Shown here: piece after piece, positions 1-50,754 of the stretch | Numbering within the stretch: the stretch's first letter is position 1 | Layout: every line of letters begins with the position of its first letter | Origin: Azoarcus sp. | Lineage (GTDB): Bacteria > Pseudomonadota > Gammaproteobacteria > Burkholderiales > Rhodocyclaceae | Direction: 5' to 3' | NCBI GenBank assembly: GCA_031277975.1 | Contig: JAITLI010000007.1 | Location: forward strand, 1-50,754 | DNA length: 50,754 nt | Notes under the pieces: generated by a model | Seen by the model: the letters and a program-made list of their open reading frames with translations, nothing else | Database searches by the model: none | What the model was told of the DNA's origin: nothing | Position numbers and translations under genes: made by a program

Positions 1-171
1 TGCATGCTTTCGTTAGATGGACTGTACGGCCGTCAGCCTGATATTCATGGCATCGATCCTCTTGATGCAATAAAAAATGCAGTTATTTTGGCTGAGAATT
101 TGCTCAAGGGAGCGTCTGATGAATATGAGTTATATTGGCTTAATGGAGAACCGTATGAGCCAATAGACTGA
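1..171 (+). CDS. C-terminal fragment (56 aa) of a lower-GC hypothetical protein, truncated by window edge
   Basis: Frame 1 open from base 1 to TGA at 169-171 (...LDGLYGRQPDIHGIDPLDAIKNAVILAENLLKGASDEYELYWLNGEPYEPID); visibly AT-richer than the rest of the window. Confidence 0.55.
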   Translation, partial: CMLSLDGLYGRQPDIHGIDPLDAIKNAVILAENLLKGASDEYELYWLNGEPYEPID

Positions 172-282
172 GCAAGTGTAGCCCGGAGCAAAAGATAAAT
201 GGACAAGCGAAGTGCAGCCTAATCATCTCATGCCACGGCACAAGGCATCGACGATTTTCTGAAAAGCCCCCCAAGGAAGAAA

Positions 283-494
283 GAATTCCCCTCCCCCGCT
301 TGGCGGGGGAGGGCCAGGGAGAGGGCGTCCTTCCATACGGAGCGAAGCGACGCTGACTAAATAAAAAAGAAGGAAAAGACCCCCGCCCGTGCGCCCCATC
401 GCCAAGAAATCAGCATCGATCCGCTCCGCATAAAACGAAGCCCTCTCCCGGCCTTCGGTCACCCTCTCGCCCGCCAAGCGGGGGAGGGGAATTC
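283..494. repeat. MITE/REP-like element with about 25-bp terminal inverted repeats GAATTCCCCTCCCCCGCTTGGCGGG
   Basis: The 5' end GAATTCCCCTCCCCCGCTTGGCGGG is mirrored by CCCGCCAAGCGGGGGAGGGGAATTC at the 3' end. Confidence 0.6.
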
Positions 495-502
495 ATCGGA
501 AA

Positions 503-560
503 GACTCGTCATTGCGAGGCGCGCAGCGCCGTGGCAATCCAGTTCGTTTCATCCGGCGCG
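503..560. repeat. Dispersed intergenic repeat (ACTCGTCATTGCGAGG..GCAGCG..GTGGCAATCCAGTTCGTTTcATCCGGCGC)
   Basis: Inverted copy present at about 17731-17788. Confidence 0.65.
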
Positions 561-591
561 TAGCGCCGCCGATCTTGCTTTTTGCTTTCTT

Positions 592-972
592 TCACGTATC
601 GGCGGCGCGGCGGTGGTGTACCACCGTGGCATCGATTTCCAGGCCATCCTCGCCGCCCGGCAGGATCGCGCGCAGCATCACCCGCACGGCATCGTCGCCG
701 GAATGGCTGTCGAGCGGCTCGATGCACGCCTCCACGCGCGGCAGCCATGGCAGGAAGAAATCAATCGCCGCAGGTTGTCCCTGCCTTTCCGCGGCCAGCG
801 CCGGTATCCAGGGCGCGGGCATCTCCGCCAGCGATTCCAGCCAGTTCCGCCATGGCCCGCTCCACAGCGCATTCCAGTCCCCGAACGCGGCCCAGGGGCG
901 CATCCATGCCGATAGCCACATCTCCGGCCATCCGGACAGGTTCGCCGCCATTGTTCCGTTTCTGTCTTTCAT
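592..972 (-). CDS. Trp-rich hypothetical protein
   Basis: ORF MKDRNGTMAANLSGWPEMWLSAWMRPW... on the same strand as the downstream L,D-transpeptidase; no family recognised. Confidence 0.45.
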   Translation of the reverse strand: MKDRNGTMAANLSGWPEMWLSAWMRPWAAFGDWNALWSGPWRNWLESLAEMPAPWIPALAAERQGQPAAIDFFLPWLPRVEACIEPLDSHSGDDAVRVMLRAILPGGEDGLEIDATVVHHRRAADT

Positions 973-1116
973 CGCACCCCTCCGGTTTCTATCCGTTCCG
1001 GCATCGCGCCAAGCGGCGTCAAGGCTCCGAGGATACTCCGCCCGCTCTGGCATCGAGATATACAAGATCGCCAAACGAGAAAAACGTTTCGATTCCGGCC
1101 AGGTTTCACGGCCGGA

Positions 1117-1614
1117 TCACGCCACGATCACGACCGGCGCGCCCGCGGCGACCAGATCGAAAAGCTCGATCACGTCGCGGTTGCGCATACGGATGCAGCC
1201 ATGCGAGCGCGCCACCCCCATGGGCTGGTCGTCGCCCGTGCCGTGGATATAGATGTAGCGCCGCATGCTGTCGACGTTGCCGCCCCGGTTGAAGCCGGAT
1301 TCTTCGCCGCACAGCCACAGGATGCGCGACAGAATCCAGTCGCGGCCCGGATGGGCCGCCGCGAGCCGGGGCGTCCACGTTTCGCCGTCCGGACGGCGGC
1401 CCTTGAATACCGCGCCCGGCGGTGCGCCGCCGCCGATCTTCGCGCGGATGCGGTGGCGGCCGCGCGGCGTGCATTCGCTGCCCGCGCGCTCGCCCGCGCC
1501 GTTGGCCGCCGTGGAAACCGGGTAGCGGCGGATGCATGCGCCATCGGCGGCGAAAAGTTCGAGATGCTGGCGGGCAATGTCGATCTGGAGGCGCACGGCG
1601 GGGCTTTTGTTCAT
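1117..1614 (-). CDS. L,D-transpeptidase (YkuD) family protein
   Basis: Catalytic motif IHGTGDDQPMGVARSHGCIRM; ATG at 1614. Confidence 0.85.
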   Translation of the reverse strand: MNKSPAVRLQIDIARQHLELFAADGACIRRYPVSTAANGAGERAGSECTPRGRHRIRAKIGGGAPPGAVFKGRRPDGETWTPRLAAAHPGRDWILSRILWLCGEESGFNRGGNVDSMRRYIYIHGTGDDQPMGVARSHGCIRMRNRDVIELFDLVAAGAPVVIVA

Positions 1615-2204
1615 TCCTGGACTGTCCGGTCCGCATCGTTCCACGGCACGCCGTCCGCGGCGGTTTCCTCGCCGCGCCCGGCATCGAGTTCGCGCAGGAA
1701 GCGGAAGATTTCGCGGTATGCCCGCGGCGGGCGCCGCTGTTCGTGCTCTTTCAGGGCATTGCGCCGTAAAGCGCGCAATTGCTGGACATCGGTTCGCGGC
1801 CAGTTCCGGACGATCTCCGTGATGGTTTTTTCGTCGGCGAGAAGGTCGTCGCGCAGACGCTCCAGCCTGTGCTGGCGCGCGATTTCCGCCGCCGCCGGGC
1901 CGCGCAGGGCATCGAGCCGGGCGCGCAGCGGCTCCGGGTCGATGCCGCGCATGAGTTTGCCGATGTACTGCATCTGGCGGCGCAGGGCTTCGTCTTTGCG
2001 GGTCAGGCGTCGCGCTTCCGTAACAGCGTCGGAGAGCGCTTCGGGCATCGGCATTTTCTTCAGTTGTTCGGCGGGCAGCGTCACCAGCCGCGCGCCCAGT
2101 TCTTGCAGCGCATGCATTTCCCGCTTGCGGCGGCTTTTGCTTGGCGGATCGGCAGGCTCGCCATCCGTGGCGGAGTCCGGGGAATGATCGGGATGAAAAA
2201 CCAT
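1611..2204 (-). CDS. darP: Ribosome-associated protein, DUF615/YjgA (DarP) family
   Basis: SKSRRKREMHALQELGARLVTLPAEQLKKMPMPEALSDAVTEARRL is typical of YjgA; stop overlaps the next gene start. Confidence 0.85.
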   Translation of the reverse strand: MVFHPDHSPDSATDGEPADPPSKSRRKREMHALQELGARLVTLPAEQLKKMPMPEALSDAVTEARRLTRKDEALRRQMQYIGKLMRGIDPEPLRARLDALRGPAAAEIARQHRLERLRDDLLADEKTITEIVRNWPRTDVQQLRALRRNALKEHEQRRPPRAYREIFRFLRELDAGRGEETAADGVPWNDADRTVQE

Positions 2205-2270
2205 CGTCAGTCGAAGCAATGGGCATGGGCGGGGTAGAATTATAAGCCTTGTACGATTCCCTCTTCGCCC

Positions 2271-3614
2271 ATGACTTCTGCCTCCGGTTTTTCCTGCTCC
2301 CCGTCCCGTCTGCGCGAGATTGCCGCCGACATTCTCAAATACGCGCGCAGGAAAGGCGCGTCGGCCTGCGAAACCGATATTTCCGAAGGCTTCGGCCAGT
2401 CGGTCACGGTGCGCAAGGGCGCGGTGGAGACCATCGAATACAACCGCGACAAAGGCATTGGCGTCACGGTCTATCTGGGACAGCAGCGCGGACAGGCCAG
2501 CACATCCGACTTTTCCCGCGCGGCGCTGGAATCCACGGTCGACGCGGCGCTGTCCATTGCCCGTTTCACCGCGCCCGACCCCTGCGCCGGGCTGGCCGAC
2601 AAGGCGCTGATGGCGCGTGAGTGCCCCGATCTCGATCTTTTTCATCCGTGGGCGTTCGAAATCGACGAGGCCATCGCGCTGGCGCGCCGGTGCGAAGAAG
2701 CTGCCTTCGCGGTCGACCCGCTGATCCGCAATTCCGAAGGCGCGAATGTCTCGACCCAGCAATCGCATTTTGTCTTCGCCAACAGCCTGGGCTTCATGGG
2801 CGGCCACGCGAGCAGCCGGCATGGGCTGTCGTGCGCGGTCATCGCGGGCGAGGGCGACGCCATGCAGCGCGAATACTGGCACGATGCCCGGCGCGATGCC
2901 GCCGATCTCACCCGCGCCGAAGAAGTCGGGCGCATTGCCGGCGAGCGGACGCTGGCTCGCCTTGGCGCGCGGAAAATCCGCACCCGCGAAGCGCCGGTCA
3001 TTTTCGAGGCGCCCATCGCGGTCGGCCTCATCGGCAATTTCGTGCAGGCCGCCAGCGGCGGCGCGCTCTATCGCCGCGCCAGTTTCCTGCTCGATACCCT
3101 TGGCCAGCAAATATTCTCGCCCACGATCGACATCAGCGAACGTCCCCACCTTCCCAAGACCTTCGGCACGAGCTGGTTCGACAACGATGGCGTTGCCACC
3201 CGCGACCGCGATGTCGTGGCAGGAGGCGTGCTGCAAGGCTATTTCCTCTCCACCTACACCGCCCGCAAGCTCGGCCTCCAGACCACGGGCAACGCCGGCG
3301 GCTCGCACCATCTGCGGGTCAAGCCCGGCGAGGACGATCTTGCCGGATTGCTGAAGAAAATGGACAAGGGCCTGCTTGTCACCGAACTGCTCGGACAGGG
3401 CGTCAATTACGTTACCGGCGACTACTCGCGCGGCGCCGCCGGTTTCTGGGTCGAGAAAGGCAAGATCAAGTATCCGGTCGAAGAAGTGACCATCGCCGGC
3501 AACCTGCGCGACATGTTTCGCGGCATCGCCGCCGTCGGCAACGATGCCCTGCCGCGCGGCGCCAAGCAGTGCGGATCGGTGCTGATCGAACGCATGAAAA
3601 TCGCCGGGAAATAA
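2271..3614 (+). CDS. pmbA: Metalloprotease PmbA/TldE
   Basis: TldD/PmbA family sequence (GIGVTVYLGQQRGQASTSDFS..., NAGGSHHLRVKPGEDDLAGLLKKMDKGLLVTELLGQGVNYVTGDYSRGAAGFWVEKG). Confidence 0.93.
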   Translation: MTSASGFSCSPSRLREIAADILKYARRKGASACETDISEGFGQSVTVRKGAVETIEYNRDKGIGVTVYLGQQRGQASTSDFSRAALESTVDAALSIARFTAPDPCAGLADKALMARECPDLDLFHPWAFEIDEAIALARRCEEAAFAVDPLIRNSEGANVSTQQSHFVFANSLGFMGGHASSRHGLSCAVIAGEGDAMQREYWHDARRDAADLTRAEEVGRIAGERTLARLGARKIRTREAPVIFEAPIAVGLIGNFVQAASGGALYRRASFLLDTLGQQIFSPTIDISERPHLPKTFGTSWFDNDGVATRDRDVVAGGVLQGYFLSTYTARKLGLQTTGNAGGSHHLRVKPGEDDLAGLLKKMDKGLLVTELLGQGVNYVTGDYSRGAAGFWVEKGKIKYPVEEVTIAGNLRDMFRGIAAVGNDALPRGAKQCGSVLIERMKIAGK

Positions 3615-3621
3615 ATAATAG

Positions 3622-4929
<1,308 letters not shown>

Positions 4930-4949
4930 CCGGAAACCGCGCCGCCGCG

Positions 4950-5882
4950 TCAGGCGATATTTTCCAGCTCCCAGCGTATCGTCCCGGCAAGGCCCTCATC
5001 CAGCGGGAGGCGCTCTTTGTAGCCCAACTGTTTTCGTATCTTGCCCGTATCCGCCACGAGATGCTGCGCGTAGTTCATGCCGTCCGCCGTGGCGGCTGTT
5101 TCGTCGACAACGATGTCGCCATGCCAATGCATGAGCCTCGCGATTCGTCGATGCCATGCCATTCCGGACAGCGCCCGCCGCGCGGCAAGGTTGTAGATTT
5201 CGCGCGCGGCATGGCTTTCCATGGCCAATATGATGCCATGGGCGACATCCTCGACATGGCACATGCTGGCGCGAAAACCGGCCGCGTCCTTCGGCAATTC
5301 GATTCGCCTCGCATTCTGGCGCATCTTTTGGATTGGCTCCAGGAAACGATGCCGGGGATCGTTCCTTCCATAGACCATGCCGAGCCTCAAAATGACAGCA
5401 TCGAGAACCGCGCTGCGCATGGCGGCCTTTTCCATGAGAATCTTTTCGTAATCATGGGCAAAATCCGCCTCTACCCTGCCGCGATACGGATAGAGGACAT
5501 CGCGCAACGGCGCCTGTTCATCGCAAGGCGCGGCCACGACGGGCGCGTCCGACAACCCGAGCAAGACTTCATACGCCTTGTAAACATCGACACTGGAGGC
5601 GATGACGGCGCGCATTTTCCCGCCGTGCAGCGCCTGCTCCAGGACATGGATCTGCTTTTGCGACCAGGCGACCATATGAAGAATCACATCGGGCGCCACG
5701 GCCTCCAGCGCCCGGCGAAGATCATCCGCGTCATTGCAATCCCCCTGGATCTGGCCGTATTGGATTTCGGGGGAAATTCGCCTGTGGAACACCGCGACTT
5801 CATGGCCGGACTGCGCCAATTGCCTGGTGAGCACAGGGCCGATGAAATTGGTGCCGCCGATCACGAGGGCTTTCATTTTCAT
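4950..5882 (-). CDS. NAD-dependent epimerase/dehydratase family protein
   Basis: Rossmann start MKMKALVIGGTNFIGPVLTRQLAQSGHEVAVFHR; short-chain dehydrogenase-like sequence throughout. Confidence 0.85.
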   Translation of the reverse strand: MKMKALVIGGTNFIGPVLTRQLAQSGHEVAVFHRRISPEIQYGQIQGDCNDADDLRRALEAVAPDVILHMVAWSQKQIHVLEQALHGGKMRAVIASSVDVYKAYEVLLGLSDAPVVAAPCDEQAPLRDVLYPYRGRVEADFAHDYEKILMEKAAMRSAVLDAVILRLGMVYGRNDPRHRFLEPIQKMRQNARRIELPKDAAGFRASMCHVEDVAHGIILAMESHAAREIYNLAARRALSGMAWHRRIARLMHWHGDIVVDETAATADGMNYAQHLVADTGKIRKQLGYKERLPLDEGLAGTIRWELENIA

Positions 5883-5999
5883 TTCCCCCGTCTTTCGTCT
5901 TGCCTGTTCCGCGCAGCGTTCAGGCCCGCATCCGCGACGCCGAACCCGGTCACGATCTCGCCGCGCCGCAGTCTCGGCCGCCGCCGACGGAAGTTCATT

Positions 6000-6076
6000 T
6001 GGGGCGACATACCGGAATCGAACCGGTGACAACTGGAGCCACAATCCAGTGCTCTACCAACTGAGCTAATGCCGCC
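6000..6076 (-). tRNA. tRNA-His (GTG), CCA encoded
   Basis: Minus strand GGCGGCATTAGCTCAGTTGGTAGAGCACTGGATTGTGGCTCCAGTTGTCACCGGTTCGATTCCGGTATGTCGCCCCA; cloverleaf arms present. Confidence 0.95.
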
Positions 6077-6115
6077 ACCGCGTAGGCCCCGCTGGAACGG
6101 AACCCGTAAAACCTC

Positions 6116-6192
6116 TGGCCTGCCCGGCAGGGCTCGAACCTGCAACCCCCGGCTTAGAAGGCCGGTGCTCTATCCGGTTGAGCTACGGGCAG
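6116..6192 (-). tRNA. tRNA-Arg (TCT), CCA encoded
   Basis: Minus strand CTGCCCGTAGCTCAACCGGATAGAGCACCGGCCTTCTAAGCCGGGGGTTGCAGGTTCGAGCCCTGCCGGGCAGGCCA. Confidence 0.95.
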
Positions 6193-6221
6193 CGATTCCC
6201 GCGGACAGTCCCGGGGCGAGC

Positions 6222-6298
6222 TGGTCGGGGTGGAGGGATTCGAACCCCCGACATCTTGCTCCCAAAGCAAGCGCGCTACCGGACTGCGCTACACCCCG
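6222..6298 (-). tRNA. tRNA-Pro (TGG), CCA encoded
   Basis: Minus strand CGGGGTGTAGCGCAGTCCGGTAGCGCGCTTGCTTTGGGAGCAAGATGTCGGGGGTTCGAATCCCTCCACCCCGACCA. Confidence 0.95.
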
Positions 6299-6546
6299 AG
6301 GAAACGCGCACTTTACCCGGACTCCGGCGCGCAGTCAAACATCTTTCCGTCAATCTTTCCGTCCGCGACAGGATACGAGGCCCGCGCAAGGCTGGCCCGG
6401 TTGCCCGGCGTTACCGAAGCCCGATTGCCAAGAGCGGCTTTACGCGCTAGAATCGCCGGGCTTTGGTGGGCCTTGCGGCCTGTCTTTTCCGGTTGAAGTC
6501 AACAGGGGATGGGCGTTTCGCCCATTTTTTATTTGTGGAGCAAGGT

Positions 6547-6978
6547 GTGCGGGAACTGGCGGAGTTGATCGAGCAGGTCGTCACCGGGCTTGGGTTCGAG
6601 CTTGTGACGATCGAGAGTTCGCCTCGCGGGCGGCTCCTGCGCGTCTTCATCGATATCGCGCGCGGCGTGAGCGTGGATGACTGCGAAACGGTCAGCAACC
6701 AGCTCACCCGGATGTTCGAGGTCGAGAACATTGATTATGACCGGCTTGAAGTGTCCTCGCCGGGACTTGACCGCCCGCTCGTAAAACCCGCCGATTTCGA
6801 ACGTTTCGCCGGACACGAGATCCGGTTGCGCACCGCTGTCGCGGTGGGCGACCAACGCAATTTCACCGGCGTGCTCCGGGGGCTGCGCGACGGCGCGGTC
6901 GTGGTCGATACCGGCGAGGGCGAACTTCTGGTCGCCCTCGCCGATGTCGAAAAAGCGCGCCTCGTTCCCAAATTCTGA
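6547..6978 (+). CDS. rimP: Ribosome maturation factor RimP
   Basis: [23 protein letters not shown]...[26 protein letters not shown] start with upstream GGAG; followed by nusA-infB. Confidence 0.92.
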
Positions 6979-6998
6979 ATCCTGGAGGTTTTCCTGCA

Positions 6999-8477
6999 AT
7001 GAGCCGCGAGATTCTGCTGCTTGTGGACGCGCTGGCGCGCGAAAAGAACGTCGCCAAGGAGATCGTGTTCGCTGCCCTGGAGTCAGCGCTTGCCTCCGCG
7101 ACCAAAAAGCGCATCCACGACAATGCCGACGTCCGGGTGAGCATCGACCGTGCCACCGGCGACTATGAGTCCTTCCGGCGCTGGCTGGTGATGCCCGACG
7201 AAGAAGTGGTCAACGACGAAGCCGAGATGGGCATCGTCGATGCGCGCGACATCCGCCCGGAGATCGACCTAGGCGAATACATCGAAGAGCCGCTGGAGCC
7301 GATCGACTTCGGGCGCATCGGCGCGCAGGCGGCCAAGCAGGTCATCCTGCAAAGAATCCGCGACGCCGAGCGCGAGCAGGTGCTCAACGACTTCCTGGAA
7401 CGCGAGGAATTCCTCGTCTCCGGCACGATCAAGCGCATCGAACGCGGCAACGCCATCATCGAAGTGGGCCGCATGGAAGCGGTGCTGCCGCGCGACCAGC
7501 AGATTCCGCGCGAAAACCTGCGCGCCGGCGATCGCGTCAAGGCGTACCTGCTCAAGATCGACCGCGGCGTGCGCGGCCCGCAACTGGTCCTGTCGCGTAC
7601 CGTGCCCGAATTCCTGATGAAGCTGTTCGAACTCGAAGTCCCCGAGATCGAAGACGGCCTGCTCACGATCAAGGCATGCGCCCGCGACCCCGGCCTGCGC
7701 GCCAAGATCGCGGTCAAGGCCAACGACCAGCGCATCGACCCGGTGGGCACCTGCGTGGGCGTGCGCGGTTCCCGGGTGACGGCGGTCAGGAATGAGATCA
7801 GCAACGAGCAGATCGACATCATCGTCTGGGCGCCCGATCCGGCCCAGTTCGTGATTGCCGCGCTCCAGCCCGCCGAGGCCGTCTCCATCGTGGTCGACGA
7901 GGAAGCACACGCGATGGACGTGGTGGTGGATGAAAGCAACCTCGCCATCTCGATCGGGCGCAACGGCCAGAATGTCAAGCTCGCCTCCGAACTGACCGGC
8001 TGGACGATCAACCTGATGAGCGAACAGGAATCCGCCGCCCGCACCGAACAGGAACGGGGCGAACTGCGCGCCGCCTTCATGGAGAAGCTCGACCTCGACG
8101 AAGACGTGGCCAACATCCTGATCGACGAAGGCTTCTCCTCGCTCGAAGAGATCGCCTACGTGCCGCTGGCCGAAATGCTCGAAATCGAGGACTTCGACGA
8201 AGCCACCATCAACGAATTGCGCAACCGCGCGCGCGACGTGCTGCTGACCGAGGCCATCGTCACCGAGGAAAAACTCGAAGGCGTCGCCGACGATCTGCTC
8301 GCGCTTGGCGGCATGGACAAAACGCTGGCGGCCAGGCTCGCCAGCCAGGATATTCGAACCAGGGACGATCTGGCCGATCTCGCGGTCGATGAACTGGTGG
8401 AACTCACCGGCATCGGCGAAGAGCGCGCCAGCGCGCTGATTTCAGCCGCGCGCGCCCACTGGTTCGAGCAGGAATGA
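6999..8477 (+). CDS. nusA: Transcription termination/antitermination protein NusA
   Basis: [39 protein letters not shown] domains; C-terminal repeats. Confidence 0.97.
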
Positions 8478-8492
8478 GGGGAGAGCCTTACC

Positions 8493-11400
8493 ATGGAAGG
8501 GATGAGTGTGACCCAGTTTGCCGGAGAACTGAAAATGCCGGCGGCCGCACTGTTGGAGCAATTGAAACGCGCCGGCGTCGATAAATTCGACGAAAGCGAT
8601 CTGTTGACCGAGCAGGACAAGTCGCGCCTGCTCGAATATTTGCGCCAGTCGCATGGCGGTAGCGCGAGGAAGGGCAAGATCACCCTGACCCGCAAGCAGA
8701 CCTCCGAGATTCGCGCCACCGACTCCACGGGCCGCGCCCGCACCGTGCAGGTCGAAGTGCGCAAGAAACGCGTCTTCGTCAAGCGCGACGACCCCCACGA
8801 AACCACGGCGAGCGAAAAAACGCCCGTCCCCGCCGCGCCCCCCGAAACCACGCCCGTCCCCGTGACCTCCGCCGTGGAGGCGGAACCCGCACCCGCCGCG
8901 ACGGCCGCGGCCGCTCCCGAAACGGCTCTGGCGCCTCCCGTCCCGGCGGACGATTCCGCCCGCGCCGGCACTTCCGGCGCCAGTGCGCCCGCCGCCGAAA
9001 CCGTCACCGCCGAAACTGTCACCGGGGAAGTCGTCACTGAAAAAATCGCCGCCGGGAAAACCATCGCCGAAGAAACCGCCACCGATGCCGGCGCCGGGGC
9101 GGAAACAGCGCCCGCGCAAAAAGAAGAACCGCGCACCGCGCCCACGCGGAAAGAAACCGGCAACACCGCCGCGGCGGACAAGACTGCGGGCACTCGCCGC
9201 AAACGCGCCGCGCCGGTGCCGATCACCCAGATACTGAGCAAGGAAGAACTCGCCGCGCGCGACCAAGAATCGCGCCGTCACCAAGAATTGCGCGAGCGCC
9301 AGCAAGCCGACCTGCGCGCCCGCCAGGAGCGCGAAGCCGCCGCCAAGACCGCCGCCGAAACCCGGCGCCAGGAAGAAGAAAACCGCGTGCGCGACGCGCA
9401 GCAACTCAAAGAGAAAGAAAACAGCAGCGGCAAGACCATCACCGCCAGGGCCGTGGCAAGCAAGGCCGCGGCAAGCAAAGCCGCGCCCGGCAAGACCGCA
9501 TCGAACAAGGCCGCGCCGGCGGGCAGGACCGCGCCCGGCAAGGCCGCCCCGGGCAAGACGACCACTGGCACGCTGCACCGCCCGCCCCGCAGCGGAGATA
9601 AACCCGCCCGCGAAAGCGGCGGCGGCAAGCGCGGCGAAAACGAAGGCGGCAACAAGCGCCGGGGCGGCCTCAGGACACGGGGCGACACCAGCGCCGCCAC
9701 CCCCGCCGGCAACGCCTGGCGCGGCGCCAAGGCTGGCGGACGCCACGGCGACCGCGGCCACGGCGAAGAGCGCGCCGCCTTCCAGGCCCCGAGCGAACCC
9801 ATCGTGCGCGAAGTACATGTGCCCGAAACCATCTCCGTAGCCGAACTCGCCCACAAAATGGCGGTCAAGGCCACCGAAGTCATCAAGGTCCTGATGAAAA
9901 TGGGCATGATGGTCACCATCAACCAGGCGCTCGACCAGGAAACCGCCATGATCCTCGTCGAAGACATGGGCCACAGGGCTTTCGCCGCCAAGCTCGACGA
10001 CCCCGACGCCTTCCTCGCCGAAAGCGACGAACACAAGGATTACGAATACCTGCCGCGCGCCCCGGTCGTGACCGTCATGGGCCACGTCGACCATGGCAAG
10101 ACCTCGCTGCTCGACTACATCCGCCGCGCCAAGGTGGCGGCGGGTGAAGCGGGCGGCATCACCCAGCACATCGGCGCCTACCATGTCGAGACGCCGCGCG
10201 GCATGATTACCTTCCTCGACACCCCCGGACACGAAGCCTTCACCGCCATGCGGGCGCGCGGCGCGCAGGCGACCGACATCGTCATCCTCGTCGTCGCCGC
10301 CGACGATGGCGTCATGCCGCAGACGCGCGAGGCCATCCACCACGCCAAGGCTGCGGGCGTGCCGCTGGTCGTGGCCATCACCAAGATCGACAAACCGGCG
10401 GCCAACGTCGAAAAAGTCAAACAGGCGCTGATCGCCGAAGAAGTCGTGCCGGAAGAATACGGCGGCGACACTCTGTTCGCCACGGTCTCGGCCAAGAGCG
10501 GCGAAGGCGTCGACAGCCTGCTCGAAGCCGTGCTGCTCCAAGCCGACATGCTCGACCTCAAGGCGCCGGTCGACGCCCCCGCCAAAGGCCTGATCGTCGA
10601 AGCGCGGCTGGACAAGGGACGCGGCCCGGTCGCCTCGCTCCTGGTGCAATCAGGCACCCTGCGGCGCGGCGACATCATGCTGGTGGGCGCGACCTTCGGG
10701 CGCATCCGCGCCATGCTCGACGAAAACAGCAAGACCATCGAAGAAGCCGGCCCGGCAATCCCCGTCGAAATCCTCGGCCTCTCGGAAGTACCCGCGGCGG
10801 GCGACGAAGCCATCGTCCTCGCCGACGAAAGGAAAGCGCGTGAAATCGCCCTTTTCCGCCAAGGCAAGTTCCGCGACGTCAAACTCGCCAAGCAGCAGGC
10901 GGCCAAGCTCGAAAATATGTTCGAGCAAATCGGCGACGGCGAAGCCAAGCGTCTCGCGCTCATCATCAAGGCCGACGTGCAAGGCTCGCAGGAAGCGCTG
11001 GTGCAATCGCTGCAAAAACTCTCCACCGGCGAAGTCAAGGTGCACGTCATCCATGCCGGCGTGGGCGCGATCACCGAATCCGACGTCAACCTCGCGCAGG
11101 CTTCGGAAGCGGTCATCATCGGCTTCAATACCCGCGCCGACGCCGGCGCGAGAAAACTCGCCGAAAACTTCGGCGTCGACATCCGCTACTACGACATCAT
11201 CTACGACGCCGTCGACGAGATCAAGGCGGCGCTCTCCGGCATGCTCTCGCCGGAAAAGCGCGAAGAAATCATCGGCCTGGTCGAAATCCGCCAGGTGTTC
11301 GCCATCTCCCGGGTGGGATCAGTGGCGGGCTGCTACGTACTCGAAGGCACAGTGCGGCGCGCCGCCTCGGTGCGGCTCCTGCGCAACCACACGGTGGTCT

Positions 11401-11558
11401 GGTCCGGCGAACTCGAATCGCTCAAGCGCTTCAAGGACGACGTCAAGGAAGTCCGGGCCGGCTACGAATGCGGCCTGCAACTGCGCGGCCACAACGACGT
11501 CCAGATCGGCGACCAGCTCGAAATCTTTGAAATCCGCGAAGTCGCCAGGACACTCTGA
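8493..11558 (+). CDS. infB: Translation initiation factor IF-2
   Basis: [43 protein letters not shown] and [20 protein letters not shown]; long Ala/Lys/Pro-rich linker. Confidence 0.98.
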
Positions 11559-11561
11559 ACC

Positions 11562-11954
11562 ATGCCAAAAGAGTATTCCCGCGGCCAGCGCGTGGCCGGG
11601 CAAATCCACCGCGAACTGGCCAACCTGATCCAGATGGAAATCAAGGACCCGCGCGTGGGCTTCGTCTCCCTCACCGATGTCGAACTCACCCCCGACTACG
11701 CCCACGCCAAAGTCTTCTTCACCACCCTGGGCGGCGCCGGAAGCGTGCCGGGAATCCTCGAAGGACTCCAGCGCGCCAGCGGCTTCCTGCGCCGCGAACT
11801 GGGCAAGCGCATCCACATCCACACCCTGCCCGAACTCCATTTCCACTACGACAAATCTTTGGAAGAAGGCAGCCGCCTGTCGCAACTGATCGAGCGCGCC
11901 GTACGCGAAGACGAAGCCCGCGCCCGCGCGCCGGACGAAACCGCCGAAGACTGA
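11562..11954 (+). CDS. rbfA: Ribosome-binding factor A
   Basis: SRGQRVAGQIHRELANLIQMEIKDPRVGFVSLTDVELTPDYAHAKVFF. Confidence 0.96.
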   Translation: MPKEYSRGQRVAGQIHRELANLIQMEIKDPRVGFVSLTDVELTPDYAHAKVFFTTLGGAGSVPGILEGLQRASGFLRRELGKRIHIHTLPELHFHYDKSLEEGSRLSQLIERAVREDEARARAPDETAED

Positions 11955-12091
11955 CCCGCGCGCGCCGCCTTCCGCGCGTGATTTGCTGAAGCGATTTTCC
12001 CCCTTGGCGCGGCCCCGCGCCCGCCCGCCTTGTCCGCGCGATATTCCCCCCTCTCCTTTATTCTCCCCTCCTTCCTCATACCGCGATCACC

Positions 12092-13009
12092 ATGGGCGCC
12101 CACACGCGACAACCGCCCCCCCGCCGCGCCATCGACGGCGTACTGCTGCTCGACAAACCATCGGGAATGACCTCCAACGCCGCGCTGCAAAGCGCGCGGC
12201 GGCTCCTCGACGCGCGCAAGGCCGGCCACGCCGGCACCCTCGACCCGCTGGCGAGCGGCCTGCTGCCGCTGACCTTCGGCGAAGCCACCAAATTCACGCA
12301 AATGCTGCTCGACGCCGGCAAAGTTTACGAAGCCGGCGTGCGCCTCGGCATCGAAACCGACAGCGGTGACGCCGAAGGCAAGGTACTGGCGACCAGGCCA
12401 GTCGCGGTCGACGAAGCCGGATTGCGCCGGACGCTCGCGCGCTTCACTGGCGAAATCGAACAAATCCCGCCGATGTACTCGGCGCTCAAGCGCAACGGCA
12501 AACCGCTCTACGAATACGCTCGCGCCGGTATCGAAATCGAACGCGCGCCGCGCCGGGTGACCATCTCGGAACTGAGTCTGCTTGCCTTTGCAGGCGAACG
12601 CTTCGTCATCCGCGTCGCCTGCGGCAAGGGCGCCTACATCCGCACCCTAGCCATGGACATCGGCGCGGCGCTGGGCTGCGGCGCGCACCTCGACGCCCTG
12701 CGGCGCACCCGCGCGGGCACATTCGACCTGAGCGCCAGCGTCACCCTGGAAAAACTGGAAACCCTCCCTCCGGCGCAACGCGACACCCTGCTTGCCCCCG
12801 TCGACACCCTCGTGGCCGCCTTCCCCCGGCTCGACCTCGACGCCGCCGCCGCCCGCCAAATCCTGCAAGGCCAACCCCTGCGGCGAAGCGGCGAAAACCC
12901 CGGCGACCGCGTCCGCCTCTACGGCCCCGACGGCTTCCTGGGACTGGGGCAATGGAAAGAAGACGAACGCCTGTGGCCAAAACGGCTTGTCTGCACGGAA
13001 CAGACATAA
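12092..13009 (+). CDS. truB: tRNA pseudouridine(55) synthase
   Basis: DGVLLLDKPSGMTSNAALQSARRLLDARKAGHAGTLDPLASGLLPL. Confidence 0.96.
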   Translation: MGAHTRQPPPRRAIDGVLLLDKPSGMTSNAALQSARRLLDARKAGHAGTLDPLASGLLPLTFGEATKFTQMLLDAGKVYEAGVRLGIETDSGDAEGKVLATRPVAVDEAGLRRTLARFTGEIEQIPPMYSALKRNGKPLYEYARAGIEIERAPRRVTISELSLLAFAGERFVIRVACGKGAYIRTLAMDIGAALGCGAHLDALRRTRAGTFDLSASVTLEKLETLPPAQRDTLLAPVDTLVAAFPRLDLDAAAARQILQGQPLRRSGENPGDRVRLYGPDGFLGLGQWKEDERLWPKRLVCTEQT

Positions 13010-13213
13010 ACAAAAGCCGCCCCGAAGAACGAAGCCCCCTCGCCCTGTACACCTGCGGGGGCGAAGGCCAGGGAGAGGGGGGGTTAACCAAACGGCGCGA
13101 GAGCGCCGCTGATTTGAACCGCCGCATGAATTGCCGCGTCGCTTCTCGCAAGACGCGTTCCACAGGACGCCCCCTCATTCGATCGGCGCTTCCAAGCGGG
13201 AATATCGTCCCGG

Positions 13214-14242
13214 TCACACCACGACAGGCTCGATTTCCAGTTCGACGCCGAATCGCGTCCATACGTCATCCTGGATGCGCACGGCCAGCCGCAGTACGTC
13301 CGCGCCGCTGGCGCCGCCATGATTGACCAGCACCAATGCCTGGCTGGCATGGCAGCCCACGGGGCCGAGACGGCGGCCTTTCCAGCCACATTGCTCGATC
13401 AGCCAGGCAGCGGCGAGTTTTTCGCGGCCATCGGCCTGCGGGTAGTGCGGCATCGCGGGGTACGCCGCGCGCAGCGCCGCGTATCGCCCGGCATCGACGA
13501 CGGGGTTCTTGAAGAAGCTGCCGGCGTTGCCCAGTTCGGCGGGGTCGGGGAGTTTGCGGCGGCGGATGGCGATCACGCTGTCCGCGATCTGGCGCGGCGT
13601 CGGCGCGGCGATGCCCCGCGCCGCCAGTTCGCGGGCGATGTCGCCGTAAGCGCTCAGTGGCCGCCAACGGCGCGGCAGGCGGAAACGCACCGCCGTGACC
13701 AGCCAGCGGCCCGGCTGTTGTTTGAACACGCTTTCCCGGTAGCCGAAGCGGCAGGCGGCGGCGTCGAACGCGCGCGTTTCGCCGCTCGCCAGATCGAGCG
13801 CGTCGAGCGCGCCGAACCGTTCGGCCACTTCCAGCCCGTAAGCGCCGATGTTCTGTACCGGCGCCGCGCCCACGGCGCCCGGGATCAACGACAGGTTTTC
13901 CAGCCCCGGCCAGCCTTCATCGAGCGTCCAGCGCACGAAATCGTGCCAGTTCTCGCCCGCGCCGGCTTCGACGATGATCGCCTCGTCATCGTCGCCGAGT
14001 TTGCGGCGGCCACGGATTTCCACCTTGAGCACGCAGGCGAGCGGCGCGCCGCGCAAGACCAGATTGCTGCCGCCGCCCAGGATGAAACAAGGCTCGCCGC
14101 CGCGCCGCGTGGCGGCGAAGGCGCGCGCCTCCTCCGCCGAAGCCAGCCGCAGCAGGCGCGTTGCCCGCGCTGGCAGGCCGAAGGTATTGAGCGCCGCCAG
14201 GTCGACGTCGCGCTGTTCGGTGAGAGGGAAAGCGGCGGTCAT
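13214..14242 (-). CDS. murB: UDP-N-acetylmuramate dehydrogenase
   Basis: [18 protein letters not shown]...[21 protein letters not shown]-terminal domain present. Confidence 0.95.
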
Positions 14243-14254
14243 GGCGAAGCGCGC

Positions 14255-14737
14255 TCAGGCGTTGCCGCCAGAGTGGCGCGGCGCGATGGGGAAGCAACGG
14301 TCATAGCCGAGATGGAAGATGAAGGCATAGGCCACGTAAGCCAGCGCCAGCCCGGCATCCGCCGCCAGCGCCGCCAGCCAGTCCATGTTCGTCCACGCCA
14401 TCACCACCGGCAGGGTGAGCGCGACCAGGCTGCTTTCAAAGGCCAGTGCGTGCGCCACCCTCAGCCGCAACGGACGGCGGTCGGCGCGGCGGCCAGTGAA
14501 TTTTGCCTCGCAGTAATCGAATCCACTATTGAAAACCGCATTCCAGAGCGCCGCGATCAGCGACAGCACGGTGAGCAGTCCCGCAGAGGAAGCCAGCGTC
14601 ACCCCGCTCGCCCAGGCGAACAATGGGGAGATCAACAGCAGCCCGCCGGCCTCGAATAGCAGAACCTGGCGCAGGCGATCGCGCGGCGAGCGCAGCGCGG
14701 GCAAAGGCACGGGCGCCGCCATGGGGATCGCCGTCAT
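14255..14737 (-). CDS. PACE-family/bacterial transmembrane pair-type membrane protein
   Basis: Four-helix membrane protein with RLRVAHALAFESSLVALTLPVVMAW and AYAFIFHLGYDRCFPI motifs. Confidence 0.7.
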   Translation of the reverse strand: MTAIPMAAPVPLPALRSPRDRLRQVLLFEAGGLLLISPLFAWASGVTLASSAGLLTVLSLIAALWNAVFNSGFDYCEAKFTGRRADRRPLRLRVAHALAFESSLVALTLPVVMAWTNMDWLAALAADAGLALAYVAYAFIFHLGYDRCFPIAPRHSGGNA

Positions 14738-16017
14738 CCGGCGCGCAACGCATCGAGTTCCCGCGCCACATCGGCGCGCGCCACGTTTTCGGCGAGATCG
14801 GCCCACGCGGCGAAATCCGCGCCGTCCCGGATCGCGCCCGCCGCCTGCCCGGCTTCGCGCGGCGAGGCAAAGCCGCGGCTTTGCAGGAGCGGACGGCCAT
14901 CGCCGCTGGCGAGCTTGAAATAGAACAGGCCATCCGCTTCGCGGTACTGCTTGAACTGCGCCCTGGCCCGCGGTTTGGGAGGCGCCTCCGCCCGCGCCGC
15001 CGGGAGCCGGTCGAGCCGCCGCAATCCGACCGCCTCACGCAAGCGGGCGACGAAAGGCGCCGCATATTTGGCACGCAACGCATCCGCGCCGCTTTTCAGG
15101 ACTTGTTCGATGCGCGCCGGTTCGGCGATCAATTCTTCATAGCGGGCGCGCATCGGCGCGATCACCGCTTCCAGCTTGTCGAACAAAGCCTCCTTGGCGT
15201 CGCCCCAAGCGATGCCCTCCCGGAAGCGGGCACGCATCGCCTCGGTTTCGGCGGGCGCGGCAAACGCCTGGAAAAGCTGGAACAAGGCCGAGCCTTCCGT
15301 TTCTTTTGGCTCGCCGGGCGCTTTCGAATCGGTGACGATGGCGAAGACCTGCTTTTTCAATTCGGCGGTTGGGGCGAAGAGCGGGATCGTATTGTCGTAA
15401 CTCTTGCTCATCTTGCGCCCGTCCAGTCCCGGCAAGGTGGCGACCGCTTCATCGACCGCCGCCTCGGGCAGCACGAAGTATTCGCCATAGCGATGGTTGA
15501 AGCTCGCGGCGATGTCGCGCGCCATTTCGAGATGCTGAATCTGGTCGCGCCCCACCGGCACCTTGTGGGCGTTGAACATCAGGATGTCGGCGGCCATCAG
15601 CAACGGATACATGAAAAGGCCCATCGTCACCCCGGCGTCCGGCTCTCCGCCCTCGGCCGCGTTCTTGTCGACGGCGGCCTTGTAGGCGTGCGCGCGATTG
15701 AGCAGGCCCTTGCCGGTCACGCAGGTCAGCAGCCAAGTGAGTTCGGGAATCTCGGGAATATCGGACTGGCGGTAAAACCACGCCCTCTCGGGGCGCAGAC
15801 CTGCGGCGAGCCAAGTCGCGGCGATCTCTAGCGTGGAACGCTGTACGCGTTCAGGATCGCCAGTCTTGATGAGCGCGTGATAATCGGAGAGGAAATAGAA
15901 ACTCTCGACATCGGCGCGCTGACTGACTTCCACCGCCGGACGGATCGCGCCCGCGTAATTGCCGAGATGGGGCGCGCCCGAAGGCGTGATGCCGGTGAGA
16001 ATGCGTTGTTGGGTCAT
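14734..16017 (-). CDS. trpS: Tryptophanyl-tRNA synthetase
   Basis: RILTGITPSGAPHLGNYAGAIRPAVEV; GRKMSKSYDNTIPLF. Confidence 0.96.
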   Translation of the reverse strand: MTQQRILTGITPSGAPHLGNYAGAIRPAVEVSQRADVESFYFLSDYHALIKTGDPERVQRSTLEIAATWLAAGLRPERAWFYRQSDIPEIPELTWLLTCVTGKGLLNRAHAYKAAVDKNAAEGGEPDAGVTMGLFMYPLLMAADILMFNAHKVPVGRDQIQHLEMARDIAASFNHRYGEYFVLPEAAVDEAVATLPGLDGRKMSKSYDNTIPLFAPTAELKKQVFAIVTDSKAPGEPKETEGSALFQLFQAFAAPAETEAMRARFREGIAWGDAKEALFDKLEAVIAPMRARYEELIAEPARIEQVLKSGADALRAKYAAPFVARLREAVGLRRLDRLPAARAEAPPKPRARAQFKQYREADGLFYFKLASGDGRPLLQSRGFASPREAGQAAGAIRDGADFAAWADLAENVARADVARELDALRAG

Positions 16018-16292
16018 GGAGGCTGGAGGGTGCGTTGAAAATGTGCAAGTTTAGCGCCGAACCCACGTCCGGGCATTCCGCGGGGGCGGGTCTCGTTCGA
16101 AACGGAGCGCAGCGATGCTGAATAAGTTTGTATGTTACCCGGGTCCTTTGCGCGAAAGGATTTTTCCGCGGGGGCGGTTCTGCCTGTCTACACAAGGCGG
16201 GGATGTCCGCGCTTGCGTCCGGCTTCGAGTAGAATCCGGGCTTGGCCTATTGCACCAAGGGGCGCTCGACCCCTGAACCGGAGACAGCACAT

Positions 16293-17717
16293 ATGAGCAA
16301 GGAATTCGACATCCTCATCATCGGTGGCGGCCCTGGCGGCTACGTCGCCGCCATCCGCGCCGCGCAACTCGGCTTCAAGGTTGCCTGCTGCGAATCCAAC
16401 CCCTACGCCGACCCGAAGGGCGAACCCCGCCTCGGTGGCACCTGTCTCAATGTCGGATGCATCCCCTCAAAAGCGCTGCTGCACACCTCGCACCTGTTCG
16501 AGGAAGCCGCCCACGCTTTCGCGGGGCAAGGCATCGACATCGGCGCGCCGAAAATCGATGTGGCGAAAATGCTCGCGCGCAAGAACGGCATCGTCGATCA
16601 ACTCACCGGCGGTATCAAGGCGTTGTTCAAGAAAAACAAAGTCACCTTCCTGCCGGGGCACGGCGCATTCATCGCCAGGACGGCCAACGGCTGGAAACTC
16701 AGCGTCGGCAACGAAAAGGTGGACGCCGGACAAGTCATCGTCGCCACCGGCTCCAAGGCGCGCCACCTGCCCGATGTCCTCATCGACAACAAGATCGTCT
16801 GCGACAACGTCGGCGCGCTCGACATCGATGCCGTGCCCAGGAAGTTGGCGATCATCGGCGCGGGAATCATCGGACTGGAAATGGGTTCCGTTTGGCGCCG
16901 CCTCGGCGCGGAAGTCACCATCCTCGAAGCCGCGTCCGCCTTCCTGCCCGCCGCCGACGCCGACATCGCCAGGGAAGCCCTCAAGATTTTCACCAAGCAG
17001 GGCCTCGCCATCCGCACCGGCGTCAAGATCGGTGGCATCAAGGCGGGCAAGAAAAGCGTCGCCATCGCCTACGCCGACAAGGACGGCAAGCCCGCCCAGC
17101 TCGAAGCCGACCGGTTCATCGTCTCCGTGGGCCGCATTCCCAACACCGAGGGGCTGAACGCCGGAGCCGTCGGCCTCAAGCTCAGCGAGCGCGGCCAGAT
17201 CGAGATCGACGAACACTGCAAGACCAATCTTCCCGGCGTCTGGGCCATCGGCGACGTGGTGCGCGGCCCCATGCTCGCCCACAAGGCGATGGAAGAGGCC
17301 GTGATGGTGGCCGAACGCATCGCCGGGCAAGCCGGTCACGCCAACCTCGACGTCATCCCCGGCGTCATCTACACCACGCCGGAAATCGCCTGGGTCGGCA
17401 AAACCGAGCAACAACTCAAGGAAGCGGGCATCGACTACAGGACAGGGAAAATACCTTTCCTCGCCAATGGCCGCGCGCTCGGAATCGGCGCGCCGGAAGG
17501 CTTCGTCAAGATGCTGGCCGATGCCCGCAGCGACCGTATCCTGGGCGTCCACATCATTGGCGCGGGCGCCTCCGATCTTATCGCCGAAGCCACCGTGGCG
17601 CTGGAATTCGCCGCCGCCTCGGAAGACCTCGCCCGCATCTGCCATGCCCATCCGACCCTGTCGGAAGTCCTGCACGAAGCGGCGCTGGCCTGCGACAAGA
17701 GGGCGCTGCATTTTTGA
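16293..17717 (+). CDS. lpdA: Dihydrolipoyl dehydrogenase
   Basis: EFDILIIGGGPGGYVAAIRAAQLG; GGTCLNVGCIPSKALL; C-terminal HAHPTLSEVLHEAAL. Confidence 0.95.
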   Translation: MSKEFDILIIGGGPGGYVAAIRAAQLGFKVACCESNPYADPKGEPRLGGTCLNVGCIPSKALLHTSHLFEEAAHAFAGQGIDIGAPKIDVAKMLARKNGIVDQLTGGIKALFKKNKVTFLPGHGAFIARTANGWKLSVGNEKVDAGQVIVATGSKARHLPDVLIDNKIVCDNVGALDIDAVPRKLAIIGAGIIGLEMGSVWRRLGAEVTILEAASAFLPAADADIAREALKIFTKQGLAIRTGVKIGGIKAGKKSVAIAYADKDGKPAQLEADRFIVSVGRIPNTEGLNAGAVGLKLSERGQIEIDEHCKTNLPGVWAIGDVVRGPMLAHKAMEEAVMVAERIAGQAGHANLDVIPGVIYTTPEIAWVGKTEQQLKEAGIDYRTGKIPFLANGRALGIGAPEGFVKMLADARSDRILGVHIIGAGASDLIAEATVALEFAAASEDLARICHAHPTLSEVLHEAALACDKRALHF

Positions 17718-17730
17718 ACAGCGGTGCCGT

Positions 17731-17788
17731 GCGCCGGATAAAACGAACTGGATTGCCACATCGCTCGCGCTCCTCGCAATGACGAGTC
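17731..17788. repeat. Inverted copy of the dispersed repeat at 503-560
   Basis: GCGCCGGATAAAACGAACTGGATTGCCACATCGCTCGCGCTCCTCGCAATGACGAGT is approximately the reverse complement of 503-560. Confidence 0.65.
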
Positions 17789-17796
17789 CTGTCGAA

Positions 17797-17850
17797 GAAT
17801 TCCTTTCGCCCCCCCGCAGGGGGGATGTACAAAGCGGGGGAGGGGAATTC
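17797..17850. repeat. Short/internally deleted copy of the GAATTC-terminated MITE/REP-like element
   Basis: GAATTCctttcgCCCCCCCGCAGGGGGG...AAAGCGGGGGAGGGGAATTC, same downstream flank ATCGAAAG.ACTCGTC as at 483-509. Confidence 0.5.
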
Positions 17851-18134
17851 ATCGAAAGAACTCGTCTTTGCGGGTTTTCCCTTCGTCGCCATTGCGGGCA
17901 CGGCGCGGCAATCCAGCCTCCCGGGAATCGTGCCCGGCCCGCGATGCGCGCGCGCCCTCCGCGCAAAAGGCGCACCGTGTCCGCGCGACATGGCGCGATC
18001 CCGTCCGCTCCGGCACAATCGCACTTTCGTCCGTGTCCTCTCTGTCATTCAATGGCATCCCACGTCCGCCGCGAAGCGCTTTTCCCCCACGCCCCGTTCC
18101 CGTTTCTTTCGCTGCCCGCCATGCGCCGCCGGTC

Positions 18135-19097
18135 ATGAGCGCGATCCTGTTGACCGGCGCAAGCGGTTTCATCGGCCAAGCGCTGGCCCGGCGGCTTGCG
18201 TCGGACAATCATTGCCTGCGGCTGGCGGCGAGGTCGCCGCTACCCGGCTGCCCGGATGGCGCCGAGATATTCCATTTTGCCGGTCTTGATCCGGCCACGG
18301 ACTGGACGCCGGCGCTCACCGGCATTGACGTGGTCGTCCACTGCGCGGGCCGCGCGCATGTCATGGCCGAGACCGCCGCCAACCCTCTTGCCGAATTCCG
18401 CCGCATCAATACCGATGCCACGGCGCGGCTTGCCAGCCAAGCCGTACAGGCCGGCGTGCGGCGTTTCGTGCTCGTAAGCACGGTCAAGGTCTGCGGCGAA
18501 CGCACCCAACCCGGGACAAGTTTCACCGCCAATACCACGCCCGTCCCCGCCGATCCCTACGCCATCTCCAAGCTCGATGCCGAACGCGCCGTGCGCGCGC
18601 TGGGTGCGGGCGGCGGCATGGAGGTCGTCATCGTCCGCCCACCGCTGGTCTATGGGCCGGGCGTCAAGGCCAATTTCCTGCGCCTGATGCGATGGATCGA
18701 CCATGGCCTACCCTTGCCGTTGGCCGGTATCGACAACCGGCGCAGCCTGGTCGCGCTCGACAATCTCGCCGATTTGCTGGCGCGCTGTGTTGACCACCCC
18801 GCCGCCGCCGAGCAGATTCTGTACGCCAGCGATGGCGAGGATTTATCGACGCCGGAGCTTTTGCGCCGCCTCGGCATGGCGCTCGGCAAACCCGCAAGGC
18901 TGTTCCGCGCCCCCACCTGGTTGCTCGGGAGCGGCGCGCGCCTGCTCGGTCAACGCGCGCTGATCGACCGCCTGCACGCCTCACTGCAAGTCGATATCCG
19001 CCCTACCCGCCGCTTGCTCGCCTGGTCGCCCCCTTGCACGGTCGATGTGGCGCTGGAGCGCACCGTGGAACATTTCCGCGCCCGCAAACAGCGTTGA
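18135..19097 (+). CDS. NAD-dependent epimerase/dehydratase (UDP-glucose 4-epimerase-like, surface polysaccharide)
   Basis: MSAILLTGASGFIGQALARRLAS; VVHCAGRAHVM; STVKVCGE...YAISKLDAE. Confidence 0.88.
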   Translation: MSAILLTGASGFIGQALARRLASDNHCLRLAARSPLPGCPDGAEIFHFAGLDPATDWTPALTGIDVVVHCAGRAHVMAETAANPLAEFRRINTDATARLASQAVQAGVRRFVLVSTVKVCGERTQPGTSFTANTTPVPADPYAISKLDAERAVRALGAGGGMEVVIVRPPLVYGPGVKANFLRLMRWIDHGLPLPLAGIDNRRSLVALDNLADLLARCVDHPAAAEQILYASDGEDLSTPELLRRLGMALGKPARLFRAPTWLLGSGARLLGQRALIDRLHASLQVDIRPTRRLLAWSPPCTVDVALERTVEHFRARKQR

Positions 19098-19110
19098 AAC
19101 AAAACAGATC

Positions 19111-20181
19111 ATGGAGATCGCCCTTCCCCCGAATCTCGCGCAATGCTTCGGGCTGGCGCTGGCCGTGGCGGCGCTGTCCCTCGCGCTCACCGCGCTGCTG
19201 CGCCGCTATGCCCTGTGGCGCCGCCTGCTCGATATTCCCAACGCGCGCAGCTCGCACGCGGCGCCCACCCCGCGCGGCGGCGGCGCGGCGATCGTGGCGA
19301 GCTTTTTTGCCGCCCTCGCCGCAGCCAACCACATGGGCATGCTGTCGCCGGCGCTGGTCTGGACATTGATGGGCGCGGGCGGACTCGTCGCTCTCGCCGG
19401 TCTCATCGACGATCACGGCCATTTCGCCGCGCGCTGGCGCTTGCTGGCGCATTTCATCGCCGCCGCCGCATGCCTGTACGCGCTGCCGGAACACCCCGGG
19501 CTTTTCGGCGCGGCCCATCCGTCATCCGGAGGTTCCTTGGCGCTCCTTGTGTGCGGCGAGGTGCTTTATCTGGTGTGGATGCTCAATCTCTACAACTTCA
19601 TGGACGGCATCGACGGCATCGCCGGAACCGAAGCCATCTGCGCCAGCCTCGGCGGCGCGCTGCTTTTCCTGTCGGGCGGCGCTCCCGGCCTGGCCGCCGC
19701 CCCGCTCCTGCTCGCGGCAGCGGTGGCCGGATTCCTGTACTGGAACTGGCCGCCGGCGCGAATCTTCATGGGCGACGTCGGCAGCGGCTTTCTCGGTTTC
19801 GCGCTCGGCCTCCTGCCCCTGCATGCCGCGCTACAGGCGCCAGCGCTTTTCTGGGGCTGGATGATCCTGCTGGCCGTCTTCATCTGCGACGCCAGCCTGA
19901 CCCTCGCGCACCGGGCGCTCGCGGGCGCGCGCATCCACGAAGCGCACCGCAGCCACGCTTACCAGCACGCCGCGCGGCGCTGGGGGCATCGTTCCGTCAC
20001 GCTCGCGGTCGCGGCGATCAACATTTTCTGGCTCCTACCGCTGGCGCTGGCCGCCGCACTGGGCTACATACATCCCGCCATCGGCGTGGCCACCGCCTAT
20101 GCGCCGCTTCTCGCGCTCGCCTGGGCGCTGGATGCCGGCAGGGACGAGCGCGAATACCCGCCGCCCTCGCCTTCCGCCTGA
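19111..20181 (+). CDS. MraY/WecA-family glycosyl-1-phosphate transferase
   Basis: DIPNARSSHAAPTPRGGG; NLYNFMDGIDGIAG; FMGDVGSGFLGF. Confidence 0.92.
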   Translation: MEIALPPNLAQCFGLALAVAALSLALTALLRRYALWRRLLDIPNARSSHAAPTPRGGGAAIVASFFAALAAANHMGMLSPALVWTLMGAGGLVALAGLIDDHGHFAARWRLLAHFIAAAACLYALPEHPGLFGAAHPSSGGSLALLVCGEVLYLVWMLNLYNFMDGIDGIAGTEAICASLGGALLFLSGGAPGLAAAPLLLAAAVAGFLYWNWPPARIFMGDVGSGFLGFALGLLPLHAALQAPALFWGWMILLAVFICDASLTLAHRALAGARIHEAHRSHAYQHAARRWGHRSVTLAVAAINIFWLLPLALAAALGYIHPAIGVATAYAPLLALAWALDAGRDEREYPPPSPSA

Positions 20182-20428
20182 TAGCGCCGCAACCACACCC
20201 AAGACGCTCCTGCGCGAATTCTACGAAGGAGACATTTTCTACCGGCGCGATGACGCGAACGCTTACGTGCAGGTCAAAAGCGTCGGGGGCGGCATGATCA
20301 CCATCACGACAGGCACACAGGGGCGGATTTCAGACAGCGTGCAGAGTCTTACGGTCGAAAGGCTGATACGATTATTGAAAAGCGGAAAATGACAGACTTT
20401 CATCCACGCGACAGAGCCGGAGGACACC

Positions 20429-21172
20429 ATGACAGAAGAAAAGAGGGAGCCGTCAGCAATCGTTAAGATCGGCGCCTGGTTTCTCGCCTTAATATCCGCG
20501 GTTCTCGGAATCGTCGCGGCGCACATGGCGGCGTCCTTCTTCGAATCAGAGCCAGACAAGCCCGCCAAAACCGCCAAAGCATCCGCGCCTGCCGCGCCCA
20601 CAAAGCAATATCTGCCCGACCCGCACTACATCATGAAAGAAGGCCCGGCGTATGGATACAGGAGACAATCCGGCGACGCGACAGAGATAGTAATGATCTA
20701 TTACATGGGAGAAAAAGACGGACGACACCAAGTGATGGAGGAAAACGCAGGATCGATGCTTGTTTATGAATGCGTATTACCGTGCCGTTATTTTAAGGCG
20801 ATGATCTTTTCGGACCTGGACGAACCGGCTATCGAAGTGAAACGATACGAGACGCAGCCGGGCAGCATGATCGATAAAATCATGACAGACTTGATGCACA
20901 AGGACATCGAATGCTGCGCCATATTCAGAATAAGGGGGAAGCAATATCTGGCGTGGTTCGACGAAAAAAAAGGGCAAATCTTGACAAGTTGGGAGAAAAC
21001 GCTAGCGGAAAAAAAGGCCAATGAAACCGTCGACATCGAAACTCCGGCATCGGTCACGAAACCACCGTACAAGGGATGCAAATTGATATTTATACCGAAT
21101 ATCGACGGCGCGCCGCCGAGCACGAGCTCGTGGTCATGCCCAAAGTCTTCCGTACCCGGCGCGGCGGGGTGA
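20429..21172 (+). CDS. Hypothetical membrane-anchored protein; C-terminus may be altered by adjacent IS debris
   Basis: N-terminal TM helix IGAWFLALISAVLGIVAAHMAASFF; AT-richer body; composition changes after about 21100. Confidence 0.6.
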   Translation: MTEEKREPSAIVKIGAWFLALISAVLGIVAAHMAASFFESEPDKPAKTAKASAPAAPTKQYLPDPHYIMKEGPAYGYRRQSGDATEIVMIYYMGEKDGRHQVMEENAGSMLVYECVLPCRYFKAMIFSDLDEPAIEVKRYETQPGSMIDKIMTDLMHKDIECCAIFRIRGKQYLAWFDEKKGQILTSWEKTLAEKKANETVDIETPASVTKPPYKGCKLIFIPNIDGAPPSTSSWSCPKSSVPGAAG

Positions 21173-21199
21173 CATGGAGGATGTGGGCAAGTGTGGGTT

Positions 21200-21310
21200 G
21201 CGCCCAATGCCGAACTGTCGGCACAGGGCGCTCAGGTTCTTCCCTTCCCGACCCGCAAACGATACAAATTCTCGCTTCAGTGTCATCGCATCCCTCGCTT
21301 TCCAGACCAT
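21200..21310 (-). pseudogene. N-terminal remnant of an IS3/IS481-like transposase HTH
   Basis: MVWKARDAMTLKREFVSFAGREGKNLSALCRQFGIGRN resembles the transposase HTH start; homology stops after the recognition helix. Confidence 0.6.
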
Positions 21311-21456
21311 TTTCCCTTCCTCCAGAAGAACATGGCGGAAGAATGACAATTGAGGAGGATGTGCTCGTACACTTTGGGACGATGTCCCCAGGCGGTACAC
21401 AAACTCCGGCCATCAACGGGACGATCCGTCCCGCACGCTGTCCTGCGGACGGGGTT

Positions 21457-22062
21457 TCAGGACAGGCCGGGCCGGGCGGCAAGAATCCGCCCCGCTTTTC
21501 GCTTCATCGTTTTCCCGAGCGCCGCCGCGATCGCTTCCGCAGAAAAGTCCCGTGCGACCAGGCGCATGAATTGCCACAGCGCATCGACATCCCCCATGGC
21601 GCGATGCCGCGTCGTGCAAACGAGTCCATGGCGCGCGATCAGAGCGTCGAGTCCATGACGATGCTGGCCGGGGTAGAGCCTGCGGGCGAGCTTGAGCGTG
21701 CACAGCGTCGGCGGATCGAAAGGCCGTCCGAGCGCCCGAAAGGCGTGGCGCAGGAAGGCATGGTCGAAATGGGCATTGTGGGCGACGAACACGCGGCCGG
21801 CCAGTTGCTCGGCCACCGTGTCCGCCACGGCGGCAAACGGCGGCGCGCTGGCGACCATGGCGTCGGAGATGCCGATGAGGCGCACGAGCAAGGGCGGAAT
21901 CGCCCGTTCCGGGTTGACGAGACTTTGCCAGCGTCCTGTCTCCCGGCCGTCTTCGACACGGAGAATGGCAATCTCGGTGATGGTGTCGCCCCCCGGGCGC
22001 GTGCCGGTGGTTTCGAGATCGACGAAAGCCATTCGGGATGGCAGCCCCGCCAGCCCGTTCAA
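21457..22062 (-). CDS. 3'-5' exonuclease, DnaQ/DEDDh family
   Basis: MAFVDLETTGTRPGGDTITEIAILRV; FVAHNAHFDHAFLRHAF; HRAMGDVDALWQF. Confidence 0.88.
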   Translation of the reverse strand: MNGLAGLPSRMAFVDLETTGTRPGGDTITEIAILRVEDGRETGRWQSLVNPERAIPPLLVRLIGISDAMVASAPPFAAVADTVAEQLAGRVFVAHNAHFDHAFLRHAFRALGRPFDPPTLCTLKLARRLYPGQHRHGLDALIARHGLVCTTRHRAMGDVDALWQFMRLVARDFSAEAIAAALGKTMKRKAGRILAARPGLS

Positions 22063-22068
22063 GCGCTT

Positions 22069-22260
22069 TCAGTGGAAATTGTCATAGTAATAAGGTCTGA
22101 CCGGCACTTGCACGGCTTCAAAGGCGCGCCGCGCCTCCGCATCCTGCGGCTTGTCCCACCACAGGGCGCGCCCCGTGCGTTGTACTTCGCGCTCTTCGGG
22201 ATGTTGCTTCAGCCATTCGCGCATGAAGAGGGTGTATTCAGAGTCGTAGGGCTTGGGCAT
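22069..22260 (-). CDS. DUF3460 family protein
   Basis: YDSEYTLFMREWLKQHPEEREVQRTGRALWWDKPQDAEA. Confidence 0.8.
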   Translation of the reverse strand: MPKPYDSEYTLFMREWLKQHPEEREVQRTGRALWWDKPQDAEARRAFEAVQVPVRPYYYDNFH

Positions 22261-22440
22261 GGCGGCTTTCCTTTCTGTAACAGGGAGAGACGGATGGCAA
22301 ACGCCGTCGATACTACCACCCGATGCGCTTCCGGTCTGATGATCCGCGCTCTGGCGGAATTCTTCCGCGCAACGCTTTTGGCATATTTCCGCGTCTTTGC
22401 CGTTTGCCGGGCGGTTTTCTCTGCCACATTCTATCCCGAA

Positions 22441-25400
22441 TCACCGCGCCCGCCCTTCCCAAATCTTCTGCAAACGTTTCACCGACACCGGCATTGGCGT
22501 CTTCAGCGTCTGCGCATACAGCCCCACGCGCAATTCTTCGAGTAACCAACGGAACGCTTCCAATTCGGGATCGATGATCCCGGCGCGGCGGCGGGCGGCC
22601 GTCTCGCGCGCCCAGGGCTGCGCCAGCGCCTGCCATTCCGCCATGGATTTGGCGTCGCGCGCGGGATCGTCGCGCAATTTGTCGAGCCGCAGCGCGGCGG
22701 CCTTCAAGTAACGCGGTAAATGGGCGAGACGCTCCCAATCGAAGGCGAGCAGGAAGTCGGCGGGCAAGAGTGCGGCGACTTGCGCGCGCACGTCGGTCAC
22801 GACTGCGGGAAAAGCCTTGCCGAGCGCGGCGAGGCGCTTTTGCAGCGCGGCGTTCTCCGTTGCCAGTTGCGCGGCGAGACGCATGAATTCCTGCGCCACC
22901 AGCACAATGCGCGGGCGCGCCTCCTGGTAGCGGCGAACGAAGGATTCGGCGTCGGCGGGCAGCGGCTCGCCCAGGCAGCAACGCGTCAAGGCTGCTTCGA
23001 CGAGCCGCGCCTTGAGTTCGGCCTCACCGCCGAAATTGCGGTATTGCAAGGCCAGCTCGCGCAGCCCCGGCAGGCGTTCGACCGCCTTCACCTGATCTTT
23101 GAGCGCGAAGGCGAAGAGCCGCGCCAGGCCGCGGCGATGCATGCGCGCCGCCGCCTCGGGCGTATCACAGGGACGGATCGACACGCTGTCGCCATCGTCA
23201 TGGAGCGCGGGAAAGCCGATGACTTCGCGCCCGTCGATCTGCAATGCGATCAATTCGGGTAGCGCGCCGAACGTCCACGCGGTCAGGCCGGCGCTTGGCG
23301 CCACGCCATCGCCATCGGCGCGGCCGCTGTTTTCGGCGGGCGCTTCCCCGCGCTTGCCGGCGTCCCTGCCAGACATCGCCGCCTCGAAGCGCGACGCCGC
23401 CTGCTCTTTCAGCTTCGCGCGCAGTTCGTTCAACTGGCGCGACTGACCCAGCATGCGGCCATATTCATCGACGACGCGGAAATTCATGAAGCAATGCGGC
23501 GGCAGATTTTCCGGGCGAAAGCTCTCCAGCGGCAGCTTGAGATGGACGCGCTCTTCAACGAAATGCTGAAGCGCCTTGAGCAGCGGGCCGTCGCCGTCGA
23601 ATTCGCCCGCCCCGGCGGCGGCCGCGAATGCCGCCGCGCTGTCGGCGAGCGGTTGTAGGCGGTGGCGGATTTTCTGCGGCGCGGTCTTCATCAGCGCCAG
23701 CGCCTTTTCTTCCAGCAAACCCGGTACCAGCCACTCGCAACGCGGCGCGGGAATCTGGTTGAGCATCGCCAGCGGCACGGTGAGGGTGACGCCATCGTCG
23801 CTCGCGCCAGGGTCGTGGCGATAGTCGAGCTGGAGCTTTTGTCCGAGCACGTCGAGCGCGGGCGGGAAGCGTTCGCTGGTCGCGCCCTCGGCCTCATGGC
23901 GCATCAACTGTTCGCGCGACAAGTAAAGGAGCCGCGGCGTCTCCCGCTCGGCCTGCCGCCGCCAACGCTCGAAGGCGGCGAGATCGACAATGTCTGCGGG
24001 AATCTTGCTGTCGTAGAACGCCTCAATCAGCGTTTCGTCGACCAGCACGTCGGGGCGGCGGGTCTGGTGCTCCAGCCGTTCGATGTCGGCTACGAGCTTG
24101 CGATTGTGGGCGAGGAAACCCATCGTCCGCGCCGGGCCTTCGGCGATTTCACCGGCGACCAGCCCCTCGCGGATGAACAGCGCGCGGCACAGCACCGGGT
24201 CGGTGTCGCGGTAGGAGACGCCACGGCGCGGCCAGATTGTCAGGCCGTAAAGCACGCCGCGCTCCCAGGCGCGCACGCTGCCGGCGCTTTTCGACCAGTG
24301 CGGCTCGAACACCTGCCGCCGGATCAAATGCCCGCCGACCTCCTCCACCCATTCCGGCTCGATGCGGGCGAGGCAGCGACCGAAAAGGCGCGAAGTTTCG
24401 ACCTGTTCGGCGGCCATGATCCACTTGCCCGCCTTTTTCGCCAGCATCGACCCCGGATGCGGCCAGAAGCGGACGCCGCGCGCCCCGAGATAACTCCCCG
24501 CCTGCGCGCCGCTCGCCTCTTCCGCCCTGCACCCGATATTGCCCAGCAACCCGGCGAGCAGCGATTTGTGGATGGCCTCGTAATGGGCGGGAACGGTATT
24601 GATCGTCCAGCCGTGCTCGACGCACATGGCGTGCAATTGCGCGTGCACGTCGCGCCACTCGCGCATGCGCACATACGAGAGAAAATGGCGGCGGCACCAC
24701 TGCTTTTGCTGATTGCCAGATTCGTGGCGCCGCACCTCGCCCCACGCCTTCCAGGCATTCCAGTACCAAAGGAATTCGGACTGACGATCCTGCTCCGCGC
24801 CGCGAAACTTCGCATGCGCCTCCCCCGCCGCGCCGGGGTTTTCCTGCGGGCGTTCGCGCGGGTCCTGCACCGAGAGCGCGGCGGCGACGACCAGTACTTC
24901 GGCCAATGCTCCGCGCTCGCGCGCCGCCAGCAGCATGCGCCCGACACGCGGATCGAGCGGCAGCCTCGCCAGTTCGCGCCCGATGGGTGTGAGCGCGCGC
25001 GCCGCCTCGACGCCCTCCTCCCCGATCGCCCCCAACTCGGCCAGCAGCGCATAACCATCGCCGATCAGCCTGGAACCCGGCGGGTCGATGAACGGAAAAT
25101 CCTCCACTGCCCCCAACCCGAGCGCCTTCATGCGCAGGATCACCCCGGCGAGCGACGAACGCAGGATTTCGGGATCGGTATGGGCGGGGCGGCGGTTGAA
25201 ATCGTCCTCGCCGTAGAGGCGCAGGCAGATGCCGTCCATCACCCGTCCGCAGCGCCCGGCGCGCTGGCGGGCCGCAGCCTGCGAGATTCTCTCGATCCGC
25301 AACTGCTCGACCTTGTTGCGCGGCGAATAACGCTTGACGCGGGCCAGCCCGGTATCGACCACATAGCGCACCCCTGGCACGGTGAGCGACGTTTCGGCCA

Positions 25401-26475
25401 CGTTGGTCGCCAGTACCACCCGCCGCCCGCCCGAGGGCGCGAACACCCGCGCCTGCTCCCGCGCCGACTGGCGAGCGAACAGCGGCAGGATTTCGCTGCC
25501 GGGCAAAAGTTTCGCCTTATGCAAGGCCTCGGCGGCCTCGCGGATCTCGCGCTCGCCGGGCAGGAACACGAGCACGTCGCCGGTGCCGTGGCGCTGCGCC
25601 TCGTCGACGGCCTCGGTCAGCGCATCGTAGAGATCGCGGCGGCCCGCCGCGCCGCCGCGATCGCCCTTCCCGTCCGCGCGCTCGCCTTCGCCGTCTTCCT
25701 CCATCACCGGGCGGTAGCGCAGCTCGATCGGATAAAGCCGGCCGGAGACTTCGATGACCGGCGCGGTGTTGCCATCGGCATCGGCGAAATGGCGGGCGAA
25801 GCGTTCGGCGTCGAGCGTGGCCGACGTGATGATGAGCTTGAGATCGGGCCGGCGCGGCAGCAAGGTCTTGAGATAACCGAGCAGGAAATCGATATTGAGC
25901 GAGCGTTCGTGCGCCTCGTCGATGATGAGTGTGTCGTAGGCGGAGAGCAGCGGATCGCCCTGCGTTTCTGCGAGCAAAATACCGTCGGTCATTAGCTTGA
26001 CGTGGCTCTCCGCGCCGACGCGGTCGGTAAAGCGGATTTTGTAACCCACCGCCTGCCCGAGCGGGCTGCCGAGTTCCTGCGCAATGCGCGCCGCGGTCGC
26101 CCGCGCCGCCAGCCGCCGCGGCTGCGTGTGCCCGATCAATCCCGCCGCGCCGCGCCCGAGCGCGAGGCAAATCTTCGGCAATTGCGTGGTCTTGCCGGAG
26201 CCGGTCTCGCCGCAGACGATGATGGCCTGGTGCGCGACCAGCGCGGCGGCGATCTCCTCCCGGCGGGCGGAAACGGGCAGATCGGGCGGGAAATCCGGCG
26301 CGGGCAACGCCGCCCGGCGGGCGGCGGCGCCGGCGCGGGAACGGGCGAGCAAGACGTCCAGATCGGCCCGCTCGGTGGCGCGGGCATCCGGGCGCTTGCC
26401 GTCATGCAGGGCACGCCACAAATGGCGCAAGCGAGGACGGTCGGCACAGAGGCAATCGTCGAAATTCGGTGTCAA
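22441..26475 (-). CDS. hrpA: ATP-dependent RNA helicase HrpA
   Basis: CGETGSGKTTQLPKICLALGRG; DEAHERSLNIDFLLGYLK; large C-terminal region. Confidence 0.96.
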   Translation of the reverse strand: MTPNFDDCLCADRPRLRHLWRALHDGKRPDARATERADLDVLLARSRAGAAARRAALPAPDFPPDLPVSARREEIAAALVAHQAIIVCGETGSGKTTQLPKICLALGRGAAGLIGHTQPRRLAARATAARIAQELGSPLGQAVGYKIRFTDRVGAESHVKLMTDGILLAETQGDPLLSAYDTLIIDEAHERSLNIDFLLGYLKTLLPRRPDLKLIITSATLDAERFARHFADADGNTAPVIEVSGRLYPIELRYRPVMEEDGEGERADGKGDRGGAAGRRDLYDALTEAVDEAQRHGTGDVLVFLPGEREIREAAEALHKAKLLPGSEILPLFARQSAREQARVFAPSGGRRVVLATNVAETSLTVPGVRYVVDTGLARVKRYSPRNKVEQLRIERISQAAARQRAGRCGRVMDGICLRLYGEDDFNRRPAHTDPEILRSSLAGVILRMKALGLGAVEDFPFIDPPGSRLIGDGYALLAELGAIGEEGVEAARALTPIGRELARLPLDPRVGRMLLAARERGALAEVLVVAAALSVQDPRERPQENPGAAGEAHAKFRGAEQDRQSEFLWYWNAWKAWGEVRRHESGNQQKQWCRRHFLSYVRMREWRDVHAQLHAMCVEHGWTINTVPAHYEAIHKSLLAGLLGNIGCRAEEASGAQAGSYLGARGVRFWPHPGSMLAKKAGKWIMAAEQVETSRLFGRCLARIEPEWVEEVGGHLIRRQVFEPHWSKSAGSVRAWERGVLYGLTIWPRRGVSYRDTDPVLCRALFIREGLVAGEIAEGPARTMGFLAHNRKLVADIERLEHQTRRPDVLVDETLIEAFYDSKIPADIVDLAAFERWRRQAERETPRLLYLSREQLMRHEAEGATSERFPPALDVLGQKLQLDYRHDPGASDDGVTLTVPLAMLNQIPAPRCEWLVPGLLEEKALALMKTAPQKIRHRLQPLADSAAAFAAAAGAGEFDGDGPLLKALQHFVEERVHLKLPLESFRPENLPPHCFMNFRVVDEYGRMLGQSRQLNELRAKLKEQAASRFEAAMSGRDAGKRGEAPAENSGRADGDGVAPSAGLTAWTFGALPELIALQIDGREVIGFPALHDDGDSVSIRPCDTPEAAARMHRRGLARLFAFALKDQVKAVERLPGLRELALQYRNFGGEAELKARLVEAALTRCCLGEPLPADAESFVRRYQEARPRIVLVAQEFMRLAAQLATENAALQKRLAALGKAFPAVVTDVRAQVAALLPADFLLAFDWERLAHLPRYLKAAALRLDKLRDDPARDAKSMAEWQALAQPWARETAARRRAGIIDPELEAFRWLLEELRVGLYAQTLKTPMPVSVKRLQKIWEGRAR

Positions 26476-26653
26476 GGAAACCTGCGCATGATCCAGGCAA
26501 TAAGCGGCGCCGGATCATACGGCTCCGCAATCAGAACAATATATCCCGCCGCAGAAGTGAAATTGCGGCTCGATCAGGGAAAGGGATCAGGAAAAATGAC
26601 CGGCCATGGAACGCCTGCGGATCAAATCCAATACCCGATCCCCGATACCCGAA

Positions 26654-26869
26654 TCAGGCGAAGGAATTCACGTTTCCCGTGGCTTCGGGTTCGTTGTCCG
26701 GCGGTGCGGCGGGGACGCGGTATTGCCCGGACGCCCATGCGCCGAGGTCGATTTGTTTGCAACGCGCCGAACAAAAAGGGCGATAAGGATTCGCCGCGCT
26801 CCAGGTGCTTTCCTTGCCGCATTGCGGGCAACGCACAACGCGCGCGCGGAGCGTGGAAGGTGTATTCAT
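26654..26869 (-). CDS. yacG: DNA gyrase inhibitor YacG
   Basis: VRCPQCGKESTWSAANPYRPFCSARCKQIDLGAWASGQYRVP. Confidence 0.95.
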   Translation of the reverse strand: MNTPSTLRARVVRCPQCGKESTWSAANPYRPFCSARCKQIDLGAWASGQYRVPAAPPDNEPEATGNVNSFA

Positions 26870-27618
26870 AGACCGCAGAAAGTCAGCTCGAACGGCAGGT
26901 CGCGCTCGATCGGGCGGGGGCGCGAGGTTTCGGGTAACACGAAACGAATGTTCAGCGCATATCTGTTGGCGCTGATCTCGGGCACGGCGACCTCGGCGCG
27001 GGCGACACGCAGGCGGATCATTTGCGCGCTGCTGCCGCTCAGGTTCATCAGGAAAGTCCCGGCGCGCGCCACCTGTGCTTCCTCGTGTCCGCTCGAACGC
27101 AATAGCCGCAGCACGATGGAAAGCGCCTCCTCGATGGGCGCAAGCGGCTTGATCCAGTTTTCGAGGTCACGCCGCCGGATTTCGGCATCGCTGTTGAGCC
27201 AGTAATGATAGGAAGGCAGATCGAATTCGCATGCGCCGCCGGGAATGGCAGCACGGCTGCGGATGCCCATCAGCCATTCGTTCTCGCGCAGATTCTGGCC
27301 GAATTTCCCCGCCATGGACAGCAGGTTCGCGGAAGCCTGCTCGATTTCCTTGAGCGCGTCGCTGAGCGCGTTCTCGGAAATATCCGGATTGTCGCGGAAC
27401 GACATCAGGATCTGGCGTTGCCGTTCGAGTTCCTGGGCGAGATCGATCTTCAGATCAGCCCGTCCGGCTACTTCGATCGTCTCGAACAGGGACAGGAGCG
27501 CGACATGATGATGAAACGGATTGTCGCTGCCGCGGAAATGAGCGTTTTTCCTGAGCAGGTCTTCCAGGCGCAGAAGAGTGCGGATGCGCTCGTTGAAAGG
27601 ATATTCGTAGCTGATCAC
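26866..27618 (-). CDS. zapD: Cell division protein ZapD
   Basis: VISYEYPFNERIRTLLRLEDLL; GTG start inferred at 27618; overlaps yacG. Confidence 0.93.
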   Translation of the reverse strand: MISYEYPFNERIRTLLRLEDLLRKNAHFRGSDNPFHHHVALLSLFETIEVAGRADLKIDLAQELERQRQILMSFRDNPDISENALSDALKEIEQASANLLSMAGKFGQNLRENEWLMGIRSRAAIPGGACEFDLPSYHYWLNSDAEIRRRDLENWIKPLAPIEEALSIVLRLLRSSGHEEAQVARAGTFLMNLSGSSAQMIRLRVARAEVAVPEISANRYALNIRFVLPETSRPRPIERDLPFELTFCGL

Positions 27619-27710
27619 ACGCGCGTTCCGAAAACAGAAATTGAAGGCTTCGGGACAAGATGGGACTGTCCGGCAAACGAAGATGATAACACGCCGCCCA
27701 CAAGGAGAAT

Positions 27711-28343
27711 TCACCTTCCGGATATTGCGTTTGTCATCGAAAGGTAACATTGGTGCAAAATGTCGACCCGGGCGTGGAGCACCGCGCGCGCGCCGCTGTT
27801 GTCGATGATGTCGTCGGCGGCGGCAAGCCGCGCTTCACGGCTTGCCTGCGCGGCGAGGATCGTTTCGACTTCGGCGGCGGACAGGCCGTCGCGCCGGATG
27901 ACGCGGGCAATCTGCAATTCGCGCGGACAATCGACCACGCAGACGCGGTCGCAACGCGCGCGCCAGCGCCCGGTTTCGATCAGCAGGGGAATATCGAGGA
28001 GCACATAGGGGCTGGCGGCGGCGGCGCAACGGCGCGCGCTGGCGGCTTCGATCAAGGGATGCAGGATGGCTTCGAGGCGCGCGCGCGCGACGGCATCGCT
28101 GAAAACGAGGGCGCGCGTGCGGGCGCGATCGAGGCCGCCATCGGCGGCGATCAGCGCCTCGCCGAACGCCGCGCGCAGGGCGGGAATGGCCGCGCCGCCG
28201 GGCGCGGTCAGTTCGCGGGAAAGCGCGTCGGCGTCGATGACGACGATACCGTGGCTGGCGAAGCGCGCCGCGACGGCGCTCTTGCCGCTGCCGATGCCGC
28301 CGGTGAGGCCGATCCTCAGCGCGCCGCCGCTCATGACTGGCAC
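27711..28343 (-). CDS. coaE: Dephospho-CoA kinase
   Basis: LRIGLTGGIGSGKSAVAARFASHGIVVIDADALSRELTAPGG. Confidence 0.95.
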   Translation of the reverse strand: MPVMSGGALRIGLTGGIGSGKSAVAARFASHGIVVIDADALSRELTAPGGAAIPALRAAFGEALIAADGGLDRARTRALVFSDAVARARLEAILHPLIEAASARRCAAAASPYVLLDIPLLIETGRWRARCDRVCVVDCPRELQIARVIRRDGLSAAEVETILAAQASREARLAAADDIIDNSGARAVLHARVDILHQCYLSMTNAISGR

Positions 28344-29020
28344 GACCCATAGCGTCTGGCGAAAGTCTGGCCGGCCAGCGCGGCGTCAAGCTCTTCCGCG
28401 CTGGCCGTGACTTCGACGCGGCTCTCGGTGACGGTGCGCTCTTCGATACCGACGTTTTTCACGCCCATGCCGCGCAACGTCCCGAGATGGCGCGTGGCAT
28501 TCTGCTTTGTCTTGAACAGGCCGAGCGAAATGGCGTACTGGTTGGGGCTGGACTCCTGGACGAAAATATCCTTGCCGGTGATGCCCATGGCGCGCAGGCT
28601 GCGCTCCAGATTCCGGGCGGCCTCGCGGCTGGCCAGCGGCGGGATGCGCACGTTCCATAACACTGGCGTCTCGACATCACGCGTATTGGCATCCAGGCCG
28701 GCGGAGGCCAGCAGCGCCAGCAAACGGTCGATCTGCGCTTTATCGAGGCCGCGCCACACCACGCACGTCCGGGAGCCGGATGCCTGCGCGCGCGGAGAAG
28801 AGGACGGCGCGGGCGGCGCGATCTGGATGATCGCGGGTTCCGCGTCCGGCGGGGCGGTACGGCCAAGAATTTTTATACGTTCAGGATATAGCTGCCTGTC
28901 GAGGCGTTCAGGCTCCGTCACATCGGACTGCCGGTCGATGCCGAACCACCCATGCGCGGCGGCGAAGACCAGCACATTGAGCAACACGAGGAGGATGGCG
29001 AAAAAACGCAATGTCGTCAT
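28331..29020 (-). CDS. SPOR-domain protein with N-terminal TM helix
   Basis: MTTLRFFAILLVLLNVLVFAAAHGW; SPOR-like repeats SPNQYAISLGLFKTKQNATRHLGTLRGMGVKNV. Confidence 0.8.
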   Translation of the reverse strand: MTTLRFFAILLVLLNVLVFAAAHGWFGIDRQSDVTEPERLDRQLYPERIKILGRTAPPDAEPAIIQIAPPAPSSSPRAQASGSRTCVVWRGLDKAQIDRLLALLASAGLDANTRDVETPVLWNVRIPPLASREAARNLERSLRAMGITGKDIFVQESSPNQYAISLGLFKTKQNATRHLGTLRGMGVKNVGIEERTVTESRVEVTASAEELDAALAGQTFARRYGSCQS

Positions 29021-29026
29021 GGCATC

Positions 29027-29740
29027 TCAGGCGGCGCGGGCGATCCGGTATAAACCATCGAGGACGATGTTTTCGACTCGCTGGAATGGAATATCGAGCA
29101 GCGGATCGATTTCGTCGGCGTTGCCGCCGCTGAGCAGGCACACGGCGGAGGCGTCGCTCATGTGGCGAAAGACGCGCTCGATCGCCCCCGCCTGCGCGCT
29201 GAGGCAACCCGAAATGATGGCGTCGGCGGTATCGCGCGGGCGGGTGCGATACCGTCCCGCCAATGGCGGCAACTGCGCCGTGCCCTCGCTGAGCGCCTGC
29301 CGCATCAATGCCACGCCGGGAAGAATCATGCCGCCGACGAAGCGCCCGTCGGCGGCCAAGATGTCCAGCGTAGTCGCCGTACCCGCCATGACCATCAGCA
29401 CGGCGGTGTCGGGGTGGCGGCCGCGCGCGCCGATCAACCCTGCCCAGCGGTCGGCCCCGAGCCGCGCCGGATGCACATACATATTGCGCACGCCGCAACG
29501 CTGCGCGCTGGAACCGACCCATTCCAGCGCAAGTCCCCGGCGAACGACCATCGCTGCCAGCGCCTCGCCTTTCGCGGGACCGGCGACGTTGCAGCCCAGC
29601 ACGCGAGTAATGCCGGGCGTCTCGATGCACGCCGCCAGTTCGGCGGTGGCATCGTGCGTACACGCGCCCGAGGCATACACACTTTCCCCGACGAGACGCC
29701 ATTTGATCCGGCTGTTACCGGCGTCGATGAGCAGCATCAT
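29027..29740 (-). CDS. coaX: Type III pantothenate kinase
   Basis: LLIDAGNSRIKWRLV; ADRWAGLIGAR; GTATTLDILAADGRFVGGMILPG. Confidence 0.94.
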   Translation of the reverse strand: MMLLIDAGNSRIKWRLVGESVYASGACTHDATAELAACIETPGITRVLGCNVAGPAKGEALAAMVVRRGLALEWVGSSAQRCGVRNMYVHPARLGADRWAGLIGARGRHPDTAVLMVMAGTATTLDILAADGRFVGGMILPGVALMRQALSEGTAQLPPLAGRYRTRPRDTADAIISGCLSAQAGAIERVFRHMSDASAVCLLSGGNADEIDPLLDIPFQRVENIVLDGLYRIARAA

Positions 29741-30564
29741 GACGCCAACCGCAAGGAAACTTCGCCCGCGAGCACGCGGCGCGTCCCCTCATCGCCGCGC
29801 ACGAGCAAGGCGCCATCTTCATCCACGCCCAGGCACAGGCCGGCGATGTCCGTCCCTTCTCCGCTCACCCGCACCGGCAGGCTGGCGAAAGCATTGCGCC
29901 GCTGCCACGCGCCGCGCAGCAGATCGAAACCGGCACAGGCATAAGTCGTCAGCACGGGGTGGAGTTCGGCGAGGATGGCGGCAAGCAGGACTTCGCGCGC
30001 CGGAAGCGCTCCATTCAATTCGCCGGCAAGATCGGCGACGCCCTCCTGGCCGGAGATGACGGCCCCGGCGGGCAAGCGCATATTGATACCGATACCGATG
30101 ACCGCGGCGAGCGCGCGATCGCGTCCCGGCAGCAACTCCACCAGCACCCCGGCAAGCTTTGCGCCATGCGCCAGCACATCATTGGGCCATTTCAACGCCA
30201 CGGCGGGCACGCCCAGCTTCTCCAGCGCCCGCGCCAGCGCCAACCCCACCGCCAGCGACAACCCGGCGGGCGCGGGAGCGCCCGGCGCGAAGCGCCACAG
30301 CACCGAAAACGTCAGACTCGCGTCCGGCCACGCCAGCCATGCCCGCCCGCGCCGCCCGCGCCCGGCGCTCTGCCGAGTAGCGACAAGCACATGCGCGCGG
30401 CCATCGTCATCGGGAGGCGCTTCCAGCAAGGCGGAATTGGTCGATGCGCAATGCGCCACCCAGCGGACAGCAAAAGCCCCCGCGAGCGGCCCAAGGCAAG
30501 CCGAGAGCGCGGCAAGATCGGGCGCGGGCATGGCGGAAGAGAGAGTTTCGTGCGGAACGTTCAT
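29737..30564 (-). CDS. birA: Biotin-[acetyl-CoA-carboxylase] ligase
   Basis: VATRQSAGRGRRGRAWLAWPDASLTFSVL; LKWPNDVLAHGAKLAGVLVE. Confidence 0.93.
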   Translation of the reverse strand: MNVPHETLSSAMPAPDLAALSACLGPLAGAFAVRWVAHCASTNSALLEAPPDDDGRAHVLVATRQSAGRGRRGRAWLAWPDASLTFSVLWRFAPGAPAPAGLSLAVGLALARALEKLGVPAVALKWPNDVLAHGAKLAGVLVELLPGRDRALAAVIGIGINMRLPAGAVISGQEGVADLAGELNGALPAREVLLAAILAELHPVLTTYACAGFDLLRGAWQRRNAFASLPVRVSGEGTDIAGLCLGVDEDGALLVRGDEGTRRVLAGEVSLRLAS

Positions 30565-30683
30565 GAGCTTTCGGCAAAAATATCGCGGAATTATCCCATT
30601 CGCGGCACAAAAAAGCGTGAAGGATTGAATCGCGCCGTCTCATGCCACCAACGGCTTGGCGATCGAGCTGGAAAGACCGCCTG

Positions 30684-31361
30684 TCAGGCGGGCAGCGTGA
30701 TGAATTGCGCCAGTCCGGCGGGATCCGCGCCGGGAGCGTAGGGGAGCGCGCCCAGAAGCGGCGCGTCGATGCGCCGGCACAAGGTAGCGATGTTGCTGTC
30801 GTGGTACGGCATGTCCGGCTGGATGCTGTTGGCGACCCAGCCCGCCAGCCGCAGGTTGCGGTTGGCGATGGCTTCGGCGGTGAGCAGCGCGTGGTTGATG
30901 CAGCCCAGGCGCATGCCGACCACGAGAATGATGGGCAGCCCCAGTTCGCGGGCGACAACCGCGCAGTCGATATGTTCATCCAGAGGGACGAGGAAGCCGC
31001 CCGCGCCTTCAACAATCAAGCGCTCGCAACGCTGGCGCAGTCTTGTGAACGCCTGCTTGATGCGCGCGGGTTCGATGTGGATGTTTTCTTCCCTGGCCGC
31101 GATGTGCGGGGCGACCGGAGGGCGCAGGCAGTAAGGATTGATGAGTTCGATGCCGGGATCGAAACTGCCGGCGGCGCGCAGGCGGGCGGCGTCTTCGTTG
31201 ATGAGCTTGCCGTTGCATTTCGCAGCGCCCGCCGCCACCGGCTTCATGCCGAGGGTGAAATAGCCCTGCGCGCGCGCGGCGTGGATGAGGACGCAAGCGG
31301 CGAGGGTTTTGCCGACTTCGGTATCGGTTCCGGTGACGAACCAGGCGCGGAACTCATTCAT
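30684..31361 (-). CDS. bioD: Dethiobiotin synthetase
   Basis: WFVTGTDTEVGKTLAACVLIHAARAQG; EGAGGFLVPLDE. Confidence 0.95.
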   Translation of the reverse strand: MNEFRAWFVTGTDTEVGKTLAACVLIHAARAQGYFTLGMKPVAAGAAKCNGKLINEDAARLRAAGSFDPGIELINPYCLRPPVAPHIAAREENIHIEPARIKQAFTRLRQRCERLIVEGAGGFLVPLDEHIDCAVVARELGLPIILVVGMRLGCINHALLTAEAIANRNLRLAGWVANSIQPDMPYHDSNIATLCRRIDAPLLGALPYAPGADPAGLAQFITLPA

Positions 31362-32152
31362 GGGGGTTTCCTCAGGGCGAGCAGGATCAAGTCATAGGTG
31401 GCGGGCAAGGTGCCATCGGGGCGACGAAATGTTTCGTAGGCGGATTGCAGCGTTTGCCAGCCGCGGCGGCCAAGCGGCGTTTTCCGCCGCTTTTCGCCGA
31501 CAGTGCGCGCGCCGATGGCCTTGATGTTACCAAGGAGCGTGCGCAAATCAGCGGCAAGGTCGCGGAGCGGTTCCTGTGCGCTGGACAGGATGGAAAGACC
31601 GGCGGCACGTGCGGCATCGCGCCAATGCCCGGCGCTGGCGAAGTCGATGACGTGCGCGGCATCGTCTACGGCGGCGAAGGCGGCGCGCAATTCATGCAGC
31701 GTGCGCGGGCCAAGAGTGGCGATCCACGCCGCACCCCCCGGCGCCAGCACGCGCGCGGCTTCGGCGAGCGCCGTTGCCGGGGCGCACCATTGCAGGGCGA
31801 GACTCGACCAATAGAGATCGACGGAGGCATCGGCGAGCGGCAAACGCTCGACGTCGGCGCACAGGAGGGCCGTGCCGGAGGCGCGCGCGCGCGCGAGCAT
31901 CGCGGCGGAAAAATCGACGGCAATGCAATGCGCGCGCGGAAAATGCGCCATCAGTCCGGAAAGTGCCTGTCCGGTACCGCAACCGGCATCGAGCATGCGG
32001 CACACATGGGCGGGGCGGGGGCACGTCCGGGCGAAATCGAAAAGGCGCGCCGCCGCTTCGCGTTGCACGCGGGCGGCGCCGTCGTAAGCCGGGGCGGCGC
32101 GCTCGAAGGCGCGGCGGACTTCGCGCTTGCGGGGGGAGTCGGCGGCGGTCAC
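31358..32152 (-). CDS. bioC: Malonyl-ACP O-methyltransferase BioC
   Basis: SAM methyltransferase LDAGCGTGQALSGLMAHFPRAHCIAVDFS; GTG start overlapping bioH stop. Confidence 0.92.
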   Translation of the reverse strand: MTAADSPRKREVRRAFERAAPAYDGAARVQREAAARLFDFARTCPRPAHVCRMLDAGCGTGQALSGLMAHFPRAHCIAVDFSAAMLARARASGTALLCADVERLPLADASVDLYWSSLALQWCAPATALAEAARVLAPGGAAWIATLGPRTLHELRAAFAAVDDAAHVIDFASAGHWRDAARAAGLSILSSAQEPLRDLAADLRTLLGNIKAIGARTVGEKRRKTPLGRRGWQTLQSAYETFRRPDGTLPATYDLILLALRKPP

Positions 32153-32937
32153 GGCGGAGCGCCGTTCGCGTCCAGATGCGCGCGAATCAGGGCGGCGCAT
32201 TCGGCGGGACTTGAGAGCGGCAACGCATGACCACGGTTTTCCAGCAGGGTCAGGCGGGCGCGGGGCAGCGCGCCGGCGAGCCAGTGCGCGGCGGCGGGCG
32301 GCATCAGCGCGTCGCCAGCGCCATGGATGATGTGGACAGGCTGGGCGATGGCCGCGAGGCCGGAGCGGAGATCGGCGGCGGCGAGGATGCGCAGCCCGTC
32401 GGCGAGCGCGGGGCGGGGCGGGGCGGGATCGGGATGCGGAACGCAGGCGGCGGCGAGCCGGGGGAGCAACTGGCGGCGGGCGTCGTCGCCCAAGGTTTGC
32501 AGGGCGAGGAAGCGGCGCAGCGTGGCCGCCGGGCGTCGCTCGTAATCGTCGATGAAAGCCTCGACCGTCGCGGCGTCCAGCCCGTGCGGCCAATCGGGCG
32601 CCGCGACGAAGCGGGCCGTGGCGCCGATCAGGATCAGGCGGGCGACGCGCTCGGGCTGGATGCGGGCGAGTTCGAGCGCGAGCAGCGCGCCCAGCGACCA
32701 GCCGATGAGCGCGGCGCCGGCGGGCAGGGCGGGAGCAAGCGCTTCGGCCCAGGCGGCGAGGGAGGCCCCTCCGGGGCTGGCCGCGTGCGCGCCGTGGCCG
32801 GGCAGGGCGGGGGCGTGGATTTCGACGGCATGGCCGCTTTCGCCCAGCGCCGCGATCGATGCTTGCCAGATCGCTGGCGTCATCGCCCATCCATGCAGGA
32901 ACAGCAATGGCGTCTTGCCTTTTCCCGGACCGCTCAC
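32149..32937 (-). CDS. bioH: Pimeloyl-ACP methyl ester esterase BioH
   Basis: LLFLHGWAMTPAIWQ; GWSLGALLALELA; overlaps bioF stop (GTGA). Confidence 0.9.
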   Translation of the reverse strand: MSGPGKGKTPLLFLHGWAMTPAIWQASIAALGESGHAVEIHAPALPGHGAHAASPGGASLAAWAEALAPALPAGAALIGWSLGALLALELARIQPERVARLILIGATARFVAAPDWPHGLDAATVEAFIDDYERRPAATLRRFLALQTLGDDARRQLLPRLAAACVPHPDPAPPRPALADGLRILAAADLRSGLAAIAQPVHIIHGAGDALMPPAAAHWLAGALPRARLTLLENRGHALPLSSPAECAALIRAHLDANGAPP

Positions 32938-34112
32938 AGCGTGTCTTCCAGCCGGTTGAGGGTTTCGGCCAAGCGGTCGACCTCGTCCAGCGTATGGGCC
33001 GCCGACAGCGAGATGCGCAGCCGCGCGCTGCCGGCGGGCACCGTGGGCGGACGGATCGCGGGCACCCACAGCCCCTCGTCCATCAGCGTGGCGGCAAGCG
33101 CCAAGGCGGCGGCGTTGTCGCCGACGATGAGAGGCTGGATCGGCGTGCGCGAGGGCAGGAGCCGCCAGCGTTTCTGTGCCAGGCCACTGGCGAGGCGGTC
33201 GATGAGCCTGGCGAGATGAGCGCGGCGCGCGTCGCCCGCGGCGATGAGATCGAGGCTGGCGAGTAGCGCGTGCGCCAGCGCCGGAGGCGAGCCGGTGGTA
33301 AAAATGTAGGTGCGCGTTTTTTGCATCAACCATTCGATGACCTCCTCCGCACCCGCAACGAAAGCGCCCGCGACCCCGGCGGCCTTGGACAGCGTGCCAA
33401 CCTGGATGAGCCGCCAGCTTTCGGCCTCGTTGCCGGGCAGTCCCGCCTCGGCGAGCGCGCCGCGTCCCCGCGGCCCAAGCACTCCGAAACCATGGGCATC
33501 ATCGATCAACAGCCAGGCATCGAAGCGTCTGGCGAGCGCCATCAGCTCGCGCAGGGGCGCGACGTCGCCATCCATGCTGAATACAGCGTCGCTCACGATG
33601 AGCTTCGTTGGCGCCTCGCTCGCGGCCAGCAGGCGTTCGAGCGCGGCGAGATCGAGATGCGGATAGCGGTGCGCCCCGGCGCGCGACAGTAGCATACCGT
33701 CGATGAGCGAAGCGTGATTCAGCCGGTCGGCGAAAATGGCGTCGCCGCGCCCGGCGAGCGCCGGGACGATACCGCAATTGGCCATGAACCCGGCGGGGAA
33801 GACAAGCGCCCGTTCGCGCCCGGTAAACGCCGCGAGCCGCTGTTCGAGATCGCGTTGCACGGTGTAATGGCCGGACACCAGATGGGACGCGCCCGCGCCC
33901 GCACCCCAACGCCGCGCCCCCTCGGCGAGCGCTTCGGCGAGCCTGGGTTCCCCGGCGAGACCGAGGTAATCATTGCTGCAAAAGGCGATACACGCCTTGC
34001 CGCCGATGAGGACGCGGGGCGAGCATGGTTGCTCGTTGTCGCGGCGGACGCGGCGCAGATGCGCGCGGTCGAGCGCGGCGAGCGCGGCGCGCAGATGGTC
34101 GAGACGATTCAT
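32934..34112 (-). CDS. bioF: 8-amino-7-oxononanoate synthase
   Basis: FCSNDYLGLAGEPRL; LIDDAHGFGVLGPRGRGALAE; GTLSKAAGVAGAFVAG. Confidence 0.95.
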   Translation of the reverse strand: MNRLDHLRAALAALDRAHLRRVRRDNEQPCSPRVLIGGKACIAFCSNDYLGLAGEPRLAEALAEGARRWGAGAGASHLVSGHYTVQRDLEQRLAAFTGRERALVFPAGFMANCGIVPALAGRGDAIFADRLNHASLIDGMLLSRAGAHRYPHLDLAALERLLAASEAPTKLIVSDAVFSMDGDVAPLRELMALARRFDAWLLIDDAHGFGVLGPRGRGALAEAGLPGNEAESWRLIQVGTLSKAAGVAGAFVAGAEEVIEWLMQKTRTYIFTTGSPPALAHALLASLDLIAAGDARRAHLARLIDRLASGLAQKRWRLLPSRTPIQPLIVGDNAAALALAATLMDEGLWVPAIRPPTVPAGSARLRISLSAAHTLDEVDRLAETLNRLEDTL

Positions 34113-34305
34113 GCCGCCGCCTTGCCGGGCGCAGCTCCGGCGGCGGGCGGACACCGCCCCCGCGACCGTGCGCGCCGCCGGTTTTTCCGCGATGTCCGCC
34201 GCGATGCGATGGCGATGTATTTCCCTTTTGTCAAAATATGTGATTTTCGACATGACCGGCCCGCGCCATTCTAACGGGTTGCCCAACCCCTTTCAACGAG
34301 CCGGC

Positions 34306-34361
34306 CGTCGCGTTCCGTCTGTTTATAAACCTGCCTGACAAACATTTCAGGGTGTTGAGCA
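34306..34361 (+). repeat. Copy 1 of a degenerate 56-bp dispersed repeat (core CTGACAAACATTTC)
   Basis: Aligns to 49774-49829 in the same orientation without gaps. Confidence 0.6.
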
Positions 34362-34414
34362 TAGGCGGGAAGTTTCAAGAAGTATCCGCGAATGCGACGT
34401 GATGTCTTTTGAAT

Positions 34415-34795
34415 AATTGTTCCTAAATAGGTAATTCCATAATGAGATAATGCAAAGGAGGAACCTGATGTTCCGTCATCAGTAGCCTACCGACACATGC
34501 AAAGCTGGTGACGACTTTGTGTGAAACTGTCTGGACAATGTACCTGCCCGAAAGGGTATGTCGAAACGTGAGAATCGGCAACATCTGCCAGCATCGATGC
34601 GGATGCGGGGCCAGGCTGGATGGTATGATCAACACATGTGAACTGCTGATAAACCCCGTTAATAACTTTCACAAGCCAAAGATGCTGACAGGCTTGAACC
34701 AAAAGGTAGGTGGTCGGTTGCCTCTTTTTATAGTGGAAGCACACGGACATTATGACCACCAGCGGAGAGGCGGGGTCTAACCCATCTCGTTATTC
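34415..34795 (+). other. Possible truncated group II intron 5' RNA region (domain I-like) ending near a presumptive IEP start
   Basis: Low-GC, non-coding, motif-rich sequence (CCGAAAGGGTATGTCGAAACGTGAGAATCGGCAACATCTGCCAG... GATGCTGACAGGCTTGAACCAAAAGGTAGGTGGTCGG) similar in style to bacterial group II intron 5' regions. Confidence 0.35.
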
Positions 34796-34848
34796 AAATG
34801 GAACACGGCAAGCCCGTATCTCTGCCCTCCGGGGCAGGCAGACCGATC

Positions 34849-35028
34849 GGAAGAACGCGACATTGTCAACAACCGTCCTTTCCTCACGACAGCAACATCA
34901 TCGGCGCGACCAGCCTCGCACAACTGGAGGAGAACATTGGCAGCATCGACGTGCGGCTGGGTGCGGCGGTATTGGACGAAATCGAAGCAGCACACAAGCG
35001 GGCGCCCGTATCCTTGCCCGTAGCGTAG
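34849..35028 (+). pseudogene. C-terminal remnant of an aldo/keto reductase, frameshifted
   Basis: VNNRPFLT in one frame then SNIIGATSLAQLEENIGSIDVRLGAAVLDEIEAAHKRAP in another; typical AKR C-terminus. Confidence 0.75.
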
Positions 35029-35041
35029 CGGCAAACGCCGA

Positions 35042-36355
35042 TCATCCCGCCGCGAGTTTGCGCGCCAGCTTCTCCGCCGCCGCCCGCCGCCCTTGCCGCG
35101 CCAGCGTCAGATAGTCCGCGCCCAGCGCCACCGCGCCCCGCAAGCCGGCATACGTCCGGTCGCCGATCATCCGGTCATGCACCGGATGCGAGACGGTGAG
35201 GAGCGGCACGCCCAGTTCCCGCGCGACTTCTGTTTCGAGCGAGCTGGCGAAGATCAAATCCGCGCCGCTGCCGCACAGGAGATCGGCGATTTCGCCGCCA
35301 TCGCCCGTCGCGTGAGCCGCGCCGCCGAAGTCCACCGGGAGCGCATCTTCTTCGCCGCAATCGGTGTAGATCGCCGTCCGGATGTCGACGGCGGCGAAGC
35401 GGGAAAGAAAGCCGCCAATCCTGAGCACGGTCTCGGAATCGCCGACGATGGCGGCGCGCTTGCCCGCACCTTCGTCGAAATAACGATTCGCGGCACCGAG
35501 CAGGAAGTATTCCGCCAGCACTTCTTCCCGTTCCAGGAAACGTTCCGCGCCCGTGGCGTCCAGATCAAGCCGCTCCACCAACGCTTGCGCGAACAAGCTG
35601 ACTTCTTCGATGCCCAACGGCGCGGCGTCGAAGATCAATTGCGGAGTACCGTATTTTTTTTCCAACCGGGCGGCGATCGTTTCTCCCCAACGGGAAAAGA
35701 CCAGATTGAGAGCGGCATCCGACAATGTGCGCAGGGCGGCATGCCCGCCCGGACCGAAAAAGCTGTTGACCCGCAAACCAATGGCTTCGAGGATGCGGCG
35801 CAATTCTTCCAGATCGCCCTTGTAGTAAGGATCGCCGCCGGGGAAAAGGCCGAACAAATTCACCAGCGGGCGCTCGCCGCCTTTCTCCCGCAACCCGCGC
35901 ACCGTTTCCAGTTCCGGCAAAGCGTCGATCAGGTCGAGGAAAACGCGCGTGTAGCCGCGATGGATGTCGCCATGAAAACCAGCAATGTTGCTGCCGATGA
36001 CCTGCAAGCCTTGTTCAGCGGCCTCGCGCGCCATGCCGATGAGATCGTCCCCCACCATGGCGCACTCGCAGCTACCCACCACCACGTACAGACGGCCGTC
36101 CATCACCTTGACAGTGTTCTTGATCTGCTCGCGCAGGCGCGACCCACCGCCGAAAATCACCTGCTTGTCGATGATGTTGGAGGATGGCACGGTCTGGGCG
36201 ACGGTGTATCCACCCCTGTCCCGGTACGCCAGCGCATGTTGCATGGCGCAGCCCGCATTGGCCTGCACGATGGGAACGACGCCCTCGATGGCTTCCAGCG
36301 TCGCCAGCGCGCCGTGTAGCGCGCAGCCCGCGCGCGGATTCCTGATATTGCCCAT
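35042..36355 (-). CDS. Nitrogenase component 1-like subunit (NifK-like, retains three N-terminal Cys)
   Basis: NPRAGCALHGALATLEAIEGVVPIVQANAGCAMQ...GRLYVVVGSCECAMVGDDLIGM aligns with the NifK cluster-binding region; ATG at 36355 one base after the upstream stop. Confidence 0.85.
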   Translation of the reverse strand: MGNIRNPRAGCALHGALATLEAIEGVVPIVQANAGCAMQHALAYRDRGGYTVAQTVPSSNIIDKQVIFGGGSRLREQIKNTVKVMDGRLYVVVGSCECAMVGDDLIGMAREAAEQGLQVIGSNIAGFHGDIHRGYTRVFLDLIDALPELETVRGLREKGGERPLVNLFGLFPGGDPYYKGDLEELRRILEAIGLRVNSFFGPGGHAALRTLSDAALNLVFSRWGETIAARLEKKYGTPQLIFDAAPLGIEEVSLFAQALVERLDLDATGAERFLEREEVLAEYFLLGAANRYFDEGAGKRAAIVGDSETVLRIGGFLSRFAAVDIRTAIYTDCGEEDALPVDFGGAAHATGDGGEIADLLCGSGADLIFASSLETEVARELGVPLLTVSHPVHDRMIGDRTYAGLRGAVALGADYLTLARQGRRAAAEKLARKLAAG

Positions 36356-36356
36356 T

Positions 36357-37742
36357 TCAGCGCACTTCCCGCTTGACGTGCCAAGCACCGTTTTTTTTCA
36401 GCCAATTCTCGCTGTACACCTCCCGCACCCGCTCGCGAAAACCGGGCACTGGTCTGCTCAGCGCTCCGGCAAAGGCGCGAATGCCCTCGAATCCGTAATA
36501 GAGCGCGTCGTGTAACGAAACCGGCCTTGCCCCGAAACGGGCGGCGAATGCGACCTGCTCCGGGCCGACGTAATAATCGGCCCCCGTTCTGGCGAGCACG
36601 TTGGCAACCTCGAAAGGCTGCCCCACCGCCACCAGAGCGGGAATTTCGCCCGCCGCCTCCAGGCGGGCGAGATGGGCGCGGTTGTTCAGATCCACGCTAC
36701 CCAGAGCCACCCCCGCCACTTCGCCGCCCAGATCGCGCACCAAGGCGCCGAAGCCCTCGACCTGCGCCACATCGACTTGCAGGAACACGCGCTTGCCCGC
36801 CAGGGGCCGGGCGGCAAGCACGTCCCGCAAGGCATCTTCCTGTTGGCGCGCATAGATGTCCGCCGCGTCCGCGGCGTCAAAGATCCCGCCGAGTCCGGCG
36901 ATGAACCGGCGCGTCGCCTCCAGCCCGATGGGCGCGGGCAATTGCGGATACGGCACGTCGAAGGCCGCTTCTAGGCCAAGCCCGAAATATTCGCTTTCAT
37001 CGCGGTTGAGCGATACCGTGGCGCGCGCCCGCCCAGCCTTGCGAATGTGCGCCGGCGAGGAAAATCGCGGCAGGAAATTCCACGCGACGCCAAGCGCTTC
37101 GAGCATCGCGGCGACGGCGGCGAGGTTGCGCGCGTTCTCATTGACCGCCAGCAGATTGAGGAAATCGCCGCGCTCTTTGCCGCCGCCCGGCTCTTCCGCC
37201 AGCCGCAACAAGGCATGAAAGGCGATATCGCAGCCGGTCAGCGGCGACTTCGAGCGGAAGCCGTCCGTGTTCACATGCAGGATCGGGACGGATGTTTCAT
37301 CCGACAATTCCTGCAATACGGCGCTGACATCGTCGTTGTTGATCGCCACCACCGGCGTGCCGACGACGAAAACCGCCGCCGCGCCTTCGCCGATGGCGCG
37401 CAGGATCGTTTCGCGCAGGGGCGCTTCGCCGCCGAGGATGGAATCGCGTTCGCTCAGGTTGACCGAATACCAGCGCGCGCCGTGCGCTTCGGCGAGGGCG
37501 ATGGACGCCGCCGCGCAGCCCGCCGCGCCGTGGACTACGATGGCCGTGTCGCGGATGCCGCGCAGCACGGCAAAAGCCGAAAGAATGTCGTCACGGGCCG
37601 CCTGGGTGAAAGTGCGCACACGCTGCGGAATTTCCTCTCCGGCGGTATCGCCGATCAATGATGACAACGTGCCATGGTAATGGCTGATCGTGCCGCTGCG
37701 TTTTTCGCGGGTCGGCGCGCTTTTTCCTTCATGAAATGCCAT
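36357..37742 (-). CDS. Nitrogenase component 1-like subunit (NifD-like, degenerate ligands)
   Basis: IVVHGAAGCAAASIAL...SERDSILGGEAPLRETI...VVGTPVVAINNDDVSAVL parallels NifD; TAATG overlap with the NifH-like gene. Confidence 0.82.
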   Translation of the reverse strand: MAFHEGKSAPTREKRSGTISHYHGTLSSLIGDTAGEEIPQRVRTFTQAARDDILSAFAVLRGIRDTAIVVHGAAGCAAASIALAEAHGARWYSVNLSERDSILGGEAPLRETILRAIGEGAAAVFVVGTPVVAINNDDVSAVLQELSDETSVPILHVNTDGFRSKSPLTGCDIAFHALLRLAEEPGGGKERGDFLNLLAVNENARNLAAVAAMLEALGVAWNFLPRFSSPAHIRKAGRARATVSLNRDESEYFGLGLEAAFDVPYPQLPAPIGLEATRRFIAGLGGIFDAADAADIYARQQEDALRDVLAARPLAGKRVFLQVDVAQVEGFGALVRDLGGEVAGVALGSVDLNNRAHLARLEAAGEIPALVAVGQPFEVANVLARTGADYYVGPEQVAFAARFGARPVSLHDALYYGFEGIRAFAGALSRPVPGFRERVREVYSENWLKKNGAWHVKREVR

Positions 37743-38689
37743 TACGCCGCAGCCCTTTCCGCACCGTTTTCCAGATTGAATACCCGGTCGCCCCAGTCGC
37801 GCGCCCAGTCGCGCAGGTCGCCGACCCCGAGCGGTTGCGGGATCACGAGTTTGTCGTTCTCGGCGATGTGTCTGGCCAGTTCGCGGTAGATGCCGGCGTG
37901 TTCGCTGCCCGGATTGGCCTCGATCACGGTCTTGCCGTAAAGCTCGCTCTGCGACACCACCAGCGCGCGCGGCACATAGCCCGCCACGGGGACGCCGGTA
38001 CGGGCGGCGAAATCGTCGATGATGGCATTGGAGTAAGCGGCGGAAAGCCCGTTGCCGATGATGCCGCCCAGCCTGGCCCCGCCGGTCGGCGCGTATTTAT
38101 TCACCGCCTTGAAAAGATTGTTGGCGGCGTAGATGGCCATGAAATCCGACGACGTCACCACATAAGCCCGGTCGGTGATGCCATCGCGAATCGGCACGGC
38201 GAAGCCGCCGCAGACCACGTCGCCGAGTACGTCATAGAGGACGTAATCCGGTTTGAATTCTTCGAAAAGCTTCAACTCTTGCAACAGCGTCACCGCTGCG
38301 TTGATGCCCCGTCCGGCACAGCCGACGCCGGGCACCGGGCCGCCGGACTCGATGCACAGGATGCCCTTGAAGCCGGTGGCGGAAATATCGGCAAGATGCA
38401 CCTTGTTGCCGCCGCGCACGCTGTCCAGGACGGTGGGCAGGTAGTGATTGCCGCGCAGGGTATTGGTGGAATCGCTTTTCGGGTCGCAGCCGATCTGTAT
38501 GACCTTGTAGCCCGCTTCGGCCAGCGCCGCGCTGATATTGGAGGTCGTCGTGGACTTGCCGATCCCGCCCTTGCCGTAAATGGCGATGTGCCTGCCAGCG
38601 CTCTGGCTCTTGGGCGCCGCCGCGGGCTTTCCGTTTCCGGCGCCGCCGCGGCCATGGAATGAAACACGGTTGCTTTCGACTTCGCTCAT
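37742..38689 (-). CDS. NifH/BchL-like nitrogenase-type iron protein (ATPase)
   Basis: HIAIYGKGGIGKSTTTSNISAALAEAGYKVIQIGCDPKSDST; [4Fe-4S] Cys in GVGCAGRGI and GDVVCGGFAVPIR. Confidence 0.92.
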   Translation of the reverse strand: MSEVESNRVSFHGRGGAGNGKPAAAPKSQSAGRHIAIYGKGGIGKSTTTSNISAALAEAGYKVIQIGCDPKSDSTNTLRGNHYLPTVLDSVRGGNKVHLADISATGFKGILCIESGGPVPGVGCAGRGINAAVTLLQELKLFEEFKPDYVLYDVLGDVVCGGFAVPIRDGITDRAYVVTSSDFMAIYAANNLFKAVNKYAPTGGARLGGIIGNGLSAAYSNAIIDDFAARTGVPVAGYVPRALVVSQSELYGKTVIEANPGSEHAGIYRELARHIAENDKLVIPQPLGVGDLRDWARDWGDRVFNLENGAERAAA

Positions 38690-38756
38690 GCCAATCTCGC
38701 TATATAAAACCCGTCATTGAAGTTGATCGTGGTATTTCTTTGCCGTGCTTCGCCGT

Positions 38757-38912
38757 CTATTTTCCGATTTTGAAAATACCGCTTGCCCGCGGCGCTGTGG
38801 AAGTCTCTTTTGGCTCGCATCCGGTGAGGATAACCGACAATAGAGACAAAACGGCCATTGCAGCGACCGCCGCGTTTCGCATTGCCGGCGCGGAGATCAC
38901 TGCTCCATTCAT
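38757..38912 (-). CDS. Small predicted lipoprotein (51 aa), not in the supplied ORF track
   Basis: MNGAVISAPAMRNAAVAAMAVLSLLSVILTGCEPKETSTAPRASGIFKIGK; lipobox LTGC; GGAGAG upstream of the ATG. Confidence 0.6.
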   Translation of the reverse strand: MNGAVISAPAMRNAAVAAMAVLSLLSVILTGCEPKETSTAPRASGIFKIGK

Positions 38913-38925
38913 GAAAACTCTCCAT

Positions 38926-40161
38926 TCAGGCGGCCTTCAGTTCGGTATAGATATGCCGCTCCCACGGCAGCAAATCCCCGTCGGCGTTGAAAAGATAATC
39001 AAAAATCGTCTCTTCGCCATTGGTGCAGCGGTAAAAGTCCTCGTGGCTGAAACCATTCTTGCGAAGCAGCGCATAAGTCTTCAGCACCAGGTCGTGATAC
39101 CACTCGGACGTCGGCGCGCGATGGCCTTCCAGTGCGGAGCCCGGGTTCGGATTCCATTGCAGCGGAATGGCGACGACGCCCGACTCGATCAGGAATTGAA
39201 TGCCTTCCAGCGTCGCCGCTTTCGGCTCGATGCCGGAGACGAAATAGGAGCGCACGTAGCCTTTACCGAAGACTTCCACTTCATGCAACAGCGTATCGAC
39301 CCAGTTCTTGTGGCCGCCACAGATCGCATCCTTGCCAGGGCAGATGGACTTGAAAATATTGGCGTCCCAGATTTCCATGTTGGTGGCGATGCATTCGTAG
39401 CCCGCTTCTTTGTACTTGTCGATGACTTCCAGATCAAGCGGCGCGCCGATGCAGGCGGTACCGTTGAAATTATCCCGTCCGGTGATTTCCTGTATGGTTT
39501 CGGCCACGTCGATGTAATAATCCACCTCGCGCCGCTCGGGAATGAAACCACCCGTCACCGTGAGGCGGCGATAGCCTTCCTCATAAGCAGCCTTGGTGGT
39601 CTCCGCGATCTGGCGCGGCGTCTTGATGCCCAGACCTTCGAGATCGGCAAAAGCGGCCTTGGTGGCGTTGATGTTGCAGAACAGGCAATCCAGCCCTTTT
39701 TCCTGCAAGGAACACTCGTTGCTGTAGGTGATGGTGATCTTGCTGCGCCCCACGTACTGCGCGATCCGGGACATGGCGAGACCGTCGGAAGTCTGCCGGT
39801 CATACCACTTCGGCTTGCGCTGGAAATGCACTTCGAACAGGCGGTTCTCGCCATCATTGAGAAAATAGCGTCCACCCTCGCCGGTGATGGTGAAATGCGA
39901 GCGTGGATCATAAACAACGCCAAAACTGTACCCACTCGGGTCGCGGAAGGATTGCGGCAACTTGGTCACTGTGTGCACGTTGTGGTTCATGTTGAAGCAG
40001 CCATGCACCTGCTCCAGATATTCACCGTAATCCAGCGTCCGAAGAACGGTCTTGTCGATGGCGATGCCATCATTGAACAAGCGCTCCGACAAATCGATAT
40101 TACTGAAAAGATTTTCCCGTGTCAGTGGCCTGGGGATAAAGCCTTCGGAAACCGCATTCAT
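38926..40161 (-). CDS. Radical SAM protein with atypical CX8CX2C motif, nitrogenase-like cluster
   Basis: ITITYSNECSLQEKGLDCLFCNINATKAAF; RRLTVTGGFIPERREVDYYIDVAETI; RBS AGAGGAG before ATG. Confidence 0.8.
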   Translation of the reverse strand: MNAVSEGFIPRPLTRENLFSNIDLSERLFNDGIAIDKTVLRTLDYGEYLEQVHGCFNMNHNVHTVTKLPQSFRDPSGYSFGVVYDPRSHFTITGEGGRYFLNDGENRLFEVHFQRKPKWYDRQTSDGLAMSRIAQYVGRSKITITYSNECSLQEKGLDCLFCNINATKAAFADLEGLGIKTPRQIAETTKAAYEEGYRRLTVTGGFIPERREVDYYIDVAETIQEITGRDNFNGTACIGAPLDLEVIDKYKEAGYECIATNMEIWDANIFKSICPGKDAICGGHKNWVDTLLHEVEVFGKGYVRSYFVSGIEPKAATLEGIQFLIESGVVAIPLQWNPNPGSALEGHRAPTSEWYHDLVLKTYALLRKNGFSHEDFYRCTNGEETIFDYLFNADGDLLPWERHIYTELKAA

Positions 40162-40238
40162 ATTCGACTCCTCTCATGAAAGATGGCGACAGCCACAGCC
40201 GGAAGACTGCCGGACGCCTGGTTTGAGGGCGATATTCC

Positions 40239-40255
40239 AGCAAGCCACGTGCCAG
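40239..40255 (-). promoter_or_regulatory. Sigma-54 (RpoN) -24/-12 promoter for the nitrogenase-like cluster
   Basis: Minus strand CTGGCACGTGGCTTGCT matches YTGGCACG-N4-TTGCW, about 80 bp upstream of the radical SAM ATG. Confidence 0.82.
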
Positions 40256-40317
40256 AGCGAATATTTACTTCAAAAACATGGGTTTCCCGCTTTCATGGCA
40301 TCACGATGCTGTTTTTG

Positions 40318-40354
40318 GAACAAATTCATTGTTGCGAAAGCAGCAGAATTGTTC
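40318..40354 (-). promoter_or_regulatory. Candidate enhancer-binding-protein site (imperfect inverted repeat)
   Basis: Plus strand GAACAAATTC-N18-GAATTGTTC, about 90-125 bp upstream of the predicted sigma-54 start site. Confidence 0.35.
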
Positions 40355-40807
40355 GCCATGCAGCACTCCAACAGGCAACGCGGCGGATCGCCGTCGCCAT
40401 CCTGTAATCGGGATATGCCGGAACATGGCAAGCGTATCCATGCGCATCCCATTTATTCATGAAAAGACCGATTTGCGGATTACACCACAGCTTTTATACT
40501 CCGGATAATAAATGCGCAATCCCGGCTGCCGCCCTTGATTCTTTTGCGATTCCCGGAGATGCCGATAGCAATCATGGATAAAAGCGACGACGCTTCCTGA
40601 TATCGGCGCACACATCCTTTCCATCCGCGCCAAGGCACAGGTCTGGACGGGGGCGATGTCCGCCCGCCGAGCATCGCGCCGAAGAGGCTGACCTTCCGCA
40701 TGCCGATGCCAGCCTGAAAAAAACAATCGCGCGAACGCAAGACAAGCGCCCGCGCAACCGACTTTCCAGCGGCGAGGAAGGTGTCATTCTTCCTCCCCTT
40801 ACTTTGT

Positions 40808-41233
40808 TCAGTGCGTGTGTTTGCGCAATCTCTCGATGGCGTGGATCTGGGCAATCGCTTCGGCCAGTTCGGCCTGCGCCTTGGCATAGTCGATCTTGGC
40901 GCTCTTGCCCGCCAGCGCCGCTTCGGCCTTTTGCTTGGCTTCCAGCGCCTTGGCTTCGTCGAGATCCTTGCCGCGGATAGCGGTGTCGGCGAGCACGGTC
41001 ACCAGGTGGGGCTGGATTTCGAGAATGCCGCCCGCGACGAAAATCAGTTCTTCATCCTGCTGGTTTGGCGCCTTGATCCGCACCGCGCCCGGCTTGATCC
41101 GGGTCATCAGCGGCATGTGACCGGGCAGGATGCCGAGTTCGCCTGCTTCGCCCGGCAGGGCGACGAACTCCGCCAGCCCGGAGAAGATCTGTTCTTCCGC
41201 GCTGACGATGTCTACGTGAACCGTCATGGCCAT
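40808..41233 (-). CDS. atpC: ATP synthase F1 epsilon subunit
   Basis: [51 protein letters not shown]. Confidence 0.96.
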
Positions 41234-41309
41234 GGTTGGTGTCCTTCAAGAGCCGCGCGGCGAACCGGAGATCGGGCTGCCGCGCGGGGAGTGGCGGATA
41301 GGCGGAGGG

Positions 41310-42722
<1,413 letters not shown>

Positions 42723-42744
42723 TCAATAGTTCCGTCAGATTCCA

Positions 42745-43614
42745 TCAGACCGCGGCAGCGCCGCCGACGATTTCGGTCAATTCCTTGGTGATCGCGGCCT
42801 GGCGGGTCTTGTTGTAGACCAGTTGCAGGTCGTCGATGACACTCTTGGCGTTGTCGGAGGCGGCTTTCATCGCCACCATCCGGGCGCTTTGCTCGGAGGC
42901 CATGTTTTCGGCCACCGCCTGGTAGACCAGCGCCTCGACATAGCGCAGCAGCATTTCGTCGATGACGGCCTGCGGGTCGGGTTCGTAGAGGTAGTCCCAA
43001 GTGTTTTCGGGCGTCCCCAGCTTGTCGCCGGTCAGCGGCAGGAGTTGTTCCAGCATCGGTTCCTGCTTCATGGTGTTGACGAAGCGGGTGTAGGCGATGT
43101 GGATGGCGTCGAGTTCGCCTTCCTGGAAGGCGTCGAGCAGGATTTTTACCGGCCCGATCAGTTTTTCGAGCGCCGGGCGGTCGCCGAGATGCACGACGTG
43201 CGAGACAGCCCCAAGCCCGAGGCGCTGGACGAAGCCCAAGCCCTTGTTGCCGATGCAGCAGGCGCGGATTTCGGTCACGCCCGCGCCTTCCCAGGATTTG
43301 AGCGCGTTCAGGGCGACGCGCTGCACGTTGGTGTTGAGGCCGCCGCACAGGCCCTTGTCGGTCGTCACCAGGATGAGTCCCACCCGCTTGACCTGCGCCT
43401 TGTGGATCAGGAACGGGTGTTTGTAATCGGTGACGTTGGCCTGGGACAGATGCGCGGCGAGCCGCCGGACTTTTTCGGCATAGGGACGCGCGGCGCGCAT
43501 CCGGTCTTGCGCCTTGCGCATCTTGGATGCGGCCACCATTTCCATGGCCTTGGTGATCTTGCGCGTGTTCTGCACGCTCTTGATCTTGGTACGGATTTCC
43601 TTGCCGCTAGCCAT
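42745..43614 (-). CDS. atpG: ATP synthase F1 gamma subunit
   Basis: [36 protein letters not shown]. Confidence 0.97.
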
Positions 43615-43635
43615 TTTCCGTCTCCCTTGGCACCA

Positions 43636-45174
43636 TCAGGCCCAGCTCTTCTTGAACTCGGCGATCGCGGCGGCCAGGGTTTTTTCGGCATCGGCGTCCA
43701 GTTCGCGCTTTTCGAGGATGTCGGAGACGAGCGCGGCCTGCTGCGTCTTGATGTATTGCAGCAGGCCCGCCTCGAAGGCCAGCACGCGCGCGCCTTCGAT
43801 GTCGTCGAAGTGGCCGTTGTTGACCGCGTAGAGGACGATGCCCATTTCGGCGATCGACATCGGCGAGTATTGCGGCTGCTTCATCAGTTCGGTGACGCGG
43901 CGGCCGCGTTCGAGCTGCTTGCGGGTGGCGTCGTCGAGATCGGAGGCGAACTGCGCGAAGGCGGCCAGTTCGCGGTACTGCGCGAGGTCGGTGCGGATGC
44001 CGCCGGAGAGCTTCTTGATGACCTTGGTCTGGGCTGCGCCGCCGACGCGGGACACCGAGATACCGGCGTTGATCGCGGGACGGATACCGGCGTTGAAAAG
44101 GTCGGTTTCGAGGAAGATCTGCCCGTCGGTGATGGAGATGACGTTGGTCGGCACGAAGGCGGAGACGTCGCCGGCCTGGGTTTCGATGATCGGCAGCGCG
44201 GTGAGCGAGCCGGTCTTGCCCTTGACTTCGCCGTTGGTGAATTTTTCGACGTAGGCGGCGTTGACCCGCGCCGCGCGTTCGAGCAGGCGGGAGTGGAGGT
44301 AGAACACGTCGCCCGGATAGGCTTCGCGGCCCGGCGGACGGCGCAGCAGCAGCGAGACCTGGCGGTAGGCCCATGCCTGCTTGGTGAGGTCGTCGTAGAC
44401 GATGAGCGCGTCCTGGCCGCGGTCGCGGAAATATTCGCCCATGGTGCATCCGGCGTAGGCCGCGAGATATTGCATGGCGGCGGATTCGGAGGCGGTGGCC
44501 GCGACGACAATGGTGTATTCCATCGCGCCGTGTTCCTGGAGCTTGCGCACCACGTTGGCGACGGTCGAGGCTTTCTGGCCGATGGCGACGTAGACGCAGA
44601 AGACGTCCTGGCCTTTCTGGTTGATGATGGTGTCGACCGCCACCGCCGTCTTGCCGGTCTGGCGGTCGCCGATGATGAGTTCGCGCTGGCCGCGCCCGAT
44701 GGGCACCATCGAGTCGATGGATTTCAGGCCGGTTTGCACCGGCTGCGACACGGATTGGCGGGAGATGACGCCGGGGGCGACCTTTTCGATCTTGTCGGTG
44801 AGTTTGGCTTCGATCGGCCCTTTGCCGTCGATCGGCTGCCCGAGGGCGTCGACCACGCGGCCGATCAGTTCGGGGCCGATGGGCACTTCGAGAATGCGCC
44901 CGGTCGTCTTGACTGCGTCGCCTTCGACGATGTGCTCGTATTCGCCGAGCACGACCGCGCCGACCGAGTCGCGTTCGAGGTTGAGCGCCAGGCCGAAGGT
45001 ATTGCCGGGAAACTCCAGCATTTCGCCCTGCATCGCGTCCGCCAGGCCATGGATGCGGCAGATGCCGTCGGTGACGGATACCACCGTGCCTTCGTTGCGC
45101 GAGGTCGCGGCGAGTTGCAGGTTCTGGATCCGGCTCTTGATCAGGTCGCTGATTTCAGAGGGGTTGAGTTGCAT
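43636..45174 (-). CDS. atpA: ATP synthase F1 alpha subunit
   Basis: [39 protein letters not shown]. Confidence 0.98.
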
Positions 45175-45185
45175 TGCGATAACTC

Positions 45186-45719
45186 CTAATTCTTGAGCGT
45201 GGCGGCCATGCTCGCAAGCTTGCCGCGAACCGAGGCGTCGATGACTTCGTCGCCGATGGCGATGCGTACCCCGCCGATGAGTTCGGGATCGACGGCGACA
45301 GCCGTATTGATGCGAGCCTTGAAGCGGGCTTCGAGATCGGCCTTGAGCGAGGCCAGCGAGGCATCGTCGAGCGGGAAAGCAGAAGTGATTTTTGCCTCCA
45401 GCACGCCTTCGTGCGCGTTTTTCAGGACGGCGAACAGGTCGCGGATTTCCGGAAGCACATGCAGGCGTTCGTTATCGACGAGGACGCGCACGAAGTTCCG
45501 CTGTTCGGCGGACAACTCCCCCGCCACTTCCAGCACCAGCTCGCAGAGGCGTTCGGCGGATAGCTTGGGATCGGTGACGCACGCCAGCATGGCGGGATCG
45601 GCCATCACGATGGCGAGCCGGTCCAGCGCTTCCGACCATGGCCCCAGCGCGCCGGCTCCGCGCGCCAGTTCGAAAGCGGCATCGGCGTAAGGACGCGCAA
45701 TGGTGACATTCTCGGCCAT
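45186..45719 (-). CDS. atpH: ATP synthase F1 delta subunit
   Basis: [19 protein letters not shown]; operon position. Confidence 0.95.
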
Positions 45720-45722
45720 GGC

Positions 45723-46196
45723 TTATTGCAGTTCCTGTTTCAGGTTGGCAAGCAGATCGGTATGCACTTTTTGGTTGATCTCGCGGCGCAGGATCTTCTC
45801 GGCGCCGGCGACCGCCAGCAAGGCGACCTGGTCGCGCAGGGCTTCCCTGGCGCGTTGCGCGGCCACGCCCGCCTCGGCCTGCGCGGCTTCCCGCGCCTGG
45901 GCGATGATGTGCGCGGCTTCGGCGCGGGCATCGTCGATCTTCTCGCTGGCCTGCCGTTCGGCATTGGCGCGTATTTCACCCGCCTTTTCGCGGGCCGCGC
46001 GCAATTCTTCCACGGCTTTCCTGTCGGCCAGGGCCAGATCGGACTTTGCCTTGTCCGCCGCCGCCAGCCCATCGGCAATCTTTTTCGCGCGTTCGTCCAA
46101 GGCTTTCACAATGGGCGGCCACACGTACTTCATCGTGAATCCCCCAAGGATGAGGAAGACGATGAGTTGCAAAAACAAGGTGGCAGTCAGATTCAC
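45723..46196 (-). CDS. atpF: ATP synthase F0 b subunit
   Basis: [47 protein letters not shown] start inferred. Confidence 0.94.
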
Positions 46197-46236
46197 TGTT
46201 CTTGTCCTCAATGACGGTTAGAGGAACGCGAACCGG

Positions 46237-46491
<255 letters not shown>

Positions 46492-46564
46492 TTAAAGCGG
46501 ATACAGTTGAGGTTGAAACAAGGATGAAACCAGCGGGACAAATCCCGCGACGACAACACCGGGG

Positions 46565-47422
46565 TCAGTGCTCTTCGTGCGCCTGACCGATATAGACAAG
46601 AGTCAGCATCATGAAGATGAAGGCCTGGAGCAGGATGATAAGGATATGGAAAATGGCCCATGCGGTACCGGCCAGGACATGACCGATGGCCAGCAGGACG
46701 CCGGAGGTGGAAACCGCCCACGCCCCGCCCATCAGCGCGATGAGCATGAACACCAGTTCGCCCGCGTACATGTTGCCGAACAGCCGCATGCCGTGCGAGA
46801 TGGTCTTGGCCAGGAATTCGATGATCTGCATGAGGAAATTCACCGGCCACAGCGCCGGGTGCGCGCCGAACGGCGCGGTGAAGAGTTCGTGCGCCCAGCC
46901 CGCCGCGCCCTTGATCTTGATGTTGTAATACACGCAGAGCAGCAACACGCCGATGGACATGCCGAGCGTGGCCGAAAGGTCGGCGGTCGGCACCACGCGC
47001 ATGTAGGCGTGCGGATTGTGCGTCGCCTGTTGCCAGAGCGTCGGCAGCAGGTCGACCGGCAGCAAATCCATCGCGTTCATGAAGAAAATCCACACGAACA
47101 CGGTCAGCGCCAGCGGCGCGACGAAACGGCGCGATTCGGCGCTGTGGATGATGCCCTTGGCCTGGTCGGCGACCATTTCGACGAGCATCTCGACGCCGCC
47201 CTGGAAACGTCCCGGCACGCCGGAAGTAGCCTTGCGCGCCGCCAGCCACAGCAGGAACACGGTCAGGATGCCAAGCCCGAGGGAATAGAACAACGTGTCG
47301 TAATTGACGATCGACCAATCGACGACGTTCGCCTGCCTTTCACCGGTGTTGTTGAGGTGGGTCAGGTGGTGGACGATGTATTCACCCGCGCTTGGGGCTT
47401 GTGCCGCGTGCTCAGTAGCCAT
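46565..47422 (-). CDS. atpB: ATP synthase F0 a subunit
   Basis: [39 protein letters not shown] at 47422. Confidence 0.96.
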
Positions 47423-47424
47423 GT

Positions 47425-47766
47425 TCAGGTCTTCACCAAAAATGCAAACAAACTCGCTTTCAATGCCAGCGCCAGCCCGGCCAGGAACGCACCCCAATGG
47501 ACGTTCCCATACAGCATCGCCGTCAGCGCGAGCAGCCCCACGGTCGAGGCAAGCTTGACCAGCTCGCCCGCAACAAAGGCTGCTACTGTAGCACGTCCTT
47601 CGCGCAATGCTGTCACTGCAAGCCGCCACGCGAAAAACCCGCTCGGCACCGCATAGGCCAACCCCCCGCACGCCGCAGACAACGCCCCGCGCACCCCCAG
47701 GAAGATGGCCGCGACCGCCGCCGCCAGAAGCGTCGCTCCCAGTTGCAGCAAGACTGCCTTACGCAT
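47425..47766 (-). CDS. atpI: ATP synthase subunit I
   Basis: [49 protein letters not shown]; first gene of atp operon. Confidence 0.85.
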
Positions 47767-47910
47767 TCCCTCTCCGCGCCGCCGGCGCGCCATTCGATGC
47801 CGCGACCGCCGAAAACGCCGCACATCCTAGGGGAGACGCCCCCGGCAAGTCAATCCGCTCCGCAACATGACAAAACAGAATACGCATACGGAATCGCGCC
47901 GCGCGCCTTT

Positions 47911-48762
47911 TCAGCGCAGGCGCCCGAGCAGACCATCGAGTTGTTCCAGACTGGCGAAGCGGATCACCACCTCGCCCGCGCCTTTTTTGTTCGCCTTGAT
48001 CCTGACCGTCGCGCCGATCGTATCGGCGATTTCTTCTTCCAGGCGCAATAGATCACGATCCGGAACCGGCACGGCTTTCAGCGAACGCGGCTCCAGGACT
48101 TGCCGCGCCAGCCTTTCCGCCTCGCGCACCGAAAGCTGCTTCGCCGCCACCAGATTGGCGATCCGGATCTGGCTGGCGCCGTCGAGCGGCAGCAGGGCGC
48201 GCGCATGCCCCATGTCGATGTCGCCCGCGATCAGCAGTTCCTGCACCGGCTGGACGAGATTGAGCAGCCGGAGCAAATTGCTCGCCGCCGGACGCGAGCG
48301 CCCCACCGCATCGGCGGCCTGCTGGTGCGTCATGCCGAATTCGTCGATCAGGCGTTGAATGCCGCCAGCTTCTTCGAGCGGATTGAGATTCTCGCGTTGG
48401 ATATTCTCGATGAGCGACATCGCCAGCGCCGCCTCGTCGGGAATCTCGCGCACCAAGCAGGGCACTTCGTCCAGCCCGGCGATGGCCGCCGCCCGCCAGC
48501 GCCGCTCGCCGGCGATGATTTCGTACTCACTCCCGCCCAGCGGACGCACCAGGATGGGCTGCATGATCCCCTGCGCCTTGATCGAAGCCGCCAATTCTTC
48601 GAGCGAACCGGGGTCCATGCGGGTACGGGGCTGATACTTGCCGGGGCGCAGGGACTCGCGCGCCAGGGTTTGCAGCTCGCCTTTCTCGGCCTCGTCATCG
48701 CGGTTGGCCGCCAGCAACGCATCAAGCCCGCGTCCGAGGCCCTTGGGTCTGGGTGGAGTCAT
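47911..48762 (-). CDS. parB: Chromosome partitioning protein ParB
   Basis: KGLGRGLDALL; YQPRTRMDPGSLEELAASIKAQGIMQPILVRP; GERRWRAA. Confidence 0.96.
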   Translation of the reverse strand: MTPPRPKGLGRGLDALLAANRDDEAEKGELQTLARESLRPGKYQPRTRMDPGSLEELAASIKAQGIMQPILVRPLGGSEYEIIAGERRWRAAAIAGLDEVPCLVREIPDEAALAMSLIENIQRENLNPLEEAGGIQRLIDEFGMTHQQAADAVGRSRPAASNLLRLLNLVQPVQELLIAGDIDMGHARALLPLDGASQIRIANLVAAKQLSVREAERLARQVLEPRSLKAVPVPDRDLLRLEEEIADTIGATVRIKANKKGAGEVVIRFASLEQLDGLLGRLR

Positions 48763-48805
48763 ATCGTTTTCAACATCGTTCGCGCTGTTCGTGCTTCCAT
48801 TGCGG

Positions 48806-49576
48806 TCACAGCGTCTTGCCCCGTTCGATCAATTCTTCGGCGAACGCGAGATATGCCTGCGCACCGCGGGAAGCGCGGTCGAACACCACGCCCGGCAGGC
48901 CATGGCTGGGCGCTTCCGCCAGCCGGACATTGCGCGGCACCACGGCGCGGAACACCTTGTCGCCGAAATGGCTTTCGAGCTGGGCCGAAACCTGTTGCTG
49001 CAAGGTGATGCGGGGATCGAACATCACTCGCAGCAAGCCGATGATCTTGAGGTCGCGGTTGAGATTGGCATGCACTTTCTTGATCGAATTGACCAGATCG
49101 GAAAGCCCCTCCAGCGCATAATACTCGCACTGCATCGGGATGATGACCCCGTGCGCCGCGCACAACCCGTTGAGCGTCAGGAGCGACAGCGAAGGCGGGC
49201 AATCGACGAGCACGAAATCGTAATCGCCCCCGCACCCGGCCAATGCCTCGCGCAAGCGCTTCTCGCGCCGTTCGAGATTGACCAGTTCGATCTCCGCCCC
49301 GGCCAGATCGCGGTTGGCGGGCAGGATGTCGTAACCGCCCGGCGGCGAGACGACGCGGGTCGTCTCCAGCCCGGCCAGCCCCACCAGCACGTGATAGATC
49401 GAATGCGCGAGCGTGCGCTTGTCGATGCCGCTGCCCATGGTCGCATTGCCCTGTGGATCGAGATCGACCAGCAGCGTGCGCCGCCCCGCCTGATGCAGGG
49501 CGGCGGCAAGGTTGACGCTGGTGGTCGTCTTGCCCACCCCGCCTTTTTGATTGGCCACGCAAAAAATGTGCGCCAT
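48806..49576 (-). CDS. parA: Chromosome partitioning ATPase ParA
   Basis: MAHIFCVANQKGGVGKTTTSVNLAAALHQ. Confidence 0.96.
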   Translation of the reverse strand: MAHIFCVANQKGGVGKTTTSVNLAAALHQAGRRTLLVDLDPQGNATMGSGIDKRTLAHSIYHVLVGLAGLETTRVVSPPGGYDILPANRDLAGAEIELVNLERREKRLREALAGCGGDYDFVLVDCPPSLSLLTLNGLCAAHGVIIPMQCEYYALEGLSDLVNSIKKVHANLNRDLKIIGLLRVMFDPRITLQQQVSAQLESHFGDKVFRAVVPRNVRLAEAPSHGLPGVVFDRASRGAQAYLAFAEELIERGKTL

Positions 49577-49773
49577 GGTCGTGAAGTGATGATTCCCCGG
49601 TGGATGTGTGCGGCCAGGCCGCCAAGGGGCTGATGATAACTTGCCCGGACGGCGGGCGGGGGGAATGGCGCACGCGCGGGAGCGGAGTGCGGATTCGATT
49701 GGCCGCCGCGCGCCGGATGGAACGAAGCCCTTTCCCGGCCTTGCGGGCCACCCCCTCACCCGCCCTGTATAAC

Positions 49774-49829
49774 CGTCATATTCCGTATGGCTATAAACTT
49801 GTCTGACAAACATTTCTGAGTATTGATCA
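49774..49829 (+). repeat. Copy 2 of the 56-bp dispersed repeat
   Basis: See 34306-34361. Confidence 0.6.
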
Positions 49830-49933
49830 CAGAGCCAGAGCATGAAATATCATCAAAAAATCATCAACATACAGCAAATACGTGTAGCGATTGCCGAAGT
49901 TGGGGTTTCATTCCCCTTTTTGGGGAGTGAGCG

Positions 49934-50113
49934 ATGGGAGAGGTAAAAATAAAGGGATTGATTGAGCGGTTCGCGGACTTGCCGGGCAAGCGCGTCGTGG
50001 GGCGAACGGCGCACGATCTGCTGGACATCGTGGTCACCGCGCTGTGCGCGGTGATGTCCAGGGCTCAAGGCCAGGGGCGGAGCATCAAATTTTGCGTAAT
50101 TGCAGGGCGGTAG
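49934..50113 (+). pseudogene. Truncated ISAs1-family transposase (N-terminal fragment)
   Basis: MGEVKIKGLIERFADLPGKRVVGRTAHDLLDIVVTALCAVMSRAQGQGR...; ISAs1-like N-terminus then loss of homology and early stop. Confidence 0.7.
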
Positions 50114-50263
50114 CCAAATAATCCGGATTGTACGCAGCGGTTTTAAGAACCTGTTCAAAGTCTTTTAGAGCAGATTGGCAAATGGAAGCGCATATCCTCC
50201 GTCATGTAGCGCTCAGGTAATGGGAAAAATGCAGATCGACATGAGCCACATCAAGTTAATTTG

Positions 50264-50437
50264 CTATAAACAAAATACCAAAAATGCTAAATGGATAAAT
50301 TGCAAGCTGGTGTTGAGCAGGCGCTCGCGGTTCTTCCACAATCTCCTGTTCTTCTCCAACCAGGCGAAGCCGCGCTCGACGATCCAGCGCTTGGGGATGC
50401 CCTGGAAGGTATGTAACTCATTACGCTTGGCAATTAC
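50264..50437 (-). pseudogene. C-terminal remnant of an IS5-family transposase
   Basis: IPKRWIVERGFAWLEKNRRLWKNRERLLNTSLQFIHLAFLVFCL matches the typical IS5 C-terminus. Confidence 0.75.
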
Positions 50438-50439
50438 CA

Positions 50440-50754
50440 ATGTCTTGCTCGATACCAAAAGCTGGACGAGTTACTACGACGACGACGCCTATGGTGCGAG
50501 CATCGAATTCGGCGACGACCCGATCGCCGGCCACACCCTCAAAGGCGCGCTGCACTGGCGGCGCGACAATCATACCGAATGGCAGAAGACCCATGCCACG
50601 AGTTTCGTCGAACCCCGGCAGGATACCAATGAAGAATCTTCCACAACAAGGTCGATGACGCCATCGAATCGGTGCGCCTCGCGCCGCCGCATCCCTATGC
50701 CGGGCAAAGCCAGAGCCAGAATATCGGCGAGATCATCTACAAGGGCATCGAACT
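50440..50754 (+). pseudogene. TonB-dependent receptor remnant with out-of-frame internal junction; runs off window
   Basis: SWTSYYDDDAYGASIEFGDDPIAGHTLKGALHWRRDNHTEWQKTHATSFVEPRQDTNEE then, in another frame, IFHNKVDDAIESVRLAPPHPYAGQSQSQNIGEIIYKGIEL. Confidence 0.7.

Follow-up and report, generated by a model that had tools for sequence, protein, structure and literature searches.

A nitrogenase-like operon of the IsrBHDK type

The nitrogenase-like gene cluster in this Azoarcus sp. contig very probably encodes IsrBHDK, an assimilatory sulfonate reductase whose substrate is most likely isethionate. The assignment was drawn from the sequence, as every diagnostic feature that could be tested unambiguously matched the published description of Isr. 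IsrBHDK is the isethionate reductase of Rhodobacter capsulatus SB1003 (rcc02237-02234), characterized genetically in 2024, in which IsrB, IsrH and IsrDK are needed and sulfite is released from isethionate (PMC11423573). Isr belongs to the small number of nitrogenase relatives whose role has been assigned, and the work on it comes from one phototroph. New here are that it occurs, behind a predicted sigma-54 promoter, in an Azoarcus-like lineage and that this lineage has naturally lost the transporter.

The ORF and profile analysis of the window, which is the whole 50.7-kb stretch of DNA analyzed here, confirmed genes for radical SAM, NifH-, NifD- and NifK-like proteins, all on the minus strand. 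The features of the locus are as follows.

40240..40254, minus strand: predicted sigma-54 -24/-12 promoter TGGCAC-GTGGC-TTGC, 92 bp upstream of isrB (exact consensus match)
38926..40161, minus strand: isrB, variant radical SAM protein, 411 aa (NF045502 variant_rSAM, 1.2e-131)
38757..38912, minus strand: putative ssuA scar, 51-aa ORF (alignment to L018; SsuA N-terminus match)
37742..38689, minus strand: isrH, NifH-like ATP-dependent reductase, 315 aa (Fer4_NifH, 9.5e-94)
36357..37742, minus strand: isrD, NifD-like subunit, 461 aa (Oxidored_nitro, 5.6e-56)
35042..36355, minus strand: isrK, NifK-like subunit, 437 aa (Oxidored_nitro, 1e-56)

The isrH and isrD genes overlap via TAATG, only 1 bp lies between isrD and isrK, and the cluster is bordered by the bio genes on one side and the atp operon on the other. 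The preliminary description had reported five tightly spaced minus-strand genes inserted between the bio and atp blocks; the four enzyme genes, the overlap, the 1-bp gap and the flanking genes were all confirmed, and the radical SAM gene together with H-D-K was found in other genomes as well, a recurrence which that description had suggested checking. The dN/dS values of the four enzyme genes were 0.05-0.25, indicating purifying selection. No tetrapyrrole genes were found near the cluster. A separate, true nifHDK set was present elsewhere in the same genome; even where a genome has a true nif operon, NifH-like sequences may serve sulfur assimilation.

The promoter sequence TGGCACGTGGCTTGC at 40254..40240 was the sole exact match to TGGCACN5TTGC in the 50.7 kb, where 0.15 matches were expected by chance. 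Sites of the same type (GG-N10-GC) were located upstream of the first isrB at four related loci (L017, L018, L019 and L020), in agreement with the sigma-54-type control proposed earlier. Sigma factors were unmentioned in the text on the R. capsulatus Isr (PMC11423573), whereas the Azoarcus cluster carries a predicted sigma-54 promoter.

Signature residues of the reductase subunits

IsrD is defined by a single P-cluster cysteine (the Cys88 equivalent), Pro or Ser at the Cys154 position and no Cys275 or His442, a pattern contrasting with those of CfbD, MarD, NfaD, BchN and BchY, and IsrK is defined by all three P-cluster cysteines (PMC11423573). In the IsrD of the window, Cys76 (corresponding to NifD Cys88) was the sole P-cluster cysteine and was conserved in 14 of 14 homologs, Pro130 occupied the Cys154 position with Pro likewise in 14 of 14, and the Cys275 column held no Cys in any of the 14. 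No conserved His equivalent to His442 was seen in the inspected C-terminal columns of the IsrD alignment. The published traits of IsrD also include Arg at the Cys62 position; Arg43 of IsrD was invariant, its alignment to the Cys62 position being uncertain. Cys11, Cys36 and Cys96 of IsrK were located at the P-cluster positions and conserved in 12 of 12 homologs. IsrH retained the P-loop as well as the two cluster cysteines, which are spaced by 36 residues, and was about 60% identical to MarH and 49% identical to the NifH of its own genome.

The cluster shares with R. capsulatus IsrBHDK the gene order B-H-D-K, the non-NifB radical SAM partner and, by the published description, one D and three K P-cluster cysteines without FeMo-co ligands; an SsuABC-type transporter is also linked in its close relatives. 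It differs in that the transporter is reduced to a scar and that the operon lies between bio and atp genes. Membership in Nif/Vnf/Anf was rejected, with the FeMo-co ligands missing and D and K scoring far below all equivalog cut-offs. DPOR/COR and CfbCD were rejected by equivalog scores below the cut-off and by a NifD homolog without the three cysteines. DPOR (BchLNB) resembles the present system as a two-component ATP-driven reductase whose cluster ligands are split three-to-one between the catalytic subunits, but these are three Cys from BchN and one Asp from BchB (PMC11423573), whereas here the NifK-like subunit contributes three Cys and the NifD-like subunit one.

Phylogeny and distribution

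The Isr-like proteins formed one clade beside Mar in the trees of D (support 97/94), K (99/99) and H (96/95), and grouping of the window's clade with Mar was rejected by the AU test (p-AU 3.3e-5). The K and H trees carried long-branch warnings for their outgroups, NifK and NifH of the same genome. Plasmid matches to D, from Chlorohelix and Treponema saccharophilum, grouped with Mar and were used as outgroups. The trees of H, D and K, another check suggested in the preliminary description, supported its view that the reductase belongs to the nitrogenase superfamily but to none of Nif, Bch/Chl and Mar, as did the residues and profile scores.

The genome contig scan detected D homologs only in close relatives, Lachnospiraceae, another Clostridiales bin, Treponema and Thiodictyon. 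The phylum and class samples yielded no further D homologs, and among 328 Rhodobacteraceae, which seem to represent one per genus, the search found just short, incomplete matches of the BchB or Nif type. The phyla harboring homologs, Bacillota, Spirochaetota and Pseudomonadota, agree with the published distribution of Isr (PMC11423573).

Loss of the linked transporter

The 51-aa ORF between isrB and isrH had been taken for a small lipoprotein gene. Judging from its alignment to the ssuABC genes of L018, it is instead the remnant of a deleted SsuA-type sulfonate-transporter gene. Indeed, its N-terminus was 73% identical to SsuA residues 1-42 (42 aa, E 1.4e-10), and the ORF consisted of the SsuA signal peptide and lipobox fused to 'ASGIFK' from the SsuA interior. 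Compared with the intact isrB-ssuABC-isrH arrangement of L018, the rest of ssuA was deleted along with ssuB and ssuC, and about 2.7 kb was lost between isrB and isrH. The linked transporter absent here was present in related loci, as ssuABC was located between isrB and isrH in three related genomes (L017, L018 and L019) and beside the isr operon in Lachnospiraceae (L034, L035 and L036; in part at L032 and L037). This linkage agrees with the requirement of SsuCAB for growth of R. capsulatus (PMC11423573), and finding it in genomes of uncultured Azoarcus-like bacteria and Lachnospiraceae is independent support for the sulfonate assignment.

Losing the transporter concerns uptake and leaves the membership of the enzyme in Isr unaffected, and the ssuA scar provides a natural record of an enzyme uncoupled from uptake. 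As a counterpoint to the Isr reading, the transporter of this locus is gone, whereas R. capsulatus needs its own.

Proposed function and alternative explanations

The genome encodes the sulfite reductase CysI. Within the genus, sulfite reductase was found in 6 of the 8 Isr-positive genomes versus 3 of the 14 Isr-negative ones (Fisher p 0.026), a weak association given by 22 related, partly incomplete genomes. Nothing scored above the cut-off for Xsc. Purifying selection on the four enzyme genes and the retained sulfite reductase make it probable that the operon remains functional, with isethionate entering by some other route. In the proposed scheme, sigma-54 RNA polymerase would transcribe the isr operon, and the IsrH homodimer, bearing one [4Fe-4S] cluster, would pass electrons to an IsrDK heterotetramer with ATP hydrolysis. 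A cluster of presumed type in IsrDK would be ligated by Cys11, Cys36 and Cys96 of K and Cys76 of D. IsrDK, without FeMo-co ligands, would cleave the C-S bond of isethionate to release sulfite, which CysI would reduce to sulfide for cysteine synthesis. IsrB, HydE/BioB-like, may mature or activate IsrDK or may act on the substrate.

Family-level homology does not fix the substrate, and isethionate is what we infer here. With the neighboring ssuABC deleted, the substrate must enter otherwise or be made in the cell. It is conceivable, if rather doubtful, that after the loss of its dedicated importer Isr in this bacterium acts on a sulfonate made in the cell or entering via an unrelated transporter, in a role other than isethionate scavenging. 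We also consider it improbable that the enzyme is an Isr paralogue of the same architecture that acts on a different C-S compound (taurine, sulfoacetate, some other C2 or C3 sulfonate, or an intracellularly produced sulfur compound), the transporter loss reflecting a change of substrate. In favor of such a paralogue, the homology pointing to isethionate is at the family level only, with D 35-43% identical to distant relatives; the SsuABC proteins of sister genomes do not reach the curated cut-offs for characterized sulfonate transporters; and ssuABC was lost, yet the enzyme genes remain under purifying selection. However, the SsuA-family transporter inside the operon of close relatives points to an imported sulfonate-like substrate, and other SsuA-family binding proteins encoded elsewhere in this genome (23-28% identical) could take over the lost import.

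The Isr assignment leaves very little probability to a truly uncharacterized nitrogenase-like branch, as proposed in the preliminary description. The R. capsulatus Isr was compared by way of its published description, which leaves such a branch some room, but all Isr-specific features that were unambiguously testable, including the signature residues and clade, match the characterized IsrBHDK, and so does the presence of linked transporter genes in relatives. A Mar relative working on methylthio-alkanes is almost certainly not the case, even though MarBHDK of Rhodospirillum rubrum (PDB 9fmg, 9d9u; PMC12552129) shares the B-H-D-K gene set and C-S bond cleavage and, among solved structures, provides the closest relatives of H, D and K (for H and K, these are MarH and MarK), since the P-cluster and FeMo-co cysteines retained in MarD are missing from this D, the AU test separates the clades, and MarB is NifB-like whereas IsrB is not.

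The radical SAM partner IsrB

The cysteine motif of IsrB, Cys150-x8-Cys159-x2-Cys162, comprised the only cysteines invariant among 13 relatives. The sequence search among solved structures gave no match to IsrB. The predicted structure (pLDDT 82) was nearest to the solved folds of HydE, LipA, PylB and BioB, with HydE, the [FeFe]-hydrogenase maturase, ranking first (Foldseek E 4.8e-9, 232 aligned columns, 21% identity); the TM-score of only about 0.43-0.5 indicates a fold-level relation. IsrB differs from HydE in its CX8CX2C motif, unlike the canonical CX3CX2C, and in an extra N-terminal region. A NifB-like role found no support, as IsrB has no extra conserved cysteines, no sequence match among solved structures and a HydE-like fold; together with its variant_rSAM family, this upholds the earlier remark that the radical SAM protein does not read as NifB. 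Tandem isrB copies occur among related sequences and, with the invariant CX8CX2C motif and the HydE-like barrel, should ease testing of how IsrB serves IsrDK.

The isr operon and its probable assignment to isethionate reductase

The nitrogenase-like operon reported in the preliminary description is real and intact, and the window sequence bore out its co-directional genes, with a TAATG common to the end of isrH and the start of isrD and a 1-bp gap between isrD and isrK.

Five ORFs of the operon in order (window coordinates)
40161..38926, minus strand, radical SAM gene isrB
38912..38757, minus strand, 51-codon ORF between isrB and isrH
38689..37742, minus strand, isrH, NifH-like
37742..36357, minus strand, isrD, NifD-like
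36355..35042, minus strand, isrK, NifK-like

The isrB product belonged to NF045502 'variant_rSAM' (439 bits, cut-off 125), while H matched Fer4_NifH and both D and K matched Oxidored_nitro. D and K scored far below every cut-off of the nifD, nifK, nifE, nifN, bch, chl and cfb equivalogs. The nearest solved relatives were MarHDK, the methylthio-alkane reductase (PDB 9fmg and 9d9u); the radical SAM protein had no match by sequence among solved structures.

Rhodobacter capsulatus requires nflBHDK, renamed isrBHDK for isethionate reductase (Isr), to grow anaerobically with isethionate (Morimoto et al. 2024, PMC11423573). The isethionate lyase IslAB substituted for NflDK, and R. sphaeroides gained the trait from isrBHDK plus ssuCAB (PMC11423573). 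IsrDK is an iron-sulfur complex in which IsrK retains three P-cluster cysteines, and IsrD is distinguished from all other NifD homologs by a single P-cluster cysteine (Cys88 equivalent), Pro/Ser at Cys154 and the lack of Cys275 and His442 (PMC11423573). The IsrD-like set comprised 14 sequences, from the window and related MAGs as well as from four Lachnospiraceae, Treponema and Thiodictyon. Across this set, Cys88 was conserved throughout, Cys154 was always Pro, and Cys275 was Cys in none, whereas MarD, Mar-like sequences and NifD retained cysteines at the signature positions in the same alignment. The published IsrD also has Arg at Cys62 (PMC11423573), a column aligned without confidence in our sequences. 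All three P-cluster cysteines were present in 12/12 IsrK-like sequences, and the window H contained two cysteines 36 residues apart, the same spacing as Cys99 to Cys135 of IsrH (PMC11423573).

Phylogenetic placement of H, D and K, as the preliminary description had proposed, gave one Isr-like clade (support 97/94 for D, 99/99 for K and 96/95 for H), and joining the window clade to the Mar group was rejected (p-AU 3.3e-5). By residue signature and synteny, R. capsulatus Isr being known here from its published description, the operon is assigned to an already characterised kind of nitrogenase-like system. The preliminary reading as nitrogenase-like was correct; signature residues, clade and synteny did not agree with the earlier view of an uncharacterised branch.

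Distribution and surroundings of the operon

A single scan of genome contigs recovered seven loci titled 'Azoarcus sp.' MAGs, from genomes of the window's own genus (K identity 67-91%), and further loci in Lachnospiraceae and another Clostridiales bin (38-46%), one Treponema MAG and Thiodictyon (35%). Isr is thereby newly placed in an Azoarcus-like MAG lineage. Judging from isolate names and the termite-associated clade of Rhodocyclaceae (PMC10281810), rather than from database records, these MAGs appear to come from termite guts. isrD was found in 8 of the 22 genus genomes, own genome counted, and a D profile search of 399 phylum and 369 class genomes gave no additional D.

The related loci that were checked had no bioF, bioH or atp homolog close to the operon. 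The stretch of the window separating isrK from the bio genes matched group II intron domains D1-D4 strongly at 34464-34610 (+) (RF02012, 107.6 bits), with no D5/D6 match nearby; this truncated intron may be a relic of the operon's arrival at its present site. Downstream of isrK, the ORF at 34798-35028 (+) had no Pfam match, its C-terminal part resembled the end of an aldo/keto reductase, and it is probably a gene remnant.

Tandem isrB copies occurred in two related loci, L017 (13880-16370, -) and L019 (13099-15052, -; upstream copy truncated, with an internal deletion), and in Thiodictyon L037 (14469-16851, +). The L022 locus carried a second, degenerate-looking isrD (2120-3523, -; 61% identity) with neither H nor K in its vicinity, beginning with an isrB-like N-terminal fragment and lacking the NNDD motif. 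On the Treponema saccharophilum plasmid pTS2 (L101, 1-9229), two nitrogenase-component-1 pairs, grouping with Mar, flanked an ABC transporter and a NifX-like gene.

Loss of the linked sulfonate transporter

In L017, L018 and L019, three genes lay between isrB and isrH, encoding an SsuA-family binding lipoprotein, a TauB-like ATPase and a TauC/SsuC-like permease. Among Lachnospiraceae, L034, L035 and L036 had SsuABC-like genes next to the operon and L032 had them in part; Thiodictyon had an SsuB-like gene there. This transporter linkage supports the sulfonate assignment. In L020 and L021, isrB immediately preceded isrH. L020, unlike the loci with ssuABC between B and H, carried a short-chain dehydrogenase and an NMT1/SsuA-like binding protein directly 3' of isrK (5908-7656, -), the latter a possible alternative uptake part.

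The window's isrB-isrH interval aligned to the ssuA start of L018, then to a 24-nt internal ssuA piece (96% identical), and weakly to sequence just beyond the ssuC end, indicating two gaps relative to L018, of about 87 bp and about 2.6 kb. The 51-aa product, formerly taken for a small lipoprotein, is by this alignment an ssuA remnant comprising the signal peptide, the lipobox and a handful of residues from the ssuA interior. In a search across the genus, the own genome yielded the fragment, at 73% over 42 aa, and besides it just four paralogous binding proteins (23-28%), none of them an ssuA ortholog. Natural loss of the linked transporter in the window lineage is a new observation.

A conserved sigma-54-type promoter

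The sigma-54 site of the preliminary description, TGGCACGTGGCTTGC at 40254..40240, was confirmed as the window's only exact match to TGGCACN5TTGC, against 0.15 expected by chance. In L017, L018 and L020, same-type sites preceded isrB by 54-103 bp, and one also lay upstream of the truncated first isrB copy in L019, revealing a conserved sigma-54-type promoter that adds to the description of the Isr operon. Beyond these sites, 146-198 bp before the isrB start codon, L017, L018 and L020 had TGCTGC-N-GCAGCA-type palindromes, positioned like sigma-54 activator sites and regarded as candidates for such; the window counterpart was weaker.

Predicted mechanism and role of IsrB

H would deliver electrons to DK, with ATP. 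K Cys11, 36 and 96 together with D Cys76 could accommodate a single [4Fe-4S]-type cluster in each DK dimer, a three-to-one ligand split mirroring that of DPOR (BchLNB). As DK is without FeMo-co ligands, the sulfonate C-S bond would probably be cleaved at or near this cluster, releasing sulfite (following PMC11423573).

Exactly three cysteines of the radical SAM protein, in a CX8CX2C motif, were invariant, which leaves a further cluster without a conserved site. The AlphaFold model of the protein (pLDDT 82, pTM 0.86) resembled HydE, lipoyl synthase, PylB and biotin synthase, and NifB was absent among the 50 best structural matches listed. The motif and the model favour a putative maturase or activator, or a substrate modifier, over NifB-like carbide insertion.

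Selection and genome context

dN/dS of D, H and K against the closest relative was 0.17-0.23, a value not specific to post-deletion time since that contig stops short of the deletion site. Over all comparisons, including B with its more distant relatives, it was 0.05-0.25, indicating that the enzyme genes are under selection. The genome encodes an assimilatory sulfite reductase (566 aa), and no Xsc was found in it at the curated cut-off. Sulfite reductase was present in 6/8 Isr-positive and 3/14 Isr-negative genus genomes (Fisher p 0.026), a weak association because the genomes are related and the bins incomplete. True nifHDK with nifE-like and nifN-like genes were located on other contigs; the NifH-like isrH therefore coexists with nitrogenase.

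Follow-up and report, generated by a model that had tools for sequence, protein, structure and literature searches.

An isr-like gene cluster in Azoarcus

The window analysed here is a stretch of 50,754 nucleotides from Azoarcus sp. contig JAITLI010000007.1 (assembly GCA_031277975.1). It carries four isr-like genes, arranged B-H-D-K from right to left on the minus strand and flanked by the ATP synthase operon and biotin genes (Table 1). The gene under study, D, is the third of the four and lies on the minus strand, a point on which the earlier note was silent. Pfam assigns Oxidored_nitro to both D and K and Fer4_NifH to H. For the isrK-like gene we use the ATG at 36355, which is the start used by its homologues; a longer alternative would begin at a GTG at 36388. 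Nif genes are also present in the same genome, on contigs other than this one. Neither subunit of the DK pair scores near the NCBIfam models: D falls far under the cut-offs for nitrogenase (nifD), NifE, and DPOR, as does K for nitrogenase, NifE, and DPOR, and in the BchB/BchN equivalog test P0001 scored 30.9 bits, where 490 would be needed.

Table 1. Features of the isr-like cluster and its left border, in window positions.
Feature	Position	Strand	Evidence
Group II intron D1-D4-7 match	34464-34610	plus	107.6 bits
Aldo-keto reductase C-terminal remnant, 37 aa	34891..35001	plus	78% identical; gene intact on the same side of isrK in L043
isrK-like gene, NifK-family subunit, 437 aa	35042..36355	minus	MarK 9d9u_C, E 7.5e-46
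isrK stretch with three P-cluster-type Cys	36068..36325	minus	Aligned to NifK P-cluster positions
isrK Cys96 codon	36068-36070	minus	
isrK Cys36 codon	36248-36250	minus	
isrK Cys11 codon	36323-36325	minus	
isrD-like gene, NifD-family subunit, 461 aa	36357..37742	minus	ATG start; Oxidored_nitro 190.6 bits
isrD Tyr416 codon, at FeMo-co His442 position	36495..36497	minus	MAFFT alignment
isrD Asn246 codon, at FeMo-co Cys275 position	37005..37007	minus	MAFFT and HMM alignments
isrD Cys171 codon, second Cys, unconserved	37230..37232	minus	F/I/Y in relatives
isrD Pro130 codon, at NifD Cys154 position	37353..37355	minus	MAFFT and HMM alignments
isrD Cys76 codon, retained ligand, NifD Cys88 / BchB Asp36 equivalent	37515..37517	minus	Kept in 7 of 8 homologues
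isrD Asp51 codon, at NifD Cys62 position	37590..37592	minus	Asp invariant in 8 homologues
isrH-like gene, NifH-family reductase	37742..38689	minus	Fer4_NifH 314 bits; P-loop, cluster Cys124/Cys160
isrB-like gene, radical SAM	38926..40161	minus	NF045502 variant_rSAM 439 bits; CX8CX2C: Cys150, 159, 162

The profile-HMM alignment of D spans the full length of MarD (9d9u_A, E 4e-58). An AlphaFold2 model of D, built from an 8-sequence input (mean pLDDT 71, pTM 0.73, with the N-terminal 49 residues poorly modelled), has MarD as its top PDB match (9fmg_A, E 3.3e-21, TM 0.72), followed by NifEN, DPOR, and nitrogenases. The predicted nitrogenase-like fold of D is settled, and the model is too coarse for side chains.

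Relatives of the cluster were collected by scanning genome contigs once with the radical SAM protein B, which gave 21 loci. Many of these come from metagenome-assembled Azoarcus, Clostridiales, Synergistaceae, and Deltaproteobacteria, and one source is the isolate Pectinatus haikarae. Judging by their isolate codes, we take the genomes of the four metagenome-assembled groups to stem from termite guts. In the tree of D subunits, the window falls in a clade of seven (support 100/99) that is sister to the MarD-like group-IV subunits, and D identity within this clade is 34-47% outside Azoarcus.

Cluster ligands in D and K

As the earlier note had counted, D has two Cys in its 461 residues, Cys76 in HGAAGC and Cys171 in PLTGC. 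We aligned D by MAFFT with MarD, other group-IV D subunits, and the NifD and NifE encoded in this genome, and by profile HMM with MarD (PDB 9d9u). D shares the fold and the H-DK architecture of Mo-nitrogenase NifDK. Of five cluster ligands in NifD (Cys62, Cys88, Cys154, Cys275, and His442), it retains one. The by-eye reading in the earlier note had the first P-cluster Cys absent, SLNRDESEYF as the FeMo-co Cys region, and Tyr in place of the FeMo-co His in LYYGFEGI. The alignments agree on all three, with Asp51 at Cys62, Asn246 at Cys275, and Tyr416 at His442. Its replacement of the ECP-type Cys by Thr was off by one residue: in the HMM alignment Pro130 faces the MarD Cys, and Thr129 precedes it. 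The alignments also support its inference that D would not bind a FeMo-co-like cofactor in the canonical way.

This ligand pattern goes beyond chance, because seven of eight homologues retain Cys76 and none of the eight has Cys or His at any other ligand position. Cys171 is unique to the window; the other homologues read F, F, F, F, F, I, and Y at this position, and it is thus no ligand of the family. Ligands that had been displaced but conserved, a possibility raised by the earlier note, were sought in the alignments and none was found. MarD His429 faces Ala413 in the HMM alignment and Leu414 in the MAFFT alignment, there is no further conserved Cys column, and the conserved His71 and His176 do not lie at nitrogenase ligand positions.

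MarD binds an Fe8S9C cluster through Cys270 and His429 (PMC12552129). Since MarD is the nearest solved structure to D by both profile and fold, D could in principle come from a nitrogenase variant or methylthio-alkane reductase in which displaced ligands hold both a P-cluster and an Fe8S9C-type cluster. The sequence contradicts this: the three P-cluster Cys of MarD, Cys270, and His429 face Asp51, Cys76, Pro130, Asn246, and Ala413 in the HMM alignment, and no other Cys column is conserved. We therefore regard such a variant as hardly tenable. Membership of D in MarD proper is ruled out by the missing ligands. MarBHDK (PDB 9fmg, 9d9u; PMC12552129) has the group-IV fold and cleaves C-S bonds, and MarK is the top PDB match of the window K, but MarDK keeps all six P-cluster Cys and the Fe8S9C ligands whereas the window D keeps just one D position.

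The earlier note held that nearly all metallocluster ligands had been lost. This stands for D alone, where Cys76 is kept, but not for the complex, since K keeps three P-cluster Cys. Cys11, Cys36, and Cys96 of K occupy the three NifK P-cluster positions and are conserved in all relatives except Pectinatus. Together the subunits thus offer a four-Cys K3+D1 set, enough for one [4Fe-4S] cluster, and, Pectinatus aside, every clade member readable at all four positions keeps all four Cys.

DPOR has a comparable arrangement: BchN supplies three Cys to its cluster, and BchB an Asp (PMC11423573). This BchLNB complex (3aek) has no FeMo-co ligands either. We take the fourth DPOR ligand to be Asp36 of BchB, and the Asp of the BchB motif HGPQGD (3aek_B) falls in the column of Cys76 in HGAAGC here. 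When scored against the family profile, the HGPQGC variant 3aet reached 69.6 bits, above the 64.0 bits of the wild type. Because of the DPOR-like K3+D1 arrangement, the shared column, and the higher score of 3aet, the cofactor of DK is likely to be a single [4Fe-4S] cluster, as in DPOR. The two systems differ in that BchB gives Asp36 instead of Cys, the DPOR substrate is a tetrapyrrole, and DPOR has no radical SAM partner. The four-Cys K3+D1 cluster predicted from this comparison makes the cluster type open to point mutation and metal analysis.

Could the ligands have been lost by drift in a decaying pseudogene? The cluster does adjoin part of a group II intron and an aldo-keto reductase gene that is broken. 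The frames are intact, however, dN/dS is ~0.2-0.25 for both D and K, and the same pattern recurs in homologues of several phyla, all of which contradict decay and make it very improbable. Against four relatives, D has a dN of ~0.17-0.24 and a dS of ~0.68-0.96, as expected under purifying selection, and this low dN relative to dS indicates a conserved gene and no decay.

Comparison with isethionate reductase

IsrBHDK, formerly NflBHDK, is the isethionate reductase of Rhodobacter capsulatus (Morimoto et al. 2024; PMC11423573). R. capsulatus mutants without B, H, or DK do not grow anaerobically on isethionate, and isethionate lyase restores the DK mutant, which shows that sulfite is released (PMC11423573). 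An SsuABC-type transporter is essential together with IsrBHDK, and R. sphaeroides gains growth from isrBHDK plus ssuCAB (PMC11423573). IsrDK co-purifies, shows an Fe-S spectrum, and is redox-active; B is essential as well (PMC11423573). IsrD has its sole Cys at the Cys88 position, Pro or Ser at Cys154, and no Cys275 or His442, and IsrK has three Cys; the other NifD homologues CfbD, MarD, NfaD, BchN, and BchY all have three (PMC11423573). The authors concluded that IsrD is unable to bind FeMo-co canonically and placed it sister to the MarD-like subunits (PMC11423573). Cofactor-ligand loss of the IsrD type is therefore already known from that 2024 publication (PMC11423573), and the window is a further case.

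The window shares with IsrBHDK the order B-H-D-K, the radical SAM protein B, and, through its relatives, a tie to SsuABC-type sulfonate transport. Its D retains just the Cys88 equivalent (Cys76) of the three P-cluster Cys, has Pro130 at the Cys154 position (Ser in Pectinatus), and lacks the FeMo-co ligands Cys275 and His442 (Asn246 and Tyr416), and its K has the three P-cluster Cys (Cys11, Cys36, and Cys96). Cys124 and Cys160 of H are spaced by 36, as are Cys99 and Cys135 of IsrH. There are also differences. One is apparent: the published residue at the Cys62 position is Arg (PMC11423573), whereas our alignments place Asp51 there, invariant in eight homologues. Moreover, the window cluster lacks a transporter and has another host, its nearest named relatives being Azoarcus MAGs. 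The window cluster is probably a counterpart of R. capsulatus IsrBHDK, a likeness that we draw from the published description of its gene order and residues.

Sulfonate context and proposed function

Several relatives of the cluster carry or adjoin sulfonate genes. An ABC transporter lies inside the cluster, between B and H, in Azoarcus loci L048, L049, and L051 and in deltaproteobacterial L055, and in L059, where the contig ends, the transporter ATPase and permease are in place. The in-operon binding protein falls in the SsuA family, which serves aliphatic sulfonate transport, and scores under the curated cut-off. The Pectinatus cluster directly follows a glycyl-radical enzyme, (2S)-3-sulfopropanediol dehydratase (1500.7 bits, cut-off 1000), and its activase, and has SsuA-type transporters on both sides. 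The in-operon SsuA-type transporters and the Pectinatus dehydratase support sulfonate C-S cleavage. The 237-bp gap between B and H in the window holds no transporter and no transporter remnant; SsuA-like binding proteins occur elsewhere in the window's genome. For Xsc, as another sulfonate route, this genome gave no match above the family cut-off. A NIR_SIR gene is present on contig C143, with scores that fail to tell sulfite from nitrite.

We consider it probable that the window gene encodes an IsrD-type subunit of a sulfonate reductase in which a [4Fe-4S] cluster drives C-S cleavage of isethionate or a close sulfonate. Coupled to ATP hydrolysis, electrons would flow from H to one [4Fe-4S] cluster coordinated by Cys11, Cys36, and Cys96 of K and Cys76 of D, much as in DPOR. 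The cavity that takes FeMo-co in NifD would be free in D and could accept the substrate. The cluster would then reductively split the C-S bond of this substrate, isethionate or a sulfonate close to it, and yield sulfite for assimilation. B would be required, either to activate DK or to join in C-S cleavage. Given the published isethionate reductase pattern, the gene most likely has a part in releasing sulfur from sulfonates in a gut bacterium, which would extend a newly described sulfur-from-sulfonate route to a further bacterial group. This proposal names tight partners, with the sulfonate transporter inside the operon of relatives, and gives exact residues. Several points stand against it: our alignments put Asp51 where Arg was published, the window has no transporter, the Pectinatus context is that of a C3 sulfonate, and Pectinatus lacks three of the four ligands.

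It is also conceivable that the same class of enzyme acts on another substrate, such as taurine, dihydroxypropanesulfonate, hydroxypropanesulfonate, or a different organosulfur compound. The Pectinatus relative adjoins a sulfopropanediol dehydratase gene, the operon's SsuA-family binding protein scores below the curated cut-off, and D identity is just 34-47% across the clade outside Azoarcus, all of which would suit a different substrate. Yet the sole tested enzyme with such a Cys fingerprint uses isethionate (PMC11423573), and we judge another substrate to be rather unlikely.

The Pectinatus variant and the role of B

The Pectinatus haikarae DK pair (L058:13027-14418 and L058:14421-15698) departs from the rest of the clade. 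In its D, Thr replaces Cys76, and its K has Leu and Val for the second and third cluster Cys, so that three of the four DK Cys are lost overall. The motifs of H and of both B copies are intact, and other group-IV pairs in the same genome have the usual Cys. If the Pectinatus DK works without a cluster, another component must carry out the chemistry, possibly B; with a single genome to go by, we offer this as no more than a lead. We think it improbable that this clade dispenses with the DK cluster and that Pectinatus cleaves sulfonates by means of a cluster-poor or cluster-free DK, with B breaking the bond.

B might carry out radical C-S chemistry itself, with DK serving as a platform for activation or as an ATP-gated electron donor; the DK cluster would then be just a relay, or dispensable. 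Such a division of labour would accommodate the essentiality of B in R. capsulatus (PMC11423573), the two B copies of some relatives (L051; Pectinatus), and a Pectinatus DK that lacks three of four Cys beside intact H and B motifs. However, the remaining clade members readable at the four positions keep the four Cys, and the Fe-S spectrum of IsrDK from R. capsulatus is redox-active (PMC11423573). We consider B-centred chemistry unlikely and continue to favour cleavage driven by the DK cluster.

Further nitrogenase-like genes were seen alongside these. Pectinatus haikarae locus L097 (G973:C1:341000-360900) holds several group-IV DK genes and ABC transporters in one 20-kb stretch, and its D gene at L097:14239-15765 pairs with MarD in the tree. 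Pectinatus loci L098 and L099 contain nif and AnfD/NifD-like genes.

Distribution and history of the cluster

Among 200 genomes of the family, a close homologue was found in one other, of the same genus and 75% identical, and among 399 genomes drawn from the phylum there was none. A family of the same phylum with BchB genes (f55), when searched, yielded one NifE and otherwise just B relatives that were 28% identical and lacked HDK. No relative was found in the viral contigs searched, and the plasmids searched yielded just distant group-IV and NifE genes. No isr gene lies beside atpC in five same-genus genomes, one of which (G595) has the cluster elsewhere. The 0.75-kb gap from bioF to the isr cluster contains no recognised intron protein gene. 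The scarcity of close homologues, the lack of isr genes beside atpC in relatives, the aldo-keto reductase remnant, and the intron piece fit a gain of the cluster by transfer followed by local rearrangement.

The B gene varies in number and setting. The same-genus relative L043 has tandem isrB copies (L043:13377-14612 and 14635-15870) that are 72% and 86% identical to that of the window. IsrB-like genes, up to four per locus, also occur in Treponema/Spirochaetaceae (L060, L061, L062, L063, L064, and L066), and no HDK genes were found in the stretches fetched for these six loci. IsrB-like radical SAM proteins may also serve in roles that do not involve the nitrogenase-like enzyme. A divergent Amidohydro_2 gene, absent from the window, lies upstream of isrB in two loci (L051:1547-3073 and L052:8095-9720; 79% mutual identity). 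Lastly, a long run of near-identical short repeats, with AVGKVNA/V recurring many times in one frame, occupies L078:1694-2902 (G000:C176) and immediately precedes a gene for an SsuA-like binding protein.
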